Below are positions 1 through 64,000 of a stretch of 64,000 bases of DNA, one piece after another. How positions within the stretch are numbered: the stretch's first letter is position 1; each line of letters starts with the position of its first letter. Source of the DNA: Rhizobium sp. Root483D2 (lineage in GTDB: Bacteria; Pseudomonadota; Alphaproteobacteria; Rhizobiales; Rhizobiaceae); the NCBI RefSeq assembly GCF_001426685.1, contig NZ_LMFB01000044.1, positions 145,410-209,409 of the forward strand, written 5' to 3'. Under the pieces are notes generated by a model that worked only from the letters and a program-made list of their open reading frames with translations, did not search any database and was not told the DNA's origin. The position numbers were made by a program, and so were the translations under genes.

Positions 1-34
1 CTGTGCCGATATCGGTGATAATGCCGGTAAACAT
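1..34 (-). CDS. ribE: Riboflavin synthase alpha chain, N-terminal fragment (partial)
   Basis: Only the first 11 codons lie inside the window. They read MFTGIITDIGT, the characteristic start of the riboflavin synthase alpha chain, which dismutates two 6,7-dimethyl-8-ribityllumazines into riboflavin. Its ATG (34-32) overlaps the ribD stop codon in an ATGA arrangement, so the two riboflavin genes are translationally coupled. The gene continues leftwards beyond base 1. The assignment rests on the short N-terminus plus the ribD neighbour. Confidence 0.8.
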   Translation of the reverse strand, partial: MFTGIITDIGT

Positions 35-1146
35 CAGAGCGTTCTTTCGTATTCATAGGTGTCGAGCAGGTCGTCGCCGAACGTGTCTGTACGCCGGTGG
101 ACGAAGCCCACCGGGATCAGCTTGCGGTCAAGTGGGGATGGCACCCCCTGTTCGCCAAGGGTCAGCGGTGCGGTAAACAGAAGAATCCGGTCAACCAGCC
201 CGTCATTGAGGAATTGCTGCGCCGTGCGCGCGCCGCCTTCGACCAGAAGCGAGGATATGCCGCGCGTGGCAAGCGCCGCAAGCAGATCGGCCGGCGCCTT
301 CGGGTCACAGACCACGACCTCGACACCGGCTGCCTCCAATTCCTGCTGGCGCTCGAGAAAGGCGACCGAGCCGTCGCTTTCGCCGGTGACGATCAGGACC
401 GGGACGGTGCGTGCCGTTGTTGCCAGCTTGGAGGTCACGGGCAGGTTGAGATCGCCGTCGATGACGATGCGCAGCGGCGAGCGATGCTCCAGCCCCGCAA
501 TCCGCGTGGTCAGTTCCGGGTCGTCGGCAATGGCGGTGCCGATACCCACAAGGATCGCATCGGTTTCCGATCGCAGCCGGTGCACGATGTCACGGGCGGG
601 AGCGCCGGTAATGCTCACCTGCCCCTGCCCCTTGATACCGATCATGCCATCGGCGGAAACGGCAAGTTTCAGAGTCACATACGGCCGGTTGTTGCGCTTG
701 CGCATGAGGTAGCCCTCAAGCTCGCGCTCGCCCTCTTCCTCCAGCACGCCAGTGACGACTTCGATACCGGCATCGCGCAGCTTTTCCAGACCGTGTCCGC
801 AGACACGTTCATCCGGATCGACGACGGACACGACGACACGGGCAATGCCGGCGGCAATCAGGGCATCGGCGCAGGGCGGCGTCTTGCCGTGGTGGGAACA
901 GGGTTCGAGCGTCACATAGGCCGTTGCGCCGCGTGCGGCCTCGCCGGCGGCGGCAAGCGCCTGCGTCTCGGCATGCGGCCTGCCGCCAATGGCCGTCACC
1001 GCGCTGCCAACGATCTTGGCGCCTTCGCCATCGTTGCGGACGATGACGCAGCCGACGGACGGATTGGAACCGGTGGCACCCAGATGCTGGTGTGCCAGGC
1101 GCAGTGCCTCGGCCATAAAACGCTCGTCGTCAGCCAGTTCCGTCAT
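34..1146 (-). CDS. ribD: Bifunctional riboflavin biosynthesis deaminase/reductase RibD
   Basis: Catalyses two successive cytoplasmic steps of riboflavin synthesis: deamination of 2,5-diamino-6-ribosylamino-4(3H)-pyrimidinone 5'-phosphate, then NADPH reduction of the ribose chain. The N-terminal cytidine-deaminase-like domain (about residues 7-130) carries the zinc site HAE (58-60) and the PCSHHGKTPPC segment with C83 and C92. The C-terminal half (about 155-365) is the RibD reductase domain. Length (370 aa) is normal. I take the ATG at 1146; an in-frame GTG at 1164 would add six residues. It sits downstream of nrdR and overlaps ribE by ATGA, consistent with an nrdR-ribD-ribE transcription unit as seen in other alphaproteobacteria. 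Confidence 0.95.
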   Translation of the reverse strand: MTELADDERFMAEALRLAHQHLGATGSNPSVGCVIVRNDGEGAKIVGSAVTAIGGRPHAETQALAAAGEAARGATAYVTLEPCSHHGKTPPCADALIAAGIARVVVSVVDPDERVCGHGLEKLRDAGIEVVTGVLEEEGERELEGYLMRKRNNRPYVTLKLAVSADGMIGIKGQGQVSITGAPARDIVHRLRSETDAILVGIGTAIADDPELTTRIAGLEHRSPLRIVIDGDLNLPVTSKLATTARTVPVLIVTGESDGSVAFLERQQELEAAGVEVVVCDPKAPADLLAALATRGISSLLVEGGARTAQQFLNDGLVDRILLFTAPLTLGEQGVPSPLDRKLIPVGFVHRRTDTFGDDLLDTYEYERTL

Positions 1147-1179
1147 GTCGATGCCATCCCTCACCCTGCAAACGTCAAA

Positions 1180-1199
1180 CGCCGCCCTTTCGGGCGGCG
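1180..1199 (-). terminator. GC-rich hairpin between nrdR and ribD
   Basis: A perfect 8-bp stem (CGCCGCCC / GGGCGGCG) with a TTTC loop sits in the 66-base gap between nrdR and ribD. On the minus strand it is followed only by TTTG, so it is a weak terminator at best and may instead be an attenuator or RNA-stability hairpin inside the operon. Confidence 0.35.
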
Positions 1200-1212
1200 C
1201 AAGTCCTTGGCG

Positions 1213-1686
1213 TCAGGCGCCGGGATCACGTGCGATCTTGGCGCTGATCTCGGCAATGACCTTCTCGAAATCGTCCGCATGCGAGAAATCGCGATAGACC
1301 GAGGCGTAGCGGACGAAGGCGACGTCATCGAGCCCCTTCAAGGCCTCGAGCACCTGCAGGCCGATTTCCTCGGACGGAATTTCCGTCTCGCCGGAGCTTT
1401 CCAGCCGCCGGACGATGCCGGACACCGCCCGCTCGATGCGGTCACGATCGATCGGCCGCTTGCGCAGCGCGATCTCGAACGACCGCAGCAGCTTGTCGCG
1501 GTCGAACGGCGCCTTGCGGCCGGTCTTCTTCAGGATCATCAGCTCGCGGAGCTGCACCCTTTCGAAGGTCGTGAAGCGGCCGCCGCAATCCGGGCAGATG
1601 CGCCGGCGGCGGATGGCGGCGCCATCCTCCGCAGGGCGGCTGTCCTTCACCTGGCTGTCTTCCGATCCGCAATAGGGGCAGCGCAT
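1213..1686 (-). CDS. nrdR: Transcriptional repressor NrdR
   Basis: Zinc-ribbon plus ATP-cone repressor of ribonucleotide reductase genes; it senses ATP/dATP and binds NrdR boxes. The zinc ribbon is visible as C3-x2-C6 and C31-x2-C34, followed by the RRRRICPDC basic patch, and the ATP-cone occupies about residues 49-139. Length (157 aa) is typical. An AAGGAG ribosome-binding site lies 6-7 bases before the ATG. It lies between glyA and ribD on the same strand, the usual alphaproteobacterial order, so it is probably co-transcribed with them although its targets (nrd genes) are outside the window. Confidence 0.96.
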
Positions 1687-1713
1687 TCGAGCTCCTTCAT
1701 CAGAGGTCGTCGA

Positions 1714-3015
1714 TTACAGGTAGGGATACATCGGGAAACGGTCGGTCAGCTTGACAACCTTTTCACGCACACCGGCTTCGACCACCGCATTGCCTTCATC
1801 GGAATTGGCGACCTTCAGACCATCGAGAACCTCGACGATCAGGTTGCCGATTTCGCGGAAATCGGCTTCCTTGAAACCGCGCGTCGTACCGGCCGGCGTG
1901 CCGAGACGGACGCCGGAGGTGACGAACGGCTTTTCTGGATCGAACGGGATACCGTTCTTGTTGCAGGTGACATAGGCGCGGCCAAGAGCTGCCTCGGCGC
2001 GCTTGCCGGTGGCGTTCTTTTTGCGCAGGTCGACCAGCATGAGATGGTTGTCGGTGCCGCCCGAAACGATATCGAGGCCACCGGCAACCAGCGTTTCCGA
2101 CAATGCCTTGGCGTTCTTGACGATCTGGGCTGCATAATCCTGGAATTCCGGCTGCAGCGCTTCGCCGAGCGCCACGGCCTTGGCGGCGATGACATGCATC
2201 AGCGGGCCGCCCTGCAGGCCGGGGAAGACGGCCGAGTTGAACTTCTTTGCCAGATCCTCGTCATTGGTGAGGATCATGCCGCCGCGCGGGCCGCGCAGCG
2301 ATTTGTGCGTGGTGGTGGTGGCAACATGGCAATGCGGGAATGGTGACGGATGCTGATTGCCGGCAACCAGGCCTGCAATATGGGCCATATCGACCATCAG
2401 ATAGGCGCCGACTTCATCGGCGATCTCGCGGAAACGCTTCCAGTCCCAGATGCGGGAATAGGCCGTGCCGCCGGCGATGATCAGCTTGGGCTTGTGCGTG
2501 CGGGCCGATTCGGCCACCGCGTCCATATCCAGGAGGTTGTCGCCTTCGCGCACGCCGTAGGACACGACGTTGAACCACTTGCCGGACATGTTGACCGGCG
2601 AACCATGCGTCAGGTGGCCGCCCGAGTTGAGGTCGAGACCCATGAACGTGTCGCCCGGCTGAAGCAGCGCCAGGAACACGGCCTGGTTCATCTGCGAGCC
2701 GGAATTCGGCTGGACGTTGGCGAAATTGACGCCGAACAGCTTCTTGGCGCGCTCGATGGCGAGCTCTTCGGCGATATCGACGAACTGGCAGCCGCCGTAA
2801 TAGCGCTTGCCCGGATAACCTTCCGCATATTTGTTGGTCATGATCGAGCCCTGGGCTTCGAGCACGGCGCGCGAAACGATATTTTCGGACGCAATCAGTT
2901 CGATCTCATGGCGCTGGCGGCCCAGCTCCTTTTCGATCGCACCGAAAATATCCGGATCGGTGTCGGCCAGCGAACGGCTGAAGAAAACATCGGGGTTGAC
3001 GACGGAAGCGCTCAT
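1714..3015 (-). CDS. glyA: Serine hydroxymethyltransferase
   Basis: PLP enzyme interconverting serine + tetrahydrofolate with glycine + 5,10-methylene-tetrahydrofolate, the main source of one-carbon units. The PLP lysine is K238 in [14 protein letters not shown], and the [14 protein letters not shown] signature is at about 63-76. At 433 aa it is full length. The ATG at 3015 is preferred over an upstream TTG at 3021 because AAGGAG sits about 9 bases before the ATG. It precedes nrdR with a 27-base gap, consistent with a glyA-nrdR-ribD-ribE unit that couples one-carbon, deoxynucleotide and flavin metabolism. Confidence 0.97.
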
Positions 3016-3130
3016 TCTCAAAGCTCCTTAAGAGGCGGTGGCACGGTGTTTACCGTCCTCGCATGGCAAGGGCAATACGGGCTGTGCGATTTGCGCCATT
3101 TCCCCCATTCGCCGCGCCCGGCAGGCAAAG

Positions 3131-3165
3131 AAAAGGCCGCGCCCCTGTCAAAGGAACGCGGCCTG
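3131..3165 (-). terminator. Rho-independent terminator of the L,D-transpeptidase gene
   Basis: On the minus strand the arms GGCCGCG and CGCGGCC enclose a loop of about 15 bases and are followed by TTTTCTTT. The structure lies 20-55 bases after the L,D-transpeptidase stop codon and before glyA, so it separates the two transcripts. Confidence 0.6.
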
Positions 3166-3186
3166 TCTCGATGTCGGCAGATAAGG

Positions 3187-4512
3187 TTATTGCGGCAGGT
3201 TGTCGCGCTCGACGGAGCCTGCCGCTTGCTCGATGCCGGTCGTGGTCTGCAGCGCCAGTTCCTGCTCGCCATCCATCTCGTAGATATCGTCGCGGAACTG
3301 CACGACGCCGTCGGTTGCAGCCCAGGCAGTGATATATTTGAAATAGACGGGCACTTCGACCGCAAGCTTGATCGGGGAGTTCTGCCCCGCGCGGATCGTT
3401 GCCTCGATCTGCTGGCGCGACCAGCCGGGCGTGTCGCGCAGCAGCCAGGTCGTCAGGTCGCGGACGTTCTGGACGCGCACGCAACCCGAGCTTTCGAACC
3501 GGGCGAGCTTGTTGAACAGGCCCTGTTGCGGCGTGTCGTGCATATATTCGTTGTTCGGATTGTGGAAGTTGATCTTCGTGGACGCCATGGCGTTGGTCTT
3601 GCCGGGGTCCTGGCGGAAGGTCAGGTTCGGTGCCTTCTCGGCATTCCAGTCGATCGTTTCAGGCGCAACCTCGTTGCCCTTGCCGTCGATGAGACGGATC
3701 GAATTCTTCTTCAGATATTCCGGATCCTTGCGCATCAAAGGAACGATGTCCTTTTCGACGATCGAACGCGGCGATGTCCAGTAGGGGTTGAGGATAACCT
3801 CATAGATCTTCGAGTTGATGATGTGCGTCTGGCGGCTGATCCGGCCGACAACGGCAGTGTGGCGCGTCGCAACGCGGCCATTTTCGACGGCTTCGATATA
3901 GGCGGCTGGAATATTGACCAGCACGTAGCGTTCGCCCAGATCACCCGACATCGACTGCAGGCGCACGATATTGGTATTCAGCTGGCCGAGCCGCACATCG
4001 GCAGCAATGTTCAGCGCCTTCACCGAATATTCGCCGAGCACGCCGTCGGACGGCAGGCCGTGACGGGCCTGGAAGCGCTTGACCGCGCCATCGACATAGC
4101 TGTCGAAGGAATTGGAAATACCGGCGGAACGCGGCAAATCGCCCGAAATGATCAACCGCTGGCGCAGGGCCTGTACGGAGGGATCGGAGACGCCCATTTC
4201 CAGGCGAACCGGCGAATTGACCTGCGGCCAGCCGCCGGCCGAGACGATCTGCTGATACTGGCCGATGGCGTTCTGGGTGTTGGCGAGCGTATCCATGCCG
4301 AAGATCGGTGTGTTGGACACGACGGCCGTGGCGGAGCGCGAAGCCTTGGCATCGAACTGGTCGTCCCAGGTGCCGCGGCGCGGCGCATTGATGATGTCGT
4401 CGAGCGCGTCCTGCGCCAAAGCGCCGCCGGCCCATGTTGCAGCGCCGAAAGCTGCTACCGAACCAAGGAAGCCGCGGCGCGAAAGTGCATCAATTCCGGT
4501 TTTCTTCGACAT
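3187..4512 (-). CDS. L,D-transpeptidase (YcbB/LdtD-like, Tat-exported)
   Basis: Forms 3-3 crosslinks in peptidoglycan or attaches proteins to it, in the periplasm. A twin-arginine signal (SRRGFLGS, residues 10-18, then a hydrophobic stretch ending in ALA about 33) directs export. A peptidoglycan-binding domain lies at about 136-170, then a YkuD catalytic domain at about 195-375 with H325 and the SSGCVRV motif (C344 nucleophile, R346). Length 441 aa fits the large YcbB class. The ATG at 4512 has AGGA five bases upstream, better than the ATG at 4524. The ldtR-type regulator lies just upstream; in Liberibacter and Sinorhizobium LdtR is reported to control an L,D-transpeptidase gene (ldtP), so this is probably its target. 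Confidence 0.9.
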   Translation of the reverse strand: MSKKTGIDALSRRGFLGSVAAFGAATWAGGALAQDALDDIINAPRRGTWDDQFDAKASRSATAVVSNTPIFGMDTLANTQNAIGQYQQIVSAGGWPQVNSPVRLEMGVSDPSVQALRQRLIISGDLPRSAGISNSFDSYVDGAVKRFQARHGLPSDGVLGEYSVKALNIAADVRLGQLNTNIVRLQSMSGDLGERYVLVNIPAAYIEAVENGRVATRHTAVVGRISRQTHIINSKIYEVILNPYWTSPRSIVEKDIVPLMRKDPEYLKKNSIRLIDGKGNEVAPETIDWNAEKAPNLTFRQDPGKTNAMASTKINFHNPNNEYMHDTPQQGLFNKLARFESSGCVRVQNVRDLTTWLLRDTPGWSRQQIEATIRAGQNSPIKLAVEVPVYFKYITAWAATDGVVQFRDDIYEMDGEQELALQTTTGIEQAAGSVERDNLPQ

Positions 4513-5060
4513 GTTTCCTACCATTCAAATGCTGCTACGCAAACCGCAGAGCTATCACGAACACGGTTAACAAACGTAAACTGTGACCTGCAGTTTCCTG
4601 CCCGCCGTTCACATTTGTGAGATGACGAACGCAAAGAGCGGCCAATCGCCGATCAGCGACAGAAGCAACGCAAAACCCGCATTCTCTGGCATCGTCGCTG
4701 TCATAGTAATATGGCCGATTCGTGTCACCGGCAGGCAGCAGCGGACTTCGCTGCATCGGCCGTTTGCCGGCGCGGCATTCGGGAGACACTGCCCGCCGCG
4801 CTCGCTTGACGTGAAACGGTGGCAAGACGCCATGCCGTTTTCTGTCGATAACAGATGGATAAAGGGAATATCGGGCTTAAAGGTGCTGCCGGATCGGCCG
4901 GAGGCCGCCAAGGGCAATGATGTGCAGCACCCCGGAGAGCAAAGCTTCAATCCGGGCGATGGCATCGGTTCATCAAGGTGGCGCCTGCCACCCTGTCCGC
5001 TTCTCGTCCTGCGGCCGCAAAGCCGCAGGAGAGCAGAAACAGCAGTCAGGAAGTCATTGC
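4513..5060. other. 548-bp intergenic region between L,D-transpeptidase and ldtR
   Basis: No convincing gene. It must contain the L,D-transpeptidase promoter and, if the regulator works as in relatives, an LdtR-binding site. Directly visible are a 9-bp stem TCCTGCGGC / GCCGCAGGA (5007-5015 / 5022-5030) without a T tract just after ldtR, and a small GGTGGC / GCCACC hairpin around 4976-4991. An open frame of about 190 codons on the plus strand (4583-5167) runs antisense into ldtR and looks spurious. Confidence 0.5.
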
Positions 5061-5573
5061 TTAGAGCTTGTACAACATGGTGTCGTTCCAGAAGCGGTCG
5101 AGGCGCTGCAGGAGCTTGTTCATCTGGCCGAACTCATCGGTGCCGATGCCGCCGACCTTCTGGATAGAGCCGATATGGCGTTCATAGAGCTTGGCAACCG
5201 TTTCGGCGATCTCCTGGCCCTCGTCGGTCAGGCTGATGCGGACCGAGCGGCGATCGACGCGCGAGCGCTGGTGATTGATGAAGCCGAGATCAACCAGCTT
5301 TTTAACATTGTAGGATACGTTGGAGCCGAGATAGTAACCGCGCGAACGCAGTTCACCGGCGGTCAGTTCCGAATTGCCGATGTTGAAGAGGAGAAGCGCC
5401 TGGACGGCGTTGACGTCGGAGCGGCCCGAGCGGTCGAATTCGTCCTTGACGACGTCGAGCAGGCGGCGGTGAAGACGCTCAACCAGGTGAAGGGATTCCA
5501 TGTAGAGCGAACGGATCGCATCTTCGTGGGGATCTTTGACGGTAACGGCCTGCGGTTTCATTTTGGTGTTCAT
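5061..5573 (-). CDS. ldtR: MarR-family winged-helix regulator LdtR
   Basis: A 170-aa MarR-type regulator with the winged helix at about residues 45-125 (recognition region around ELTAGELRSRGYYLGSNVSYNVKKL, wing around RSRVDRRSVRISLT). The whole protein matches the rhizobial/Liberibacter LdtR family, which controls cell-wall remodelling, osmotic tolerance and an L,D-transpeptidase. A GAGG ribosome-binding site lies about 8 bases before the first ATG. The predicted target gene is directly downstream on the same strand after a 548-bp gap, so the two are separate transcripts. Symbol assigned by family recognition and context. Confidence 0.85.
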   Translation of the reverse strand: MNTKMKPQAVTVKDPHEDAIRSLYMESLHLVERLHRRLLDVVKDEFDRSGRSDVNAVQALLLFNIGNSELTAGELRSRGYYLGSNVSYNVKKLVDLGFINHQRSRVDRRSVRISLTDEGQEIAETVAKLYERHIGSIQKVGGIGTDEFGQMNKLLQRLDRFWNDTMLYKL

Positions 5574-5704
5574 GATGACTGCCTCACTGTTTTGTTTGGC
5601 GGTGTATGTTTCTCTTCCCGCCTTGAGGTAGACACTATCGAATACGTATAAAATTCTACTTAAACACCAGCCTTAACAGCGCCTTACTATCCACAGCCTT
5701 TGTC

Positions 5705-6142
5705 TCAGGGTAAATCAATTCTTGCGGCCTTGGCCAGGCGGGCCCGCTGATGCAGGATCGCGGCCCGGAAAAGCACGAAGGTGACGGCCACTGCGGCATG
5801 CAGAATGACGATCAGCGGCTTGGCCCCGAAAATCTGCGGATAGACCTTGAACATGACGATTTCCGCGCCTGCTGCCACCACCCAGATCACCGGCCCCCAG
5901 GACACCAGAAGCCACAATCCCAGCGCCGCCACGGGATAAATGACGGCCAGCGCCGTCGCTGCCACCCGCCACGGAACCGGCAACAGATCAAACCGCCCGC
6001 CGCCGCCAAACGAAAAGCCGATCAGCATCGCCCAGTAGTTCAGCCCGAACCAGAAACAAGACACCGCCACCAGCCGCAGGAAAAATCCGAACAGTGTTTC
6101 GGTCAGCGACAATTTGGGGATTTTGACAGAATCAAGGGCCAT
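5705..6142 (-). CDS. DUF6163 family small membrane protein
   Basis: 145 aa with about four hydrophobic segments (roughly 18-45, 57-75, 80-98, 105-130), so an inner-membrane protein. It resembles a rhizobial family of unknown function (DUF6163, by recollection) that sits between ldtR and hemB in relatives. No catalytic motif is visible. It lies upstream of ldtR on the same strand with a 131-bp gap. Function unknown; proximity to ldtR suggests an envelope role but that is only inference. Confidence 0.75.
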   Translation of the reverse strand: MALDSVKIPKLSLTETLFGFFLRLVAVSCFWFGLNYWAMLIGFSFGGGGRFDLLPVPWRVAATALAVIYPVAALGLWLLVSWGPVIWVVAAGAEIVMFKVYPQIFGAKPLIVILHAAVAVTFVLFRAAILHQRARLAKAARIDLP

Positions 6143-6171
6143 GGCGGCGAAGATAGGCCGCAGGCAGGCGC

Positions 6172-6200
6172 TTTGCCAGACGGATATTTTTGAACTCTAT
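6172..6200 (+). promoter_or_regulatory. Candidate sigma-70 promoter for a small RNA
   Basis: TTTGCC (6172-6177) and CTCTAT (6195-6200) are spaced by 17 bases, a fair match to the alphaproteobacterial housekeeping promoter. It points rightwards in a region whose only upstream gene is on the other strand and it precedes a strong terminator at 6331. Confidence 0.35.
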
Positions 6201-6206
6201 GGCTGC

Positions 6207-6357
6207 CGTCCCTCTCTCAAAAAAGTCTGCGGCATTTAACAAAGTTAATTGTAAGAAGACCCTCATTGAGAAAAAAATCCCACACCCGGCCGCTTGGCAG
6301 TCTGACCGGGCACGCCAGAACTTGATATTTGGCCTCCCCCCGGGGGAGGCCTTTTTT
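6207..6357 (+). ncRNA. Candidate trans-encoded small RNA upstream of hemB
   Basis: A plus-strand terminator of textbook quality (6331-6357) has no plus-strand gene before it: the gene to the left is DUF6163, which is transcribed the other way. Between the possible promoter (6172-6200) and the terminator are an A-rich single-stranded-looking stretch (6270-6278) and a CCCGG / CCGGG stem (6285-6289 / 6306-6310). A ~150-nt transcript with a hairpin and a GC-rich U-tailed terminator matches the general architecture of Hfq-dependent alphaproteobacterial sRNAs. Exact ends, and membership of any named family, cannot be fixed by eye. Confidence 0.5.
6331..6357 (+). terminator. Strong rho-independent terminator (orphan)
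   Basis: GGCCTCCCCC and GGGGGAGGCC form a 10-bp GC-rich stem around one central C and are followed directly by six T residues (6352-6357). No plus-strand coding gene lies upstream, which is why a small RNA is proposed here. Confidence 0.85.
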
Positions 6358-6410
6358 GGCTGCTGAGCATCCCTACGTTCATAACCCTGGCACCCCAGAG
6401 GAAGCCGCAC

Positions 6411-6598
6411 ACTCCCTCTTCTCCCCAGCGGGGAGAAGGTGGCCCGCAGGGCCGGATGAGGGGGCCACACGCACATTCATAGAAAACATGAACCCACAAA
6501 ACTAAGGCAACTGCGCCCGAAGACTTCAAGTTTGTGCCGTACCGCCCCCTCATCCGCCCTTCGGGCACCTTCTCCCCGCTGGGGAGAAGAGGGAGCGT
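6411..6598. repeat. Inverted pair of rhizobial palindromic intergenic repeats (RIME-like)
   Basis: Two ~55-bp units face each other: 6411-6466 (CTCTTCTCCCCAGCGGGGAG, then AAGGTGGCCCGCAGGGCC, then GGATGAGGGGGC) and 6543-6598, which reads the same on the opposite strand with a few differences. Each unit has its own hairpins (CTCCCC/GGGGAG and GCCC/GGGC). The motif resembles the Rhizobium-specific intergenic mosaic elements known from many rhizobial genomes; the family name is from memory. The pair could fold into one large cruciform between the sRNA candidate and hemB. Confidence 0.75.
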
Positions 6599-6721
6599 TA
6601 TATCGTCCTCGAGGGCAGGGTAAACGGCAAGGATGAAACGCCGCACCCCAATTATTTTCCTTTGCGCATCGCCCATGATAAACCGCGACGAGATAGGACC
6701 AAGCTGACGAAAGACGATATC

Positions 6722-7735
6722 ATGACCGACAAGACCCATGCCGTGGATCTCATCACCGGCCACCGCCGCATGCGCCGCAACCGCAAGGCCGACTGGACCC
6801 GCCGGATGGTGCAAGAAAACCGGTTGACGGTGGATGATCTGATCTGGCCGATCTTTGTTGTTCCCGGCACGAATATCGTCGAGCCGATCGCGGCCATGCC
6901 CGGCGTCAACCGGATGAGCATCGACAAGGCCGTGGAGGCGGCAAAGCTGGCTGCCGATCTCGGCATCCCTGCCCTTGCGACCTTTCCGAATGTCGATATT
7001 TCGCTGCGCGACGATACCGGCTCCAACAGCCTTGCCGAGAACAACCTGATCAACGAGACGACGCGGGCCATCAAGAAGGCCGTGCCCGATATCGGCGTCA
7101 TCACCGATGTGGCGCTCGATCCCTTCACCAGCCATGGCCATGACGGCATCCTGCGCGACGGCGAAATCGTCAATGACGAGACGGTGGCGCAGATCGCCAT
7201 CGCCGCCGTGATGCAGGCCGATGCCGGCGCCGACATCATCGCACCGTCAGACATGATGGATGGCCGCATCGGCGCCATCCGCCGTGCGCTGGATGCGGCA
7301 GGCCACCAGAATGTCGGCATCATGGCCTATGCCACCAAGTTCGCCTCCGCCTTCTACGGCCCCTACCGCGAGGCGATCGGCACCAGCGGCCTGCTCAAGG
7401 GCGACAAGAAGACCTATTATATCGATCCCGCCAACGGCACCGAGGCGATGCGCGATGCGGCGCTCGATGTCGAGGAAGGTGCCGACATGCTGATGGTCAA
7501 GCCGGGCCTGCCGTATCTCGATATCTGCTGGCGGATGAAGGAAAGCTTCGGACTGCCGGTCTTTGCCTATCAGGTCTCCGGCGAATATGCGCAGATCAAG
7601 GCCGCTGCCGCCAATGGCTGGATCGACGGCGAACGCGTCATGCTCGAAACCCTGCTTGCCTTCAAGCGTGCCGGCTGCGACGGCATTCTCAGCTATTTCG
7701 CTGTCGATGTGGCCCGCATTCTCGCCAAGCGGTAA
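6722..7735 (+). CDS. hemB: Delta-aminolevulinic acid dehydratase (porphobilinogen synthase)
   Basis: Condenses two 5-aminolevulinate molecules into porphobilinogen, the second common step of haem, cobalamin and siroheme synthesis. Active-site lysines are K206 (YATKFASAF) and the Schiff-base K260 (MVKPGLPYLD). The metal region at 129-142 reads DVALDPFTSHGHDG; the cysteines of zinc enzymes are replaced by Ala/Asp, marking the Mg-dependent class known from Bradyrhizobium and Pseudomonas. The ATG at 6722 gives 337 aa, the normal length; an upstream ATG at 6662 would add 20 unusual residues. It is monocistronic, preceded by a ~580-bp region with repeats. Confidence 0.97.
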   Translation: MTDKTHAVDLITGHRRMRRNRKADWTRRMVQENRLTVDDLIWPIFVVPGTNIVEPIAAMPGVNRMSIDKAVEAAKLAADLGIPALATFPNVDISLRDDTGSNSLAENNLINETTRAIKKAVPDIGVITDVALDPFTSHGHDGILRDGEIVNDETVAQIAIAAVMQADAGADIIAPSDMMDGRIGAIRRALDAAGHQNVGIMAYATKFASAFYGPYREAIGTSGLLKGDKKTYYIDPANGTEAMRDAALDVEEGADMLMVKPGLPYLDICWRMKESFGLPVFAYQVSGEYAQIKAAAANGWIDGERVMLETLLAFKRAGCDGILSYFAVDVARILAKR

Positions 7736-7774
7736 CGCCGCTGCCACCGATCTGCTTAAAAACGTAGCGTGCCG

Positions 7775-9484
<1,710 letters not shown>

Positions 9485-9772
9485 GTGAAGGAACCATTGA
9501 ACTGCGCAAGTCACTGATGCTATTCGACAAACGGGAGAGAAGACAATGCTTTTTATGAGGGTGAGCGTCCCAGTTTTGCCGTGCTGGGCCGTCGCACAAA
9601 GACCATCGACAAGGATGGCTGAGAGACCGTGATGAGGGGTTGCATCAATGCTGGCGGCTCAAAAGCCAAAGGCTGATGCCGGCGCACTCTCCTTGGCCAT
9701 ATATCTGGCCGCCCATGGATTTGCATTTTTGCTGCCACTTCCCATATCAGGGGAAGAACTGGAGAAACGGAC

Positions 9773-10237
9773 ATGAGCGTGCAGGACGAAAACCTTCGAA
9801 TTCCGAGCAATGACTGGCGCGCCTATCAGGGCGTGCTCAGCCGCCGCGTCATGGCGTTCATCATCGACTATGCCATCGTCGCGCTGTTGTGGATTCCCGC
9901 GGCCGTGATCGTCTTCTTTCTCGGCATCCTGACGTTCGGCCTCGGCTTCTTCCTGTATCCGGTGCTGTTTGCCGGTCTGGCCATGCTCTATTTCGGCGTG
10001 ACGGTCGGCGGCCCCAAGCAGGCATCGCCGGGCATGAACATGATGGGCCTGGCCATTGCCCGCACCGACGGCAGACCGATGGATTTTCTGACGGCCATCG
10101 TTCATCTGGTGATCTTCTGGATCGGCAATGCCATTCTCACGCCGCTGGTGCTGCTTGTCGGCCTTTTCACCGATCGCGGCCGCCTCTTGCATGACCTCTT
10201 GATCGGCACGGTCACCGTGCGCCGCGACGCCTATTGA
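9773..10237 (+). CDS. RDD family membrane protein
   Basis: 154 aa with an RDD domain: the conserved arginine and aspartates lie in LSRRVMAFIIDYAIV (about 23-37) and in DRGRLLHDLLIGTVTV near the end. Three hydrophobic segments (about 30-50, 55-80, 105-135) indicate an inner-membrane protein. The molecular role of most RDD proteins is unknown; some are ion antiporters. A GGAG ribosome-binding site lies about 12 bases before the ATG. It stands alone between the GGDEF gene and bpt. Confidence 0.85.
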   Translation: MSVQDENLRIPSNDWRAYQGVLSRRVMAFIIDYAIVALLWIPAAVIVFFLGILTFGLGFFLYPVLFAGLAMLYFGVTVGGPKQASPGMNMMGLAIARTDGRPMDFLTAIVHLVIFWIGNAILTPLVLLVGLFTDRGRLLHDLLIGTVTVRRDAY

Positions 10238-10366
10238 TTCGGCGGCATATGATCTTTTATCGGCCTGCGGCAGAGTGCGTTGCGTCATTCCGCCGCTGTC
10301 GCTGAACTGATCACCTGAAAATGACAGGCTTGCGACACCCTGACGCGACGGTTCAAAAAGTCGCGA

Positions 10367-10395
10367 TTGACCTTTTCTAATCTTGCGCCATGCTA
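10367..10395 (+). promoter_or_regulatory. Candidate promoter of bpt
   Basis: TTGACC (10367-10372) and ATGCTA (10390-10395) are separated by 17 bases and lie about 40 bases before the bpt ATG. The -35 is good and the -10 only moderate. Confidence 0.35.
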
Positions 10396-10435
10396 ATGTT
10401 TTCCGAGCGGCCAAGAAGAGCGATCTCCGCAGCAT

Positions 10436-11182
10436 ATGAACACGCAAACGACACCGTCTCCGCAATTCTACCTGACCGCACCGGCGACCTGCCCGTATCT
10501 GCCGCAGGAGATGGAGCGGAAGGTGTTTACCCATATGGTGGGCGAGCGGGCGCCTGAGCTCAACGATCTCCTCACCCAGGGCGGGTTCCGCCGGTCACAG
10601 AATATCGCCTACCGGCCGGCCTGCGAAAGCTGCCGGGCCTGCGTTTCCGTGCGCATCGTCGCCGGCGAATTCACGCCAACCCGCTCGATGCGGCGCATTA
10701 TGGCGCTGAACACGGACGTGGTTTCGACCGAATATCCGGCAGAGCCCTCCAGCGAGCAGTACAGCCTGTTTCGCCGCTATCTCGATCATCGCCACCAGAA
10801 GGGCGGCATGTCCGACATGTCGGTGCTGGACTACGCGATGATGGTCGAGGATACCCATGTCAACACCAAGATCATCGAGTACCGCCTGAAGGTCGAAGGC
10901 GACGGGATCGGCTTGGCGAAGGGTCCACTGATTTCGGCAGCGCTGACCGACAAGATGGGCGATGGGCTGTCGATGGTCTATTCCTATTTCGACCCGGATT
11001 TCGCCGATCGTTCGCTCGGCACGTTCATGATTCTCGATCATATCCGCAAAGTGAAGGAACGCGGCCTGCCGCACGTTTATCTTGGCTATTGGGTCAAGGG
11101 ATCGCGCAAAATGGACTATAAAACAAAGTTTCTGCCGCAGGAGCACCTTATGGCCCAGGGCTGGGAGCGCTATACAGAGTAA
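10436..11182 (+). CDS. bpt: Aspartate/glutamate leucyltransferase (N-end rule)
   Basis: Transfers leucine from Leu-tRNA to N-terminal Asp or Glu of proteins, creating a primary N-degron for ClpS/ClpAP. The N-terminal ATE domain has the cysteine cluster [11 protein letters not shown] (about 62-72) and the C-terminal domain has the [19 protein letters not shown] segment typical of arginyl/leucyl transferases. Length 248 aa is standard for the Bpt class of proteobacteria. Single gene on the plus strand followed 27 bases later by an EamA transporter. Confidence 0.92.
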
Positions 11183-11209
11183 AGCGCAGCCACCGGACAG
11201 GACGAAATC

Positions 11210-12247
11210 TTGAGTGAAGCCATCGATGCCGCCCATCACCGCCGCGGACTTCTCATCACCGGGCTTGGCGGCCTTGCCCTTTCCTTCGACATTCCGCTGA
11301 TCCGCTCCGCCGATGGCGAAGTGTGGTCGCTGCTGGCCGTGCGCAGTCTTTGCACCTTTACCGTTGCGCTGGTCGCCTGGGCCGTGCTCAACAAAGTCCT
11401 CGGCCGGAAGATCGCGCTCGTTCCGGGCAAGGCGGGACTGCTTGCCGGATTGTTTTACGGCCTTGGATCCTTCACCTTCCTGTTGTCCGTCTTCAATACC
11501 GCGACCGCCAATGTCGTCTTCATCGTCGCCTTCACCTCGATGTTCGCTGCCATCCTGTCCTGGATCTTCCTCAAGGAGCGTCCGTCCAACGCCACGCTGG
11601 TGACCATGGCCGTGATGGTGTTCGGCGTCGGGCTGATCGTTCAGGACGGCTTGAAGAGCGGCAATTTCTTCGGCGATGCGATGGCGGTCTGCTCGGCGCT
11701 GATGCTGGCCTGCGCCATCACCGTCAGCCGCGCCAGCGGCAAGGACATGGGCCTGGTGCCGCTTGCAACCGCGATCTTCCCCGCCATCATCGGCTACCTC
11801 CTGTCGCCAGCCGAAGGCCTTGCCATCGCCCATCCCGGCTGGATCGTCTTCGACGGCCTGATCATGATCCCGCTCGCCTTCTTCTGTCTCGCCACTGGCC
11901 CGCGCCACCTATCGGCCCCGGAGGTCGGCATGTTCTATCTGCTCGAAACCATCCTTGCGCCGCTCTGGATCTGGATCGTCTTCCTGGAAGTCCCCACATC
12001 CCAGACACTCGTCGGCGGCGCCGTGCTGATCCTGGCGCTGGTCGGGCATTCCGTCTGGCAGATGCGGAAGAAATCGGCCGTGGATGCCGTGACCGAATTT
12101 CCGTTTACGGGGTCACGTTCACAGGCAATTGCTGAAACGCAAAACCAATGTTATAACACGATTATAACATTGGAGTTTTGCCATGAACATCACCATCCGC
12201 AAGATCGGCAATTCCGAGGGCGTCATCATCCCGAAGGAGGTGCTTGA
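11210..12247 (+). CDS. EamA/DMT family transporter
   Basis: 345 aa, about ten membrane segments arranged as two EamA repeats (about 10-140 and 150-280), so an inner-membrane metabolite exporter or permease; substrate unknown. The start is a TTG at 11210, since no ATG exists near the expected N-terminus. The C-terminal ~50 residues (after HSVWQMRKK) are hydrophilic and His/Gln-rich and run through the operator and first 65 bases of the downstream AbrB antitoxin gene, which suggests the original C-terminus was replaced when the toxin-antitoxin cassette arrived. Confidence 0.82.
   Translation: MSEAIDAAHHRRGLLITGLGGLALSFDIPLIRSADGEVWSLLAVRSLCTFTVALVAWAVLNKVLGRKIALVPGKAGLLAGLFYGLGSFTFLLSVFNTATANVVFIVAFTSMFAAILSWIFLKERPSNATLVTMAVMVFGVGLIVQDGLKSGNFFGDAMAVCSALMLACAITVSRASGKDMGLVPLATAIFPAIIGYLLSPAEGLAIAHPGWIVFDGLIMIPLAFFCLATGPRHLSAPEVGMFYLLETILAPLWIWIVFLEVPTSQTLVGGAVLILALVGHSVWQMRKKSAVDAVTEFPFTGSRSQAIAETQNQCYNTIITLEFCHEHHHPQDRQFRGRHHPEGGA
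12129..12157 (+). promoter_or_regulatory. Candidate promoter of the AbrB-Doc operon
   Basis: TTGCTG (12129-12134) and TATAAC (12152-12157) are spaced by 17 bases. The -10 lies inside the left arm of the operator palindrome, as expected for an autorepressed toxin-antitoxin operon. Confidence 0.5.
12145..12173. promoter_or_regulatory. Perfect operator palindrome of the AbrB-Doc operon
   Basis: The arms CCAATGTTATAA (12145-12156) and TTATAACATTGG (12162-12173) are exact reverse complements around a 5-base spacer. The palindrome overlaps the -10 and abuts the GGAG ribosome-binding site (12172-12175) seven bases before the antitoxin ATG. AbrB/MazE-type antitoxins are dimers that bind such sites, so this is very likely the autoregulatory operator. 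Confidence 0.8.
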
Positions 12248-12404
12248 CCGCCTGGGGCTGAAGGCCGGCGACGAGTTTGAATTGAAGGAAACGGGAAATA
12301 CTCTTGAACTGGCGCCCCAGAAGGACGATCTCGCAGAACAACTGCGGGCAGCCAGGATTGGCATGAAGAAATATCACGTCGCGCTGCGTGAACTGGCGAA
12401 ATGA
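12183..12404 (+). CDS. AbrB/MazE-type antitoxin (SpoVT-AbrB domain)
   Basis: 73-aa swapped-hairpin AbrB DNA-binding protein. The N-terminal MNITIRKIGNSEGVIIPKEV is the classic beta-hairpin fold signature, followed by LDRLGLKAGDEFEL; the tail (about 48-73) would bind the toxin. It should neutralise the Doc protein encoded next and repress its own operon through the palindrome immediately upstream. GGAG lies 7 bases before the ATG. It overlaps the toxin start by ATGA. Its first 65 bases overlap the 3' end of the EamA gene in another frame. Confidence 0.93.
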   Translation: MNITIRKIGNSEGVIIPKEVLDRLGLKAGDEFELKETGNTLELAPQKDDLAEQLRAARIGMKKYHVALRELAK

Positions 12405-12793
12405 CCTCCGTCAAGTGGCTGTCTCGCGAAGCTATCGAGATCATTCACCACGAACAGATGGTGGAACACGGCGGCTTGCCGGGCCTCAAGGATGCAAATG
12501 CGCTTGAGTCCGCGTTGGCGCGTCCGGTGAACAAGGCGGCCTATGGCGAGGACGATATCCATGTCCTCGCCGCCGCTTATCTTTACGGCATCGTGCGAAA
12601 CAACGGCTTTTCCGACGGCAACAAAAGGACTGGCTGGCTCGCAGCGTTTACCTTCCTGCTGATCAATGGCCTTTTGATCGAAACGGAACAGGCCGATGTT
12701 ATCGCCTTCGTTCTATCCGTTGCCGCCGGAGAGATTGACGAGGCCGGTACCGCGCGTTTCCTGCGGGATCACACCGTTCCCTGTGATTTCTGA
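12401..12793 (+). CDS. Doc-like (death-on-curing, Fic fold) toxin with an altered active-site motif
   Basis: 130-aa Fic/Doc-fold protein, normal Doc length. Doc toxins inactivate EF-Tu by phosphorylation and carry the motif HxFx(D/N)(A/G)NKR. Here residues 68-76 read NGFSDGNKR: the glycine-rich anion loop and NKR are intact but the motif histidine is Asn68 (AAC at 12602-12604; CAC would restore His by a single base). The N-terminal HHEQMVEHGG and LKDANALESALARP are typical of the family. Translationally coupled to the antitoxin by ATGA. Either a natural variant subfamily or a detoxified member; the sequence cannot decide. Confidence 0.88.
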   Translation: MTSVKWLSREAIEIIHHEQMVEHGGLPGLKDANALESALARPVNKAAYGEDDIHVLAAAYLYGIVRNNGFSDGNKRTGWLAAFTFLLINGLLIETEQADVIAFVLSVAAGEIDEAGTARFLRDHTVPCDF

Positions 12794-12832
12794 AGGTTGG
12801 GCTATTGAACCACCCAACCGCCCGCACATCCA

Positions 12833-15109
12833 TCACCCCGTAAACTTACCGCTTCTCGGAAACCCCTTCGGCACGGCCCTGCCCGCTGTGGCGCGGTCGC
12901 CGATCCATTCGAGCAGTTCGTCCTTGTTCTTGGTAAAGCTGCGGCCGGCGCTGTCGGCCCAGGTGAGGCCGTCGGCGATGGCAAAGCAGCGCATGTCCGA
13001 GACGCCGCCATCCTTGTAGCGCTGCAGGCGCACACCCTTGCCACGGCTCATTTCCGGGATCTGCACCAGCGGGAAGACCAGCATCTTGCGGTTTTCGCCG
13101 ACGATGGCGACGTGATCGCCCTTGACCGGGATGACCAGCTTGGTCTCATCCGGCATGGCGACGTTCATGATCTGCTTGCCCTTGCGGGTATTGGCGGCCA
13201 TGTCGCCTTCCACGACCACGAAACCATTGCCGGCTGCCGACGAGATCAGCAGTTTGCGCGCGGGATCGTGGACGAAGGCGGTCAGCACGTCCTGGTCGTT
13301 TTCCATATCGACGATGATGCGCAGCGGTTCGCCGTGCCCGCGTCCGCCCGGCAGCTTGTCGCCGCCCAGCGTATAGGCCTTGCCGCCGGTGGTGACGACG
13401 AGGATGCGGTCGGTGGTCGAGGCCGGGAATGACAGTTTCAGCCCGTCGCCTTCCTTGAACTGCAGCGTCGAGACATCGGAAATATGGCCCTTCAGCGCGC
13501 GGATCCAGCCCTTTTCGGAGATGACGACGGTGATCGGTTCCTTCTCGATCATCGCCTGCTGGATCGCCTCCAGATCGGCTTCCGGCGCATTGGAGAACAG
13601 CGTGCGGCGGCGGCCGATCTCGGTGGCCTTGGCGAATTTCTTCTTCACCTCGCCGATTTCCCAGGCAACGGTCTGCCACTGCTTTTCGTCGGACGCCAGC
13701 AGCGTCTCGATTTCCGCCTTTTCCTTCGACAGCGATTCGAATTCGGTGCGGATCTCGAACTCTTCCAGCTTGCGCAGGGAGCGCAGGCGCATGTTGAGGA
13801 TCGATTCGGCCTGCAGGTCGGTGAGCGTGAAGCGCACCATCAAAGCGGGCTTGGGCTCGTCCTCCTCGCGGATGATGCGGATCACCTCGTCGAGGTTGAG
13901 ATAGGCGATCAGGTAGCCGCCGAGGATTTCCAGGCGCCGGTCGATCGCCGCCAGCCGGAAGCGCGAGCGGCGCTGCAGCACCTCGCGGCGATGATCCAGC
14001 CATTCCAGCAGGACCTCGTTCAGCGCCATCACCTTGGGAACGCGGCCCATGGACAGCACGTTCATGTTGAGCGGAATGCGGTTTTCCAGTTCCGACAGCT
14101 TGAACAGCGATTCCATCAGGATCGTCGGATCGACCGAACGGCTCTTCGGCACCAGCACGAGCCGGACATCCTCCGCCGATTCGTCGCGTACGTCTTCGAG
14201 CAGCGGCAGCTTGCGGGCGATCAGCAGTTCGGCGATCTTTTCGATCAGCCGCGACTTCTGCACCTGGAAGGGAATTTCGGTGATGATGATCTGGTAGCCG
14301 CCGCGGACGGTGTCTTCAACTTCCCACTTGGCACGGACACGAAAGCCGCCACGGCCGGTCTTGTAGGCCTCGATGATGCTCTCGCGGCTGTCGATGATGA
14401 TGCCGCCGGTCGGAAGGTCCGGACCTTCGATGCCGCCCCGCTCCGGATTGTTCGGATCGAGCATCAGGTCTTCGATTGTCGCGCCCGGGTTCTTGATCAG
14501 GTGCAGGGCTGCGTCGCAAAGTTCGTGGGCGTTGTGCGGCGGGATCGAGGTCGCCATGCCGACGGCAATGCCGGAGGCGCCGTTCGCCAGAAGGTTCGGG
14601 AACGCGCCGGGCATGACGACCGGCTCCTGATCTTCCTCGTTATAGGTCGGGCGAAAATCCACCGCATCCTGGTCGATACCTTCGAGCAGAAGGCTCGCCA
14701 CATCCGTCATGCGGGCTTCTGTGTACCGGTATGCGGCCGCACTGTCGCCGTCGATATTGCCGAAATTGCCCTGGCCATCGACGATCGGATAGCGCTGCGA
14801 GAAATCCTGGGCGAGCCGCACCAGCGCATCATAGACCGACTGGTCGCCATGCGGATGGAACTTACCGATGACGTCACCGACAATACGGGCGCATTTCTTG
14901 AACGAGGAATTGGAGCGCAGCCCCATTTCGCTCATTGCGTGGATGATGCGGCGGTGGACCGGCTTCAAGCCGTCGCGCACGTCCGGCAAGGCCCGGTGCA
15001 TGATGGTCGACAGCGCATAGGCAAGATAGCGCTCTTCCAGCGCCGCCTTGAGGTCAACCGGCAGAATATGATCGTCTCCGCCCGACGGCGGCAAAAGGCT
15101 CTGTCCCAT
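12833..15109 (-). CDS. parC: DNA topoisomerase IV subunit A
   Basis: ATP-dependent decatenation of daughter chromosomes together with ParE (outside the window). Breakage-reunion domain in the first ~480 residues, catalytic tyrosine Y129 in YRYTEAR, then a beta-pinwheel C-terminal domain (about 500-740). Length 758 aa is normal for alphaproteobacterial ParC. In the quinolone-resistance region HPHGDQS (85-91), Gln90 takes the place of E. coli Ser80. Monocistronic; its stop faces the doc stop across a 39-bp gap that holds a small GGTTGGG / CCCAACC hairpin (12795-12801 / 12813-12819). Confidence 0.95.
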
Positions 15110-15517
15110 GGTTTCTTGCTACCGCAACAAACCCTGAACGGCAAGGATTGCAGGGCATTGCGCTGTGGAGAACCCGCGCAGCAGCGCGCTTGTGTGGCCT
15201 CAGGGCAAAAGCCTGAAAATTCCGTGTTTGACACGCAAGGCGACGGCAGAAGCAGGAATGACCGAATCAACACTTGCAGACCCTTGCCGCAACGGGCCGG
15301 AGGCTTAAGTAACCCGGAAAACTGCGGAACGACCGCAGCTTTGACCTGTCTCGAGATGAGATGCACAGCGCCAAACCGGAAGACCGTGAACAATTTCCTG
15401 CCCAAAGACGCAAGCCCGCACGAAACATCGCTGAGCAGAGCAATTCGAATATATTTCGGCCTTAATCCGTATTAGAAATGCCTTCGAAATTAGACCTTTA
15501 CAACGAGGAAACAGTCC
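15110..15517. other. 408-bp divergent intergenic region parC / secreted protein
   Basis: Should contain the promoters of parC (leftward) and of the secreted protein (rightward). An AT-rich patch at 15437-15478, just upstream of the secreted-protein gene, is a likely promoter area. I find no tRNA, no clear operator and no terminator. Short open frames here are not convincing. Confidence 0.4.
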
Positions 15518-16711
15518 ATGATGCCTACCCGCAATCTCCGTCTGATGCTGGCGAGTGCCGCTTTTATCGGCCTTTCCGGTCCGGCTTTCGCGCTCGACGG
15601 CGCGGATCTCGTCACCAAGCTGAACGCCGCCTATGCCCTCAATGGCGCAACTGTTGCCTATGAGAATGTTGCGGTGGATGGAACGACCGTGACGCTGACC
15701 GGCGTCAGCGTCAAATCGACGGCTGCCCCCGGCAAGGAGTTCAAGATCGGCGACGTCACGCTTGAGGGCGTCGAGGAAACCGATGGCGGCGGCTACTATG
15801 CCGAAACCGTCACGCTGCCGGATCTCGATGTCAAGCAGAACGAAACCGCGATTGCGGCCAAGGATCTCTCGATCGGCGGGCTGAGCATCCCCGGCAATCC
15901 GGCCGGCGGCACGGTCAACGACATCGTCCTTTACGAGACCGCCGCGACCGGCCCGGTGACCGTCACGACCAGGGGCAAGCAGGTGTTTTCGCTGGAGGAA
16001 TCGGAAGCCAACCTGACGAAGCAGGAAAGCGATGCCGGCTTTGATTTCGACGTCACGGCCTCCGGCATTAAGGCGGATCTCTCCGATGTCCAGGATGCCA
16101 AGCAGAAGGATGCGATCGAAAAGCTGGGGCTGAAAAACCTGGCCGGCGAAATGACGATGAAGGGCAGCTGGGAAGTCGCCACCGGCAATGTCGCGCTGGA
16201 GGAATATGCGTTCGACTTCGCCAATGTCGGCCGTCTTGCGATCGCCTTTGATATTTCCGGCTATACGCTGAATTTCATGAAGTCCATGCAGGAAGCCATG
16301 AAGGCCGCCGAAGCCAATCCGAACAAGGAGGAAGCCAACCAGGCGATGGGCATGTCGATGATGGGCCTCATCCAGCAGCTGAGCTTCAACAGCGCCTCGA
16401 TCCGTTTCGACGATGCAACGATCACCAAGCGCGTTCTCGACTATATCGGCGCGCAGCAGGGCGTCTCCGGCGACCAGCTGGCACAGTCGCTCAAGGGCAT
16501 GGTGCCGTTGATGATGGCACAGCTCAACGTTCCCGAACTGCAGAACCAGGTCTCGACCGCCGTCAACACCTATCTGGATGCGCCAAAGAGCCTGACGATC
16601 TCGGCCGAACCGGCAAACCCGGTCCCCTTCCCGATGATCATCGGCGCCGCCATGGGCGCTCCAAACACGGTCCCAAGCGTTCTCGGCGTCAAGGTAACCG
16701 CCAACGACTGA
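15518..16711 (+). CDS. Secreted periplasmic protein of unknown function
   Basis: 397 aa with a clear Sec signal peptide (cleavage after about A25 in GPAFA). The rest is built of repeating short beta-strand patterns (VAVDGTTVTLTGVSVKS, FKIGDVTLEGVEET, AETVTLPDLDVKQ, AAKDLSIGGLSIPG), reminiscent of the elongated beta-taco proteins such as AsmA/DUF945-type envelope proteins, with a helical section at about 250-290. I do not recognise a named family and propose no reaction. GAGGAA lies about 8 bases before the ATG. A strong terminator follows, so it is monocistronic. Confidence 0.75.
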   Translation: MMPTRNLRLMLASAAFIGLSGPAFALDGADLVTKLNAAYALNGATVAYENVAVDGTTVTLTGVSVKSTAAPGKEFKIGDVTLEGVEETDGGGYYAETVTLPDLDVKQNETAIAAKDLSIGGLSIPGNPAGGTVNDIVLYETAATGPVTVTTRGKQVFSLEESEANLTKQESDAGFDFDVTASGIKADLSDVQDAKQKDAIEKLGLKNLAGEMTMKGSWEVATGNVALEEYAFDFANVGRLAIAFDISGYTLNFMKSMQEAMKAAEANPNKEEANQAMGMSMMGLIQQLSFNSASIRFDDATITKRVLDYIGAQQGVSGDQLAQSLKGMVPLMMAQLNVPELQNQVSTAVNTYLDAPKSLTISAEPANPVPFPMIIGAAMGAPNTVPSVLGVKVTAND

Positions 16712-16738
16712 TAAAGCCGGTCAGCAACGAACAGAGAA

Positions 16739-16769
16739 GGCCCGGCGGGAAATCGCCGGGCCTTTTTTT
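16739..16769 (+). terminator. Rho-independent terminator after the secreted protein gene
   Basis: GGCCCGGCG and CGCCGGGCC make a perfect 9-bp stem with a GGAAAT loop, followed by seven T residues. It lies 27 bases after the stop codon of the gene ending at 16711. Confidence 0.92.
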
Positions 16770-16795
16770 ATTCTCTCAAGCCCAAACCGCAGACA

Positions 16796-16826
16796 TGAAA
16801 AACCCGGCGATTGGCATCGCCGGGTT
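16796..16826 (-). terminator. Rho-independent terminator of aspS
   Basis: AACCCGGCGA (16801-16810) pairs with TCGCCGGGTT (16817-16826); read on the minus strand the stem ends in a run of T residues (complement of A16798-A16802). It stands 32 bases beyond the aspS stop codon. Confidence 0.88.
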
Positions 16827-16857
16827 AATGACTTCCGATTGGAGGTGCTGACCTTGA

Positions 16858-18651
16858 TCAGTCCTTCTTCAAGGGCGGGATGACGCGCAGCGACAGTTCC
16901 GCAAGCTGCTTGGGCATCGCTGGAGCCGGTGCGTTCATCAAGAGGTCCTGGGCCTGCTGGTTCATCGGGAACAGCGTGATTTCGCGCAGGTTCTTGGCGC
17001 CGAGCAGCAGCATGACGACACGGTCGATGCCGAAGGCGCAGCCGCCATGCGGAGGCGCGCCGTACTGGAAGGCGCGGTACATGCCGCCGAAGCGTTCTTC
17101 AACGTCCGCCTGGCTGAGACCCACCAGCTCGAACGCCTTGACCATCAGTTCCGGCGACTGGTTGCGGATCGAGCCCGAGGCGATTTCGAAGCCGTTGCAG
17201 ACGGCGTCATACTGATAGGCCTTGATCGTCAACGGGTCCTGCGTCTGCAGCGCCTCAAGCCCGCCCTGCGGCATCGAGAACGGGTTGTGGGCAAAATCGA
17301 CCTTCTTGTCTTCCTCGCTCCATTCGTAGAACGGGAAATCGATGATCCAGCACAGCTCGAAACGCTCGCGATCGACCAGGTTCAGGTCCTCGCCGGCTTT
17401 GGTGCGGGCTTCGCCTGCGAACTTGTAGAATTTGGCCGGATCGCCAGCGACGAAGAAGCAGGCGTCGCCCGCATCAAGGCCGAGCTGCGTGCGAAGCGCT
17501 TCGGTGCGCTCCTCGCCGATGTTCTTGGCCAGCGGGCCGGAGCCGGCGATCGAGCCGTCTTCTTCCTTGCGCCAGAAGATATAGCCGAGGCCCGGCTGGC
17601 CGGTCGATTGCGCCCAGGCATTCATGCGGTCGCAAAAGGCTCGGCTGCCGCCGGTCTTGGCCGGGATCGCCCAGACCTCGACCTTCGGATCGCGTTCGAT
17701 CATGCCGGCAAACACCTTGAAGCCGGAGCCGGCAAAATGTTCGGTGACGGCCTGCATCTCGATCGGGTTGCGCAGGTCCGGCTTGTCGGAACCATATTTG
17801 CGGATCGCCTGGTCGTAGGGGATGCGTGGCCATTCCTTGGTGACGGGCTTGCCTTCGGCGAACTGATCGAACACGCCGGTCATGATCGGTGCCATCGTAT
17901 CCCAGACGTCTTCCTGGGTGACGAAGCTCATTTCCAGGTCGAGCTGGTAGAATTCGCCCGGCAGACGGTCGGCGCGCGGATCTTCGTCGCGGAAGCATGG
18001 CGCGATCTGGAAGTAGCGGTCGAAACCGGCAACCATCAACAGCTGCTTGTACTGCTGCGGCGCCTGCGGCAGCGCGAAGAACGTGCCGGGATGGATGCGG
18101 CTCGGCACGAGGAAGTCGCGGGCGCCTTCCGGCGAGGACGCCGTCAGGATCGGCGTCGAATATTCGGCAAAGCCGGCCGAGTTCATGCGCGAGCGCATGT
18201 CGGAAATGATCTGGCTGCGCTTGACGATGTTCTTGTGCAGCGTTTCGCGGCGCAGATCGAGGAAGCGGTACTTGAGGCGGATGTCTTCCGGATAGTCGGG
18301 CTCGCCGAAGACCGGCAGCGGCAGTTCCTTGGCGGAGGAGAGTACTTCGATCTCCTGCGCGTAAAGCTCGATCTCGCCGGTTGCCATCTGCTTGTTGACG
18401 GTCTCGTCCGAGCGCGCCTTGACGGTGCCGTCGATGCGGATGACCCACTCGCCGCGCACCGTTTCGGCCGCCTTGAAAGCCGGTGAGTCGGGATCGACGA
18501 CGATCTGGGTCATGCCATAGTGGTCGCGAAGATCGATGAACAGCAGGCCGCCATGATCGCGAACGCGATGGACCCAGCCGGAAATGCGGACGGTCTGCCC
18601 GACATCGGCTTTGCGAAGAGCGGCACAAGTGTGGCTGCGGTAACGATGCAT
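16858..18651 (-). CDS. aspS: Aspartyl-tRNA synthetase
   Basis: Class II aminoacyl-tRNA synthetase of the bacterial type, 597 aa. OB-fold anticodon-binding domain at about 1-105 ([23 protein letters not shown]), class II motif 2 around [24 protein letters not shown] split by the usual GAD insertion domain (about 290-420), and motif 3 at [16 protein letters not shown]. Many alphaproteobacteria use a non-discriminating enzyme that also charges tRNA-Asn for GatCAB; the sequence alone does not tell me which type this is. Monocistronic with its own terminator. Confidence 0.96.
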
Positions 18652-18999
18652 GATATTATCCTGGAACCAAGGGGCCGCGCGGCCACGCCAAAGCGCGCTG
18701 CGGCAGCGTCAAAATCGGGCGGAAAAGCGCATGGTGAGGCCGATTTGTCAAGGCCGGAGCAGATTGAACGGCGCCGCTTCCCCGATCCTGCCGGCAATCC
18801 GGCGGCCGCCCGGACGTTGAACGCCATTCCATTTTTGCGCCGCCATGCCCGTGTCATTATCGATCACGCGAAAACCTGTGCTCTTGAGTGTTTGGAAGGA
18901 ATTTCAGCTTAGCATCAGCTCAAACCGGCAAGGATGCTGCAGAAAGGGATGCGCAATCCTTGCGAATGAAATTGACGACGATCGTTTGGAGACCGTGAT
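18652..18999. other. 348-bp divergent intergenic region aspS / GGDEF gene
   Basis: Holds the promoters of aspS and of the rightward GGDEF gene. A GGAGACCGTGAT ribosome-binding region precedes the GGDEF ATG at 19000. I see no RNA gene, repeat or strong palindrome. Confidence 0.4.
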
Positions 19000-19950
19000 A
19001 TGACCGCTGCGCCAAGTCTTCTCGCTTTGGCCCCGCAAGAGAAAACCGGCACGTTTTTCTCCCGCGAACAGCTTTATTTCATTTTGTCCGCGCTGCCGGA
19101 CCCGGCCTTCATCCTGACGCGGAGCGGCCGCTACGCCGCGTTGTTCGGCGGTTCGGACCACCGCTATTATCATGACGGCAGCTCGCTGATCGGCCAGAGC
19201 GTGTTCGACGTGCTCGCCGAGGACAAGGCACGATGGTTTGCCGGGGAAATTCAGTATGCGCTGGACACCAGGGCCCTGCACATCGTCGAATACAGCCTTG
19301 CCGGCAGCGATGTGAAAGGGTTGAAAGATGCGGGGCCTGATCACCCCATCTGGTTTGAGGGCCGCGTGCAGGCGCTGGATTTTCCGGTCGATGGCGAGGA
19401 TGCGGTGGTCTGGGTTGCCAGCAACATCACCCAGAAAAATGTCATCGAGACCCAATTGCGGCTGCAAAGCGAGACCGATGCCCTGACAGGGCTTTTCAAC
19501 CGGCGCAAGCTGATGGACGTTCTTGAAGAACACTTCGAACGGTTCATCCGGGAACGCCAGCCCACCGTCGCTTTGATGTTCGATGTCGATCATTTCAAGC
19601 ATGTCAACGATGCCTATGGTCATCCGGCTGGAGACAGGGTTCTCGCCCTCATCGCCACTCTATGCCGCGAGGTTTTGCGCGGCGCCGATTTTGCGGCGCG
19701 CATCGGCGGCGATGAATTTGTCGTCCTGATGCCGCTGACGCGGGGGGATCACGGCCGCGTTACCGCCGAGCGCCTGCGCCAGCGTATCGCCTCCAGCGTG
19801 ACGGAAGCGGTCAACCATCCGATCGCGATCAGTGGCGGCATCAGCGAGTTTTCCGCCACGGACAAAACCTGCACCGACATCCTCAAACGCGCCGATGACG
19901 GCCTCTACCGCTCCAAGCGGGCCGGCCGCAATCAGTTCACTTCAGTTTGA
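19000..19950 (+). CDS. Soluble PAS-GGDEF diguanylate cyclase
   Basis: 316 aa, no membrane segment. An N-terminal PAS-like domain (about 20-150, LSALPDPAFILTRSGRYAAL ...) is followed by a GGDEF domain (about 158-314). The active site is canonical, IGGDEF (G236-F240), and the product-inhibition site RxxD is present at R227-D230, exactly five residues before the GG, so this should be a catalytically active, feedback-inhibited c-di-GMP synthase. Single gene, divergent from aspS and 128 bases ahead of an MFS gene. Confidence 0.9.
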   Translation: MTAAPSLLALAPQEKTGTFFSREQLYFILSALPDPAFILTRSGRYAALFGGSDHRYYHDGSSLIGQSVFDVLAEDKARWFAGEIQYALDTRALHIVEYSLAGSDVKGLKDAGPDHPIWFEGRVQALDFPVDGEDAVVWVASNITQKNVIETQLRLQSETDALTGLFNRRKLMDVLEEHFERFIRERQPTVALMFDVDHFKHVNDAYGHPAGDRVLALIATLCREVLRGADFAARIGGDEFVVLMPLTRGDHGRVTAERLRQRIASSVTEAVNHPIAISGGISEFSATDKTCTDILKRADDGLYRSKRAGRNQFTSV

Positions 19951-20078
19951 ATCAACAGGGCTCAACGCTCAGAAGCGACGAAATAGGCGAAATCTGAGCT
20001 GTCTCCACGCCTGCCGGAGAGGTACACAAGGGAACCGGGACTCGACCATGACCGAGTCGCCGAAATCCGGAATGTCCC

Positions 20079-21317
20079 ATGTCGCAGCTTCGTCCGCTCA
20101 TCCCCCTCCTCATCACGGCCGGCATCCTGATTGGCGGCAACGGGCTGCAGGGGACCTATATCTCGCTGCGCGCCCTGCAGGAGGGCTTTTCGACATCGCT
20201 GATCGGGCTTGTCGGCACCGGCTATAATATCGGCTTTGCCATCGGCTGCATCTATGTGACGCGTATCCTGCGCTCGATCGGCCATATCCGGACCTTTTCT
20301 GCCATGGCGGCGATTGCGTCGGCGGCCTCGCTTGCCATGGTGCTGCTGATCGATCCGTGGTCCTGGTTCCTGATGCGGCTGATTGCCGGCATCTGTTTTG
20401 CCAGCCTGTTTGCCACCGTCGAAAGCTGGCTGAATGCGCGGGTCAACAATTCCAACCGCGCCCGCACCCTGTCGATCTATCGCCTGGTCGATCTCGGTTC
20501 GGTGACCGCGGCGCAATACCTGATCCCGACCGTCGGGATCGAGGGGTTCCAGCTGTTTGCCATCGTGTCCATGGCGCTCACCCTGTCGCTGGTCCCGATC
20601 TCCTTTGCCGACCGCTCCAGCCCCGGATTGCCGGAAGCGATCAAGTTCGACGTCAAGGCGCTGTGGAACATCTCGCCGCTCGCCACGATCGGCTGCATCG
20701 TCGTCGGGCTTACAAACTCCACCTTCCGCTCGCTCGGGCCGATCTATGCCGAGGGGATCGGCCTGTCGATCACGGCGATTGCCACCTTCATGAGCGTCGG
20801 GATCATCGGCGGCGTGGTGCTGCAATATCCGCTCGGGCTTTATTCCGACCGGCTGGACCGGCGGCTGATCATTCTGTTTGCCACGTTCGGCTCGCTGCTT
20901 GCGGGGCTTTATCTTGCGCTCTTTGCCGGCAGCGACGAATGGCTGAATTTCATCGGCATCTTCATCTTCGGCGCCTTTGCCATGCCGCTCTATTCGCTCT
21001 GCTCGGCGCATGCCAACGACCATGCCGCCGAAGGGCAGCATGCGCTGGTTTCGGCCGGCATGCTGTTCTTCTGGTCTTGCGGGGCGATTATCGGGCCGCT
21101 ATTTGCCTCGTTCATGCTCGATATTTTCGGGCCGCAGGCGCTGTTCATCTATACGGCCGCAGTCCTTGCCGCCTTCATGCTCTATACGCTGCAGCGGATG
21201 AGGGCCCGCAGTGGCGTGCCCACCGGCGAACGCTCCATGCGGTTTCGCAACCTTTTGCGCACCTCCTCTTTCTTCAACAAGCTGGCGGCACGGCCCGAGG
21301 ACAAGCCTCAGGACTAG
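20079..21317 (+). CDS. MFS transporter
   Basis: 412 aa with about twelve membrane segments and the MFS pattern: an early RDG-like loop after segment 2 is replaced by VTRILRSIGHIR, and segments 1-6 and 7-12 are joined by a hydrophilic loop around residue 190-205. It resembles the YcaD-like branch of small-molecule carriers; substrate unknown. The C-terminal ~40 residues are cytoplasmic and basic. It precedes the multicopper oxidase by 97 bases on the same strand and might be co-transcribed with it. Confidence 0.85.
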   Translation: MSQLRPLIPLLITAGILIGGNGLQGTYISLRALQEGFSTSLIGLVGTGYNIGFAIGCIYVTRILRSIGHIRTFSAMAAIASAASLAMVLLIDPWSWFLMRLIAGICFASLFATVESWLNARVNNSNRARTLSIYRLVDLGSVTAAQYLIPTVGIEGFQLFAIVSMALTLSLVPISFADRSSPGLPEAIKFDVKALWNISPLATIGCIVVGLTNSTFRSLGPIYAEGIGLSITAIATFMSVGIIGGVVLQYPLGLYSDRLDRRLIILFATFGSLLAGLYLALFAGSDEWLNFIGIFIFGAFAMPLYSLCSAHANDHAAEGQHALVSAGMLFFWSCGAIIGPLFASFMLDIFGPQALFIYTAAVLAAFMLYTLQRMRARSGVPTGERSMRFRNLLRTSSFFNKLAARPEDKPQD

Positions 21318-21414
21318 AAGAACAGCGGCTGCGGCAAGATGCGCGCAAATGCCAATTGATGATTGCCGTCATCAAGTTTAAACCGGGCCATCGCACTCTC
21401 CGGAAAACCTGCCC

Positions 21415-22818
21415 ATGCCAATCATCGACCGCCGCACACTTTTGAAGGGATCGGCTGCGGCCGCAGCCTCCTTTGCGATCGGCGGCGGTCTTGCGGCGCG
21501 CAACAGCATCGCGGCACCCACACCGCTGCTGCTTAAGGCGCAGTTTACCGAGGCGGCATTGGCCAATGACGGCGTCACCCCGAAAGTCATGACCTACGGC
21601 ACAAGCGAGGCGCCGGCCACCGGCATGCCGCCGGTCATCCGCATGAAAAAGGGCGAGCCTTTTGCCGCAAGGCTCATGAATGCGCTGGACGAGCCGACCA
21701 CGGTTCACTGGCATGGCCTGCGCATCGTCAACGCCATGGACGGCGTGCCGGAGATGACTCAAGCCTACGTCTATCCCGGCGACGGCTTCGACTATGCCTT
21801 CACGCCGCCCGATGCCGGTACCTTCTGGTATCATCCGCATTGCAACACGCTGACGCAGATGGGCCACGGTCTGACCGGCGTCATCGTCGTCGAGGACCCG
21901 GCCGATCCAGTGTTCGATGCCGAAATCGTGCTCAACCTGCGCGACTGGCGGCTTGGCACCGGCGGCGCCTTCATTGCCCCGTTTAAGCCGCGCGATGCCG
22001 CGCGCGGCGGCACCTATGGCACGGTGCGCACCACCAACTGGCAGCAGCAGCCGCGCTATGATGCGCCGGCGGGCGGCCTTGTGCGGATCCGGATTGCCGC
22101 CACCGACGTGACGCGCATCTATTCGCTTGCCGCAGACGGGGCGCCGGCGCTGGTCATCGCACTGGATGGAAATCCGGTCGATGCGCCCTATCCGCTCGAT
22201 CTGCTCGATATCGGCCCCGGCCAGCGCGTCGAACTGGTCGTGCGTATGCCGGATGAGGAAGGCGCGGAGGTCAAGCTCGGCAATTTGCGTGGCTCCAATC
22301 CCTTCACCGTTGCGGCACTGCGCGCAACCGGCACCTCGCTCAAGCGCGATCTCCGCGATGTGAAGGCGCTGCCTGCCAATCCGATCGCCGAAGCCGATCT
22401 GTCGGCGGCGACGCGCATTCCGCTCGAATTTACCGCAACCGCCGAACACGCGCCGGTCCCCAGCATCTGCGGCACGATCGGCTATACGTTCTGGGCCATC
22501 AACAAGGTGCCGTGGCAGGGCGACACGCCCGATCCCGGCGCTCCGGTTTCCGAGCTGAAACTGGGCAAAAGCTATGTGCTGCAGGTGCGCAACCGTACCC
22601 CGCATGCGCACCCGATCCATCTGCATGGCTTGAGCTTCCGCATCCTCAGTTCCAACAAGCGCACCATCCTTCCGCCCCCCACCGATACGATCCTGCTTTT
22701 GCCGGACGAGCAGGCCGAACTCGGTCTCGTCGCCGATAATCCCGGCGACTGGCTGCTCCATTGCCATATCATCGAGCACCAGAAGACCGGAATGTCGGCA
22801 TATTTCCGGGTGGTTTGA
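21415..22818 (+). CDS. Tat-exported multicopper oxidase
   Basis: 467 aa. N-terminal twin-arginine signal (DRRTLLKG, then an Ala-rich hydrophobic stretch to about residue 35), so it folds with copper in the cytoplasm and acts in the periplasm. All four copper-ligand motifs are present: HWHG (98-101), HPH (140-142), HPIHLHG (399-405) and HCHIIEHQKTGM (449-460), giving one T1 and a T2/T3 trinuclear site with a methionine axial ligand. Such enzymes oxidise Cu(I), metals or phenolics with O2. No copper chaperone or efflux gene is adjacent, so the natural substrate is open. Confidence 0.92.
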   Translation: MPIIDRRTLLKGSAAAAASFAIGGGLAARNSIAAPTPLLLKAQFTEAALANDGVTPKVMTYGTSEAPATGMPPVIRMKKGEPFAARLMNALDEPTTVHWHGLRIVNAMDGVPEMTQAYVYPGDGFDYAFTPPDAGTFWYHPHCNTLTQMGHGLTGVIVVEDPADPVFDAEIVLNLRDWRLGTGGAFIAPFKPRDAARGGTYGTVRTTNWQQQPRYDAPAGGLVRIRIAATDVTRIYSLAADGAPALVIALDGNPVDAPYPLDLLDIGPGQRVELVVRMPDEEGAEVKLGNLRGSNPFTVAALRATGTSLKRDLRDVKALPANPIAEADLSAATRIPLEFTATAEHAPVPSICGTIGYTFWAINKVPWQGDTPDPGAPVSELKLGKSYVLQVRNRTPHAHPIHLHGLSFRILSSNKRTILPPPTDTILLLPDEQAELGLVADNPGDWLLHCHIIEHQKTGMSAYFRVV

Positions 22819-22903
22819 GCTTTTTTCGTTGTGGCACCGGGCGTGAAGCGATACATCGGGTGAGTTTTAACGGCCGCATTTCCGCCACAGTGATTGAAGT
22901 TTG

Positions 22904-24049
22904 ATGATCGAGACAACCGCCGAACTTGCCGCCGCCTGCGAAACGCTGGCCAGCGGAGATTACCTGACGATCGATACGGAATTTCTCCGCGAGACGACTT
23001 TCTGGCCGCAGCTTTGCCTGATCCAGATGGCCGGACCGGACATTGCCGTGATCGTCGATCCGATGGCCAAGGACATCGACCTTGCGCCGTTCTTCGCGCT
23101 GATGGCCAATACGGATGTCGTCAAGGTGTTCCATGCGGCCCGCCAGGACATCGAAATCATCTATAATCTTGGCAAGCTGATCCCGCATCCGATCTTCGAT
23201 ACGCAGGTCGCCGCCATGGTTTGCGGCTTCGGCGACAGCGTTTCCTACGATCAGCTGGTCAGCCGCATCAAGAACGTCCATATCGACAAGTCCTCGCGCT
23301 TCACCGACTGGAGCCGGCGGCCGCTGTCTGAAAAGCAGCTCGACTATGCGCTGGCTGACGTGACCCATCTGCGCGATGTCTATCTGCACCTCAAGGCCGA
23401 GCTGGAGCGCGAAGGCCGCTCGCTGTGGCTGACCGAGGAAATGGCCATTCTCGAGGCCAAGGAAACCTACGACATCCATCCGGACGACGCCTGGCAGCGG
23501 CTGAAGATGCGGCTGAAGAAGCCGATCGAGCTCGCCGTCCTGCAGAAGGTCGCCGCCTGGCGCGAACGCGAGGCGCGTAACCGCAACGTTCCGCGTGGCC
23601 GTATCCTCAAGGATGACGGCCTCTATGAAATCGCCCAGCAGCAGCCAAAGGACGTGGAAGCGCTGTCGCGCCTGCGCACCATCCCCAAGGGCTGGGAACG
23701 CTCGGCTGCCGGCACCGCGATCCTCGAGGCGGTCAACGCAGCACTGGAACTGCCCAAGGCCGACATGCCCAAGCTGCCGCGCCAGAACCAGGCCCCGGAA
23801 GGCGCCCAGGCCGCCGGCGAAATGCTCAAGGTCCTGTTGAAGCTGATCGCCGAAAAACAGGGCGTCGCCGCCAAGATCATCGCCAATAGCGACGATCTCG
23901 AACGGATCGCCTCGGAAGGCCCGAAAGCCGATGTCGGCGCGCTGAAAGGCTGGCGCCGCGAGCTGTTCGGCGACACCGCGCTGAAGCTGATCAACGGCGA
24001 AGTCGCCCTGCGCTTCATCGATCGCAAGATCGAAGCGGTTGAACTTTAG
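22904..24049 (+). CDS. rnd: Ribonuclease D
   Basis: 3'-5' exoribonuclease for tRNA and stable-RNA maturation. DEDD exonuclease domain at about 1-180 with D24/E26 in TIDTEF, the FHAARQDIEII block and YALADVTHLRDVY, followed by an HRDC domain (about 205-290). 381 aa is normal. A TTG at 22901 directly precedes the ATG; I take the ATG. It lies 85 bases after the multicopper oxidase with no visible terminator between. Confidence 0.95.
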   Translation: MIETTAELAAACETLASGDYLTIDTEFLRETTFWPQLCLIQMAGPDIAVIVDPMAKDIDLAPFFALMANTDVVKVFHAARQDIEIIYNLGKLIPHPIFDTQVAAMVCGFGDSVSYDQLVSRIKNVHIDKSSRFTDWSRRPLSEKQLDYALADVTHLRDVYLHLKAELEREGRSLWLTEEMAILEAKETYDIHPDDAWQRLKMRLKKPIELAVLQKVAAWREREARNRNVPRGRILKDDGLYEIAQQQPKDVEALSRLRTIPKGWERSAAGTAILEAVNAALELPKADMPKLPRQNQAPEGAQAAGEMLKVLLKLIAEKQGVAAKIIANSDDLERIASEGPKADVGALKGWRRELFGDTALKLINGEVALRFIDRKIEAVEL

Positions 24050-24070
24050 AGCGCTTCTCTAGGATATTCG

Positions 24071-24478
24071 CTAGGGGTGCATCTTGGCACCCTTGGTGAT
24101 CTTGTCAGCGATCTTCTTGTCGGCATGAAGCGCAATGCCGACAACTCTCGCATCATCCGGGCCGAACCGGGCGAACACCTCGCGGTTGGCCGCGTCATGG
24201 CCGGTTGCAAACATGTCCTCGACATAGAGCGACGTCTTCACCCCGCGCTCCAGCGCCCGGCGGTGAATTGTAGCCATGGTTTTTTCATCGGCTGACAGCA
24301 CGATGACCGGCTGGATGCTCAAGGGATTGTAGACGTTGCCATCGGCATCGCGGTAGGGTTCGCCGATAAGGCCGGGCTTTTCAGCGACGATGCCGCTTGT
24401 CAAAAAAGCGGTGACGTTGAGCTTTTGCCAGACGGCCAGGTCCTCGCGCAGCACGATTGCAAATTTGGTCTCGAACAT
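24071..24478 (-). CDS. DUF2000 family protein
   Basis: 135 aa from the ATG at 24478 (MFETKFAIVLREDL), the expected length for DUF2000, a small family related to peptidyl-tRNA hydrolase 2 folds and of unknown biochemical role. The segment AFLTSGIVAEKPGLIGEPYRDADGN is characteristic. The frame extends 66 codons further upstream but that part overlaps the divergent AraC gene and is rejected. It is divergent from the AraC regulator with a 91-bp gap, a layout that suggests the regulator controls it. Confidence 0.85.
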   Translation of the reverse strand: MFETKFAIVLREDLAVWQKLNVTAFLTSGIVAEKPGLIGEPYRDADGNVYNPLSIQPVIVLSADEKTMATIHRRALERGVKTSLYVEDMFATGHDAANREVFARFGPDDARVVGIALHADKKIADKITKGAKMHP

Positions 24479-24569
24479 GAATGCCAACTCCATTTTGGGA
24501 AACAGGACGCTTGCGACGTCGAACGCCTGCTTAGCCGCAGAGGGCGGCAGCGATCTTGAACGTTCGTGC

Positions 24570-25385
24570 ATGCCGGTCGCCTCCGACGGTATCAAGGTTG
24601 CGCCGGCCACCGGCGGCATCGAGCGGATCGAGGCACATTTTCGCGGCGAGGCCTTTGAGCCGCACCGGCACGACACCTATGCGCTCGGCCTGACGCTACA
24701 GGGCATCCAGTCGTTCCGGTATCGCGGGCTGGTACGCTACAGCCAGCCCGGCAATGTCATCGTTCTGCATCCGGACGAGCTGCATGACGGCGCTGCCGGG
24801 ACAGAGGAAGGCCTGCGCTACCGGATGATGTATCTGCCGCCGGAAATGCTAATCGATGCGCTGGGGGACAAGCGGTCCGGCCTGCCCTTCGTCCCCTCGC
24901 CCGTCATTGCCGACCGTGCCTTTGCCGCAAGCCTTGCGGACGCGATGCGCGATCTCGATGGCGTAATCGACGGTTTGCAGCTGAATGACGTGCTGACAGG
25001 CATTGCCGACGCGCTGGTGCGGCATGCGGATGGGGATGCGACAAAACGGGGCCGGACATACGACCAGGCGGCCATCCGCCGGGCCTGCGACTTCCTGCAG
25101 GTGCATTTTGACCGCCAGTTAAACTCCGATGAACTCGAAGCCGTCACCGGCCTTGACCGTTTCCCGCTATCTAGGCAATTCCGCGCAAGTCTTGGAACCA
25201 GCCCGCACCGCTATCTCGTCATGCGCCGGCTTGAGAGAGCCCGTGGCCTGATCGGCAGCGGCAGGAGCCTCGTCGAGATCGCGCTTGAAACCGGCTTTTC
25301 CGATCAGGCGCATTTTAACAGGCACTTCAAGAAGGCGCACGGAATGACGCCCGGACGCTGGGAGAGCCTTTGCCGCAGGGCTTAG
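24570..25385 (+). CDS. AraC family transcriptional regulator
   Basis: 271 aa: an N-terminal cupin ligand-binding domain (about 10-110, with EPHRHDTYALGLTLQG and HPDELHDG) and a C-terminal double helix-turn-helix (about 170-268, LNSDELEAVTGLDRFPLSRQFRASLGTSPHRYL split by the usual linker, ending SDQAHFNRHFKKAHGMTPGRW). I choose the ATG at 24570; an in-frame ATG at 24477 would overlap the start codon of the divergent DUF2000 gene. Effector unknown; DUF2000 is the nearest candidate target. Confidence 0.88.
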   Translation: MPVASDGIKVAPATGGIERIEAHFRGEAFEPHRHDTYALGLTLQGIQSFRYRGLVRYSQPGNVIVLHPDELHDGAAGTEEGLRYRMMYLPPEMLIDALGDKRSGLPFVPSPVIADRAFAASLADAMRDLDGVIDGLQLNDVLTGIADALVRHADGDATKRGRTYDQAAIRRACDFLQVHFDRQLNSDELEAVTGLDRFPLSRQFRASLGTSPHRYLVMRRLERARGLIGSGRSLVEIALETGFSDQAHFNRHFKKAHGMTPGRWESLCRRA

Positions 25386-25505
25386 CGCGCTGTTTGCAAG
25401 ACGGGCCTTGGTAGAAATGGCGACAGATTGATACACAAAAATGCTTGACCCAAGGCAGGCATGGGCAACAATAACGCGCATGTATCCGGGGCGAGGAGCC
25501 GATTC

Positions 25506-26573
25506 ATGAGAGAAATATCCTCGACAGAGAATTGGCTGCTGATCACGCTCAGCATGGCGCTGAGCGGCGTGATCTACGGGCTCATTGCTTTTCCCGGCGA
25601 ACCGGTGATCATCGGCGCGGTCTTTGCCGTCCTGATGGGCTTGCCGATGATCGCGTTTGAGCGGCGTATCTTTTTGCGGCCGCTCCACCGGCGCATCGAG
25701 CGGCTTCCGACGCTGGCCTATATTATCGTCGCGCTGTTGATCTACGAACTCCTGATGAGCGCCGGTTATGCGATCGCAGGCCTGCTATTGTGGTCGCTGA
25801 ACCTGGTCAACCCCAAGGCCATTTCAGACATCCTCATCATGCCGTTCCATGTCTTCCTCTATGCGCTGGCCGTCTGCGCGCTGATCGTCTTCATCCTGCG
25901 GGTCCGCGACCTCCTGGGACGCGAAGTCTTTACCAGCATGCTGATCAGCCGCTACCGGCGGCCGGTGAAGGAGGAACGGGTATTCCTGTTCATCGACCTC
26001 GCGGATTCCACCTCCTTTGCCGAAAAACACGGCGACCTGCGGGCGCAGGAATATCTCAAAGCCCTGTTTGCCGCTTTTGCCGAGCCGGTGCGGCGCCACA
26101 AGGGCGCGATCGACGATTATGTCGGCGATGCCGCAATCGTCACCTGGCCGCTGGAAAGAGGCATCAAATCGGCCCGTTGCATCCGCTGCGTCTTCGATAT
26201 TCTCGACGACATCGAGGCCAATGAGGCCAAGTGGCGCGCGAGTTTCGGCCAGGTGCCGAGGCTGCGCGCCGCCCTGCACGGCGGCGTCATCATCACGGCG
26301 GAAATCGGCGTCGATCATCACAAGATCGCTTTTTTCGGCGATACGGTGAACACGACCGCACGGCTGGAATCCCTGTGCAAGTCGCTGGGCAAACAGGTGC
26401 TGATCTCGAGTGAGCTTGCGCAGCGCATGAAGCTGCCGAAGACGCTCGATATCGAAGATCTCGGCGCCCATGCGGTCAAGGGCCGCGGCCAGACGCTGGG
26501 TGTCATGGCTTTGAAACAGCTGCAAAAAGTCGAAGTGGTGCAAAGATTGCCGCTGCCGGTCCCGGCCGAATAG
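25506..26573 (+). CDS. Membrane-anchored class III adenylate/guanylate cyclase
   Basis: 355 aa: four or so N-terminal membrane segments (about 8-30, 35-52, 70-98, 115-135) then a class III nucleotidyl cyclase domain (about 158-345). Metal-binding aspartates are in FLFIDLADST and YVGDAAIVTW, and the transition-state region NTTARLESLCKSLGKQ is present. Likely makes cAMP. Rhizobia carry many such cyclases; the signal sensed by this one is unknown. The ATG at 25506 starts just before the first membrane segment and is preferred over 25461. Confidence 0.87.
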   Translation: MREISSTENWLLITLSMALSGVIYGLIAFPGEPVIIGAVFAVLMGLPMIAFERRIFLRPLHRRIERLPTLAYIIVALLIYELLMSAGYAIAGLLLWSLNLVNPKAISDILIMPFHVFLYALAVCALIVFILRVRDLLGREVFTSMLISRYRRPVKEERVFLFIDLADSTSFAEKHGDLRAQEYLKALFAAFAEPVRRHKGAIDDYVGDAAIVTWPLERGIKSARCIRCVFDILDDIEANEAKWRASFGQVPRLRAALHGGVIITAEIGVDHHKIAFFGDTVNTTARLESLCKSLGKQVLISSELAQRMKLPKTLDIEDLGAHAVKGRGQTLGVMALKQLQKVEVVQRLPLPVPAE

Positions 26574-26686
26574 CGAAAGCTTGCGGCTCATACGGTGGCC
26601 GTCACCAAAGCTTCATCCAGCCGTCAATTCACCGACATCAATGCCCTGCTAAGCGGAACGTCTCGTTTCAACCGCTCAATGGGGAC

Positions 26687-28048
26687 ATGATGAAAAACGC
26701 TCTTTTGACTTCCGTGGCTTTCGGCCTTTTGATGACATCGGCCGCGCTTGCCGAGGACACGGTCTTCCCGGCCAAGCTCGCCGCCCACGCCATCCTGCCC
26801 GCCAACACGATCATCGCCGCCCCTGCCGATGCGGCCGATTACCTGAAAACGTCGGGCAAGTTCACGACCGCCGACCGCAAGCGCACCGAAGCGCTCGGCA
26901 CCGTTCCCGGCAAGGACGGCGTTCGCTTGACCGGCCTGTCGCTTCCCTTCGACGGCCAGCCGATGCAGGGTTTTTCCGGCATCAAGACCATGGCGGACGG
27001 CACGTTCTGGAGCATGTCGGACAACGGCTTCGGCTCCAAGCTGAACTCGTCCGACACCATGCTGATGCTGCACAATATCAAGATCGACTGGGATGCCGGC
27101 AAGGTCGAAGCCGTCAAGACGCTGTTCCTCTCCGATCCCGGCAAGAAGGCCCCCTTCCCGATCGTCATGGAAGGTGCCGCAACGCGCTACCTGACGGGCG
27201 CTGATTTCGACGTCGAATCCATCCAGCCCGTTGCCGACGGTTTCTGGGTCGGCGAGGAGTTCGGCCCCTATATCCTGAAATTCGATCTCGACGGCAAGCT
27301 GACCGACGTCATCGCCACCACCGTCAACGGCAAGCCGGTCCTGTCGCCCGACAATCCGACGCTGGCCGTTCAGGCCGATCCGTCCAAGCCAATGCCGGCG
27401 CTGAACGTCAAGCGCTCCGGCGGCTATGAGGGCCTCGCCCTGTCGAAGGATGGCACCAAGCTCTACGGCCTGCTCGAAGGCCCGCTCTGGACCGATGCCG
27501 AAAATGTCGAACAGGCCGAAGGCCGCCCAGCGCTGCGCATCATCGAACTCGACGTCGCTTCCAAGGCCTGGACCGGCCGCAGCTGGCTCTATCCGCTGGC
27601 CGAAGGCGGCGAAGCCATCGGCGATTTCAACATGCTCGACGCCACGACAGCTCTGGTGATCGAACGCGACAATGGCGCAGGTACCGTCGATAAAGCCTGC
27701 GCCGACCCGAAGGCCCCGACGCCGGATTGCTTTGCCGTCGGCTCCAAGGTCAAGCGCGTCTACAAGATCGAAATGACCGACGAGAACGCCGGCAAGGCGG
27801 TACGCAAGATCGGCTATATCGACCTGCTCAAGATCGCCGATCCCGACAACAAGAAGCGCCAGGGCGGCGGCGAAGGCTTTTACGACATGCCGTTCGTCAC
27901 CATCGAAAATGTCGACCGCGTCGATGACACCCATATCATCGTCGGCAACGACAACAACCTGCCGTTTTCAGCCGGCCGCTCGCTCGACAAGGCTGATGAC
28001 AACGAGTTCGTCCTGCTCGAAGTCGGCGAGCTGTTGAACGCGAAGTAA
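26687..28048 (+). CDS. Secreted esterase-like activity of phytase family protein
   Basis: 453 aa with a Sec signal peptide (cleavage after about A22, SAALA). The mature part is a beta-propeller-like protein of the phytase-esterase-like family, with FSGIKTMADGTFWSMSDNGFG near residue 88, EEFGPYILKFDLDGKL near 190 and YEGLALSKDGTKLYGLLEG near 245. Probably periplasmic and a phosphoesterase, but the family name covers proteins with little direct biochemistry. Two ATGs (26687, 26690) are adjacent. A long hairpin follows the stop. Confidence 0.85.
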   Translation: MMKNALLTSVAFGLLMTSAALAEDTVFPAKLAAHAILPANTIIAAPADAADYLKTSGKFTTADRKRTEALGTVPGKDGVRLTGLSLPFDGQPMQGFSGIKTMADGTFWSMSDNGFGSKLNSSDTMLMLHNIKIDWDAGKVEAVKTLFLSDPGKKAPFPIVMEGAATRYLTGADFDVESIQPVADGFWVGEEFGPYILKFDLDGKLTDVIATTVNGKPVLSPDNPTLAVQADPSKPMPALNVKRSGGYEGLALSKDGTKLYGLLEGPLWTDAENVEQAEGRPALRIIELDVASKAWTGRSWLYPLAEGGEAIGDFNMLDATTALVIERDNGAGTVDKACADPKAPTPDCFAVGSKVKRVYKIEMTDENAGKAVRKIGYIDLLKIADPDNKKRQGGGEGFYDMPFVTIENVDRVDDTHIIVGNDNNLPFSAGRSLDKADDNEFVLLEVGELLNAK

Positions 28049-28060
28049 GCCTGATCGAAG

Positions 28061-28096
28061 AGAATGACCCCGCAACTGAAGTTGCGGGGTCATTCT
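28061..28096. terminator. Perfect 16-bp hairpin between convergent genes
   Basis: AGAATGACCCCGCAAC (28061-28076) and its exact reverse complement (28081-28096) enclose a TGAA loop. It lies 13 bases after the esterase-like gene and 71 bases beyond the convergent ppx stop. Neither side has a T tract, so termination would have to be rho-assisted, or the hairpin protects mRNA 3' ends. Confidence 0.55.
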
Positions 28097-28166
28097 GCTG
28101 ACACATCCAAAATATGATCATTTGACGGGAGCGAAACCACACTCCCGGTCATGCGTATTCCGGCGG

Positions 28167-29687
28167 CTACTCGAACCGGAACCCGATCCGCTTGCCGGTC
28201 AGCTTGGCAAGCTGCTGCAGGCGGCCGTCGAGGCGTTCGCCGGCGAATTCGGAATAGGCGGAGGGAACGATGAAATCGAGGTCGAGGTCTGGGGACGCCG
28301 AGGGCCGGATATTCAGGTTGCGGACGATGCCGGGCATGGATGCCGACAGGAGATAGACGACGCGCAGCAGGCCGCCCAGGAGCTTTGCCAGTTCGAGAAG
28401 CCGCGGCGTTGCGATCGCAGCCAGGGGCTCGGTGGCGCCGTCGTCGTTCAGGCCCTCGAAACGGTAATAATTGGCAAGGGCGATATAGGCGCGGCCGGCA
28501 TGGGTGATGCCGGAAAAGGTGCTGTGGGCGATGATGTTGAGCGCCTGCAGGCCGCGATAGTCGGGATGGGCGCGCCAGCTGATATCGGCCAGCAGGCAGG
28601 CTGCCTGGCGGTAGCGCCCCTCTTCGTCGGTTTCGGTAATGCCGAAATGCGGCACCATCCGGCCGCTCCATTCGGCAAGCTCGCGGGCATGTTCGGGCGA
28701 GCGTGCCCGCAGGATGGCGATCTCGCGGGCGGCGACCAGCAGAGGATCCTGAGCGCGCACCGCGTCCGACAGCAGCGAATAGAGATAACCTTCGCGCACG
28801 CCGAGTGCTGAAAACGAAATCATCGACGGCTTCATCTGGGCGATGACTTCCTGCAGGGCGACGGCGCCGAATGGCAGCAGGGCGCGGCGGCTCTTGGAAA
28901 TATGCGCATAGGCCGGCGACTTGATATCCTTCGGCTCGATCACCTCCGGCAAAAACGCCATGGCCTCGTCGTAGGAAATTTCATAGCCCTGCATCATGTG
29001 CAGCGGATAGTTGCGCAGCTCCATATGCAGCTTGGCGATCGAGCGCCAGGTGCCGCCGACGGCGTAGAAGGTACGGCCGCTGGTGTTTTGCAGCACCTGC
29101 GCGCCCTTCAGGTAGCGGCGCACATGGCTGCGCGCCTTGACGACCGATCCCTCGGCATGTTCCGACAGACGGATGCCGCCCAGCGGCAGGGTGATGCCCT
29201 TGCCGACCTTGGGGCCGATGACATCGACCAGTTCGAGCGAACCACCGCCGAGATCGCCGACGACACCGTCGGGATCATGATAGCCGCTGATGATCCCCAG
29301 CGCGGAGAAATAGGCTTCCTCCTCGCCGGTCAGGACGCGGACCTTCTGGCCGAGGATGATTTCGGCCCTGCGGATGAAATCGGGGCCGTTCGATGCGTCG
29401 CGCGCAGCCGCCGTCGCCAGGACGAAGACCGTGGAGGCGCGCGCCTGCGTCGACAAGGCCCGGAACCGGTGCAGCGCCTTCAGCGCCCGTTCGACGCTTT
29501 CGGCGTCCATCCGGCCGGTGGCATCGATGCCCTTGCCGAGGCCGCACATGACTTTTTCGTTGAACAGAACGGCCGGCGACCGGCTCAGTCCCTCATAGAT
29601 CACCAGACGAATCGAGTTCGACCCAATGTCCACGACGGAGACCGGGGCAATTCCAGGCAAACGCCCCTGGGCTTCAGACTCTACCAT
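28167..29687 (-). CDS. ppx: Exopolyphosphatase (Ppx/GppA family)
   Basis: Releases phosphate from polyphosphate and/or pppGpp. The actin-like ASKHA fold starts with VVDIGSNSIRLVIYEG (about 19-34), has the second phosphate loop GDLGGGSLELV (about 143-153), and continues into the HD-like C-terminal domain. 506 aa fits the long alphaproteobacterial form. It starts 11 bases after the ppk stop, so ppk-ppx is an operon that makes and degrades the same polymer. Confidence 0.93.
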   Translation of the reverse strand: MVESEAQGRLPGIAPVSVVDIGSNSIRLVIYEGLSRSPAVLFNEKVMCGLGKGIDATGRMDAESVERALKALHRFRALSTQARASTVFVLATAAARDASNGPDFIRRAEIILGQKVRVLTGEEEAYFSALGIISGYHDPDGVVGDLGGGSLELVDVIGPKVGKGITLPLGGIRLSEHAEGSVVKARSHVRRYLKGAQVLQNTSGRTFYAVGGTWRSIAKLHMELRNYPLHMMQGYEISYDEAMAFLPEVIEPKDIKSPAYAHISKSRRALLPFGAVALQEVIAQMKPSMISFSALGVREGYLYSLLSDAVRAQDPLLVAAREIAILRARSPEHARELAEWSGRMVPHFGITETDEEGRYRQAACLLADISWRAHPDYRGLQALNIIAHSTFSGITHAGRAYIALANYYRFEGLNDDGATEPLAAIATPRLLELAKLLGGLLRVVYLLSASMPGIVRNLNIRPSASPDLDLDFIVPSAYSEFAGERLDGRLQQLAKLTGKRIGFRFE

Positions 29688-29698
29688 GCAATTCCAGT

Positions 29699-31885
29699 TT
29701 ATCTTCTGCGGCCACTATCCCAGCCGGCAATTACCTTCGGCGTGCTGGATTTCAAAGCCTCTCCCCGCCCGGACAGGCTGGGATTGGTCATGAAATAGAC
29801 CTGTGCATTGAACGGTTCGGAATCCTTGGCGACTTCCATGCGCCGCGATGTTCCGTCCGGAAGAATCTCGTAGCTCTGCTGGTTATCGATGAGATTACCC
29901 AGCATGATCTGCGACAGGACCTGTTCATGCACAGTCCGGTTGATGAGAGGCACAAGGGTCTCCACCCGCCGGTCCAGATTTCGCGGCATCATGTCCGCCG
30001 AACCGATATAGACGAGCGCGTGCTCGGATGGAAGCCCATGGCCATTGCCGAAACAGAAGATGCGCGAATGCTCGAGGAAGCGGCCAACGATCGACTTGAC
30101 GCGGATCTTGTCGGATAGTCCGGGAACCTGCGGCCGCAGGCAGCAGATGCCGCGCACCACCAGATCGATCTCGACGCCGGCGCGGCTGGCGCGGTAGAGC
30201 GCATCGATGATCTCCGGATCGACCAGCGAATTCATCTTCATCCAGATAGAGGCCGGACGGCCAGCCTCCGCATGGACGATTTCCTCGCCGATATGCTGCA
30301 GGATGCGCGGGCGCAACGTGTGCGGAGAGATCGCCAGCTTCATGCCGGCTTCCGGCTCGCCATAGCCGGTGATGAAATTGAAGATATTAGCCATGTCATG
30401 GGCAATCTTCGGATTGCAGGTGAAGAAGGACAGGTCGGTGTAGATCTTCGCCGTCACCGGGTGATAGTTGCCGGTGCCCAGATGACAGTAGGTGCGAAGC
30501 TTGCCCTCTTCGCGGCGCACCACCATCGACATCTTGGCATGCGTCTTCAGTTCGATGAAGCCGAACACGACCTGCACGCCGGCGCGCTCGAGATCGCGCG
30601 CCCAGCGGATATTGGCTTCCTCGTCAAACCGGGCCTTCAGCTCGACCAGCGCCGTCACCGATTTACCGGCCTCGGCCGCATCGATCAGGGCGCGCACGAT
30701 TGGGCTGTCGTTGGAGGTGCGGTACAGCGTCTGCTTTATCGCCAGAACGTCCGGATCGCGCGCAGCCTGCAGCAGAAACTGGACCACCACGTCGAAGCTC
30801 TCATAGGGGTGGTGGACGACCATGTCCTTTTCGCGGATGGCGGCGAGGCAGTCTCCGGCATGTTCGCGGACACGTTCGGGAAATCGCGCATTGTACGGCT
30901 CGAAGCGCAAATCCTCGCGCGGCGCCTTTGTGATTTCGGAGAGAGTATTGAGGGCGAGAAGCCCCGGCAGGACGGCGACGCGGTTTTCCGGAACGCCGAG
31001 TTCGCCAACGACGAACTGGCGCAGTTCCAGAGGCATTTCCGAATCGATCTCGATGCGGATCACCGATCCGCGCCGGCGGCGCTTGAGCGCGGTCTCATAG
31101 AACCGGACCAGATCTTCCGCCTCTTCCTCGACCTCGATATCGCTGTCGCGGATGATGCGGAACGTGCCGGACCCCTTGACCTCATAGCCCGGAAACAGCC
31201 GTTCGATGAACAGGCTGACGGCATCCTCCAGCGTGATATAGCGGATCACCGATTTTGCATCGGGCAGACGGATGAACCGGTCGAGTGCCACGGGTAGGCG
31301 CAAAAGCGCCGTCATCGGCTCGCGGCCGCGCGTGCTGACAAGCTGCAGGCCCATGGTAAAGCCAAGGTTCGGAATGAACGGGAACGGATGGGCGGGATCG
31401 ATCGACAGCGGCGTCAGGACCGGGAAGATCGCCTGATCGAATTCGGTTGCAAGCCATCCACGATCCTGCGCGGACAGCGAGATCGGCCGCACGATCAGGA
31501 TGTCTTCCTTGGCGAGATATTGCTGCAGCACGGCGAGCGACGCCTGCTGCTCCATCTGCAGATTGTCGATCTCCTTCAGGATATCCTGCAGCTGCTCGAC
31601 CGGCGTCTTGCCATCCGGGCTGCGCACGACGACGCCCTGGCGAACCTGGCCCTCGAGACCGGCGACGCGCACCATGAAGAACTCGTCGAGATTGGCCGCC
31701 GAAATTGACAGGAAGCGCACCCGCTCCAAAAGCGGATGGGCGGTGTTGAGGGTTTCCTCAAGGACGCGGCGGTTGAACTGAAGCCAGGAAAATTCGCGGT
31801 TGATGAAGCGCTCCGGGCTGTTCATCAGGTCGATGTCTTCGGCCACCGGCGCGTTTGCAGTCGTTGCAGATGTCAAACTGTCCAT
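29699..31885 (-). CDS. ppk: Polyphosphate kinase 1
   Basis: Reversible transfer of ATP gamma-phosphate to polyphosphate; 728 aa, full length. PPK N-domain, middle domain and two C-terminal phospholipase-D-like domains are all recognisable: [18 protein letters not shown] at the start (about 27-44), the autophosphorylated histidine in [20 protein letters not shown], and the final [14 protein letters not shown]. Upstream of the ATG are two 18-bp direct repeats and a possible Pho box. Followed by ppx after 11 bases and preceded by hdaA after 114 bases. Confidence 0.96.
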
Positions 31886-31917
31886 ATCCCCGATTCCGCC
31901 TTGGCCCGCTTTTCTTG

Positions 31918-31953
31918 CTTTGGTCTGCGTTTTTGCTTTGATCTGCGTTTTTG
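31918..31953. repeat. Two-copy 18-bp tandem repeat in the ppk leader
   Basis: CTTTGGTCTGCGTTTTTG (31918-31935) is followed directly by CTTTGATCTGCGTTTTTG (31936-31953), differing at one base. It lies 33-68 bases upstream of the ppk start codon, in what would be the 5' leader. Confidence 0.8.
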
Positions 31954-31981
31954 CTTTTCTCGAAGCAGCTAGCTCAGTTTG

Positions 31982-31999
31982 ACGACCTAACTATGACAG
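31982..31999 (-). promoter_or_regulatory. Possible PhoB box upstream of ppk
   Basis: On the minus strand a perfect CTGTCAT (31999-31993) is followed after the canonical 11-base period by AGGTCGT (31988-31982), a 4-of-7 match to the second half-site. Pho boxes are pairs of CTGTCAT repeats with this spacing, and ppk is a plausible Pho-regulon gene. It abuts the hdaA stop codon and the second half-site is weak. Confidence 0.35.
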
Positions 32000-32686
32000 T
32001 CAATCGATTTCGCGTGTCTTTCCAAGGGTGTCGAGCACTTCCAGCGCGAGCGCCCGGTTGATGCGCGTGCCGCGCGCCAATGCCAGATGATCGAGCCGCT
32101 CGACGATCGTCTGGGCGGCTTCGAGCGAGCGCTCCATGCGGGCGACGATATAGCCGATCAGCCTGTCATCGACGGCCAGCTGGCGGTCGGCCAGAAGCTT
32201 GACCAGAACCTGCGCCAGGAGCTCGTCATCGGGTTCGCCGATCTCCACCACCGTTGCCGCCTTCAGGCGCGAGCGCAGATCCGGCAGTTCGACCGGCCAG
32301 GACATCGGCCAGAGCCGGCTGGTGATCAACAGGCTGGTGCCGTTTTCGCGCACGCTGTTGATGACATGAAACAGCGCCCGGTCGTCAAAGCCCTGACGAT
32401 CGGCATCCTCGAACAGGACGGCATTTGCCGCCGCGATCTCGGCGGCATTGCTATCAACGGTCGGATGAATGGCGACGGCCGCGCTGTTTTCCCGCCAGAT
32501 CGCTGCCAGATGCGACTTTCCGGATCCGACGGGACCGGCCAGGATCACCACCGGCGACGGCCAGCGCGGCCAGCTGTCGATGATGGTGACAGCCGCCTTC
32601 AGCCGTTCGGACACAAGAAGGTCGTCACGGCCGGTCTGGGGCTCGTGCTTGAAAACGAGCGGCAACTGTTCGAACTTGCGGACCAT
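32000..32686 (-). CDS. hdaA: DnaA regulatory inactivator HdaA
   Basis: DnaA-homologous AAA+ protein that, bound to the DNA polymerase sliding clamp, promotes DnaA-ATP hydrolysis after initiation. The N-terminal QLPLVF (7-12) is the clamp-binding motif and GPVGSGKSH (51-59) the Walker A. At 228 aa it has the AAA+ core and lid but no DNA-binding domain IV, as expected. It follows perM by 6 bases, the known perM-hda pairing, and precedes ppk. Confidence 0.92.
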   Translation of the reverse strand: MVRKFEQLPLVFKHEPQTGRDDLLVSERLKAAVTIIDSWPRWPSPVVILAGPVGSGKSHLAAIWRENSAAVAIHPTVDSNAAEIAAANAVLFEDADRQGFDDRALFHVINSVRENGTSLLITSRLWPMSWPVELPDLRSRLKAATVVEIGEPDDELLAQVLVKLLADRQLAVDDRLIGYIVARMERSLEAAQTIVERLDHLALARGTRINRALALEVLDTLGKTREID

Positions 32687-32692
32687 ACGCGG

Positions 32693-33844
32693 TTACTCTG
32701 GAAGCTTGAACTCGGGGCTTTGATGCTGCGTCCGATGATGTTCCGGCTCGATCGTCAGGATGTGGCGGTGGCCGTGATAGAGCGCGCTATCGAGATAGCG
32801 GCCGATACCGAAGCGGACGAGAACGCCGATGGCGGCAGCACAGGGCACCGCCACCAGAAGCCCGACAAACCCGAACAGCGCGCCAAAGGCGAGCAGCGCA
32901 AACATCAGCCAGACCGGGTGCAGGCCGACGCTCTTGCCGACCAGCCGCGGCTGCAGAATGTTGCCCTCGATAAACTGGCCGGCAAAGAAGATTGCCGCGA
33001 CGATGATGATATTGAGGTAATCCGGCCAGAACTGCACCAGCGCCACGCCAACGGCCAGCACCAGGCCGACCATCGAGCCGACATAGGGGATGAAGCTGAT
33101 CATGCCGGCAAACAGGCCGATCAGCAGGCCGAAATTCAGGCCGGCAAAGGTCAGCGAAATCCCGTAGAACAGGCCGAGAATGATGCAGAGCGAGCCCTGC
33201 CCGCGCACGAAACCGGCAATGGTGGCGTTCATGTCGCGCGCAATCTGGCGCACGGTGGCAACGTGATCGCGCGGGATCCAGCTATCGACCCGTTCCACCA
33301 TGCGATCCCAATCAAGCAGCAGATAGAAGGCGACCACGGGCGTGATCACGAAGAGCGAGATGATATCGAGCAGCGCCAGGCCGGAATTCCACAATTGCTG
33401 AAACAGCGTGCCGAGGAAGCCGGCACCCTGTTCGAGCAGCTTGGCGGAATTCTGCTTGATCGTGTCCATCTGGCCGGACACCCAGTCGGGCAGCCAGGCG
33501 GCATCGGGGCTGGTCAGGAATTCCTGCAGCTTCGAGACGTACCCAGGCATCTTCTGGATGAAGTCGGATGCCTGGGTAAAGATGATCGGGATGATCACCA
33601 CCAGCGATAGCGCAAAGACGACGACAAAACCGATCAGGATCACCACCGTCGCCATCAGCCGGCTCAATCCGATGCGCTCCAGCCTGTCGGCGACGGGATC
33701 GAGGAAATAGGCAAGCGCCATGCCCGCGATGAACGGCAGGAGAATGGTGGAGAACACCATCAGGAAGGCGATAAACCCGGCGAGGAAAAGCAGCCAGAAG
33801 ATGATCTGGCGCTGCAGCCCGCTGCCGCTCAATTTGTTGACCAT
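32693..33844 (-). CDS. AI-2E/PerM family permease
   Basis: 383 aa integral membrane protein with about eight hydrophobic segments and the family pattern (PFIAGMALAYFLDPVADRLER near 36-56; the GLLVGLFAG- and SMVGL-type segments in the second half). Family members include the AI-2 exporter TqsA and Na+/H+ antiporters; substrate here is unknown. The ATG at 33844 is chosen because the 28 residues before it lack conservation. It ends 6 bases before hdaA, so the two are co-transcribed; divergent from purM. Confidence 0.87.
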   Translation of the reverse strand: MVNKLSGSGLQRQIIFWLLFLAGFIAFLMVFSTILLPFIAGMALAYFLDPVADRLERIGLSRLMATVVILIGFVVVFALSLVVIIPIIFTQASDFIQKMPGYVSKLQEFLTSPDAAWLPDWVSGQMDTIKQNSAKLLEQGAGFLGTLFQQLWNSGLALLDIISLFVITPVVAFYLLLDWDRMVERVDSWIPRDHVATVRQIARDMNATIAGFVRGQGSLCIILGLFYGISLTFAGLNFGLLIGLFAGMISFIPYVGSMVGLVLAVGVALVQFWPDYLNIIIVAAIFFAGQFIEGNILQPRLVGKSVGLHPVWLMFALLAFGALFGFVGLLVAVPCAAAIGVLVRFGIGRYLDSALYHGHRHILTIEPEHHRTQHQSPEFKLPE

Positions 33845-34063
33845 GCCGCTGTTCCGATTGCTTGCCGCAGACGCTGCCGGGCGCTGCTTCCAGTGCTGGA
33901 GATAGGATGGGGCACCGACCATGGTCAAGCCTGTGGCGCAAAAGGGCCGGCAATCACGGGCAAAACATCAAAAAAGCGGGAGTAATCCGGGCAATATGCT
34001 TGCACTTGCGCCACCACCATGCCAATCGCAATCCAAATATGACGAGCCGGCGGAGATCAAGCC

Positions 34064-35134
34064 ATGAGCGAGCCAGGAAAGAACGGTCTGACCTACAGCG
34101 ATGCAGGTGTGGATATCGACGCCGGAAATCTTTTGGTGGAAAAGATCAAGCCGCATGTGCGCTCGACGCGCCGTCCGGGCGCCGATGGCGAGATCGGCGG
34201 CTTCGGCGGCCTGTTCGACCTGAAGGCGGCCGGTTTCAAGGATCCGGTCCTGGTTGCCGCCAATGACGGCGTCGGCACCAAGCTGAAGATCGCCATCGAC
34301 GCCAACAAGCACGACACGGTCGGCATCGACCTCGTCGCCATGTGCGTCAACGACCTCGTCGTGCAGGGCGCCGAGCCGCTGTTCTTCCTCGACTACTTCG
34401 CCACCGGCAAGCTCGACCCCGACCAGGGTGCGGCCATCGTCGGCGGCATTGCGGCGGGTTGCCGCGAGGCAGGCTGTGCGCTGATCGGCGGCGAGACCGC
34501 CGAAATGCCCGGCATGTATGCTGGCGGCGACTACGATCTCGCAGGCTTTGCCGTGGGCGCTGCAGAGCGCGGCCAGCTGCTGCCGGCCGGCGATATCGCC
34601 GAAGGCGACGTCATTCTGGGCCTCGCCTCCTCCGGCGTCCACTCCAACGGCTATTCGCTGGTGCGCAAGATCGTTTCGCTCTCGGGCCTTGCCTGGGACG
34701 CGCCTGCCCCGTTCGGCGAAGGCACGCTGGCGGACGTTCTCATGACGCCGACACGCATCTATGTGAAGCCGCTGTTGAAGGCGATCCGCGAGACCGGCAA
34801 GCTGAAGGCGCTCGCCCATATTACCGGCGGCGGTTTTCCGGAAAACATCCCGCGCGTGCTGCCCAAGCATCTCGCCGCCGAAATCGACCTTGGCGCCATC
34901 CAGGCACCGGCCGTGTTCTCCTGGCTTGCCAAGACCGGTGGCGTTGCCGCCAACGAAATGCTGCGCACCTTCAACTGCGGCGTCGGCATGATCGTCGTCG
35001 TGGCCGCCGAAGATGCCGATCAGGTGACCTCGGTGCTGAAGGCCGAAGGCGAGACCGTGTTTGCCCTTGGCCGCATGGTCGCCCGCGACGAAGGCGCTGC
35101 CGGCACGATCTACAAGGGCACGCTCACTCTATGA
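34064..35134 (+). CDS. purM: Phosphoribosylformylglycinamidine cyclo-ligase (AIR synthetase)
   Basis: Fifth step of purine synthesis: ATP-dependent ring closure of FGAM to AIR. 356 aa, complete. The N-terminal segment [21 protein letters not shown], the [10 protein letters not shown] nucleotide region (about 67-76) and [11 protein letters not shown] (about 144-154) are characteristic. Its stop overlaps the purN start by ATGA, giving the standard purMN operon. Divergent from perM with a 219-bp shared promoter region. Confidence 0.97.
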
Positions 35135-35772
35135 ACGGGACGTCGAAAGCGGCCCGCAAGCGGGTCGTGGTGTTCATTTCCGGCGGCGGCTCCAATATGC
35201 TGGCGCTGGTCCGGGCAACGGCTGCGGAAGACTACCCCGCCGACATCGTCGCCGTCATCGCCGACAAGGCGGATGCGGGAGGCCTGGCGAAAGCGGCAGC
35301 GCTCGGGATCGCCACCTTCTCGTTCGTCCGCAAGGATTTCGACAGCAAGGACGCCCACGAAGCCGCCATCCTGTCGGCGCTTGAGATCCTGTCGCCCGAT
35401 ATCATCTGCCTGGCCGGTTACATGCGCCTGCTGACTGCCACCTTCATCAACGCCTATGAAGGCCGGATCATCAATATCCACCCCTCCCTCCTGCCGCTCT
35501 TCCCCGGCCTGCACACCCATCAGCGCGCCATCGACGCCGGCATGACCGAGGCCGGCTGCACCGTGCATTTCGTCACCGAAGGCATGGACGAAGGCCCGGT
35601 CATCCTGCAGGCAAAAGTCCCGGTCCTGCCGGGCGACACGGCGGATACGCTGGCCGCACGCGTGCTGGTCGAAGAGCACAGATCCTATCCGCAGGCGCTG
35701 CGCCTGATGGCCGAGGGCAAGGTGCGGATGGATGGCGGCAAGGTGGTTCGGGCGGCGAAGGCGGCTTTGTGA
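35131..35772 (+). CDS. purN: Phosphoribosylglycinamide formyltransferase
   Basis: Third step of purine synthesis: 10-formyl-THF-dependent formylation of GAR. 213 aa. The P-loop-like SGGGSNML (about 18-25), the catalytic [12 protein letters not shown] block (N106 and H108 region) and the EGMDEGPVI aspartate loop (about D154) are intact. The open frame extends far upstream inside purM, but the ATGA overlap with the purM stop fixes the start. Confidence 0.96.
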
Positions 35773-35799
35773 ACGATCCCTCGTGATCCGCTCATCACC

Positions 35800-35850
35800 T
35801 TGACCCTTTTGACGATCATTCTTATCTTGTTGAAACCCAACCGGGTCAAC
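35800..35850 (+). promoter_or_regulatory. Promoter and dyad of the Phd-VapC operon
   Basis: TTGACC (35800-35805) and TATCTT (35823-35828) are spaced by exactly 17 bases. Immediately after the -10, 35829-35850 is an imperfect dyad: GTTGA and ACCC on the left mirror GGGT and CAAC on the right. This is where the antitoxin would be expected to repress. Confidence 0.55.
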
Positions 35851-35863
35851 GATGAGAAGCCCC

Positions 35864-36103
35864 ATGACCATCGAAGTCAAAATTGCAGATGCCGAGACGC
35901 ATTTTACCGAGTTGCTTTCCAAGGTGGAGGCCGGAGAAGACGTGGTGATTTCGCGTGGAGACGAGCCGGTTGCCCGCCTCATCCGGATCGACGTGCGGGA
36001 AGAGCGGATCGCAACCATCGAAGCGTTGAAAGCGGCGCGGGCGCGCAACAAACCCGTGACCAGCGAAGAAATCCGCCAATGGCGTGAAGAAGGCCGCCAC
36101 TGA
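35864..36103 (+). CDS. Phd/YefM family antitoxin
   Basis: 79 aa from the ATG at 35864 (MTIEVKIADAETHFTELLSKV), the typical start of Phd/YefM antitoxins; a GTG/ATG extension to 35852 adds only MRSP. The N-terminal half is the DNA-binding dimer fold (AGEDVVISRGDEPVARLIRID) and the C-terminal half (about 48-79) would wrap the toxin. It precedes a PIN-domain toxin by two bases, so the two form a hybrid Phd-VapC module. Confidence 0.92.
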   Translation: MTIEVKIADAETHFTELLSKVEAGEDVVISRGDEPVARLIRIDVREERIATIEALKAARARNKPVTSEEIRQWREEGRH

Positions 36104-36105
36104 CG

Positions 36106-36507
36106 ATGAGCTTCGTTGTCGATGCCTCCATCGTTGCGGCTTGGCTTCTTCCGGATGAAAGCAACGAACTGGCCGAGCGGGCACGCTTGGCGATGACAAG
36201 CGAAGATGCGCTCGCTCCCGACCTGCTCCTGCACGAAATTCGTAATATTCTAGTCATTGCTGAAAGACGCAACCGCATTACCGCCGACGGGTCCGTCAGT
36301 ATCCTGGTGGCACTACGAAAAGTTCCACTCATCATTACCAGTATGAATGAGGATTCCGGTATCCTAAAACTGGCCAGGGAGCACCGGCTTTCAGGCTATG
36401 ATGCAACCTATCTTGCCTTGGCCATCGCTCAAAACGCCCCGCTCGTCACCCTTGACCGCAAGCTTGATGCAGCAGCGCGTGTATCAGGATTGACGGCGTT
36501 TGATTAG
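36106..36507 (+). CDS. vapC: VapC-like PIN-domain ribonuclease toxin
   Basis: 133 aa. The four acidic metal-binding residues of PIN nucleases are present: D6 (VVDASI), E44 (LHEIRN), D99 (GYDATYLALA) and D117 (LDRKL). VapC toxins cleave specific tRNAs or rRNA and are held in check by the co-expressed antitoxin. Normal length, so probably functional. The stop codon overlaps, on opposite strands, the stop of the convergent NUDIX gene (TTAG at 36504-36507). Confidence 0.92.
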   Translation: MSFVVDASIVAAWLLPDESNELAERARLAMTSEDALAPDLLLHEIRNILVIAERRNRITADGSVSILVALRKVPLIITSMNEDSGILKLAREHRLSGYDATYLALAIAQNAPLVTLDRKLDAAARVSGLTAFD

Positions 36508-37097
36508 CCCAGCTCCGCCCTGTTCAGCATCGCCCATTGCAACAGCATGATCGTCTTGCCGTCGCAGATCTCGCCGGTGCCGATCATTGTCATGGCCTCA
36601 TCGAGCGGGATTTCCAGCACTTCGATATCCTCGTCCTCGTGCGCTGCCCCGCCGCCGTCCTCGGCGCGCACGGTCACGTCGATGACGGCGGCGAAGAAAT
36701 GGACGGTTTCGGTGACGGCGCCGGGTGACATGAAGGCGTGGAAGAGCGGTTTTACGTCCGTCACCAGATATCCGGTCTCTTCCATCACCTCGCGTTTGAT
36801 CGCTTCGGCCGGCTGGTCGCCGTCAAGCAGGCCGGCCGGTGTTTCCAGAAGCCAGCCGGAATGGCCGTTAAGGTAGGCGGGGATGCGCAACTGCCGCACC
36901 AGGACGACGCTGTCACGCCGGGGATCGTAGAGCAGGATGGTGGCGCCGTTGCCGCGGTCATAGACCTCCCGCTTCAGCGTCGTGGTGGTGCCGTTCGATC
37001 CGGTATAATTGAAGGTGACATTGCGCAGATGGTACCAGTTCTTCGACAGGGTCTCATCCTTGAGGATCTCGACCCCGGCATTTTCAAATTTCGTCAT
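36504..37097 (-). CDS. NUDIX hydrolase (ADP-ribose/GDP-mannose pyrophosphatase type)
   Basis: 197 aa. The Nudix box is present as GLLDGDQPAEAIKREVMEE then TGY (about 95-117): REVMEETG is perfect while the upstream acidic position is Asp rather than Glu. The N-terminal KNWYHLRNVTFNYTGSNG region resembles NudK/NudF-type nucleotide-sugar pyrophosphatases. Substrate not certain. Its start is 6 bases after the stop of the molybdopterin oxidoreductase gene, so the two are probably co-transcribed. Confidence 0.88.
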   Translation of the reverse strand: MTKFENAGVEILKDETLSKNWYHLRNVTFNYTGSNGTTTTLKREVYDRGNGATILLYDPRRDSVVLVRQLRIPAYLNGHSGWLLETPAGLLDGDQPAEAIKREVMEETGYLVTDVKPLFHAFMSPGAVTETVHFFAAVIDVTVRAEDGGGAAHEDEDIEVLEIPLDEAMTMIGTGEICDGKTIMLLQWAMLNRAELG

Positions 37098-37103
37098 CGC
37101 CTG

Positions 37104-39218
37104 CTAATCCCTGCGCATCCATACGCTGTTGTCGTGAAAGGCGGCTCCGCCATAGGGAGCGGCCGCGTCGGCGCCGGTGAGCACGTTGATGCCCTCGCCG
37201 TCCAGATGCGCGTCGTTCGGCCAGAGCCCCTCGGCGATCACCACGCCGCGGCGCGCACCGCCGCCAAGCTTGGCATGCAGGCGGATTTCGCCGCGCCCGT
37301 TGCCGATCCGCACGATATCGCCTTCGGCAACGCCGAGAGCTTCGGCGTCGTCCACATGGATCATCACCTGCGGGCGGACTTCCTTCTGCAGCGAGGACGG
37401 CGTTTCCGCAAAGGTGGAATTCAGGAACGACCGGGCCGGTGATGTCGCCAGCCGGAACGGATGTGCCGGGGTGGCCACCTCGATGAGATCGACATGGTCG
37501 GGAAACTTTGGCAATTGCGCATGCGGCCCGAAGACGCCAAGCGCCTTTGGCGGACGGTTCGGGGCCGGTGTGCCCGTCCAGTCCGCCTTAAAGCGGAATT
37601 TTCCGTCGGGATGGCCGAAACCGCCGATAAAATGGGCCGTGTCGAAATCAGGCTGGATATCCAGCCACTTGTCCCGCTTCAGCCCTTCGAAATCGGTGCC
37701 GTGGTTGACGAGGATATGGTCGATATGCTCGCGCTCGGTCAGACCAAAGCCGGGTTTCTCTGCGACACCGAGGCGCTTTGCCAGCTCCTCGATGACGAAC
37801 AGGTTGGTGCGCACGGTCGATGGCGGTTCGACCACCTTGGGGCCGAGCAGGATGTGCTGGTGCCCGCCCCCGCGATAAAGATCGTCATGCTCGAGAAACA
37901 TGGTGGCGGGCAACACCATGTCGGCGAGCTTGGCCGTGTCGGTCATGAACTGCTCGTGCACGGCAACGAAAAGATCATCGCGCAGAAAACCGCGCTTCAC
38001 CAGCCGCTGTTCGGGGGCGACATTGACCGGGTTGGTGTTCTGGATGAGCATGGCCGTCACCGGGCCGCGATGGCGCAGCGCTTCGGCATCGCCGGTCAGG
38101 ACCCGCCCGATCTGCGACTGGTCGAGCATGCGGATCTCCGGATCCATCATCGCGGAACCGACCAGTTCGCGCTTGTCGAACTTGAAGATATCGTTGTTGG
38201 TGTGGAACGCGCCGCCGCCCTCGTGCTGCCAGGCGCCAAGCACGGTCGCAACGGAGGCGGCGGCGTGGATGGCGACCGCGCCGTTGCGCTGGCGGGTAAA
38301 GCCGTAGCCGAGGCGGAAATAGGTTTTCGGCGTGGTGCCGATCAGCCGGCCGAACGCCTCGATTTCCTCGACCGGCAGCCCGGTGATGCCGGAGGCCCAT
38401 TGCGGCGTGCGCGTCTTCAGGTGCTCTTCCAGCCCTGCCGGATCATCGGCATATCGGGCGAGATAGGCACGGTCGGCATAGCCGTCGCGAAAGGCGATAT
38501 GCATGGCGGCGCAGGCAAGGGCCGCATCCGTGCCGGGCTTCAGCACCAGTCCCATATCGGCCTGCTTGACCGTCGGGTTGTCGTAGATGTCGATGACGAC
38601 GATCTTGGCGCCTCGGTCCTTGCGGGCCTTGATCGCGTGGGTCATGACGTTGACCTGGGTCGAGACCGCATTGGTGCCCCAGATCACCACGCAATCGGAT
38701 TTCGCCATCTCGCGCGGATCGGGGCCGCGCAGCGAACCGGTCGCCATGGCAAGCCCCGTCCAGGCAAGGTTGGTGCAGATCGAGCCGAAAAAGCCGGAAT
38801 AGCGTTTGGCATGACGCAGGCGGTCGATCGAATCGCGCTGCACCTGCCCCATCGTCCCGGCATAGAAATACGGCCAGACGGCTTCGGAGCCATGTTGCTG
38901 CTCGGCCTTGACGAAGGCACCGGCGATCTCGTCCAGCGCATCCTCCCAGGACAGCTGCTGCCAGTTGCCATCGCCCTTTTCGCCCTTGCGGCGCTGCGGC
39001 ACCATCAGGCGGCCGGGATGGTAGATCCGCTCGGAATAGCGCGCGACCTTGGCGCAGATGACGCCGGCCGTATAGGTGTTGGCGCCGGCACCCCGCACCC
39101 GGCCGATCCGGCCTTCTTGCGTGATATCGACCTCCAGCGCGCAGGCGGAGGGACAGTCGTGCGGACAGACAGTGTGGCCGACGGACATTTGTGGTTTGAT
39201 GGGGGTCGCAACGTTCAT
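37104..39218 (-). CDS. Molybdopterin-dependent oxidoreductase (cytoplasmic, [4Fe-4S])
   Basis: 704 aa of the DMSO reductase superfamily. The N-terminal cluster motif CPHDCPSAC (C-x3-C-x3-C, about 17-25) plus a fourth cysteine in VICAKVARYSERIYHP would hold one [4Fe-4S]; then come the molybdopterin core (about 60-560) and a dinucleotide-binding C-terminal domain (about 590-700). No Tat signal, so a cytoplasmic enzyme. No electron-transfer subunit lies next to it. Substrate unknown. The ATG at 39218 is chosen over 39236. moaD/moaE, which build the cofactor, are 9 kb away in this window. Confidence 0.88.
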   Translation of the reverse strand: MNVATPIKPQMSVGHTVCPHDCPSACALEVDITQEGRIGRVRGAGANTYTAGVICAKVARYSERIYHPGRLMVPQRRKGEKGDGNWQQLSWEDALDEIAGAFVKAEQQHGSEAVWPYFYAGTMGQVQRDSIDRLRHAKRYSGFFGSICTNLAWTGLAMATGSLRGPDPREMAKSDCVVIWGTNAVSTQVNVMTHAIKARKDRGAKIVVIDIYDNPTVKQADMGLVLKPGTDAALACAAMHIAFRDGYADRAYLARYADDPAGLEEHLKTRTPQWASGITGLPVEEIEAFGRLIGTTPKTYFRLGYGFTRQRNGAVAIHAAASVATVLGAWQHEGGGAFHTNNDIFKFDKRELVGSAMMDPEIRMLDQSQIGRVLTGDAEALRHRGPVTAMLIQNTNPVNVAPEQRLVKRGFLRDDLFVAVHEQFMTDTAKLADMVLPATMFLEHDDLYRGGGHQHILLGPKVVEPPSTVRTNLFVIEELAKRLGVAEKPGFGLTEREHIDHILVNHGTDFEGLKRDKWLDIQPDFDTAHFIGGFGHPDGKFRFKADWTGTPAPNRPPKALGVFGPHAQLPKFPDHVDLIEVATPAHPFRLATSPARSFLNSTFAETPSSLQKEVRPQVMIHVDDAEALGVAEGDIVRIGNGRGEIRLHAKLGGGARRGVVIAEGLWPNDAHLDGEGINVLTGADAAAPYGGAAFHDNSVWMRRD

Positions 39219-39303
39219 GGCTTTTCTATATGGCATCGCGAAAGGGTCTCACAGTCCCCTTCACCATCCATTCCAATTTTTCATCGGGACGTAAGGGACG
39301 CGA

Positions 39304-40170
39304 ATGAATTACCGTCACATCTACCACGCCGGAAACTTCGCCGATGTCCTCAAGCATGCCGTGCTGGCCCGGCTGATCGTCTATATGGCGCAGAAGGACA
39401 AGGCGTTTCGCGTGCTCGACACCCATGCCGGCATCGGCCTTTACGACCTGTCGAGCGAAGAAGCGCAAAAGACCGGCGAATGGGTGGATGGCATCGGCCG
39501 CATTCTCAACACCGATATTCCGGCCAAGGCAAAAGCGATCCTCGAACCCTACCTTACGGCCATCCGCGATCTCAATCCGGGTGGTGGCCTGACGCTCTAT
39601 CCCGGCTCGCCAAAGCTCACCCGCATGCTGATGCGGCCGCAGGACCGCCTGTCGGCAATGGAGCTGCATCCCGACGACTACGAGACGCTGCACCGCCTGT
39701 TCGACGGCGATTTCCAGAGCCGCATCACCGAGCTCGACGGCTGGCTGGCGCTCGGCGCCCATCTGCCGCCCAAGGAAAAGCGCGGCATCGTGCTCGTCGA
39801 TCCGCCCTTCGAGATTGCCGGCGAATATGAACGGCTGGCGGATGGTCTGCACAAGGCCTACCGGCGCTTTTCCGGCGGCACGTTCTGCCTGTGGTATCCG
39901 CTGAAGCAGGGCGCGCCGATCGCCGAATTCCATGCCGCGCTGCAGGCCCTGGAAATCCCCAAGATGCTGTGTGCCGAACTGTCGGTGCGCAGCGACCGCG
40001 ACACGGCCGGGCTGTCCGGTTCCGGCCTGATCATCGTCAATCCGCCGTTCACGCTGAAGGGCGAACTGGATATCCTGCTTCCCTTCCTCAAGGACCGGCT
40101 GAAACAGGACCGTCATGCATCCGCCCGCGCCTTCTGGCTGCGCGGCGAGGAGGTTTTGGAGCGCGACTGA
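39304..40170 (+). CDS. rlmJ: 23S rRNA (adenine(2030)-N6)-methyltransferase
   Basis: SAM-dependent methylation of A2030 in 23S rRNA. 288 aa with the diagnostic N-terminus MNYRHIYHAGNFADVLKHAV and the N6-methyltransferase catalytic motif DPPFE (VLVDPPFEIAGEYERL, about 164-179). Normal length. Divergent from the molybdopterin oxidoreductase with an 85-bp gap. Confidence 0.95.
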   Translation: MNYRHIYHAGNFADVLKHAVLARLIVYMAQKDKAFRVLDTHAGIGLYDLSSEEAQKTGEWVDGIGRILNTDIPAKAKAILEPYLTAIRDLNPGGGLTLYPGSPKLTRMLMRPQDRLSAMELHPDDYETLHRLFDGDFQSRITELDGWLALGAHLPPKEKRGIVLVDPPFEIAGEYERLADGLHKAYRRFSGGTFCLWYPLKQGAPIAEFHAALQALEIPKMLCAELSVRSDRDTAGLSGSGLIIVNPPFTLKGELDILLPFLKDRLKQDRHASARAFWLRGEEVLERD

Positions 40171-40257
40171 GCGGACGCCGGACAGGAGGCAAGGAAACGG
40201 GGCTTGACGGTTCGCCCGCAAGAGACGCACTCTGCGGGATAGCCGGGAGACAGGATC

Positions 40258-40689
40258 ATGACAGGAAAGCTTGCGCGCACCGTTATCGTCTCGCTCGTGA
40301 TGGCATTCAGCGCGGTACCGGTTGCGGCGTCCGGCCCGCTCGACTCCGGAATAGGACGCATCTCGGATGCCTGCCGTAGCCCGCAGGTCCTTGGCTTCAT
40401 CACCTCGGATTTCGGCAGCCGTGCCGCCACCTATCTGAACATGGACATTGCCATCGCCGAAATCCGCGGCATGCGGCAGGCACGCCTTGTGCTGCGCGAC
40501 GAAACCCACCCGGTCGAGCGCGAATATTGCCATGCCACGGCGCTCACCACCGATGGCCAGAAGCGGGCACTCTGGTATCTGATCGAACGCGGCTTCGGCT
40601 TTGCCGGTGTCGGCTCGAACATCGAGTTCTGCGTGAGCGGTCTTGATCCCTGGTATGTCTATGGTGCGCAATGCGCCTCGTTGCGGTGA
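40258..40689 (+). CDS. Small secreted protein of unknown function
   Basis: 143 aa with a Sec signal peptide (about 24 residues, AVPVAA). Four cysteines in the mature part (DACRS, YCHAT, EFCVS, GAQCAS) could make disulfides in the periplasm. I recognise no family. It ends 8 bases before the RNase T2 ATG on the same strand, so the two are probably co-transcribed; a role linked to the nuclease is possible but unproven. Confidence 0.7.
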   Translation: MTGKLARTVIVSLVMAFSAVPVAASGPLDSGIGRISDACRSPQVLGFITSDFGSRAATYLNMDIAIAEIRGMRQARLVLRDETHPVEREYCHATALTTDGQKRALWYLIERGFGFAGVGSNIEFCVSGLDPWYVYGAQCASLR

Positions 40690-40697
40690 CGGCTGCA

Positions 40698-41462
40698 ATG
40701 CCGCGTTTCCGCCTTGTGATCCCCGCCCTTGCCGGGCTTCTGGCGCTTGCGGCGTGCAGTGGCGAGGAGAAAACCCCTGCGGCGAAAAAAGACGCGCCCG
40801 CCGTAGAGACCACGGCCGCCAACACGCCGATTGCCGGCACGAAGGCAACGGGCACGGGCAACAAGGCACCCCCGGCCCCGGTGCCACTGGGCAGCGGCTT
40901 TGATTTCTACGTCCTGTCGCTGTCCTGGTCGCCGAGCTGGTGCCTGGACAATGATCCGTCCGGGCGCTCGATGCAATGCGACCCCGATAACAAGCATGGC
41001 TTCATCGTTCACGGGCTCTGGCCGCAAAACAGCAAGGGCTATCCGGAATTCTGCCGGACGCGGGACCCCGACCGGGTGCCCGACGCGCTCGGCCGGACCC
41101 TGTTCGACATCATGCCGTCGATGGGCTTGATCGGCCATGAATGGCGCAAACACGGCTCCTGCTCGGGACTGGGCCAGAAGGATTATTTCACCGTTGTGCG
41201 CGCTGCCCGCGAAAAGCTGGTGATCCCTCCGGCGCTGCAATCGGTCGCCTCGGACCAGCGGACCAGTGCGGCGCAGATCGAGACGGCGCTGACATCGGCC
41301 AATCCGGGCCTGCGCACGGACGCACTCGCGGTCACCTGCACGTCCGGCCGCGTCGATGAAGTCCGCATCTGCCTCAACAAGGATCTCAGCTTCCGCGCCT
41401 GCGAAGAGATCGATCGTGGCGGCTGCAAGGTCAAAAGCCTCAGCCTTCCGGCCACGCCTTAA
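40698..41462 (+). CDS. RNase T2 family lipoprotein
   Basis: 254 aa. Lipobox LAAC (cysteine 20) marks a periplasmic lipoprotein; a Pro/Thr/Lys-rich linker (about 25-65) precedes the nuclease domain. Both catalytic segments are intact: CAS I HGLWP (H105) and CAS II HEWRKHG (H147, E148, K151, H152), so it should cleave RNA via 2',3'-cyclic phosphates. Multiple cysteines fit disulfides. The ATG at 40698 is chosen over 40671, which would put nine residues before the signal and overlap the upstream gene. Membrane-anchored T2 RNases are uncommon enough to note. Confidence 0.9.
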   Translation: MPRFRLVIPALAGLLALAACSGEEKTPAAKKDAPAVETTAANTPIAGTKATGTGNKAPPAPVPLGSGFDFYVLSLSWSPSWCLDNDPSGRSMQCDPDNKHGFIVHGLWPQNSKGYPEFCRTRDPDRVPDALGRTLFDIMPSMGLIGHEWRKHGSCSGLGQKDYFTVVRAAREKLVIPPALQSVASDQRTSAAQIETALTSANPGLRTDALAVTCTSGRVDEVRICLNKDLSFRACEEIDRGGCKVKSLSLPATP

Positions 41463-41498
41463 ACTTCAAGAACTGCCATCCAGCGAAAGAAAGCTCGC

Positions 41499-42089
41499 AT
41501 GAAGATCTTCTATTCCCCCACCTCGCCCTATTCGACCAAAGTGCGCATGGCGGCCCATTATGCGGGTCTTGCCACCGAAAGCGTGCTGACCGACACCAAC
41601 GGCAATCCGCAGGACCTGATCGCCAGCAATCCGCTCGGCAAGATTCCGACGCTGGTTACACCCGATGGCAAGGCGATCTATGACAGCCGCGTCATCATGA
41701 ATTTCATCGACCGCGAGACCAAGGGCAAGCTCTATCCGCGCAATCCCGGCAAGCGCACCGACGTGGAACTGCTGGAAGCCCTGTGCGACGGCGTCTGCGA
41801 TTGCCTTTTGGCAATCGTCTACGAAAAGCGTTTCCATCCGCCGGAAAAGGTTCACCAGCCCTGGATCGACAGGCAATGGGAAAAGGCCGGCCGTGGCCTC
41901 GACCTCCTCAATGCCAACATGCCGAAAACCGGCGCCAAGCTGCATGCGGGCCATTTCGCACTGGCGGCACTGCTGCGCTATCTCGAGCTGCGCTTTGCCG
42001 GCGAATGGCAAAAAGGCCGCCCGAAGCTGAAGAACTGGCCGCAGAAATTCGAAAAGTTCTTCCCGGATTATGCGCAGTTCAAGATCTGA
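41499..42089 (+). CDS. Glutathione S-transferase family protein
   Basis: 196 aa: thioredoxin-like N-terminal domain (about 1-78, MKIFYSPTSPYSTKVRMAAH with the serine-type active site near S9/S12, and the cis-proline IPTLV, then DSRVI) and an all-helical C-terminal domain (about 85-190). Likely cytoplasmic; substrate unknown. It follows the RNase T2 gene by 36 bases. Confidence 0.9.
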   Translation: MKIFYSPTSPYSTKVRMAAHYAGLATESVLTDTNGNPQDLIASNPLGKIPTLVTPDGKAIYDSRVIMNFIDRETKGKLYPRNPGKRTDVELLEALCDGVCDCLLAIVYEKRFHPPEKVHQPWIDRQWEKAGRGLDLLNANMPKTGAKLHAGHFALAALLRYLELRFAGEWQKGRPKLKNWPQKFEKFFPDYAQFKI

Positions 42090-42127
42090 TCCGTGGATCA
42101 CCGGGAGCGGCGCCATGAAAGGGAACC

Positions 42128-42640
42128 ATGGCTGAGATCATCCTTCAAACGCCGCGCCTGCGCCTGGTGACATGGGAGCCGGACGATGCCGGGCTGATCC
42201 AGGCGCTGCATTCCTCGATCGAGACCACACGCTATCTGTCCGGTGCCGCCCCGTGGAGCCGCGAGCGCGCGCAGGAACGCCTGCAGACCTGGTTCAAGGA
42301 AGCCGAACGCGACGGCACGAGCAAATACAAGCTACTTGCCCGCGCAGACGGCGCGTTCATTGGCCGGGCGGGATTTTCCCTGCTCGGCGATGCCTATGAA
42401 CTCGGCTATTCCCTTCGTCACGAAGCCTGGGGCAAGGGCTATGCGACAGAGATCGCCGGGGCCTTGGCAAACTGGTTTTTCGAGAAAGGATTTTCGGATC
42501 GCTTCATCGCGTTTACCCATCCTGATAACGCGGCATCGCAGCGGGTCCTGACCAAGATCGGCATGCTGCCATGCGCGCCCGTTGTCATCGACAGCATTCT
42601 GTGCCCCACCTTCGAGATGCGGCGGCCGCTCAGCGCCTGA
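42128..42640 (+). CDS. GNAT family N-acetyltransferase (RimJ-like)
   Basis: 170 aa with the acetyl-CoA loop ELGYSLRHEAWGKGYATEIAGAL (about 92-114) and the FTHPDNAASQRVLTKIGM block near 135-152, typical of the RimJ/RimL-like branch that acetylates protein N-termini, antibiotics or small amines. No specific substrate can be read off. It lies 38 bases after the GST gene and is followed by a bidirectional terminator. Confidence 0.9.
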   Translation: MAEIILQTPRLRLVTWEPDDAGLIQALHSSIETTRYLSGAAPWSRERAQERLQTWFKEAERDGTSKYKLLARADGAFIGRAGFSLLGDAYELGYSLRHEAWGKGYATEIAGALANWFFEKGFSDRFIAFTHPDNAASQRVLTKIGMLPCAPVVIDSILCPTFEMRRPLSA

Positions 42641-42646
42641 AACGCA

Positions 42647-42674
42647 AAAAAGGCCGGATCGCTCCGGCCTTTTT
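42647..42674. terminator. Bidirectional rho-independent terminator
   Basis: AAAAAGGCCGGA (42647-42658) and TCCGGCCTTTTT (42663-42674) form a perfect 12-bp palindrome with a TCGC loop, giving a T tract on both strands. It serves both the GNAT gene and the convergent outer-membrane protein gene. Confidence 0.93.
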
Positions 42675-42693
42675 GTCAGTCATATCGGATGGA

Positions 42694-43335
42694 TTAGAAC
42701 TTTACGCCCATACCGACGCGAACGCTGTGTTCGTCGTAGCCCGACGAAACGCGGCTGCCGCCGGTGTTGAAGTTCTTCGAACCGTAGTCGGAGTAGCGAT
42801 ACTCGACGCGGGCCGTGACGTTGTCGGTGACGAATGTTTCGGCACCGGCACCGGCTGTCCAGCCAATCAGCGTGTTCTTGTCCGAACCGCCGCCATTGGC
42901 AGTTGCCTTGACGCTGGTGGCGGCCACACCGGCCGTACCATAGAGAAGGACCGGGTTCAGGTCGTAACCGACGCGGCCACGGACCGAACCATTGACGCCC
43001 TGTTCCATGCGGCGGGCATTGTTACGGGTGTCGTTGTCGCCGTAATTGACATCGGCTTCCGCACCGTAAACGATATTGCCGCTCTGCATGTTGTAGCCGC
43101 CATAGAGGCCGCCGCCGAAGCCAGCCGCACCACGGCCGCCGGTTGCGTCATACTCGCCGCGGGCCCAGTTGGCGGTACCACCGACATAGGCACCCGACCA
43201 GTTCTTGATGGCCGGTTCATTGTATTCGGCAGCCGGAGCCGCCGGAACTTCGTCGATCGCATCAGCGGCCTGAACGGCGGAGAAAGCGATGAGGGATACG
43301 GCAGATGCCATAAGAGTGGTGATGAGAGTACGCAT
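42694..43335 (-). CDS. Outer-membrane beta-barrel protein (Omp25/Omp31-like)
   Basis: 213 aa with a Sec signal peptide (cleavage after about A23, AVQA), a short Pro/Ala-rich linker and an eight-strand porin-like barrel. The strands show alternating aromatic residues and the last residue is Phe (VGMGVKF), the signal for BAM insertion. The fold and the NWSGAYVGG start of the barrel match the rhizobial/Brucella Omp25-Omp31 group. AAAGGAG lies 6-7 bases before the ATG. The upstream 280 bases are unusually AT-rich. Confidence 0.9.
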   Translation of the reverse strand: MRTLITTLMASAVSLIAFSAVQAADAIDEVPAAPAAEYNEPAIKNWSGAYVGGTANWARGEYDATGGRGAAGFGGGLYGGYNMQSGNIVYGAEADVNYGDNDTRNNARRMEQGVNGSVRGRVGYDLNPVLLYGTAGVAATSVKATANGGGSDKNTLIGWTAGAGAETFVTDNVTARVEYRYSDYGSKNFNTGGSRVSSGYDEHSVRVGMGVKF

Positions 43336-43700
43336 TAAAGTCTCCTTTACGAACCGATGTTCCGGACCCTCGCGGTCCCAAACTGATACATCGGGAAATT
43401 TCTAGATAACCCCGCCCGGTTGATGGAGAAATTGCCAATCAAATGCGGATTCTCAAGAGCTAAAATGTGAAATTTTAAAGGCAGAAGCATGGCTAAAGTT
43501 CGTTGTTGCTTCAAAGCCACAGGGTAATTATTAACTATGAAACAGTATTAATGAAATATATACTATAACAACTCGAAATAATTCAATTTACCGCTTTTGC
43601 ATTAATTTTTCCGAAACGAATGCACTCCACCGGTTTCGCAATAACGTTGCGCCTCCTATATCCTTCACGCATGCACAACGACGAATCGCACATTGGCAAG
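43336..43700. other. AT-rich divergent intergenic region (omp / SDR)
   Basis: 365 bp with no convincing gene. The part from about 43430 to 43620 is far richer in A+T than anything else in the window (for example the run around 43525-43590 is nearly all A/T) and has many TpA steps. It must contain the omp promoter and the SDR-uvrC promoter. Rhizobia silence AT-rich promoters with MucR/Ros zinc-finger proteins, which is one possible reading. Confidence 0.55.
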
Positions 43701-44465
43701 ATGAGGACACCCTTGAAGACGGCGCTGGTCACCGGCGGTGCCCGGCGCATCGGCAAGGCTATCGTCGAGGATCTGGCGGCGCATGGCTTTGCCGTCGCCA
43801 TCCACGCCAATACGTCGCTGGCAGACGCTGAAGAGCTGGCTGACGGAATTCGCGCGCGCGGTGGTCAGGCTGCGGCAGTGGCCGCCGATCTTGCCGATAG
43901 CGCCTCGACGCAGATGCTGCTGCAAAAGGCCAATGCCGCGCTCGGACCGGTCGGCCTTCTCGTCAACAATGCCTCGCTGTTCAAGAAGGATAGCCTTGAC
44001 GAGTTCGACGAGACGATCTGGGACCGGCATTTTGCCGTCCATGTCAAAGCGCCGTCCCTGCTCGCGCGTGATTTTGCCGCCCAGTTGCCGCAGGACCATT
44101 CCGGGCTGATCGTCAATATCATCGATCAGCGGGTCTGGGCTCCCAATCCGAGATTTTATTCCTATATGTTGTCGAAGTCGGCTCTGTTGACGGCGACGAA
44201 AACCATGGCACAAACGCTGGCACCGGCGATCCGCGTCAACGGCATCGGGCCCGGCCCGACTTTGCCGAACGAACGGCAAAATAGCGTGGATTTCGACAAG
44301 CAGGTGGAGACGCTGATCCTGAAGCGCGGGCCGCAACTGGACGAATTCGGCCGGGCGATCCGGTTTCTGTTTGAGACACCGTCGATCACCGGGCAGATGA
44401 TCGCCCTTGACGGCGGCCAGCATCTGGCCTGGCAAACGCCGGATATTTTGGAGATTGTGGAATGA
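43701..44465 (+). CDS. SDR family oxidoreductase (pteridine-reductase-like)
   Basis: 254 aa short-chain dehydrogenase. The dinucleotide loop TGGARRIG (about 11-18) with two arginines suggests NADPH and resembles PTR1/FolM pteridine reductases; NNAS (about 90) and the YMLSK catalytic Tyr/Lys pair (about 155-159) are present. Upstream ATGs at 43620 and 43671 are in frame but none of the starts has a good ribosome-binding site. It overlaps uvrC by ATGA, so the two are translationally coupled. Confidence 0.87.
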
Positions 44466-46492
44466 ACGGGCGCGTGCCCAATGATGGCGGCATTCTCTAT
44501 GATGAAAATGCCAGCGACGAGGAAGACCTGATTGAAGTGCCGGACGCGGCTGCGCCGGCGCCCATTCTCGATTGGGCGGAGACCAGCGCCATTCCCGACG
44601 GTCTGCGCGGCGCCGACCTGATCCAGGCCTTCGTCAAGCGCCTGCCCAACAGCCCCGGCGTCTACCGCATGTTCAACGAGGCGGGCGACGTTCTCTATGT
44701 GGGCAAGGCGCGCAGCCTGAAGAAGCGCGTCAGCAACTATGCGCAAGGCCGGCTGCATTCCAACCGGCTGACCAAGATGGTGCGCGAAACCGCCCATATG
44801 GAATTCGTCACGACGCGCACCGAGATCGAGGCGCTGCTGCTCGAAGCCAACCTGATCAAGCGCCTGCGGCCGCGCTTCAACGTGCTTTTGCGCGACGACA
44901 AGTCGTTTCCCTATATTCTGGTGACGGGCGACAGCCGGGCACCCGCACTCTACAAGCATCGCGGCGCGCGCAGCCGCAAGGGCGATTTCTTCGGCCCCTT
45001 CGCGTCCGCCGGCGCCGTCGGCCGCACCATCAATTCGCTGCAGCGCGCCTTTCTCCTGCGCACCTGCACCGACAGCGTCTTTGAAAGCCGCACCCGCCCC
45101 TGTCTGCTGCACCAGATCAAGCGTTGCGCCGCGCCCTGTACCCATGAGATCAGCGACGCCGATTATGCCGAGCTCGTCACCGAGGCCAAGGATTTCCTGT
45201 CGGGCAAGAGCCAGGCGGTGAAGGCGACGATTTCGGCTGCGATGAGCGAGGCGTCTGAAAATCTCGATTTCGAGCGGGCCGCCCTCTACCGCGACCGGCT
45301 GGCTGCGCTTTCGCACGTCCAGAGCCACCAGGGCATCAATCCCTCCGGGGTCGAGGAGGCCGATGTCTTCGCCATCCACCACGAGGGCGGCGTCTCCTGC
45401 ATCCAGGTGTTCTTTTTCCGCACCGGCCAGAACTGGGGCAACCGCGCCTATTTCCCGAAAGCCGACCCGACGCTCACATCGGCCGAGGTGCTCAGCGCCT
45501 TCCTGGCCCAGTTTTACGACGACAAACCCTGTCCGCGGCAGATCCTGCTTTGCGAGACCGTCGAGGAACAGGATCTGCTCGGCGAGGCGCTGACGGAAAA
45601 ATCCGGCTACAAGGTCGCGATCCTGGTGCCGCAACGTGGCGAGAAGAAGGATCTGGTCGATCATGCCGTTGCCAATGCCCGCGAGGCGCATGGCCGCAAG
45701 CTGGCCGAAACCGCCTCGCAGTCGCGGCTGCTTGAGGGCTTTGCCACGACGTTCAAGCTTGAGCGCACGCCGCGCCGCATCGAGGTCTACGATAACTCCC
45801 ACATCATGGGCACCAATGCCGTCGGCGGCATGGTGGTGGCGGGACCGGAAGGCTTCGTCAAAAGCCAGTACCGCAAGTTCAACATCAAATCGACCGACAT
45901 CACTCCCGGCGACGACTTCGGAATGATGAAGGAAGTGATGATGCGGCGGTTTTCACGCCTGTTGAAGGAAGAGGGCAAGCCCGACCGCAGCATCGAGACC
46001 AACGAGGATAGCGCGTTTCCGGCCTGGCCCGATGTGATCCTGATCGATGGCGGCCAGGGGCAGATGACGGCGGTGCGCGCCATTTTGAAAGAGTTGGACA
46101 TCGAGGATTGCGTCATCGCCATCGGCGTTGCCAAGGGCGTCGATCGCGAGGCCGGACGCGAGCGGTTCTTTCCGCCGGCGGGCAGCCGCGACGGTTTCTC
46201 GCTGCCGCCGCGCGATCCCGTGCTCTATTTCATCCAGCGCATGCGCGACGAGGCGCACCGGTTTGCCATCGGCTCGCACCGGGCGCGGCGCAAGAAGGAA
46301 ATGATCAAAAACCCGCTCGACGAGATCGGCGGCATCGGCCCGACGCGCAAGCGCGCCCTGCTGCATCATTTCGGCACCGCCAAGGCCGTGTCACGCGCCG
46401 GGATCAACGACCTCACATCCGTCGAGGGTATTTCGGAGGCGGTGGCGCGGCTGGTCTATGACCATTTCCATGAGGACAGCGCGAAAAAATAG
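44462..46492 (+). CDS. uvrC: Excinuclease ABC subunit C
   Basis: Makes the two incisions in nucleotide excision repair. 676 aa: GIY-YIG 3'-nuclease domain (about 60-140, [18 protein letters not shown]), UVR domain (about 250-285), RNase-H-like 5'-nuclease domain (about 435-590, [18 protein letters not shown] and LIDGGQGQM) and C-terminal HhH pair (about 610-670). The N-terminal 45 acidic residues are a rhizobial extension. Coupled to the SDR gene upstream; a palindromic element follows it. Confidence 0.97.
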
Positions 46493-46588
46493 GCACGGCG
46501 CGCCTCAAACTGCTGACAGAAGCATTATCTAGCAATCCTGCAGGTCACTCGGGAAACTGAGCGGATTGCCAAACTCTCCCTCTTCCTC

Positions 46589-46699
46589 CCCTCGGGTTTA
46601 CCCCGAGGGCTTGTGGCGGGGACCCAGTTAGCTCAAGTCCTTGAGCTGAAAGAGTCTTTTGACCCGACGGACGTCGGGTCGCTAGATCCCCGCCACAAG
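46589..46699. repeat. Multi-hairpin palindromic intergenic element
   Basis: Outer arms CTTGTGGCGGGGA (46610-46622) and TCCCCGCCACAAG (46687-46699) are perfect reverse complements. Inside them are two more perfect hairpins: AGCTCAAG / CTTGAGCT (46630-46637 / 46640-46647) and GACCCGAC / GTCGGGTC (46661-46668 / 46673-46680). To the left is CCCTCGGG / CCCGAGGG (46589-46596 / 46602-46609). The whole could fold as a multi-branched RNA or cruciform. Its compact, symmetric layout suggests a repeated non-autonomous element, but no second copy occurs in the window. Confidence 0.75.
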
Positions 46700-46769
46700 G
46701 GCGAGGATGAGGGCGAGTGGGTATCCCTCTTGCAAATAATTCTATTCACGGTTTGTCAGCAGTCTAAGA

Positions 46770-47855
46770 TTAGAGCCGCCCGAGGCCCGAGAGCATATAG
46801 GTCAGTTCCGCCTGGCGGCGGGTGCCGGTCTTGAGGAAGATGCGCTTCAGGTAGGTCCGGACCGTTTCCAGCTTCAGGCCGAGCTTGATCGACACGGCCT
46901 CCAGGCTGACCCCGGAAGCCAGTTCGCGGGCGACCCTTGCCTCGCCGGGTGTCAGATCGAACAGGCCGCTCAGCACCCGCATATCGGGCGGACCGGCCTG
47001 GCCGACCGGGGTTGCGATCAGCACCGCAAGGCTCCTGGAAAAGACATCGCGGGCCTTTCGCCGGACCGGCAGCAGATGCAGGATCAGCGCCGGCAGGCCC
47101 TGTTCCGCCGAAAGCGGGATGGACTGGACGTTGGAGGCCGGCGCCAGCACCAATTGCTCCAGTGCCGCCAGAACCAGGCTGTTTGCCGTCGGGTTTTTCA
47201 GGGAAATCCTGTCGCCGGCACCGGTGCGAATGCGCGGCGACAGCGCCTCCATATCCGCATTCATCGCCAGAACCCGATTGTCGCTTCCAAGAACTGCGGC
47301 GGGAAGACCGATCAATGCAAGCGTTGCCGCGATGCTTTCCGCCTGCCGGAACACCATGCGCGACGCAATCAACGCGGCGCGGGACAGGTCGCCTTTCAGG
47401 CTGTTGGCACGCTCGAGCGCGCCGGCCGAGAAAGGCCCGTCACTGCTGCGGCCGATCATGTCGAAGATCAGCGTGTGGCCGGACGGCTCCACCATGACCG
47501 CCCCCATGCTCCAGCCCAGTCCCTTCGGCCGCAGATATGTGTTATAGACGGGATCGGCGGCAATTTCCTCCGGGGTCATCAGGTCGATATCGCGGGCAAA
47601 TGCCATCGGCGACAATTGCATCGAGCGCTCGGGACGAGGATTGGGCAATTTCAGATCGCTCGCCGCATAGAGATCCATCTGTTCGGCAATATTGGGCGAA
47701 CAGACCCAGCGGAGCGTCGAATCCGTATCGATGGTCATGATGCCGGCGGAGAAACTGCCGATTTCCTCGGCCAGGCTGGCGCAGACGTCCGGCCACAGCT
47801 CGGGGATCACGGCGGCTTCGTAGATTCGGTCGATCAGCGTCATCGCATCGGACAT
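46770..47855 (-). CDS. LuxR-type helix-turn-helix transcriptional regulator
   Basis: 361 aa. A long N-terminal sensor part (about 1-280), PAS-like around 175-265 (ESIAATLALIGLPAAVLGSDNRVLAMN), and a C-terminal LuxR/FixJ DNA-binding domain (about 290-352: LTPGEARVARELASGVSLEA then KTGTRRQAEL). No autoinducer-binding residues are recognised, so this is not a typical quorum-sensing LuxR. It stands alone on the minus strand between uvrC and pgsA, genes that I recall as adjacent in related rhizobia. Confidence 0.85.
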   Translation of the reverse strand: MSDAMTLIDRIYEAAVIPELWPDVCASLAEEIGSFSAGIMTIDTDSTLRWVCSPNIAEQMDLYAASDLKLPNPRPERSMQLSPMAFARDIDLMTPEEIAADPVYNTYLRPKGLGWSMGAVMVEPSGHTLIFDMIGRSSDGPFSAGALERANSLKGDLSRAALIASRMVFRQAESIAATLALIGLPAAVLGSDNRVLAMNADMEALSPRIRTGAGDRISLKNPTANSLVLAALEQLVLAPASNVQSIPLSAEQGLPALILHLLPVRRKARDVFSRSLAVLIATPVGQAGPPDMRVLSGLFDLTPGEARVARELASGVSLEAVSIKLGLKLETVRTYLKRIFLKTGTRRQAELTYMLSGLGRL

Positions 47856-48070
47856 TATCTGCTCTTTGTTGGAGCATTTATTCGATAGTGCCCTAAGGAT
47901 AGCGGTTTTGCCAAGGACAATGCGTCAAACCCACTAAAAATAGGGGGTTTAGTTCACACTGCGTTCAGACGAATTCCGCCATAATTCAAGCCGATCTCTA
48001 ATGACCGGTTGACGCCGCTGTCACAAAGTCCTTCATCTGTCGTCAAAGAACTCGCAGAGAACCCGAATCG

Positions 48071-48658
48071 ATGTCCACCACGCCTGCCGCCTACAACATT
48101 CCCAATCTCCTGACCTATGGCCGTATTCTAGCCGTGCCGCTGATCGTCCTGTGTTTCTTCATCGAAGGCAGGCTGCAGAGCTCGGATACCGCCCGCTGGA
48201 CGGCGCTGGGGCTTTTCGCCGTTGCCTCGATCACCGATTTCTTCGATGGCTATCTGGCGCGGATCTGGCAGCAGACCTCCAATATCGGCCGCATGCTCGA
48301 TCCGATCGCCGACAAGCTTCTCGTCGCGTCCGTGCTGCTGCTCGTGGCTGCCGACGGCACGATCGCCGGCTGGTCGATCTGGGCTGCGATCATCATCCTG
48401 TGCCGTGAAATCCTGGTGTCGGGCCTGCGCGAATATCTGGCCGCGCTGAAGGTGAGCGTGCCGGTTACCCGCATTGCGAAGTGGAAGACGACCATCCAGA
48501 TGGTCGCCATCGCCTTCCTGCTGGCAGGCCCCGCCGGCGATAAGGTGCTTCCCTACACGACCGAAATGGGCATCGGCCTTCTCTGGCTGGCTGCCGCCAT
48601 CACGCTTTACACCGGCTACGATTATTTTCGCGCCGGCCTCAAGCACATGGTCGACTGA
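48071..48658 (+). CDS. pgsA: CDP-diacylglycerol--glycerol-3-phosphate 3-phosphatidyltransferase
   Basis: Committed step of phosphatidylglycerol and cardiolipin synthesis in the inner membrane. 195 aa with the CDP-alcohol phosphotransferase signature DG-x2-AR-x8-G-x3-D-x3-D (DGYLAR ... GRMLDPIAD, about 60-80) and four to six membrane segments. Its TGA overlaps the moaD ATG by one base (TGATG), so it heads a pgsA-moaD-moaE operon. Confidence 0.95.
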   Translation: MSTTPAAYNIPNLLTYGRILAVPLIVLCFFIEGRLQSSDTARWTALGLFAVASITDFFDGYLARIWQQTSNIGRMLDPIADKLLVASVLLLVAADGTIAGWSIWAAIIILCREILVSGLREYLAALKVSVPVTRIAKWKTTIQMVAIAFLLAGPAGDKVLPYTTEMGIGLLWLAAAITLYTGYDYFRAGLKHMVD

Positions 48659-48918
48659 TGGCGAGCGTCAACCTCGTCTATTTCGCCTGGGTGCGTGAGC
48701 GGATCGGCCGGGGCGAGGAAACGCTGGAGCTTCCCGACACCGTCGTCACCGCCGGCGATCTGCTGACCCATCTGAAGACGCTTGGCGAGGAATACGAGAC
48801 GGCGCTCGAACATGAAAACGTCATCCGCGTGGCCATCAACCAGGAACATGTCGAGCACCACGAAACCATCGCCGGGGCGCGGGAAATCGCGCTTTTCCCG
48901 CCGATGACCGGGGGCTGA
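48658..48918 (+). CDS. moaD: Molybdopterin synthase sulfur carrier subunit
   Basis: 86-aa ubiquitin-like protein; the C-terminal GG (PPMTGG) is the site of thiocarboxylation, and sulfur is delivered to precursor Z in the MoaD2MoaE2 complex to make molybdopterin. The start overlaps the pgsA stop by one base and moaE starts 4 bases after its stop, so all three are one operon. Normal length. Confidence 0.95.
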   Translation: MASVNLVYFAWVRERIGRGEETLELPDTVVTAGDLLTHLKTLGEEYETALEHENVIRVAINQEHVEHHETIAGAREIALFPPMTGG

Positions 48919-48922
48919 GACA

Positions 48923-49390
48923 TTGAGCGGCGTGCCTGTCACGGTTCGCGTCCAGCGCGGCGATTTCGATCTTGCTGCGGAAGCCGGCGCGCTGTCCTCC
49001 GGCCGCCACGATATCGGGGCTGTCGTGACCTTTTCCGGCCTTTGCCGCGACGAGGCGGGCACGCTCAGCGCCCTTGAACTCGAGCACTATCCCGGCATGG
49101 CCACCGCTGAGATCACCCGGATCTGCCACGAGGCCGCCGCCCGCTTTTCCCTGCAGGCGGTGACCGCCATCCATCGCTACGGCAGAATCGCACCCGGCGA
49201 AAACATCGTCCTCGTCGTCACCGCCTCGCCGCACCGGCAGGCAGCCTTCGACGGCGCCAATTTCATCATGGATTTTCTGAAGACCGCAGCCCCGTTCTGG
49301 AAGAAGGAACATGCAGCCGATGGCAGCACCGGTGGCTGGGTCAGCGCCAAGGATGACGACGACAGCGCAAGGGACCGCTGGTCTCAATGA
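48923..49390 (+). CDS. moaE: Molybdopterin synthase catalytic subunit
   Basis: 155 aa. The active-site helices carry ELEHYPGMATAEI (about 52-64), HRYGRI (about 88-93) and the conserved KTAAPFWKKE (lysines about 116-124). The start is a TTG at 48923, four bases after the moaD stop; an alternative GTG three codons later cannot be excluded. Last gene of the pgsA-moaD-moaE operon. The product supports the molybdopterin oxidoreductase seen earlier in the window. Confidence 0.94.
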   Translation: MSGVPVTVRVQRGDFDLAAEAGALSSGRHDIGAVVTFSGLCRDEAGTLSALELEHYPGMATAEITRICHEAAARFSLQAVTAIHRYGRIAPGENIVLVVTASPHRQAAFDGANFIMDFLKTAAPFWKKEHAADGSTGGWVSAKDDDDSARDRWSQ

Positions 49391-49435
49391 CCGCCGGTTG
49401 GGATCGCTGGTCGAAGGCTTGATCAGGCGGACAAG

Positions 49436-50332
49436 TCAGGGCTGAAACTGCTCCCTGCGTGTCAGCACGAGCAGCAGAACCAGGAACGAGAAGATGGCAA
49501 AGTCCCGCCACAGCATCGGTCCATAGGCGCTCCAGAGCGTTTCGCTCAGCCCCATCGCTGCCGCCCCCACAGCCGCCAGAACCGGCGCCGTCTGGCCGCC
49601 GATCGCCGCGATGAACAGGACCTTGACGCCAAAGACGATGCCTGCGCCAAAATCCATCGTGCCGTAATAGGCGGTCGCGAGAATGCCCGCGATAGCGGCC
49701 AGCAATGCAGACAACCCGTAGGCCGCGATAAAGACACGGCGGCCATCGACGCCGCAAAGAGCCGCCGCCCCCGCATCGTCTGACACGGCCCGCCAGGCGC
49801 GGCCCCAGGCCGAGCGCGCAAGAAACAGATGCGCCCCTGCGACAAGGGCCAGCATCAGGCCCGTGTTCAAAAGCTGCACCACCGTCAGCGTCACCGGAAA
49901 ATGCGGATCCGCAAAGAGCGTCACCGGCGCGTTGAGGAATGGCGGCAGCCAGAGGCTGCGCGTCTGCGCCGCGATCCGCGACAGTTCCATCAGCACCAGC
50001 GCGATGGCAAGCGAGACCACCACCACGGTGTTGGCCGAGGTCGCCGCCAGCCTGTGCATGATCGAACGGCCGATCAACAGCCCGGCACCCAGCGTATAGA
50101 CCAGCGCCGACACCGCCCCGACCGCAAGCGCGGCTGGAAGCACCAGCCACAGCCGGTTCCAGGCGAAATCGGAAAACAGCAGAAAGATCTGCCCGGCAAA
50201 ACCAAACAGCGCACCATAGGTGAGATCCGCCCGGCGGGTGACGGAAAAGGCGATGGAATAGCCGAAAGCCAGCAGCGCATAAAGGGCTGCGATAGGCAGG
50301 GCGCTGGCAAGCTGCTGCAGAAAATAGGCCAT
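49436..50332 (-). CDS. LivH-type branched-chain amino acid ABC permease (orphan)
   Basis: 298 aa with about eight membrane segments and the LivH pattern (LLAFGYSIAFSVTRRADLTYGALF near 20-43; the EAA-like loop AVSDDAGAAALCGVDGRRVF near 183-202; GAGIVFGVKVLFIAAIGG near 226). It would form the channel of an amino-acid or amide importer. No partner permease, ATPase or binding protein is next to it: moaE is convergent and the CGNR regulator divergent, so it is monocistronic. The start ATG at 50332 follows a perfect palindrome; the frame continues upstream to 50731 but that part is antisense to the CGNR gene. Confidence 0.88.
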   Translation of the reverse strand: MAYFLQQLASALPIAALYALLAFGYSIAFSVTRRADLTYGALFGFAGQIFLLFSDFAWNRLWLVLPAALAVGAVSALVYTLGAGLLIGRSIMHRLAATSANTVVVVSLAIALVLMELSRIAAQTRSLWLPPFLNAPVTLFADPHFPVTLTVVQLLNTGLMLALVAGAHLFLARSAWGRAWRAVSDDAGAAALCGVDGRRVFIAAYGLSALLAAIAGILATAYYGTMDFGAGIVFGVKVLFIAAIGGQTAPVLAAVGAAAMGLSETLWSAYGPMLWRDFAIFSFLVLLLVLTRREQFQP

Positions 50333-50360
50333 GACATACCCGCTGATGACAAATGCATTA

Positions 50361-50388
50361 TAACTGGTAAAATGCGTTTTACCAGTTA
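50361..50388. promoter_or_regulatory. Perfect 12-bp inverted repeat between livH-like and CGNR genes
   Basis: TAACTGGTAAAA (50361-50372) and TTTTACCAGTTA (50377-50388) are exact reverse complements around a TGCG spacer. The palindrome is 10 bases before the CGNR ATG and 28 bases before the permease ATG, in a 66-bp gap. It is an obvious operator for the CGNR regulator acting on both genes. Confidence 0.8.
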
Positions 50389-50398
50389 GGATATCACT

Positions 50399-50953
50399 AT
50401 GACCTTTGCCTGGACCCAGCACCGTTTTTCGGGCGGTGCGCTTGCTCTCGATGTCGCCAATTCGGTGATCCTGCGCTTCGACACGGAGCGGCGGATCGAC
50501 CGCTATGCCGATCCCGTTGCACTGGACAGCTTTGCCGCAGCCGCCAACCGCTTTTCCGCAGAAAAACATCTGTTCGGGACGCTGGAGCCCGTGACGCCGG
50601 AAAACCACGCTGCATTTCTGGATTTGCGCGAGGCAACCGACCGGCATTTTCGTGCGACTGTTCTGGGCACCCCCACCGGCGACGGCCTGGCCGACCTGCT
50701 CGATGCGGCTTCCGTGATCATCCGCAGGCACAAGGCTTCAACCGCCCCGCTCGATGCCGCGACGGCGCGCTCTGCGCTGATGCTTGCGGCATCGGGCGAG
50801 CCGGAGCGGCTGAAAATCTGCCCCAATTGCCAATGGCTGTTTCTCGACCGCAGCCGCAACCGCAGCCGCACCTGGTGCGACATGACGGTCTGCGGCAACC
50901 GCGCCAAGGCCAGCCGCCACTACCAGCGCCAGAAGAAGGAGTTGATCGCATGA
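50399..50953 (+). CDS. CGNR zinc-finger (ABATE domain) transcriptional regulator
   Basis: 184 aa: N-terminal ABATE stress-responsive domain (about 8-130) and C-terminal CGNR zinc finger (about 138-182) with C141, C144, C160 and C165 (CPNC ... WCDMTVCGNRAKASRHY). Such proteins are thought to be ligand-responsive regulators. Its start lies 10 bases after a perfect palindrome shared with the divergent permease gene. It overlaps the downstream lipoprotein gene by ATGA. Ligand unknown. Confidence 0.92.
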   Translation: MTFAWTQHRFSGGALALDVANSVILRFDTERRIDRYADPVALDSFAAAANRFSAEKHLFGTLEPVTPENHAAFLDLREATDRHFRATVLGTPTGDGLADLLDAASVIIRRHKASTAPLDAATARSALMLAASGEPERLKICPNCQWLFLDRSRNRSRTWCDMTVCGNRAKASRHYQRQKKELIA

Positions 50954-51459
50954 GAGCCAAGCCCCTTGCCGCTGCGCTCCTCGCGGTAAGTACCGCACTT
51001 TCCGCTTGCCAGCGCGAAACGGGACCGGACCCGCTCGAACTCACCGGCAAGATGTTCGTATTCAACTACCGCCTCGCCTATGCCACCTATATGATCACGC
51101 TGACCAAGACACAGCTGGTGCCGGATGGCAGCACGGTTGCCGTCACATTCGAAGACCCCTCCGGCGGCCCGCCGCTCACGCTCGACCGAAAGCTATTTCC
51201 AAAGCTGGACAAGGTTGTCCTCGAAAGCCCGGACGTCACCTGCGTGAAAAAGCAGAAACCCTATGCGGTGACGATCGACGTCAAAGGCCCCGACGGCACC
51301 ATCCTGCAGACGCTGAAGACCTCGGTCATTTCCAATCTCGACCAGGACATCATGCCGGCGCAAGCGCTGGTGGTCGGCCCTGCCTATGACAAGAACCCGG
51401 ATGTCTTCAAAGCCGGCAAGGCGCCGGAGCATTTCGAGACGGCGAAGTGCCCGGGATGA
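50950..51459 (+). CDS. Lipoprotein of unknown function
   Basis: 169 aa from the ATG at 50950, which overlaps the CGNR stop (ATGA). Signal sequence with lipobox LSAC (C20). The mature part is mostly beta-structure predicted (KMFVFNYRLAYATYMITLTKTQLV, GSTVAVTFEDPS) and has two further cysteines (VTCVKKQK, AKCPG) that could pair. I recognise no family. Coupled translation suggests it functions with, or is controlled like, the CGNR protein. Terminator follows. Confidence 0.75.
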   Translation: MRAKPLAAALLAVSTALSACQRETGPDPLELTGKMFVFNYRLAYATYMITLTKTQLVPDGSTVAVTFEDPSGGPPLTLDRKLFPKLDKVVLESPDVTCVKKQKPYAVTIDVKGPDGTILQTLKTSVISNLDQDIMPAQALVVGPAYDKNPDVFKAGKAPEHFETAKCPG

Positions 51460-51489
51460 ATGTGCCCGACATCAAAAGCCGCAACGCGA

Positions 51490-51519
51490 AAAAGCCGGAG
51501 CGTTTCCGCCCCGGCTTTT
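51490..51519. terminator. Bidirectional terminator between lipoprotein gene and ndk
   Basis: AAAAGCCGG (51490-51498) pairs with CCGGCTTTT (51511-51519); the stem extends through GCG/CGC with one mismatch around a TTTC loop. T tracts flank it on both strands, and the two genes converge on it. Confidence 0.8.
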
Positions 51520-51564
51520 CTTCATTCTTTCAAGTCCTTCGGGCCGAAACCCTCAAGCGTTGAT

Positions 51565-51987
51565 TCAGCCGACGATTTCGGTGTCGGAGAACCAGTACTT
51601 GATTTCCTGGGCAGCGGTTTCCGGAGCATCGGAACCGTGAACCGAATTTTCGCCGATCGACAGGGCGTGGGTTTTGCGGATCGTGCCTTCGTCGGCATTG
51701 GCCGGGTTGGTCGCGCCCATGATTTCGCGGTTCTTCAGGATGGCACCTTCGCCTTCCAGAACCTGGACGATGGTCGGGCCGGAGGTCATGCCTTCAACCA
51801 GTTCGCCGAAGAAAGGACGTTCCTTGTGAACGGCGTAGAAGCCTTCGGCTTCGCGCGTGCTCATCCAGACGCGCTTGGACGCGACGACGCGCAGGCCTGC
51901 GTCTTCGAGCATCTTGGTGATGGCGCCCGTCAGGTTCCGCTTGGTTGCGTCCGGCTTGATCATCGAAAATGTGCGTTCAATCGCCAT
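51565..51987 (-). CDS. ndk: Nucleoside diphosphate kinase
   Basis: Balances NTP/dNTP pools by phosphate transfer through a phospho-histidine. 140 aa, standard length. The phospho-acceptor is H117 in NSVHGSD, and [18 protein letters not shown] at the start is characteristic. Monocistronic, convergent with the lipoprotein gene and preceded by a 101-bp gap. Confidence 0.97.
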
Positions 51988-52088
51988 TGTCTCAATTCCC
52001 TTTGCTTACATAAATCGGGGGTTTTTCCGCGAAATTTGCGGTTCAATAGCCGCCAATTCCGTGCAAAACAAGGGGGAGACGTCAAGTT

Positions 52089-52778
52089 TCACGCCGCTGT
52101 CACGGAGCGCCCGGCACCATCATGAAGATCGAGGCACCGCTCGAACCAGTCGCGGACCGGATCGCCCGGCTCCAGAATCCGCTTTGGCGAGACGACGCGC
52201 GCCCATTGCAGCGGACCAAAGACGATATAGTCGGAAAATAGCGGCGTTTCGCCGCCGATGAACGGCTGCCTCTTCAGCGTGGTGCGCAGCGGCTCCAGCC
52301 TGGCGGCGAAGGTTTTTTGCTCCTCGATCCCGGTTTGCGCGACCGCCTCAAGGCTCATCCCGAAGCGGTGTTCGCGCGACGTGCGGAAAAACGCCTGATC
52401 GACCGGTGCCAGGCTGTCGTGGATATCCATCAGGATGATCCGCGCCAGCGCCAGGTGCAATGTCAGCTGCGACCAGCTTTCGATGAACCGCGCCATGGCC
52501 TGGCCGCCCTCGCCGCCAAACAGCGACGGCTTATCCGGATAGGTCTTTTCCAGATAGAGCGCGATATCGAAACTATCACGGATAAGAATATCGCCGTCGC
52601 GTAGCACCGGTACCAGCGCCGTCGCGCCGTTTTCAATCGCCGGTATTTCGGTAAACCCGACCGCCCTGGTATCGTAGTCCAGCCCCTTGTGGGCGAGCGA
52701 CAGCGTCGTCTTCCAGACATGCGGCGAAAACGGCCGGCTCCTGTCGGCGCCACAGAGGGCATAGAGTGTGCGGTTCAT
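52089..52778 (-). CDS. Glutathione S-transferase-like protein
   Basis: 229 aa from the ATG at 52778 (MNRTLYALCGADRSRPFSPH). Thioredoxin-like N-terminal domain (about 3-80) with the cis-proline region TALVPVLRDGDILIRDSFDI, then a helical C-terminal domain. The N-terminal Cys9-containing CGADRSRPFSPH is the likely glutathione site. It resembles the bacterial beta-etherase/LigE-like GSTs. An extension to 52868 lacks similarity. Substrate unknown. Confidence 0.87.
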   Translation of the reverse strand: MNRTLYALCGADRSRPFSPHVWKTTLSLAHKGLDYDTRAVGFTEIPAIENGATALVPVLRDGDILIRDSFDIALYLEKTYPDKPSLFGGEGGQAMARFIESWSQLTLHLALARIILMDIHDSLAPVDQAFFRTSREHRFGMSLEAVAQTGIEEQKTFAARLEPLRTTLKRQPFIGGETPLFSDYIVFGPLQWARVVSPKRILEPGDPVRDWFERCLDLHDGAGRSVTAA

Positions 52779-52921
52779 CGGGTTCCTCGTCTTTCCGTAT
52801 TGCCGTAGACCTATTCGAAACCAGCGGTCACGAACAATCAAATCAGTAAATTTCATGGATCCCATCAACCACAGCGGCGCAATTGCGCGCTAGGTTTGCA
52901 AGGACTGAAAGGAATTTTGCC

Positions 52922-53437
52922 ATGCTCGATCACTACCGGATGTTTGCCGATTACAATCGCTGGGCCAACCGCCACGTCTATGACGCCGCCGGCGATCTTA
53001 GCGATGCGCATTACCGCGAGAACAAGGGCGCCTTCTTCGGCTCGCTGCATGCGACGCTCAACCACATCCTGGCCGCAGACCGGATCTGGATGAAGCGCTT
53101 CACCGGCACCGGCGATGCGCCCTCAAGGCTCGACACGATCCTGTTCGACACGTTTACCGGCCTCTCGGCCGCCCGCGCCGAAGAAGACGAGCGCATCGCC
53201 GCGTGGATCGCCGGCCTTAGCGAAGACGATCTTGCCGGCCGCTTCACCTATACGCCGGTCAGCAATCCCCTGCCCGTCACCCAGCGCCTCGCGCCAACTC
53301 TCACCCACGTCTTCAACCACCAGACCCATCATCGCGGCCAGTGCCATATGACGCTGACGGCGCTCGGGGCGCAGAGCCTCGCTCTCGACATGAGCTATTT
53401 CCTGCGCGCGCCGGAATACCGGCATTATGCGGATTGA
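52922..53437 (+). CDS. DinB family protein
   Basis: 171-aa four-helix-bundle protein of the DinB/YfiT superfamily. The metal-binding histidine triad is visible: H48 (TLNHILAADRIWM) and H133/H137 (FNHQTHHRGQ). These proteins are metal-dependent thiol-transferase- or hydrolase-like enzymes of mostly unknown substrate. AAGGAA is about 8 bases before the ATG at 52922, which rules out the 13-residue upstream extension. Divergent from the GST gene. Confidence 0.92.
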   Translation: MLDHYRMFADYNRWANRHVYDAAGDLSDAHYRENKGAFFGSLHATLNHILAADRIWMKRFTGTGDAPSRLDTILFDTFTGLSAARAEEDERIAAWIAGLSEDDLAGRFTYTPVSNPLPVTQRLAPTLTHVFNHQTHHRGQCHMTLTALGAQSLALDMSYFLRAPEYRHYAD

Positions 53438-53554
53438 GTAAACGCTGGAAATCATTTGTTTCTTAGCGGCATGTCACATCCCCGTCACAAGCTTTGAGCA
53501 AGACAGCCGCGTCATAATCCCCGCATATTTTAGGATGTGGAGCAGGACGACATT

Positions 53555-53776
53555 ATGGAATGGTATCCCATTGAAGCGCTTGAGGCCGGCAAGCTTGCGG
53601 TCCTGCATTTTGAAAACCAGGACGAGCAGCGCTGGGTCGGCTATATCCATGGCGACGGCATCTGCCATTGGCCGGAAAATGTGTCGGGACGCCGCCCCGA
53701 CGGCTGGCAGGATCTGTCCGCCCTGTTCTCAAGCCTGCCCGACAGCGCAAAGCAGATCGTCTCGGCCTCGTTTTGA
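53555..53776 (+). CDS. Small hypothetical protein
   Basis: 73 aa (MEWYPIEALEAGKLAVLHFE ...), no signal peptide, Trp-rich and slightly acidic. AGGA is about 8 bases before the ATG at 53555; a GTG at 53537 is an alternative. I do not recognise the family. The stop overlaps no gene; it is convergent with ltrA with a 9-bp gap. Codon usage matches the neighbours, so it is probably real. Confidence 0.6.
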   Translation: MEWYPIEALEAGKLAVLHFENQDEQRWVGYIHGDGICHWPENVSGRRPDGWQDLSALFSSLPDSAKQIVSASF

Positions 53777-53785
53777 CGCCTCTGC

Positions 53786-54964
53786 TTAAGCGGCCGCGTC
53801 TTTTCCCGGCCGCAAAGCCCAATATTCCCAGAGAGCAACCACGAACAGAACCGCAGTGGCGGTGATCTGGATGACGTAATTGCTGGCGAACGGCACGAGC
53901 ACTGCGGTTGCGGCCAGCAGCACAAGCCCCGCCAGATGCGAAACCGGAATTTTGCGGGCGACCGCCATCTTCACCCAGACATTGCCGGCCAGAAACAGGA
54001 CCGGCCCGCCGATCATCGCCAGCGCGTTTTTCAGCGAGCTATCCTCCTGCGCATGCGACAGGCTGAAATCCTCGCCGACCGCCGTCAGGATGATACCCGC
54101 GATGATCGGCAGATGGCCGTAGGTAAACAGGTTATGCGCCACGCTTTCCGGCTGCGAGGTATTTTCCGCCTTGTCGGCAGCATCCTCCTGTCCGTGATGG
54201 AAATAGATCCACCACATGAAGCCGGTGGAGAGGAAGGCGGCGCAGAACACGGCGAAGGTCGTGTTCGAATTCATATGATCGGCGGCATTCTTGCCGGTGG
54301 TCAAAATGGTTTCGCCAAGGCAGATGATCACGAACAGCGCGCAGCGCTCGGCCATGTGCTCGCCGGAAACATCCAGCGTTTCCGGCGGCGATTTTCCAAG
54401 CCCCGGTACGGCATAGCGCAGTGCGGGCGAGGCATAGTCGATGACGAGCGCCAGGCTCCACAGGGCGAGCCGGCCCTCCAGCTCCATCATCGCGCCGGCC
54501 AGCCAGAAGACGGCGGATGCCAGCGACCACAGCGTGATGCGCACGAAGGTCATGAAGGAGGCGTCGTCAACGCCGCGATAGGCATAGAGCGTGAACAGCG
54601 AGCGGCCGACCTGCATGGCGCAGTAGATCAGGGCAAACATCAGCCCGTGTTCGCCAAAGGCTTCCGGCAGCGCCAGCGCCAGAAGCACGCCGCCGAACAT
54701 CATGCAGAACAGCATCAGCCGGACGGCTTCCTTGCCGGTGTGGAGCAGGTTGGTGACCCAGGTCGTGTTGATCCAGACCCACCAGATCGCCAGCACCAGA
54801 AGTGCCGATTCGAACGCCGCCGTCGGTCCGAAATCGGAGGCGAGCGTATGCGACAGCTGTACGAGCGCAAAGACGAAGACCAGGTCGAAGAACAGCTCGG
54901 GAAAGCTGGCGCTGGTCTGATCGGGCTCTTCGGTGCGCAGCCAGTTGCCGCGCTCACCCGGCAT
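53786..54964 (-). CDS. Low-temperature requirement A (LtrA) family membrane protein
   Basis: 392 aa with about ten membrane segments and the family signature FPELFFDLVFVFALVQLSHTLA near residue 20, plus the GE-containing segment IICLGETILTTGKNAAD. LtrA proteins are linked to cold growth in Listeria but have no assigned biochemistry. I choose the ATG at 54964; the frame extends to an ATG at 55051. A 22-codon reading frame with AGGAG in front (55022-54954) ends 10 bases inside this gene and could be a coupled leader. Confidence 0.82.
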   Translation of the reverse strand: MPGERGNWLRTEEPDQTSASFPELFFDLVFVFALVQLSHTLASDFGPTAAFESALLVLAIWWVWINTTWVTNLLHTGKEAVRLMLFCMMFGGVLLALALPEAFGEHGLMFALIYCAMQVGRSLFTLYAYRGVDDASFMTFVRITLWSLASAVFWLAGAMMELEGRLALWSLALVIDYASPALRYAVPGLGKSPPETLDVSGEHMAERCALFVIICLGETILTTGKNAADHMNSNTTFAVFCAAFLSTGFMWWIYFHHGQEDAADKAENTSQPESVAHNLFTYGHLPIIAGIILTAVGEDFSLSHAQEDSSLKNALAMIGGPVLFLAGNVWVKMAVARKIPVSHLAGLVLLAATAVLVPFASNYVIQITATAVLFVVALWEYWALRPGKDAAA

Positions 54965-55224
54965 GATGGACACCGTTTGCACGGCTTTTGCCGCTATGTT
55001 TTGCCAGGCCGTCTCTGCGCATGATGTTTCCCCGCTCCTTTTTGCTGTCATATAGGGCGCGGGCGGCGGCGGGCAACGGTGCTGATGACGCGCGATCCAT
55101 GCCGAAAAGCGCGCCGGATGTGCCCATTTTGAAGTCTTGTCTTTGACGGTCTTTTAATCCCGATGCTGTATCAGCTTTCTCTTGCAACCACCGCATATCA
55201 GGCGGTTTTGTGAGGGAATGCGCA

Positions 55225-56304
55225 ATGACGGACAAGCCCCAGCACGACGGCAATCAGGCCCAGAATGCCGCGATCCTGCTCAAGGTCGCCCAGACCATGG
55301 CCAAGCTTGGCGTTGCCGCCTTCCCGCGCAATTACGAGCTGTTCTACGAGGCGCTTTCGGGCAACAATCCGCCGCTGACACGCGCGGTTGCAGCGCTTGG
55401 CGCCCATCCGCTGCAAAACCAGATCGAACAGATCGGCATCACATATCACCTCTCAGGTTTTGCTGCGGTCGAAGCCGACGCCATCCGCGCCGATACCGCC
55501 CGCGCGATCTGCGCCATCAGCCATGCGCTGACGGACAGCATCGCCAAGAAGGACGTCTTTGCCGCGATGCTGCGCGGTTTCATATCACGCCTGGAAACCG
55601 ATCCGGTCGCCGGCATGTCCGATTTCGCCGATGAGGCGGCGCGCCTGCGCGATGCGGTTGCGGTGTTCGAGCGTGAGGAGAAGGCTTTTGCTGTTGTGAT
55701 GACCGAAACCGTGACGCAACTCGGCGGAATCGACAGCCAGATCGAGACGATGCGCAAGGCGGCGACCCGCGACCCCGTCACCGGCCTGCCCAACCGTATC
55801 GCCTTTTCCGCCAAGCTCACCGCACTTTATGACGACGGCAAGGCGACAGGGCCGGCGGCGCTGGCGCTCGTCACCGTCGAGGGCCTGCGCGAGATGGGCG
55901 AACGCCATGGCGCCGCAACCGTCGAAAAAGCGCTGAAGAAGCTTGCGCCGGAATTCCGCAAATCCGTGAAGAAAAACGATTTCGTCGCCCGTATCGGCAC
56001 CGACGAGTTCGCCTTCATCTTCCATGATGTCTCCGCTGACAATGCCGAGGCGATCGCGCAGCGGATCTGCACGTCGGTGGAACGCGTGCAGGTTGCGCTG
56101 CCGAACCGGGCGTTCAAGACGCAGACCCTCTCGCTCTCCACCGGCATCGCCATGGCCTTTACCGCGTCCGGCGGCGTCGATCTGTTCACCCAGGCCGAGC
56201 TCGCGCTGCGGGCCGTGCACAGCGGCGGCAAGCCGGGAACCCTGGTGTTTTCCGCTGCAATCGGCGGCCGGACGAAAAAAACCTACGCTCCGCACGCCGC
56301 CTGA
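55225..56304 (+). CDS. GGDEF-domain protein with degenerate signature
   Basis: 359 aa, soluble. An N-terminal helical region (about 15-170) of unknown type, rich in Asn/Tyr/Glu near NYELFYEALSG, then a GGDEF domain (about 185-340). The active-site motif is GTDEF (G258-F262): the second glycine is Thr, and the inhibition site RxxD is replaced by KKND. Loss of that glycine usually abolishes cyclase activity, so it may bind GTP or act as an effector. The start is the ATG at 55225; an earlier ATG at 55210 adds five residues. Confidence 0.85.
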   Translation: MTDKPQHDGNQAQNAAILLKVAQTMAKLGVAAFPRNYELFYEALSGNNPPLTRAVAALGAHPLQNQIEQIGITYHLSGFAAVEADAIRADTARAICAISHALTDSIAKKDVFAAMLRGFISRLETDPVAGMSDFADEAARLRDAVAVFEREEKAFAVVMTETVTQLGGIDSQIETMRKAATRDPVTGLPNRIAFSAKLTALYDDGKATGPAALALVTVEGLREMGERHGAATVEKALKKLAPEFRKSVKKNDFVARIGTDEFAFIFHDVSADNAEAIAQRICTSVERVQVALPNRAFKTQTLSLSTGIAMAFTASGGVDLFTQAELALRAVHSGGKPGTLVFSAAIGGRTKKTYAPHAA

Positions 56305-56362
56305 CCCTGCTGCAGCGCGGCAAAGCCTTGCCTTCTCGCCTGAGTTCGGCCAAAACGCGGCC

Positions 56363-58252
56363 ATGATCACGCTCAATAATCTTTCGGCCCGCATCGTCGG
56401 ACGCCTTCTCATCGACCAGGCCAGTGTCGCGCTGCCGGCCGGCATCAAAGCTGGCCTCGTCGGCAAGAATGGCGCCGGCAAATCGACCCTGTTCAAAATC
56501 ATCACCGGCGACATGGAAGCCGAGACCGGTTCGGTGTCGATCCCGAAGAATGCCCGCATCGGCCAGGTGGCGCAGGAAGCCCCCGGCACCGAGGAGCCGC
56601 TGATCGAGATCGTGCTGAAAGCCGACAAGGAGCGCGAGGCGCTTCTGGCCGAAGCCGAGACCGCCACCGACCCGCACCGGATCGCCGATATTCACATGCG
56701 GCTTGCCGATATCCAGGCGCATTCGGCCGAATCGCGCGCCGCCAGCATTCTCGCCGGCCTCGGCTTCGATGCCGCCGCGCAGTTGCGCCCGGCCTCGTCC
56801 TTTTCCGGCGGCTGGCGCATGCGCGTGGCGCTGGCGGCGGTGCTGTTTTCCGAGCCGGATCTGCTGCTTCTCGACGAGCCGACCAACTATCTCGACCTGG
56901 AAGGCACGCTCTGGCTTGAGGATTATATCAGCAAATATGCGCACACGGTCATCATCATCAGCCATGACCGCGACCTCCTGAACACCGCCGTCAACGCCAT
57001 CATCCATCTCGACCAGCAGAAGCTGACCTTCTATCGCGGCTCCTACGACCAGTTCGAGCGCCAGCGCGCCGAGGCGATGGAATTGCAGACCAAGGCCAAG
57101 GTGAAGAACGATGCGGCGCGCAAGCATCTGCAGGCCTTCATCGACCGCTTCAAGGCCAAGGCTTCCAAGGCAAGGCAGGCGCAAAGCCGCGTCAAAGCAC
57201 TCGAGCGCATGGGCACGGTTTCGGCCGTCATCGAAGATCACGTCCAGGGCTTCAAGTTCCCCGATCCGGAGAAGGAAGCCGCCTCGCCGATCATCGCATT
57301 GGAACACGGCACCGTCGGCTATACGCCGGGCAAGCCGATCCTGCAGCATCTGTCGCTGCGCATCGATACCGATGACCGGATCGCGCTGCTCGGCTCGAAC
57401 GGCAACGGCAAGTCCACCTTTGCCAAGCTGATCTCCGGCCGCCTGCCCGCCACCGGCGGCTCGGTCCAGACGGCGCCGGGCCTCAAGATCGGCTTCTTTG
57501 CCCAGCACCAGCTCGACGACCTGATCCCCGAACATGATGCCGTCGAGCATGTGCGCCAGCGCATGCCCGGTGCCACCGAAGGCAAGGTGCGCGCCCGCGT
57601 CGCCCAGATGGGCCTTGCGACCGCCAAGATGAGCACGCCGGCAAAAGACCTCTCCGGCGGCGAAAAGGCCCGTCTGCTGATGGGCCTTGCCGCCTTCGAT
57701 GCGCCGAACCTTCTGATCCTCGACGAACCGACCAACCATCTGGATATTGACAGCCGCAACGCGCTGATCCAGGCGCTGAACGAATATACCGGCGCCGTCA
57801 TCCTGATCTCGCATGACCGCCACCTGATCGAGGCGACCGCCGACCGGCTGTGGCTGGTCAAGGACGGCACCGTTTCCAACTATGACGGCGACCTTGAGGA
57901 TTACCGCTCCACCATCGTCCAGAGCTCCAAGGGCAAGGGCGGCAAGGCCAAGGGCAATGGCGGCGAGGAGCAACTGAGCAAGGCCGAGCAGCGCAAGGCC
58001 AATGCCGACAAGCGCGCCACCTTCGCGCCCTTGAAGAAAAAGATCAACGATGTCGAATCCTTGACGGCAAAACTGAACAAACAGATTCAAGCCCTCGACA
58101 AGGAACTCGAAGACCAGGACCTCTACGACAAGTTCCCCGACAAGGCCGCAGCCAAGGTCAAGGAACGCGCCGAAACCGTCGCCAAACTCGCCAAGGCCGA
58201 GGAACACTGGATGGAACTGTCCAGCCAGTACGAAGAGGCGATGGCGAGCTGA
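56363..58252 (+). CDS. ABC-F family ATPase (Uup/YheS type)
   Basis: 629 aa with two ATP-binding cassettes and no membrane segment. First cassette: Walker A GKNGAGKST (34-42) and LLLLDEPTNYLDLEG; an arm region about 235-300; second cassette: GSNGNGKST and LLILDEPTNHLDIDS; then a charged coiled-coil tail (about 535-629). Such proteins act on the ribosome in translation or antibiotic protection. The frame is open back to 56024 inside the GGDEF gene, but the conserved start MITLNNLSARI at 56363 is clear. Last gene before a 81-bp gap with the MFS gene. Confidence 0.94.
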   Translation: MITLNNLSARIVGRLLIDQASVALPAGIKAGLVGKNGAGKSTLFKIITGDMEAETGSVSIPKNARIGQVAQEAPGTEEPLIEIVLKADKEREALLAEAETATDPHRIADIHMRLADIQAHSAESRAASILAGLGFDAAAQLRPASSFSGGWRMRVALAAVLFSEPDLLLLDEPTNYLDLEGTLWLEDYISKYAHTVIIISHDRDLLNTAVNAIIHLDQQKLTFYRGSYDQFERQRAEAMELQTKAKVKNDAARKHLQAFIDRFKAKASKARQAQSRVKALERMGTVSAVIEDHVQGFKFPDPEKEAASPIIALEHGTVGYTPGKPILQHLSLRIDTDDRIALLGSNGNGKSTFAKLISGRLPATGGSVQTAPGLKIGFFAQHQLDDLIPEHDAVEHVRQRMPGATEGKVRARVAQMGLATAKMSTPAKDLSGGEKARLLMGLAAFDAPNLLILDEPTNHLDIDSRNALIQALNEYTGAVILISHDRHLIEATADRLWLVKDGTVSNYDGDLEDYRSTIVQSSKGKGGKAKGNGGEEQLSKAEQRKANADKRATFAPLKKKINDVESLTAKLNKQIQALDKELEDQDLYDKFPDKAAAKVKERAETVAKLAKAEEHWMELSSQYEEAMAS

Positions 58253-58333
58253 TTGATATCGGCAGCTGTATTGACCGGAGATGACCGGTCAATGCAGGCT
58301 CCGGTGCTCGTGCAAATTCGCATTGCCACGACC

Positions 58334-59533
58334 TTAAGATATTTGCGCCGCTCCGCCCGCCGCGTCGTCCGTGTTGAACAGGCGGCGCGGGAAGAGTGGG
58401 ATCGTCAGCACCGGCAGCACCGCGACGATGTAGAAGACGGACAGGAGGTCGATCCGCCCGGAGAATGATCCGACCAGGATCGGCCCGGCGATGGTCGCAA
58501 GAGACAGGACTGTAAACACAGCCCCCGTCCCGGCCGACGGCCGGTCGCGGAACAGCGAGATGCCCCAGACCAGAAACCCGTTGCCAGGCGCAATCGACGA
58601 GATGCCAAACAGGATGGCCGAGAGCAGGATGACCGTCTGGTTGCCGGGGGCTGCGGCCAGCATGGCATAGGAGAGACCGCAGAGCGGCATGCTGAGCGCC
58701 AGCAGCCCGCGCACGCCGAACCGCGTCACGGCCTTGCCCGTAAACATGGCGAGCAGGCCGGCCAGGCCGAGAAGCACCCAGAACAGCCGGTCCGCCGGAA
58801 ACGCCACGCCCCCGGTGGACAGGATCAGATCGACGGCGAAGGTCAGATAGGTGCTGAGCAGCAATCCGTAGACAAACAGCGACAGATAGAGCGGGACGCA
58901 GTCTGTCCGCAGAAACAGCGCCGGTCGCAGCTTCAGCTTAGGCTGGGCGCGCAGCTCTGTAATCCGGTGATCCGGAAGCAGCCAGGCGTGCCAGAGCGTG
59001 ACGGCCAGGCCGATACCGGCCATGGCGATCCAGACCTGTTGCCAGGACGTCTGCAGCCAATAGGCCGAAAGGCCGGTGAGGATGAGGCCGGGCGCGGCAC
59101 CGGCGTTGACGGCAGCAATCGCCCGCGCCTTCCAGCGCCCGGACAACCAGGCTTCGATGGCCTCGAACATCGCGGGAGAGAGAATACCGCCGCCGACGCC
59201 TGCAAGGATGATGCCTCCGGCTGCGAGGCCTATGTTGGTTGCCAGCCCGGTGATGAGGAGCCCGCAGGTGGTAATGAGGCCCGCTGCCACGATCAAAGTT
59301 TTCGGCCGGAAATAGATGGCGCTCGCCGAGGCAACGATGGTGGCCAACAGATAGACCGCCGTGTTGAAGCTGGCGATCAGCGACAGCTGGAAGGTGCTGA
59401 GATCGAACGCCTGCCGGATCGATGGCAGAAACAGCCCATAGGCATAGCGCCCCATGCCATAGGTAACGCTGACCATGGCGACGCAGGCGACTGTAAACAC
59501 CATGGAAAAGCCATCAGAGCCGCGCGCCTGCAT
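58334..59533 (-). CDS. MFS transporter
   Basis: 399 aa, about twelve membrane segments, of the CynX/YhhS-like MFS branch: GMGRYAYGLFLPSIRQAF near 23-40 and GMGxR-type loops replaced by SGRWKARAIAAVNAG. Substrate unknown. The ATG at 59533 has GGTGG about 6 bases upstream; the ATG at 59572 lies inside a palindrome and would add 13 hydrophilic residues. Divergent from a LysR regulator across 126 bp, so the regulator probably controls it. Confidence 0.85.
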   Translation of the reverse strand: MQARGSDGFSMVFTVACVAMVSVTYGMGRYAYGLFLPSIRQAFDLSTFQLSLIASFNTAVYLLATIVASASAIYFRPKTLIVAAGLITTCGLLITGLATNIGLAAGGIILAGVGGGILSPAMFEAIEAWLSGRWKARAIAAVNAGAAPGLILTGLSAYWLQTSWQQVWIAMAGIGLAVTLWHAWLLPDHRITELRAQPKLKLRPALFLRTDCVPLYLSLFVYGLLLSTYLTFAVDLILSTGGVAFPADRLFWVLLGLAGLLAMFTGKAVTRFGVRGLLALSMPLCGLSYAMLAAAPGNQTVILLSAILFGISSIAPGNGFLVWGISLFRDRPSAGTGAVFTVLSLATIAGPILVGSFSGRIDLLSVFYIVAVLPVLTIPLFPRRLFNTDDAAGGAAQIS

Positions 59534-59556
59534 TTCGCCACCGAACAAATAAAATT

Positions 59557-59571
59557 TGAAATGATATTTCA
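59557..59571. promoter_or_regulatory. Small palindrome in the MFS/LysR divergent region
   Basis: TGAAAT (59557-59562) and ATTTCA (59566-59571) are exact reverse complements around GAT, giving a T-N13-A dyad 24-38 bases before the MFS start and about 90 bases before the LysR start. LysR-type regulators bind AT-rich dyads of this size. Confidence 0.45.
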
Positions 59572-59659
59572 TCGAACCCGCGAGCTATCGGGCATTGCAT
59601 CAGGCTGCGGAAGCAAATAATTCTAGTGCCATCTGTGAGTTTTATTTGAAGCTTGGCCC

Positions 59660-60586
59660 ATGACCCGACATATTCCCGGTACCCGTTCCCTCCAGGTGCT
59701 TGAGGCTGCCGGGCGCCATTGCAATTTCACCCGTGCTGCTGCGGAACTGGGCCTGACACCGGCCGCAATCAGTCACCAGATCAAGGAGCTTGAGGCTCAG
59801 TTCGGCGTCACGCTGTTCGAGCGCAAGGGGCGCGGGTTGCATCTCACGCCGTCCGGGGAAATCCTGCAGGAGGCGGCGGCCGAAGCGCTGGCAGCGCTGC
59901 GTCAGGCCGTCATCCGCGCCAGAAGGAGCCAGGGCCAGCAGAAGATTCGATTGGATGTCACCGCGCCAACCTCGTTTGCAGCTAAATGGCTGGTTCCGCG
60001 TCTCGACCGGTTCTCGGCGAAAGAACCGAACGCCGATGTCCGGCTCAACGTCACCTGCGACGTGCAGGACTTCGACCGGGATGACGTTGATGTCGCCATC
60101 CGTTTCGGCCCCGGACATTATCCCGGCCTGTCTGCGGAACGGTTGTTCGGGCATGTCATCTATCCGGTCTGCAGCCCGACGGTGCTTCAGGGCGCGCGGC
60201 CACTTGCCACGCCGCAGGATCTTTTACGGCATACGTTGATTCAACAATCCTGGAGCGGGCAAGGCGTTGTCTGGCCGGACTGGCACATGTGGATGCTGGC
60301 GGCCGGAATCGAGGGTTTCGAACCGAAGCCGGGGCTTCACTATACGGACACGCATCTTGCCATTCAGGCTGCGATCGACGGGCAAGGCATTGCGCTTGGC
60401 GACGAGGCGCTGGTGGCTGACGATCTTACTGCCGGGCGGCTTGTCCGGCCGTTTGCCCTGTCGATCGGCGGCCCGCCGGACTTTGCCTATTTCGTCGTCT
60501 TTCCGCCCGGCACGATGCAAAATCCGCTGGCTGCGCGTTTTATTGGCTGGCTGCATAGCGAGGCGCAGACGCTAGCGATCGTCTGA
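59660..60586 (+). CDS. LysR family transcriptional regulator (GcvA-like)
   Basis: 308 aa. N-terminal winged helix-turn-helix (about 8-67, TRSLQVLEAAGRHCNFTRAA ... ISHQIKELEAQFG) and a substrate-binding domain (about 95-300). The sequence resembles the GcvA branch. Presumed to regulate the divergent MFS gene. Its TGA is immediately followed by the stop (TCA) of the convergent EamA gene: TGATCA at 60584-60589 holds both. Confidence 0.92.
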   Translation: MTRHIPGTRSLQVLEAAGRHCNFTRAAAELGLTPAAISHQIKELEAQFGVTLFERKGRGLHLTPSGEILQEAAAEALAALRQAVIRARRSQGQQKIRLDVTAPTSFAAKWLVPRLDRFSAKEPNADVRLNVTCDVQDFDRDDVDVAIRFGPGHYPGLSAERLFGHVIYPVCSPTVLQGARPLATPQDLLRHTLIQQSWSGQGVVWPDWHMWMLAAGIEGFEPKPGLHYTDTHLAIQAAIDGQGIALGDEALVADDLTAGRLVRPFALSIGGPPDFAYFVVFPPGTMQNPLAARFIGWLHSEAQTLAIV

Positions 60587-61489
60587 TCAGGCGGCGGCCC
60601 GCTTGCGCGCCGGGATCGTCATGGCCGCGACGCCGGTGATGACGCAGGCGAGGCCGATGAGGGCCGTGCTGCTGATGGTTTCACCGAGAAAGAGGACGCC
60701 GATCGCCACGCCGATGGGGACGCGCAGATAGGCCTGCGCCGTCGTGCCGACCGAGCCCAGCGTGTGTACCAGCCGGAAATAGATGACGAAGGCGAGTGCC
60801 GTCGAAAAGACCGAGAGACTGAGCAAGGCGAGGATCGAGCCTGTAGACGGCGCCAATGTCCATGGCCGGTCGATGATGAGGCTGAGCGGTATCAGGATGA
60901 TGGCGCCGCAGATCAGCGAGCCTGCGGCTGGCATCATCGGATCGAGCGACTTGAAGCCACGGCCGAAGATGGCGGCGCCTGCATAGCAGATCGTCGCTGC
61001 CACGATCGCAAGCTGGGCCGGCAGCTGCTCGCCGGCGCCGTGCAGCGCCTCCAGGCCGACCACGAGCGTAATCCCCGCAATTCCGGCGGCGACGCCGAAG
61101 AGCTTGCGTCCCGTCACGGGTTCATGGCGCGTCAACAGCGCTGTCAGCAGAAAGGCAAAGATCGGGGTGGTCGAATTGAGGATGGCAGCCAGCCCCGCAT
61201 CCACGGTTTTTTCCGCCCAGGCGATCAGCGTGAAGGGGATGGCGCTGTTCAGACAGGCTTGAACCAGGAACCTGCCCCAGACCGCCTTGTCCTTCGGCAG
61301 GGACAGCCCGCGAAAGCGCAGGACCACCAGCAGGAGCAGGCCGGCGATCAGGGTGCGGGTGGCAATCAGCGTGATCGGCGCGATGGTCTCCACGCCGATC
61401 TTGATGAAGGTGTAGGAGGCGCCCCAGAGCGTTGCGAGCGCCAGAAGCAGCGCCAGTTCTTTTTTCAGGTTTATCGGGTCCGGTGTCAT
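60587..61489 (-). CDS. EamA/DMT family transporter
   Basis: 300 aa, ten membrane segments in two EamA repeats (about 10-140 and 150-290), inner membrane. Family members export amino acids and other metabolites (RhtA/YdcZ-like); substrate unknown. Its stop codon directly abuts the LysR stop. Separated from the second EamA gene by 117 bases on the same strand, so the two might share a transcript. The C-terminus is basic (PARKRAAA). Confidence 0.88.
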   Translation of the reverse strand: MTPDPINLKKELALLLALATLWGASYTFIKIGVETIAPITLIATRTLIAGLLLLVVLRFRGLSLPKDKAVWGRFLVQACLNSAIPFTLIAWAEKTVDAGLAAILNSTTPIFAFLLTALLTRHEPVTGRKLFGVAAGIAGITLVVGLEALHGAGEQLPAQLAIVAATICYAGAAIFGRGFKSLDPMMPAAGSLICGAIILIPLSLIIDRPWTLAPSTGSILALLSLSVFSTALAFVIYFRLVHTLGSVGTTAQAYLRVPIGVAIGVLFLGETISSTALIGLACVITGVAAMTIPARKRAAA

Positions 61490-61606
61490 GATCGACTCGC
61501 ATCAGGGATTGCCATAGTCCATTCTGCTATAGCGAGCTAACCGCCGATATGCTTCGATGAAGACCGAAGTGTCGATACTCTCTTGGGGAAAATCTCCGCC
61601 GCCGGT

Positions 61607-62470
61607 CTAGCGGGCAAATTTTCGCGCAGCCGCGACGCAGAGGATGACGGCGAGCGTGACCACCAGCATCATCGGGCTTACCGGTTCATGCAAAAGGGTT
61701 GCTGCCAGCGCAAGGCCAAAGAACGGTTGCAGCAGTTGCAACTGCCCGACGGCGGCGATGCCGCCCTGCACGAGGCCGCGATACCAGAAGATGAAGCCGA
61801 TCAGCATGCTGAACAGCGAGACATAGGCAAGGCCGAGCCAGGCCGGCAGCGCCACATCGGAGAAAGCCTGCGGCCTGAAGCCGACCGACAGGGCAATCAT
61901 CACCGGCAATGAGATGACGAGCGCCCAGGAGATCACCTGCCAGCCGCCCAGCGTGCGCGACAGCCTTGCCCCTTCGGCATAGCCGAGGCCGCAGACGATG
62001 ATCGCCGCCAGCATCAGCCCGTCGCCGAGCGGCGACGACGCGCCGCCTTGCATCAGGGCGAAGCCTGCCACCAGCGCGCTGCCGAGCGCCGAAAACAGCC
62101 AGAATGCCGGCTTTGGCCGCTCGCCGCCGCGCAGCACGCCGAAGATCGCCGTCGAGAGCGGAAGCAGGCCGATGAAGACGATGGAATGGGCAGAGGTGAC
62201 GTGCTGCAGCGCCAGCGCCGTCAACAGCGGAAAGCCCACCACCACGCCGAGCGCCACCACCACGAGTGAGACGATATCGGCGCGCGAGGGGCGCTTCTGG
62301 CGGAAGGCGAGCAGCAGGCACAGCGCCAAAAGGCCGGCAATCGCTGCGCGCGCCACCGTCAGGAAGACCGGGTCGAGCTGCATGACCGCGACGCGGGTGG
62401 CCGGCAGCGAGCCGCTGAAGATCACCACGCCGATCAATCCGTTGATCCATCCGCTCGCCATCCGGTCCAT
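61607..62470 (-). CDS. EamA/DMT family exporter divergent from a MocR regulator
   Basis: 287 aa from the ATG at 62470 (MDRMASGWINGLIGVVIFSG); ten membrane segments in two EamA repeats. Divergent from a MocR/PdxR-type regulator with an 82-bp gap containing an operator-like palindrome, the standard arrangement for an exporter controlled by the regulator's ligand (often an amino acid or amine). An extension to 62527 would overlap the operator region and is rejected. Confidence 0.88.
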   Translation of the reverse strand: MDRMASGWINGLIGVVIFSGSLPATRVAVMQLDPVFLTVARAAIAGLLALCLLLAFRQKRPSRADIVSLVVVALGVVVGFPLLTALALQHVTSAHSIVFIGLLPLSTAIFGVLRGGERPKPAFWLFSALGSALVAGFALMQGGASSPLGDGLMLAAIIVCGLGYAEGARLSRTLGGWQVISWALVISLPVMIALSVGFRPQAFSDVALPAWLGLAYVSLFSMLIGFIFWYRGLVQGGIAAVGQLQLLQPFFGLALAATLLHEPVSPMMLVVTLAVILCVAAARKFAR

Positions 62471-62533
62471 GTCATGCTCCTTCGTTGCACCCTTATCGGC
62501 GGGAGCGGCTGGCAAAACCAGCGACAATCATGT

Positions 62534-62551
62534 ACAGTTTGGCAAAACTGT
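62534..62551. promoter_or_regulatory. Candidate MocR operator
   Basis: ACAGTTT (62534-62540) and AAACTGT (62545-62551) are exact reverse complements with a GGCA spacer, ending one base before the MocR ATG. It lies between the divergent exporter and regulator genes and is the only strong dyad there. Confidence 0.6.
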
Positions 62552-62552
62552 T

Positions 62553-64000
62553 ATGGTATCGGATCACATACAGATGCTCGACGATGTAAAGAATGGCACC
62601 CGGATCGCCGCCGTCATCGCCGCGATCCGGCAGCGCATTGCCGGCCGCAGCCTGACCGCAGGCGACAAGCTGCCATCGATCCGGGCTTTGGCACGCAGCC
62701 TGCAGCTGTCCACCTCCACCGTGGTCGAAGCCTATGACCGCCTGGCCGCCGAGGGCGTGATCCAGGCGCGTGCGGGCTCTGGCTTCTACGTGGCAAGCCA
62801 GGCGGCACCGCTTGCCCTGTCGGAAATCGGCCCAAAGCTGGACCGGGCGGTCGATCCTTTCTGGGTCTCGCGGCAGTCGCTGGAAGCGGCGAACGCCGAT
62901 CTGAAGCCTGGATGCGGCTGGCTGCCGCCCTCCTGGCTTCCGGACGACGGCATGCGCCGCGCCTTGCGGACGTTATCGCGCACCGAGGGCGCGTCGCTTG
63001 CCGACTACGGCACGCCGCTCGGCCTGCCGCCGTTGCGCCAACTTATCGCGCGCCGGATGAGCGAGCACGGCATCGACGCATCGCCGGACCAGATCATGCT
63101 GACCGAATCGGGCACGCAGGCGCTCGATCTCCTGTGCCGGTTTCTGCTCGAGCCCGGCGATACCGTTCTGGTGGACGACCCCTGCTACTTCAATTTTCAT
63201 GCGCTGCTGCGCGCACACCGCGCCCATATCGTCAGCGTTGCCTATACGCCGAGCGGCCCGGATATCGAGCAGTTCGCCAAGGTCTTGAGCGAGCACAAGC
63301 CGCGGCTCTACATCACCAATTCCGCCATCCACAACCCGACCGGGGCGGTGCTCTCCCCGGTGACGGCGCACCGGGTGCTGAAACTGGCCGAACAGGCGGG
63401 GCTGACCATCATCGAGGACGATATCTTCGCCGATTTCGAACATGCCGCTGCCCCAAGGCTTGCCGCCTTCGACGGCCTTGAGCGCGTCATCCATATCGGC
63501 AGCTTCTCCAAGACCCTGTCGGCTTCGGCGCGCTGCGGCTTCATTGCGGCCCGGCCCGACTGGATCGAGGGGCTGACCGACCTGAAGATCGCCACCACAT
63601 TCGGCGGCGGCCGTCTGACGGCTGAACTGGTGCTCAACGTGCTGCGCGACGGCAGTTACCGCAAACATATGGAAGGGCTGCGCCTGCGGCTTTCGCGCGC
63701 CATGACCGATGTCAACGCCCGGCTGAAAAACCTCGGGCTCGAATCCTGGATCGAACCGCAGGCCGGGATGTTCTTATGGGCAAGGCTGCCGGACGGGCTC
63801 GATTCGGCTGAGATCGCCCGGCAAGCGCTCATGGACAATATCGTGCTTGCCCCCGGCAACGTCTTCAGCCTGTCGCAATCGGCAGCCGGTTTCCTGCGGT
63901 TCAATGTCTCGCAATCCCAGGACAACCGCATCTTCGAGGTCCTGCGCAAGGCGATGGCCCGCAAGCCCGACATGGCCGCAGCAATACAGCGAATTGCCTA
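62553..64000 (+). CDS. MocR/PdxR family regulator: GntR HTH fused to PLP aminotransferase (runs off the right edge)
   Basis: 482 complete codons are readable and the frame is still open when the window ends (last bases TA). N-terminal GntR-type winged helix (about 13-78, SLTAGDKLPSIRALARSLQL ... VVEAYDRLAAEG) and a fold-type I aminotransferase domain (about 110-480) with the PLP lysine K320 in SFSKTLSASARCGF and the HNPTGAVL and EDDIFADFEH blocks. Such proteins use PLP and an amino compound as co-effectors. The gene is nearly complete: family members are 450-500 aa. Divergent from an EamA exporter. Confidence 0.9.
   Translation, partial: MVSDHIQMLDDVKNGTRIAAVIAAIRQRIAGRSLTAGDKLPSIRALARSLQLSTSTVVEAYDRLAAEGVIQARAGSGFYVASQAAPLALSEIGPKLDRAVDPFWVSRQSLEAANADLKPGCGWLPPSWLPDDGMRRALRTLSRTEGASLADYGTPLGLPPLRQLIARRMSEHGIDASPDQIMLTESGTQALDLLCRFLLEPGDTVLVDDPCYFNFHALLRAHRAHIVSVAYTPSGPDIEQFAKVLSEHKPRLYITNSAIHNPTGAVLSPVTAHRVLKLAEQAGLTIIEDDIFADFEHAAAPRLAAFDGLERVIHIGSFSKTLSASARCGFIAARPDWIEGLTDLKIATTFGGGRLTAELVLNVLRDGSYRKHMEGLRLRLSRAMTDVNARLKNLGLESWIEPQAGMFLWARLPDGLDSAEIARQALMDNIVLAPGNVFSLSQSAAGFLRFNVSQSQDNRIFEVLRKAMARKPDMAAAIQRIA

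Follow-up and report, generated by a model that had tools for sequence, protein, structure and literature searches.

The locus and its features

We describe here a conserved unit on the plus strand of the window, i.e. the whole stretch of 64,000 nucleotides that was analysed. The unit lies between a minus-strand gene for a DUF6163 protein and hemB. The features are as follows, in window coordinates.

3187-4524, minus strand: gene for a protein with an L,D-transpeptidase domain
5061-5573, minus strand: MarR-family regulator gene
5705-6142, minus strand: DUF6163 gene (Pfam PF19660)
5750-6193, plus strand: open reading frame of 147 aa
6143-6191, minus strand: likely promoter region of the DUF6163 gene, conserved beside its start codon and outside the RNA unit
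6235-6357, plus strand: conserved unit, consisting of an AT palindrome, a -35 box, a weak -10 box and then an RNA of ~74 nt
6235-6249, plus strand: AT-rich palindrome (T/A)TTAA-N5-TTAAT, directly 5' of the -35 box and touching it
6249-6254, plus strand: -35 box TTGTAA (family form TTGTNA, from column counts of 23 copies)
about 6273-6278, plus strand: inferred -10 box AAAAAT (family form AANNAT), after an 18-nt spacer in the window
6284-6357, plus strand: predicted small RNA of ~74 nt, with the 5' end taken from the -10 spacing and the 3' end from the terminator
6284-6311, plus strand: 5' hairpin of the RNA, stem 6284-6291/6304-6311, loop 6292-6303
6295-6302, plus strand: core of the hairpin loop, TGGCAGTC
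6312-6330, plus strand: linker of 19 nt, ACGCCAGAACTTGATATTT in the window
6331-6357, plus strand: intrinsic terminator from a terminator scan, 9-bp stem plus six T (conserved helix 2)
6409-6598: large inverted repeat with 36-nt arms that are 94% complementary, outside the RNA unit
6722-7735, plus strand: hemB, which starts ~365 nt downstream of the RNA in the window

The earlier note on this DNA had proposed an unannotated small RNA that ends at the terminator. This proposal is now well supported, since the RNA is conserved, its stems covary and it recurs in several neighbourhoods that are unrelated to one another. The stem that it placed at 6285-6310 is present, as CCCGG..CCGGG with an internal C.A mismatch, and the lowest-energy fold of the window sequence is a different hairpin. 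The terminator and its six T are also there, with 9 pairs (8 of them G-C) and a 3-nt loop by the scan, not the 10-bp stem described. It was also right that no plus-strand gene precedes the terminator, as the 147-aa plus-strand frame overlies the minus-strand DUF6163 gene.

A terminator on its own is weak evidence, because 8 terminator-like sites in 4000-9000 compare with 5.2 +/- 2.4 in shuffled sequences; the site at 6331-6357 has the most pairs. The folding z-scores, -1.70 for 6200-6362 and -1.73 for 6284-6357, are unremarkable alone. The beyond-chance evidence for an RNA at this locus is comparative, from alignments of related sequences, and does not come from single-sequence folds or the terminator.

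The inverted repeat at 6409-6598 belongs with the repeats that lie between rhizobial genes and is RIME-like. A query that included it gave 144 matches in the window's own genome, nearly all of them to the repeat part. The RNA unit was considered as a repeat of this kind and the idea was rejected, since the repeat sits outside the unit and the unit is single-copy in its own genome.

The probable promoter and RNA ends

A blastn search of 6143-6362 against 101 genomes returned two separate conserved blocks. The first, 6143-6191, adjoins the DUF6163 start codon and is conserved in eight loci from eight relatives; its minus strand reads CTGGCA-17-CTATCT before the ATG in the window, with close variants in the relatives' loci. 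The second, ~6237-6357, runs from the AT palindrome through the terminator, so that the suggested comparison of the regions upstream of hemB in relatives did uncover a conserved block (~6235-6357). The two blocks lie ~1.3 kb apart in the genomes G022 and G024, and in G022 they are separated by a minus-strand gene that is cyclase-like by eye.

These blocks bear directly on the promoter that had been suggested before. Its letters, TTTGCC at 6172-6177 and CTCTAT at 6195-6200 with 17 nt between them, are present. However, CTGGCA-17-CTATCT precedes the DUF6163 ATG on the minus strand, so that TTTGCC overlaps, on the other strand, what is probably the -35 box of that gene, and the RNA unit begins only at ~6235. 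We reject the suggested promoter.

Among 23 aligned copies of the unit, the left arm of the palindrome has T in 22, A in 21 and A in 19, and the right arm T in 19, T in 22, A in 14 and A in 22. The columns of the -35 box TTGTNA are T18, T21, G21, T18, N and A21. The spacer to the -10 box is 17 nt in 21 of the 23 copies, with the window, at 18 nt, among the exceptions; at the 17-nt register the AANNAT box has A at position 2 in 22/23 copies and T at position 6 in 20/23. The spacer between the boxes is also partly conserved. We infer that TTGTNA-17-AANNAT is the promoter of the RNA. Both boxes are weak by the E. coli consensus, and a promoter scan of the window region returned no promoter-like site. 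As the hairpin begins 5-7 nt past the -10 box in the copies counted by eye, the RNA would start at about its first base, near 6284, and a transcript of ~74 nt fits better than the ~150 nt of the earlier estimate.

The palindrome is a candidate regulator site or UP element, and the exact pattern TTAAN5TTAATTGTNA has a single site in the whole of the window's genome. The MarR-type gene at 5061-5573 presumably encodes LdtR, which was considered as a possible regulator acting at the palindrome. Compared by eye, the Liberibacter LdtR site given in PMC5481520 has no clear likeness to the palindrome.

Eight of the 28 copies (L065, L077, L081, L084, L085, L088, L089 and L090) carry a second box, GTNCGSTTYSRGAC, which precedes the unit by 25 or 26 nt; some of these eight are near-duplicates of each other. 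The box occurs only three more times in those loci, each time as the box of a neighbouring copy.

Structure and covariation

For our main alignment, A6, we took the 29 places found by the second of three covariance models (described below) and removed the five weakest and one duplicate from the same species, so that 23 remain. The alignment was fitted to the structure of the model, which favours pairing, and gave 93.2% of cells paired compared with 88.7% after shuffling (0/500 shuffles as high). There were 25 cells with double changes against 10.2 in shuffles, and the covariation score was 0.241 against 0.166; neither was reached in 500 shuffles. The number of pairs with double changes (8 against 4.9) was reached by 5/500 shuffles, and that of further pair types (22 against 19.6) by 27/500. 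When pairing partners were slid by 1-3 columns, at most 58% of cells remained paired.

Both helices contribute. In helix 1, the 5' hairpin, 90.5% of the cells are paired and 5 of 8 pairs have changed on both sides. The corresponding values for helix 2, the terminator, are 95.3% and 3 of 10, and the terminator stem, whose loss in relatives would have told against an RNA, is kept in most copies. A second alignment, A5, is free of any model, with seven rows that were picked for equal loop length. It has 97.6% of cells paired (10/500 shuffles as high) and a score reached by 6/500 shuffles; the result is mixed, as pairs with double changes (212/500) and further pair types (411/500) are not unusual. 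We conclude that the aligned sequences point to a conserved secondary structure with compensatory changes, the model-free result being mixed.

The loop behaves differently from its stem: the core UGGCAGUC is kept in most copies and hardly changes, while the stem varies. The linkers are alike in most copies at the hemB locus, and many other copies have GTGAGGAAAA-like linkers. A bistable switch between loop and linker, an idea that came from folds of relatives' sequences without their 5' end, was rejected: the mean duplex energy was -4.54 with a copy's own linker and -4.68 with the linkers of other copies, and shuffling gave p < 0.05 in only 1 of 23 rows.

Distribution across genomes

Three covariance models were built, R1 from six sequences, R2 from seven and R3 from 23, and the sequences used for building match by construction. 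R1 found 21 places, R2 29 (E <= 0.05) and R3 28 (E <= 0.01), in each case in 13 of the 26 genomes of the genus; the other 13 are without a copy. By R3 the copies per genome number 6, 5, 3, 3, 2 and 2, then one in each of seven genomes, including that of the window; the maximum is 6-7 across the models. Outside the genus, R3 was run on 40 genomes of the family, each from a different genus, and matched none. R1 matched 4 of 297 family genomes, all four from the window's genus; at least one further genome of that genus, without a match, is among those listed, so that about 292 represent other genera. In both outside searches the filters were stricter and the number of candidates scored was limited, by which weak copies were possibly missed. 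The small RNA had been expected to be widely conserved among the Alphaproteobacteria; we find it in one genus only.

A pattern scan with one genome per species (84,980 species) gave 14 stretches, 7 of them rhizobial and 7 from unrelated organisms. Read by eye, the seven non-rhizobial stretches lack the order of promoter, hairpin and terminator, and we dismiss them as chance. An origin in phages, plasmids or viruses was likewise rejected: blastn found no match in phages or plasmids, with nothing in the plasmid collection for the window copy and three other copies, and the pattern had no match in viral contigs, although short diverged copies could be missed and these collections may omit records near the window's genome.

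The dispersed copies adjoin genes that by eye are short-chain-dehydrogenase-like, porin-like, ligase-like and others, and some neighbourhoods away from hemB recur between species. For example, in L034/L075 (G008) and L042/L076 (G016) the copies are divergent from a porin-like gene (by eye). This position recalls that of MicF beside ompC. Near the copy in G004 there is a ROSE thermometer element (RF00435; L036 2897-2992, minus strand) with 72.7 bits, the gathering threshold being 45.

Relation to known RNAs

Rfam 15 covariance models had no match at gathering thresholds in the whole window; at looser thresholds, neither the 12 matches (E up to 10) in 6000-6720 nor the 3 matches (E up to 0.5) in the eight relatives' loci include an alphaproteobacterial sRNA family of those named below. 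The families of alphaproteobacterial sRNAs in Rfam are intergenic and short, with stem-loops and an intrinsic terminator, like the RNA described here. The models that the earlier note had named for checking include ar7, ar9, ar14, ar15, ar35 and ar45, and none of these six matches the window RNA or the relatives' loci.

Sibling sRNAs that are present in several copies and have a common conserved interaction site are well known, e.g. Qrr, OmrA/B and LhrC, which have other hosts and other sequences than the family here. The closest parallels by description are in Sinorhizobium, for which PMC3927594 describes multicopy families of trans-encoded sRNAs (SmelA003, SmelB126 and SmelA075/SmelA099). 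In that text SmelB126 has a conserved terminator and SmelA003 a conserved loop motif, and these two, like the family here, have several diverged copies per genome. The loop motifs of other Sinorhizobium families given there, GGAUGUA, UCCGCCGCAUCU and UCCUCG, differ from the loop of our RNA.

We recognised no paper as reporting this RNA, in a literature search with thin coverage of subscription papers. As a text query the loop letters CUUGGCAGUC retrieved, from what is openly searchable, only a mouse miRNA paper, and the word 'hemB' is absent from the main text of PMC2573895 and PMC2245857.

Proposed function

We propose, with a probability of roughly 0.7, that the unit at 6235-6357 belongs to a family, restricted to the genus, of sibling genes for trans-acting sRNAs, which act through the hairpin loop and share a promoter element. 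The sequence comparisons indicate a conserved sRNA gene that is probably transcribed, and the family is a new one of a known kind. RNA polymerase would start at ~6284 from a promoter whose -35 box touches the AT palindrome, and the copies are probably under one common regulator or UP element. The product would be an RNA of ~74 nt with a 5' stem-loop, ending at the intrinsic terminator. Target RNAs would probably be contacted by the near-invariant loop UGGCAGUC, which sits on a freely varying stem, and Hfq would probably bind at the U tail. If its members are transcribed, the family is one of sRNAs that the Rfam release searched does not contain, and it has multiplied and partly decayed within one rhizobial genus. 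It would be a clean case for studying how young sRNA genes spread while keeping a common switch and contact loop, and annotators could use the covariance model to mark the 28-29 places.

Targets were sought as perfect complements of the loop (the 10-mer GACTGCCAAG) in seven genomes, a narrow search in which we found no credible target. The complement occurs at 100 places, 5 of which are the RNAs themselves; 78 of the remaining 95 were examined by script, with the 16 of G006 and one of G007 outside this set. In each of the seven genomes the perfect complement is rarer than the reversed pattern that served as control. Five of the six genomes examined share an intergenic site that lies 155 nt upstream of leuS. 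This site was rejected as a target after 22 of 26 leuS regions had been aligned: it lies upstream of a TTGAC box, is also present in G020, G001, G019 and G011, which have no copy of the RNA, and is altered in the carriers G002, G016, G008, G021 and G004. Among the other sites that two or three genomes have in common, six loci were inspected, and in all six the site falls within a long open frame on one strand or the other. For L155 and L162, which are 99.8% alike, the frame belongs to a gene of the opposite strand that is LysR-like by eye; they match no Rfam family.

Instead of mRNAs, the partner of the RNA, once it is made, could be a protein for which it serves as decoy or scaffold. A loop that stays constant while its stem varies would suit a protein site too, and the failure to find an mRNA target is in keeping with this; yet no known protein motif was identified and the target search covered perfect 10-mers only. 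We regard this alternative as unlikely, though it is the best of the rivals.

That the unit is a mobile or repetitive DNA element of the MITE kind, whose palindromes mimic an RNA and whose transcript has no function, appears slightly less probable still. Some genomes do have several dispersed copies, a real repeat adjoins the unit in the window, and two copies are decayed, L086 (G008:C25:76846-76945) without the 5' hairpin and L087 (G008:C169:175308-175388) without linker and terminator. Against this reading, the stems covary while the loop and the promoter register persist, most copies have diverged from each other, the unit is not flanked by an inverted repeat within 6150-6720 of the window, and the window's genome has one copy.

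Possible anti-sibling copies

The family of sibling sRNAs may have a further layer. Two weak copies in G024, L088 (G024:C73:491-622) and L089 (G024:C86:482-613), with R3 E-values of 1.7e-4 and 0.0019, have a hairpin segment GCUGCCACU that complements the loop UGGCAGUC of other copies. Several points speak against reading these as anti-siblings. The complementarity was noticed post hoc, L088 and L089 are alike and perhaps represent one event, and self-pairing of some family loops is nearly as strong (-4.6 to -11.3 kcal/mol). Moreover, only CUGCCAC is unpaired in the predicted fold of L088, and L089 is predicted to fold otherwise. The segment may act as the partner in a kissing or sponge contact, but it may also reflect an inverted hairpin or be due to chance. 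It is a doubtful but conceivable reading that siblings and anti-siblings form a network, with a common promoter switch and loop, in which 6-7-bp kissing contacts provide sponge-like self-regulation besides mRNA targets. The 7-bp duplex of GCUGCCACU with the loop has an energy of -11.2 kcal/mol. According to which loop is taken as partner, 7-49 of 5000 random 9-mers reach this value, as do 2-21 of 2000 shuffles.

The hemB neighbourhood

The small RNA had been described as lying upstream of hemB; this position is confirmed, and no link to hemB beyond position was found. All 26 genomes have hemB, and the RNA is in its neighbourhood in 9 (G002 is counted through its DUF6163 and cyclase-like neighbours, as its hemB is on another contig). 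In the other 17 hemB loci, searched with filters off, there was nothing credible (best E 0.61); the sequence covered upstream of hemB was 1500 bases at most, and contig ends limited it to 592, 314 and 126 bases in G008, G021 and G004. A cyclase-like gene (by eye) lies upstream on the minus strand in six genomes (G002, G006, G007, G010, G013 and G022). In four genomes (G007, G013, G022 and G024) the RNA is separated from hemB by a minus-strand gene, and in G101, of the same species as the window, by an IS5-like transposase gene (by eye; L092 259-1284, minus strand).

Hairpins serving as a cis leader or attenuator that controls transcription into hemB would agree with the window, where hemB follows ~365 nt downstream on the same strand, but we consider a leader or riboswitch role highly improbable because a gene intervenes between the RNA and hemB in five relatives, i.e. 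the position is not constant by synteny, while copies elsewhere do not adjoin hemB and most genomes with hemB have no RNA near it. The hemB-locus copy of the proposed sRNA family would thus be an independent gene, without cis control of hemB.

In a tree of hemB, in which 10 of 23 inner branches are weak, the hemB-locus copy is found in 8 of 9 members of one supported clade, plus G002; G020 is without a credible copy at hemB though it falls inside this clade. Four genomes of another clade, G008, G016, G021 and G004, carry their copies elsewhere only.
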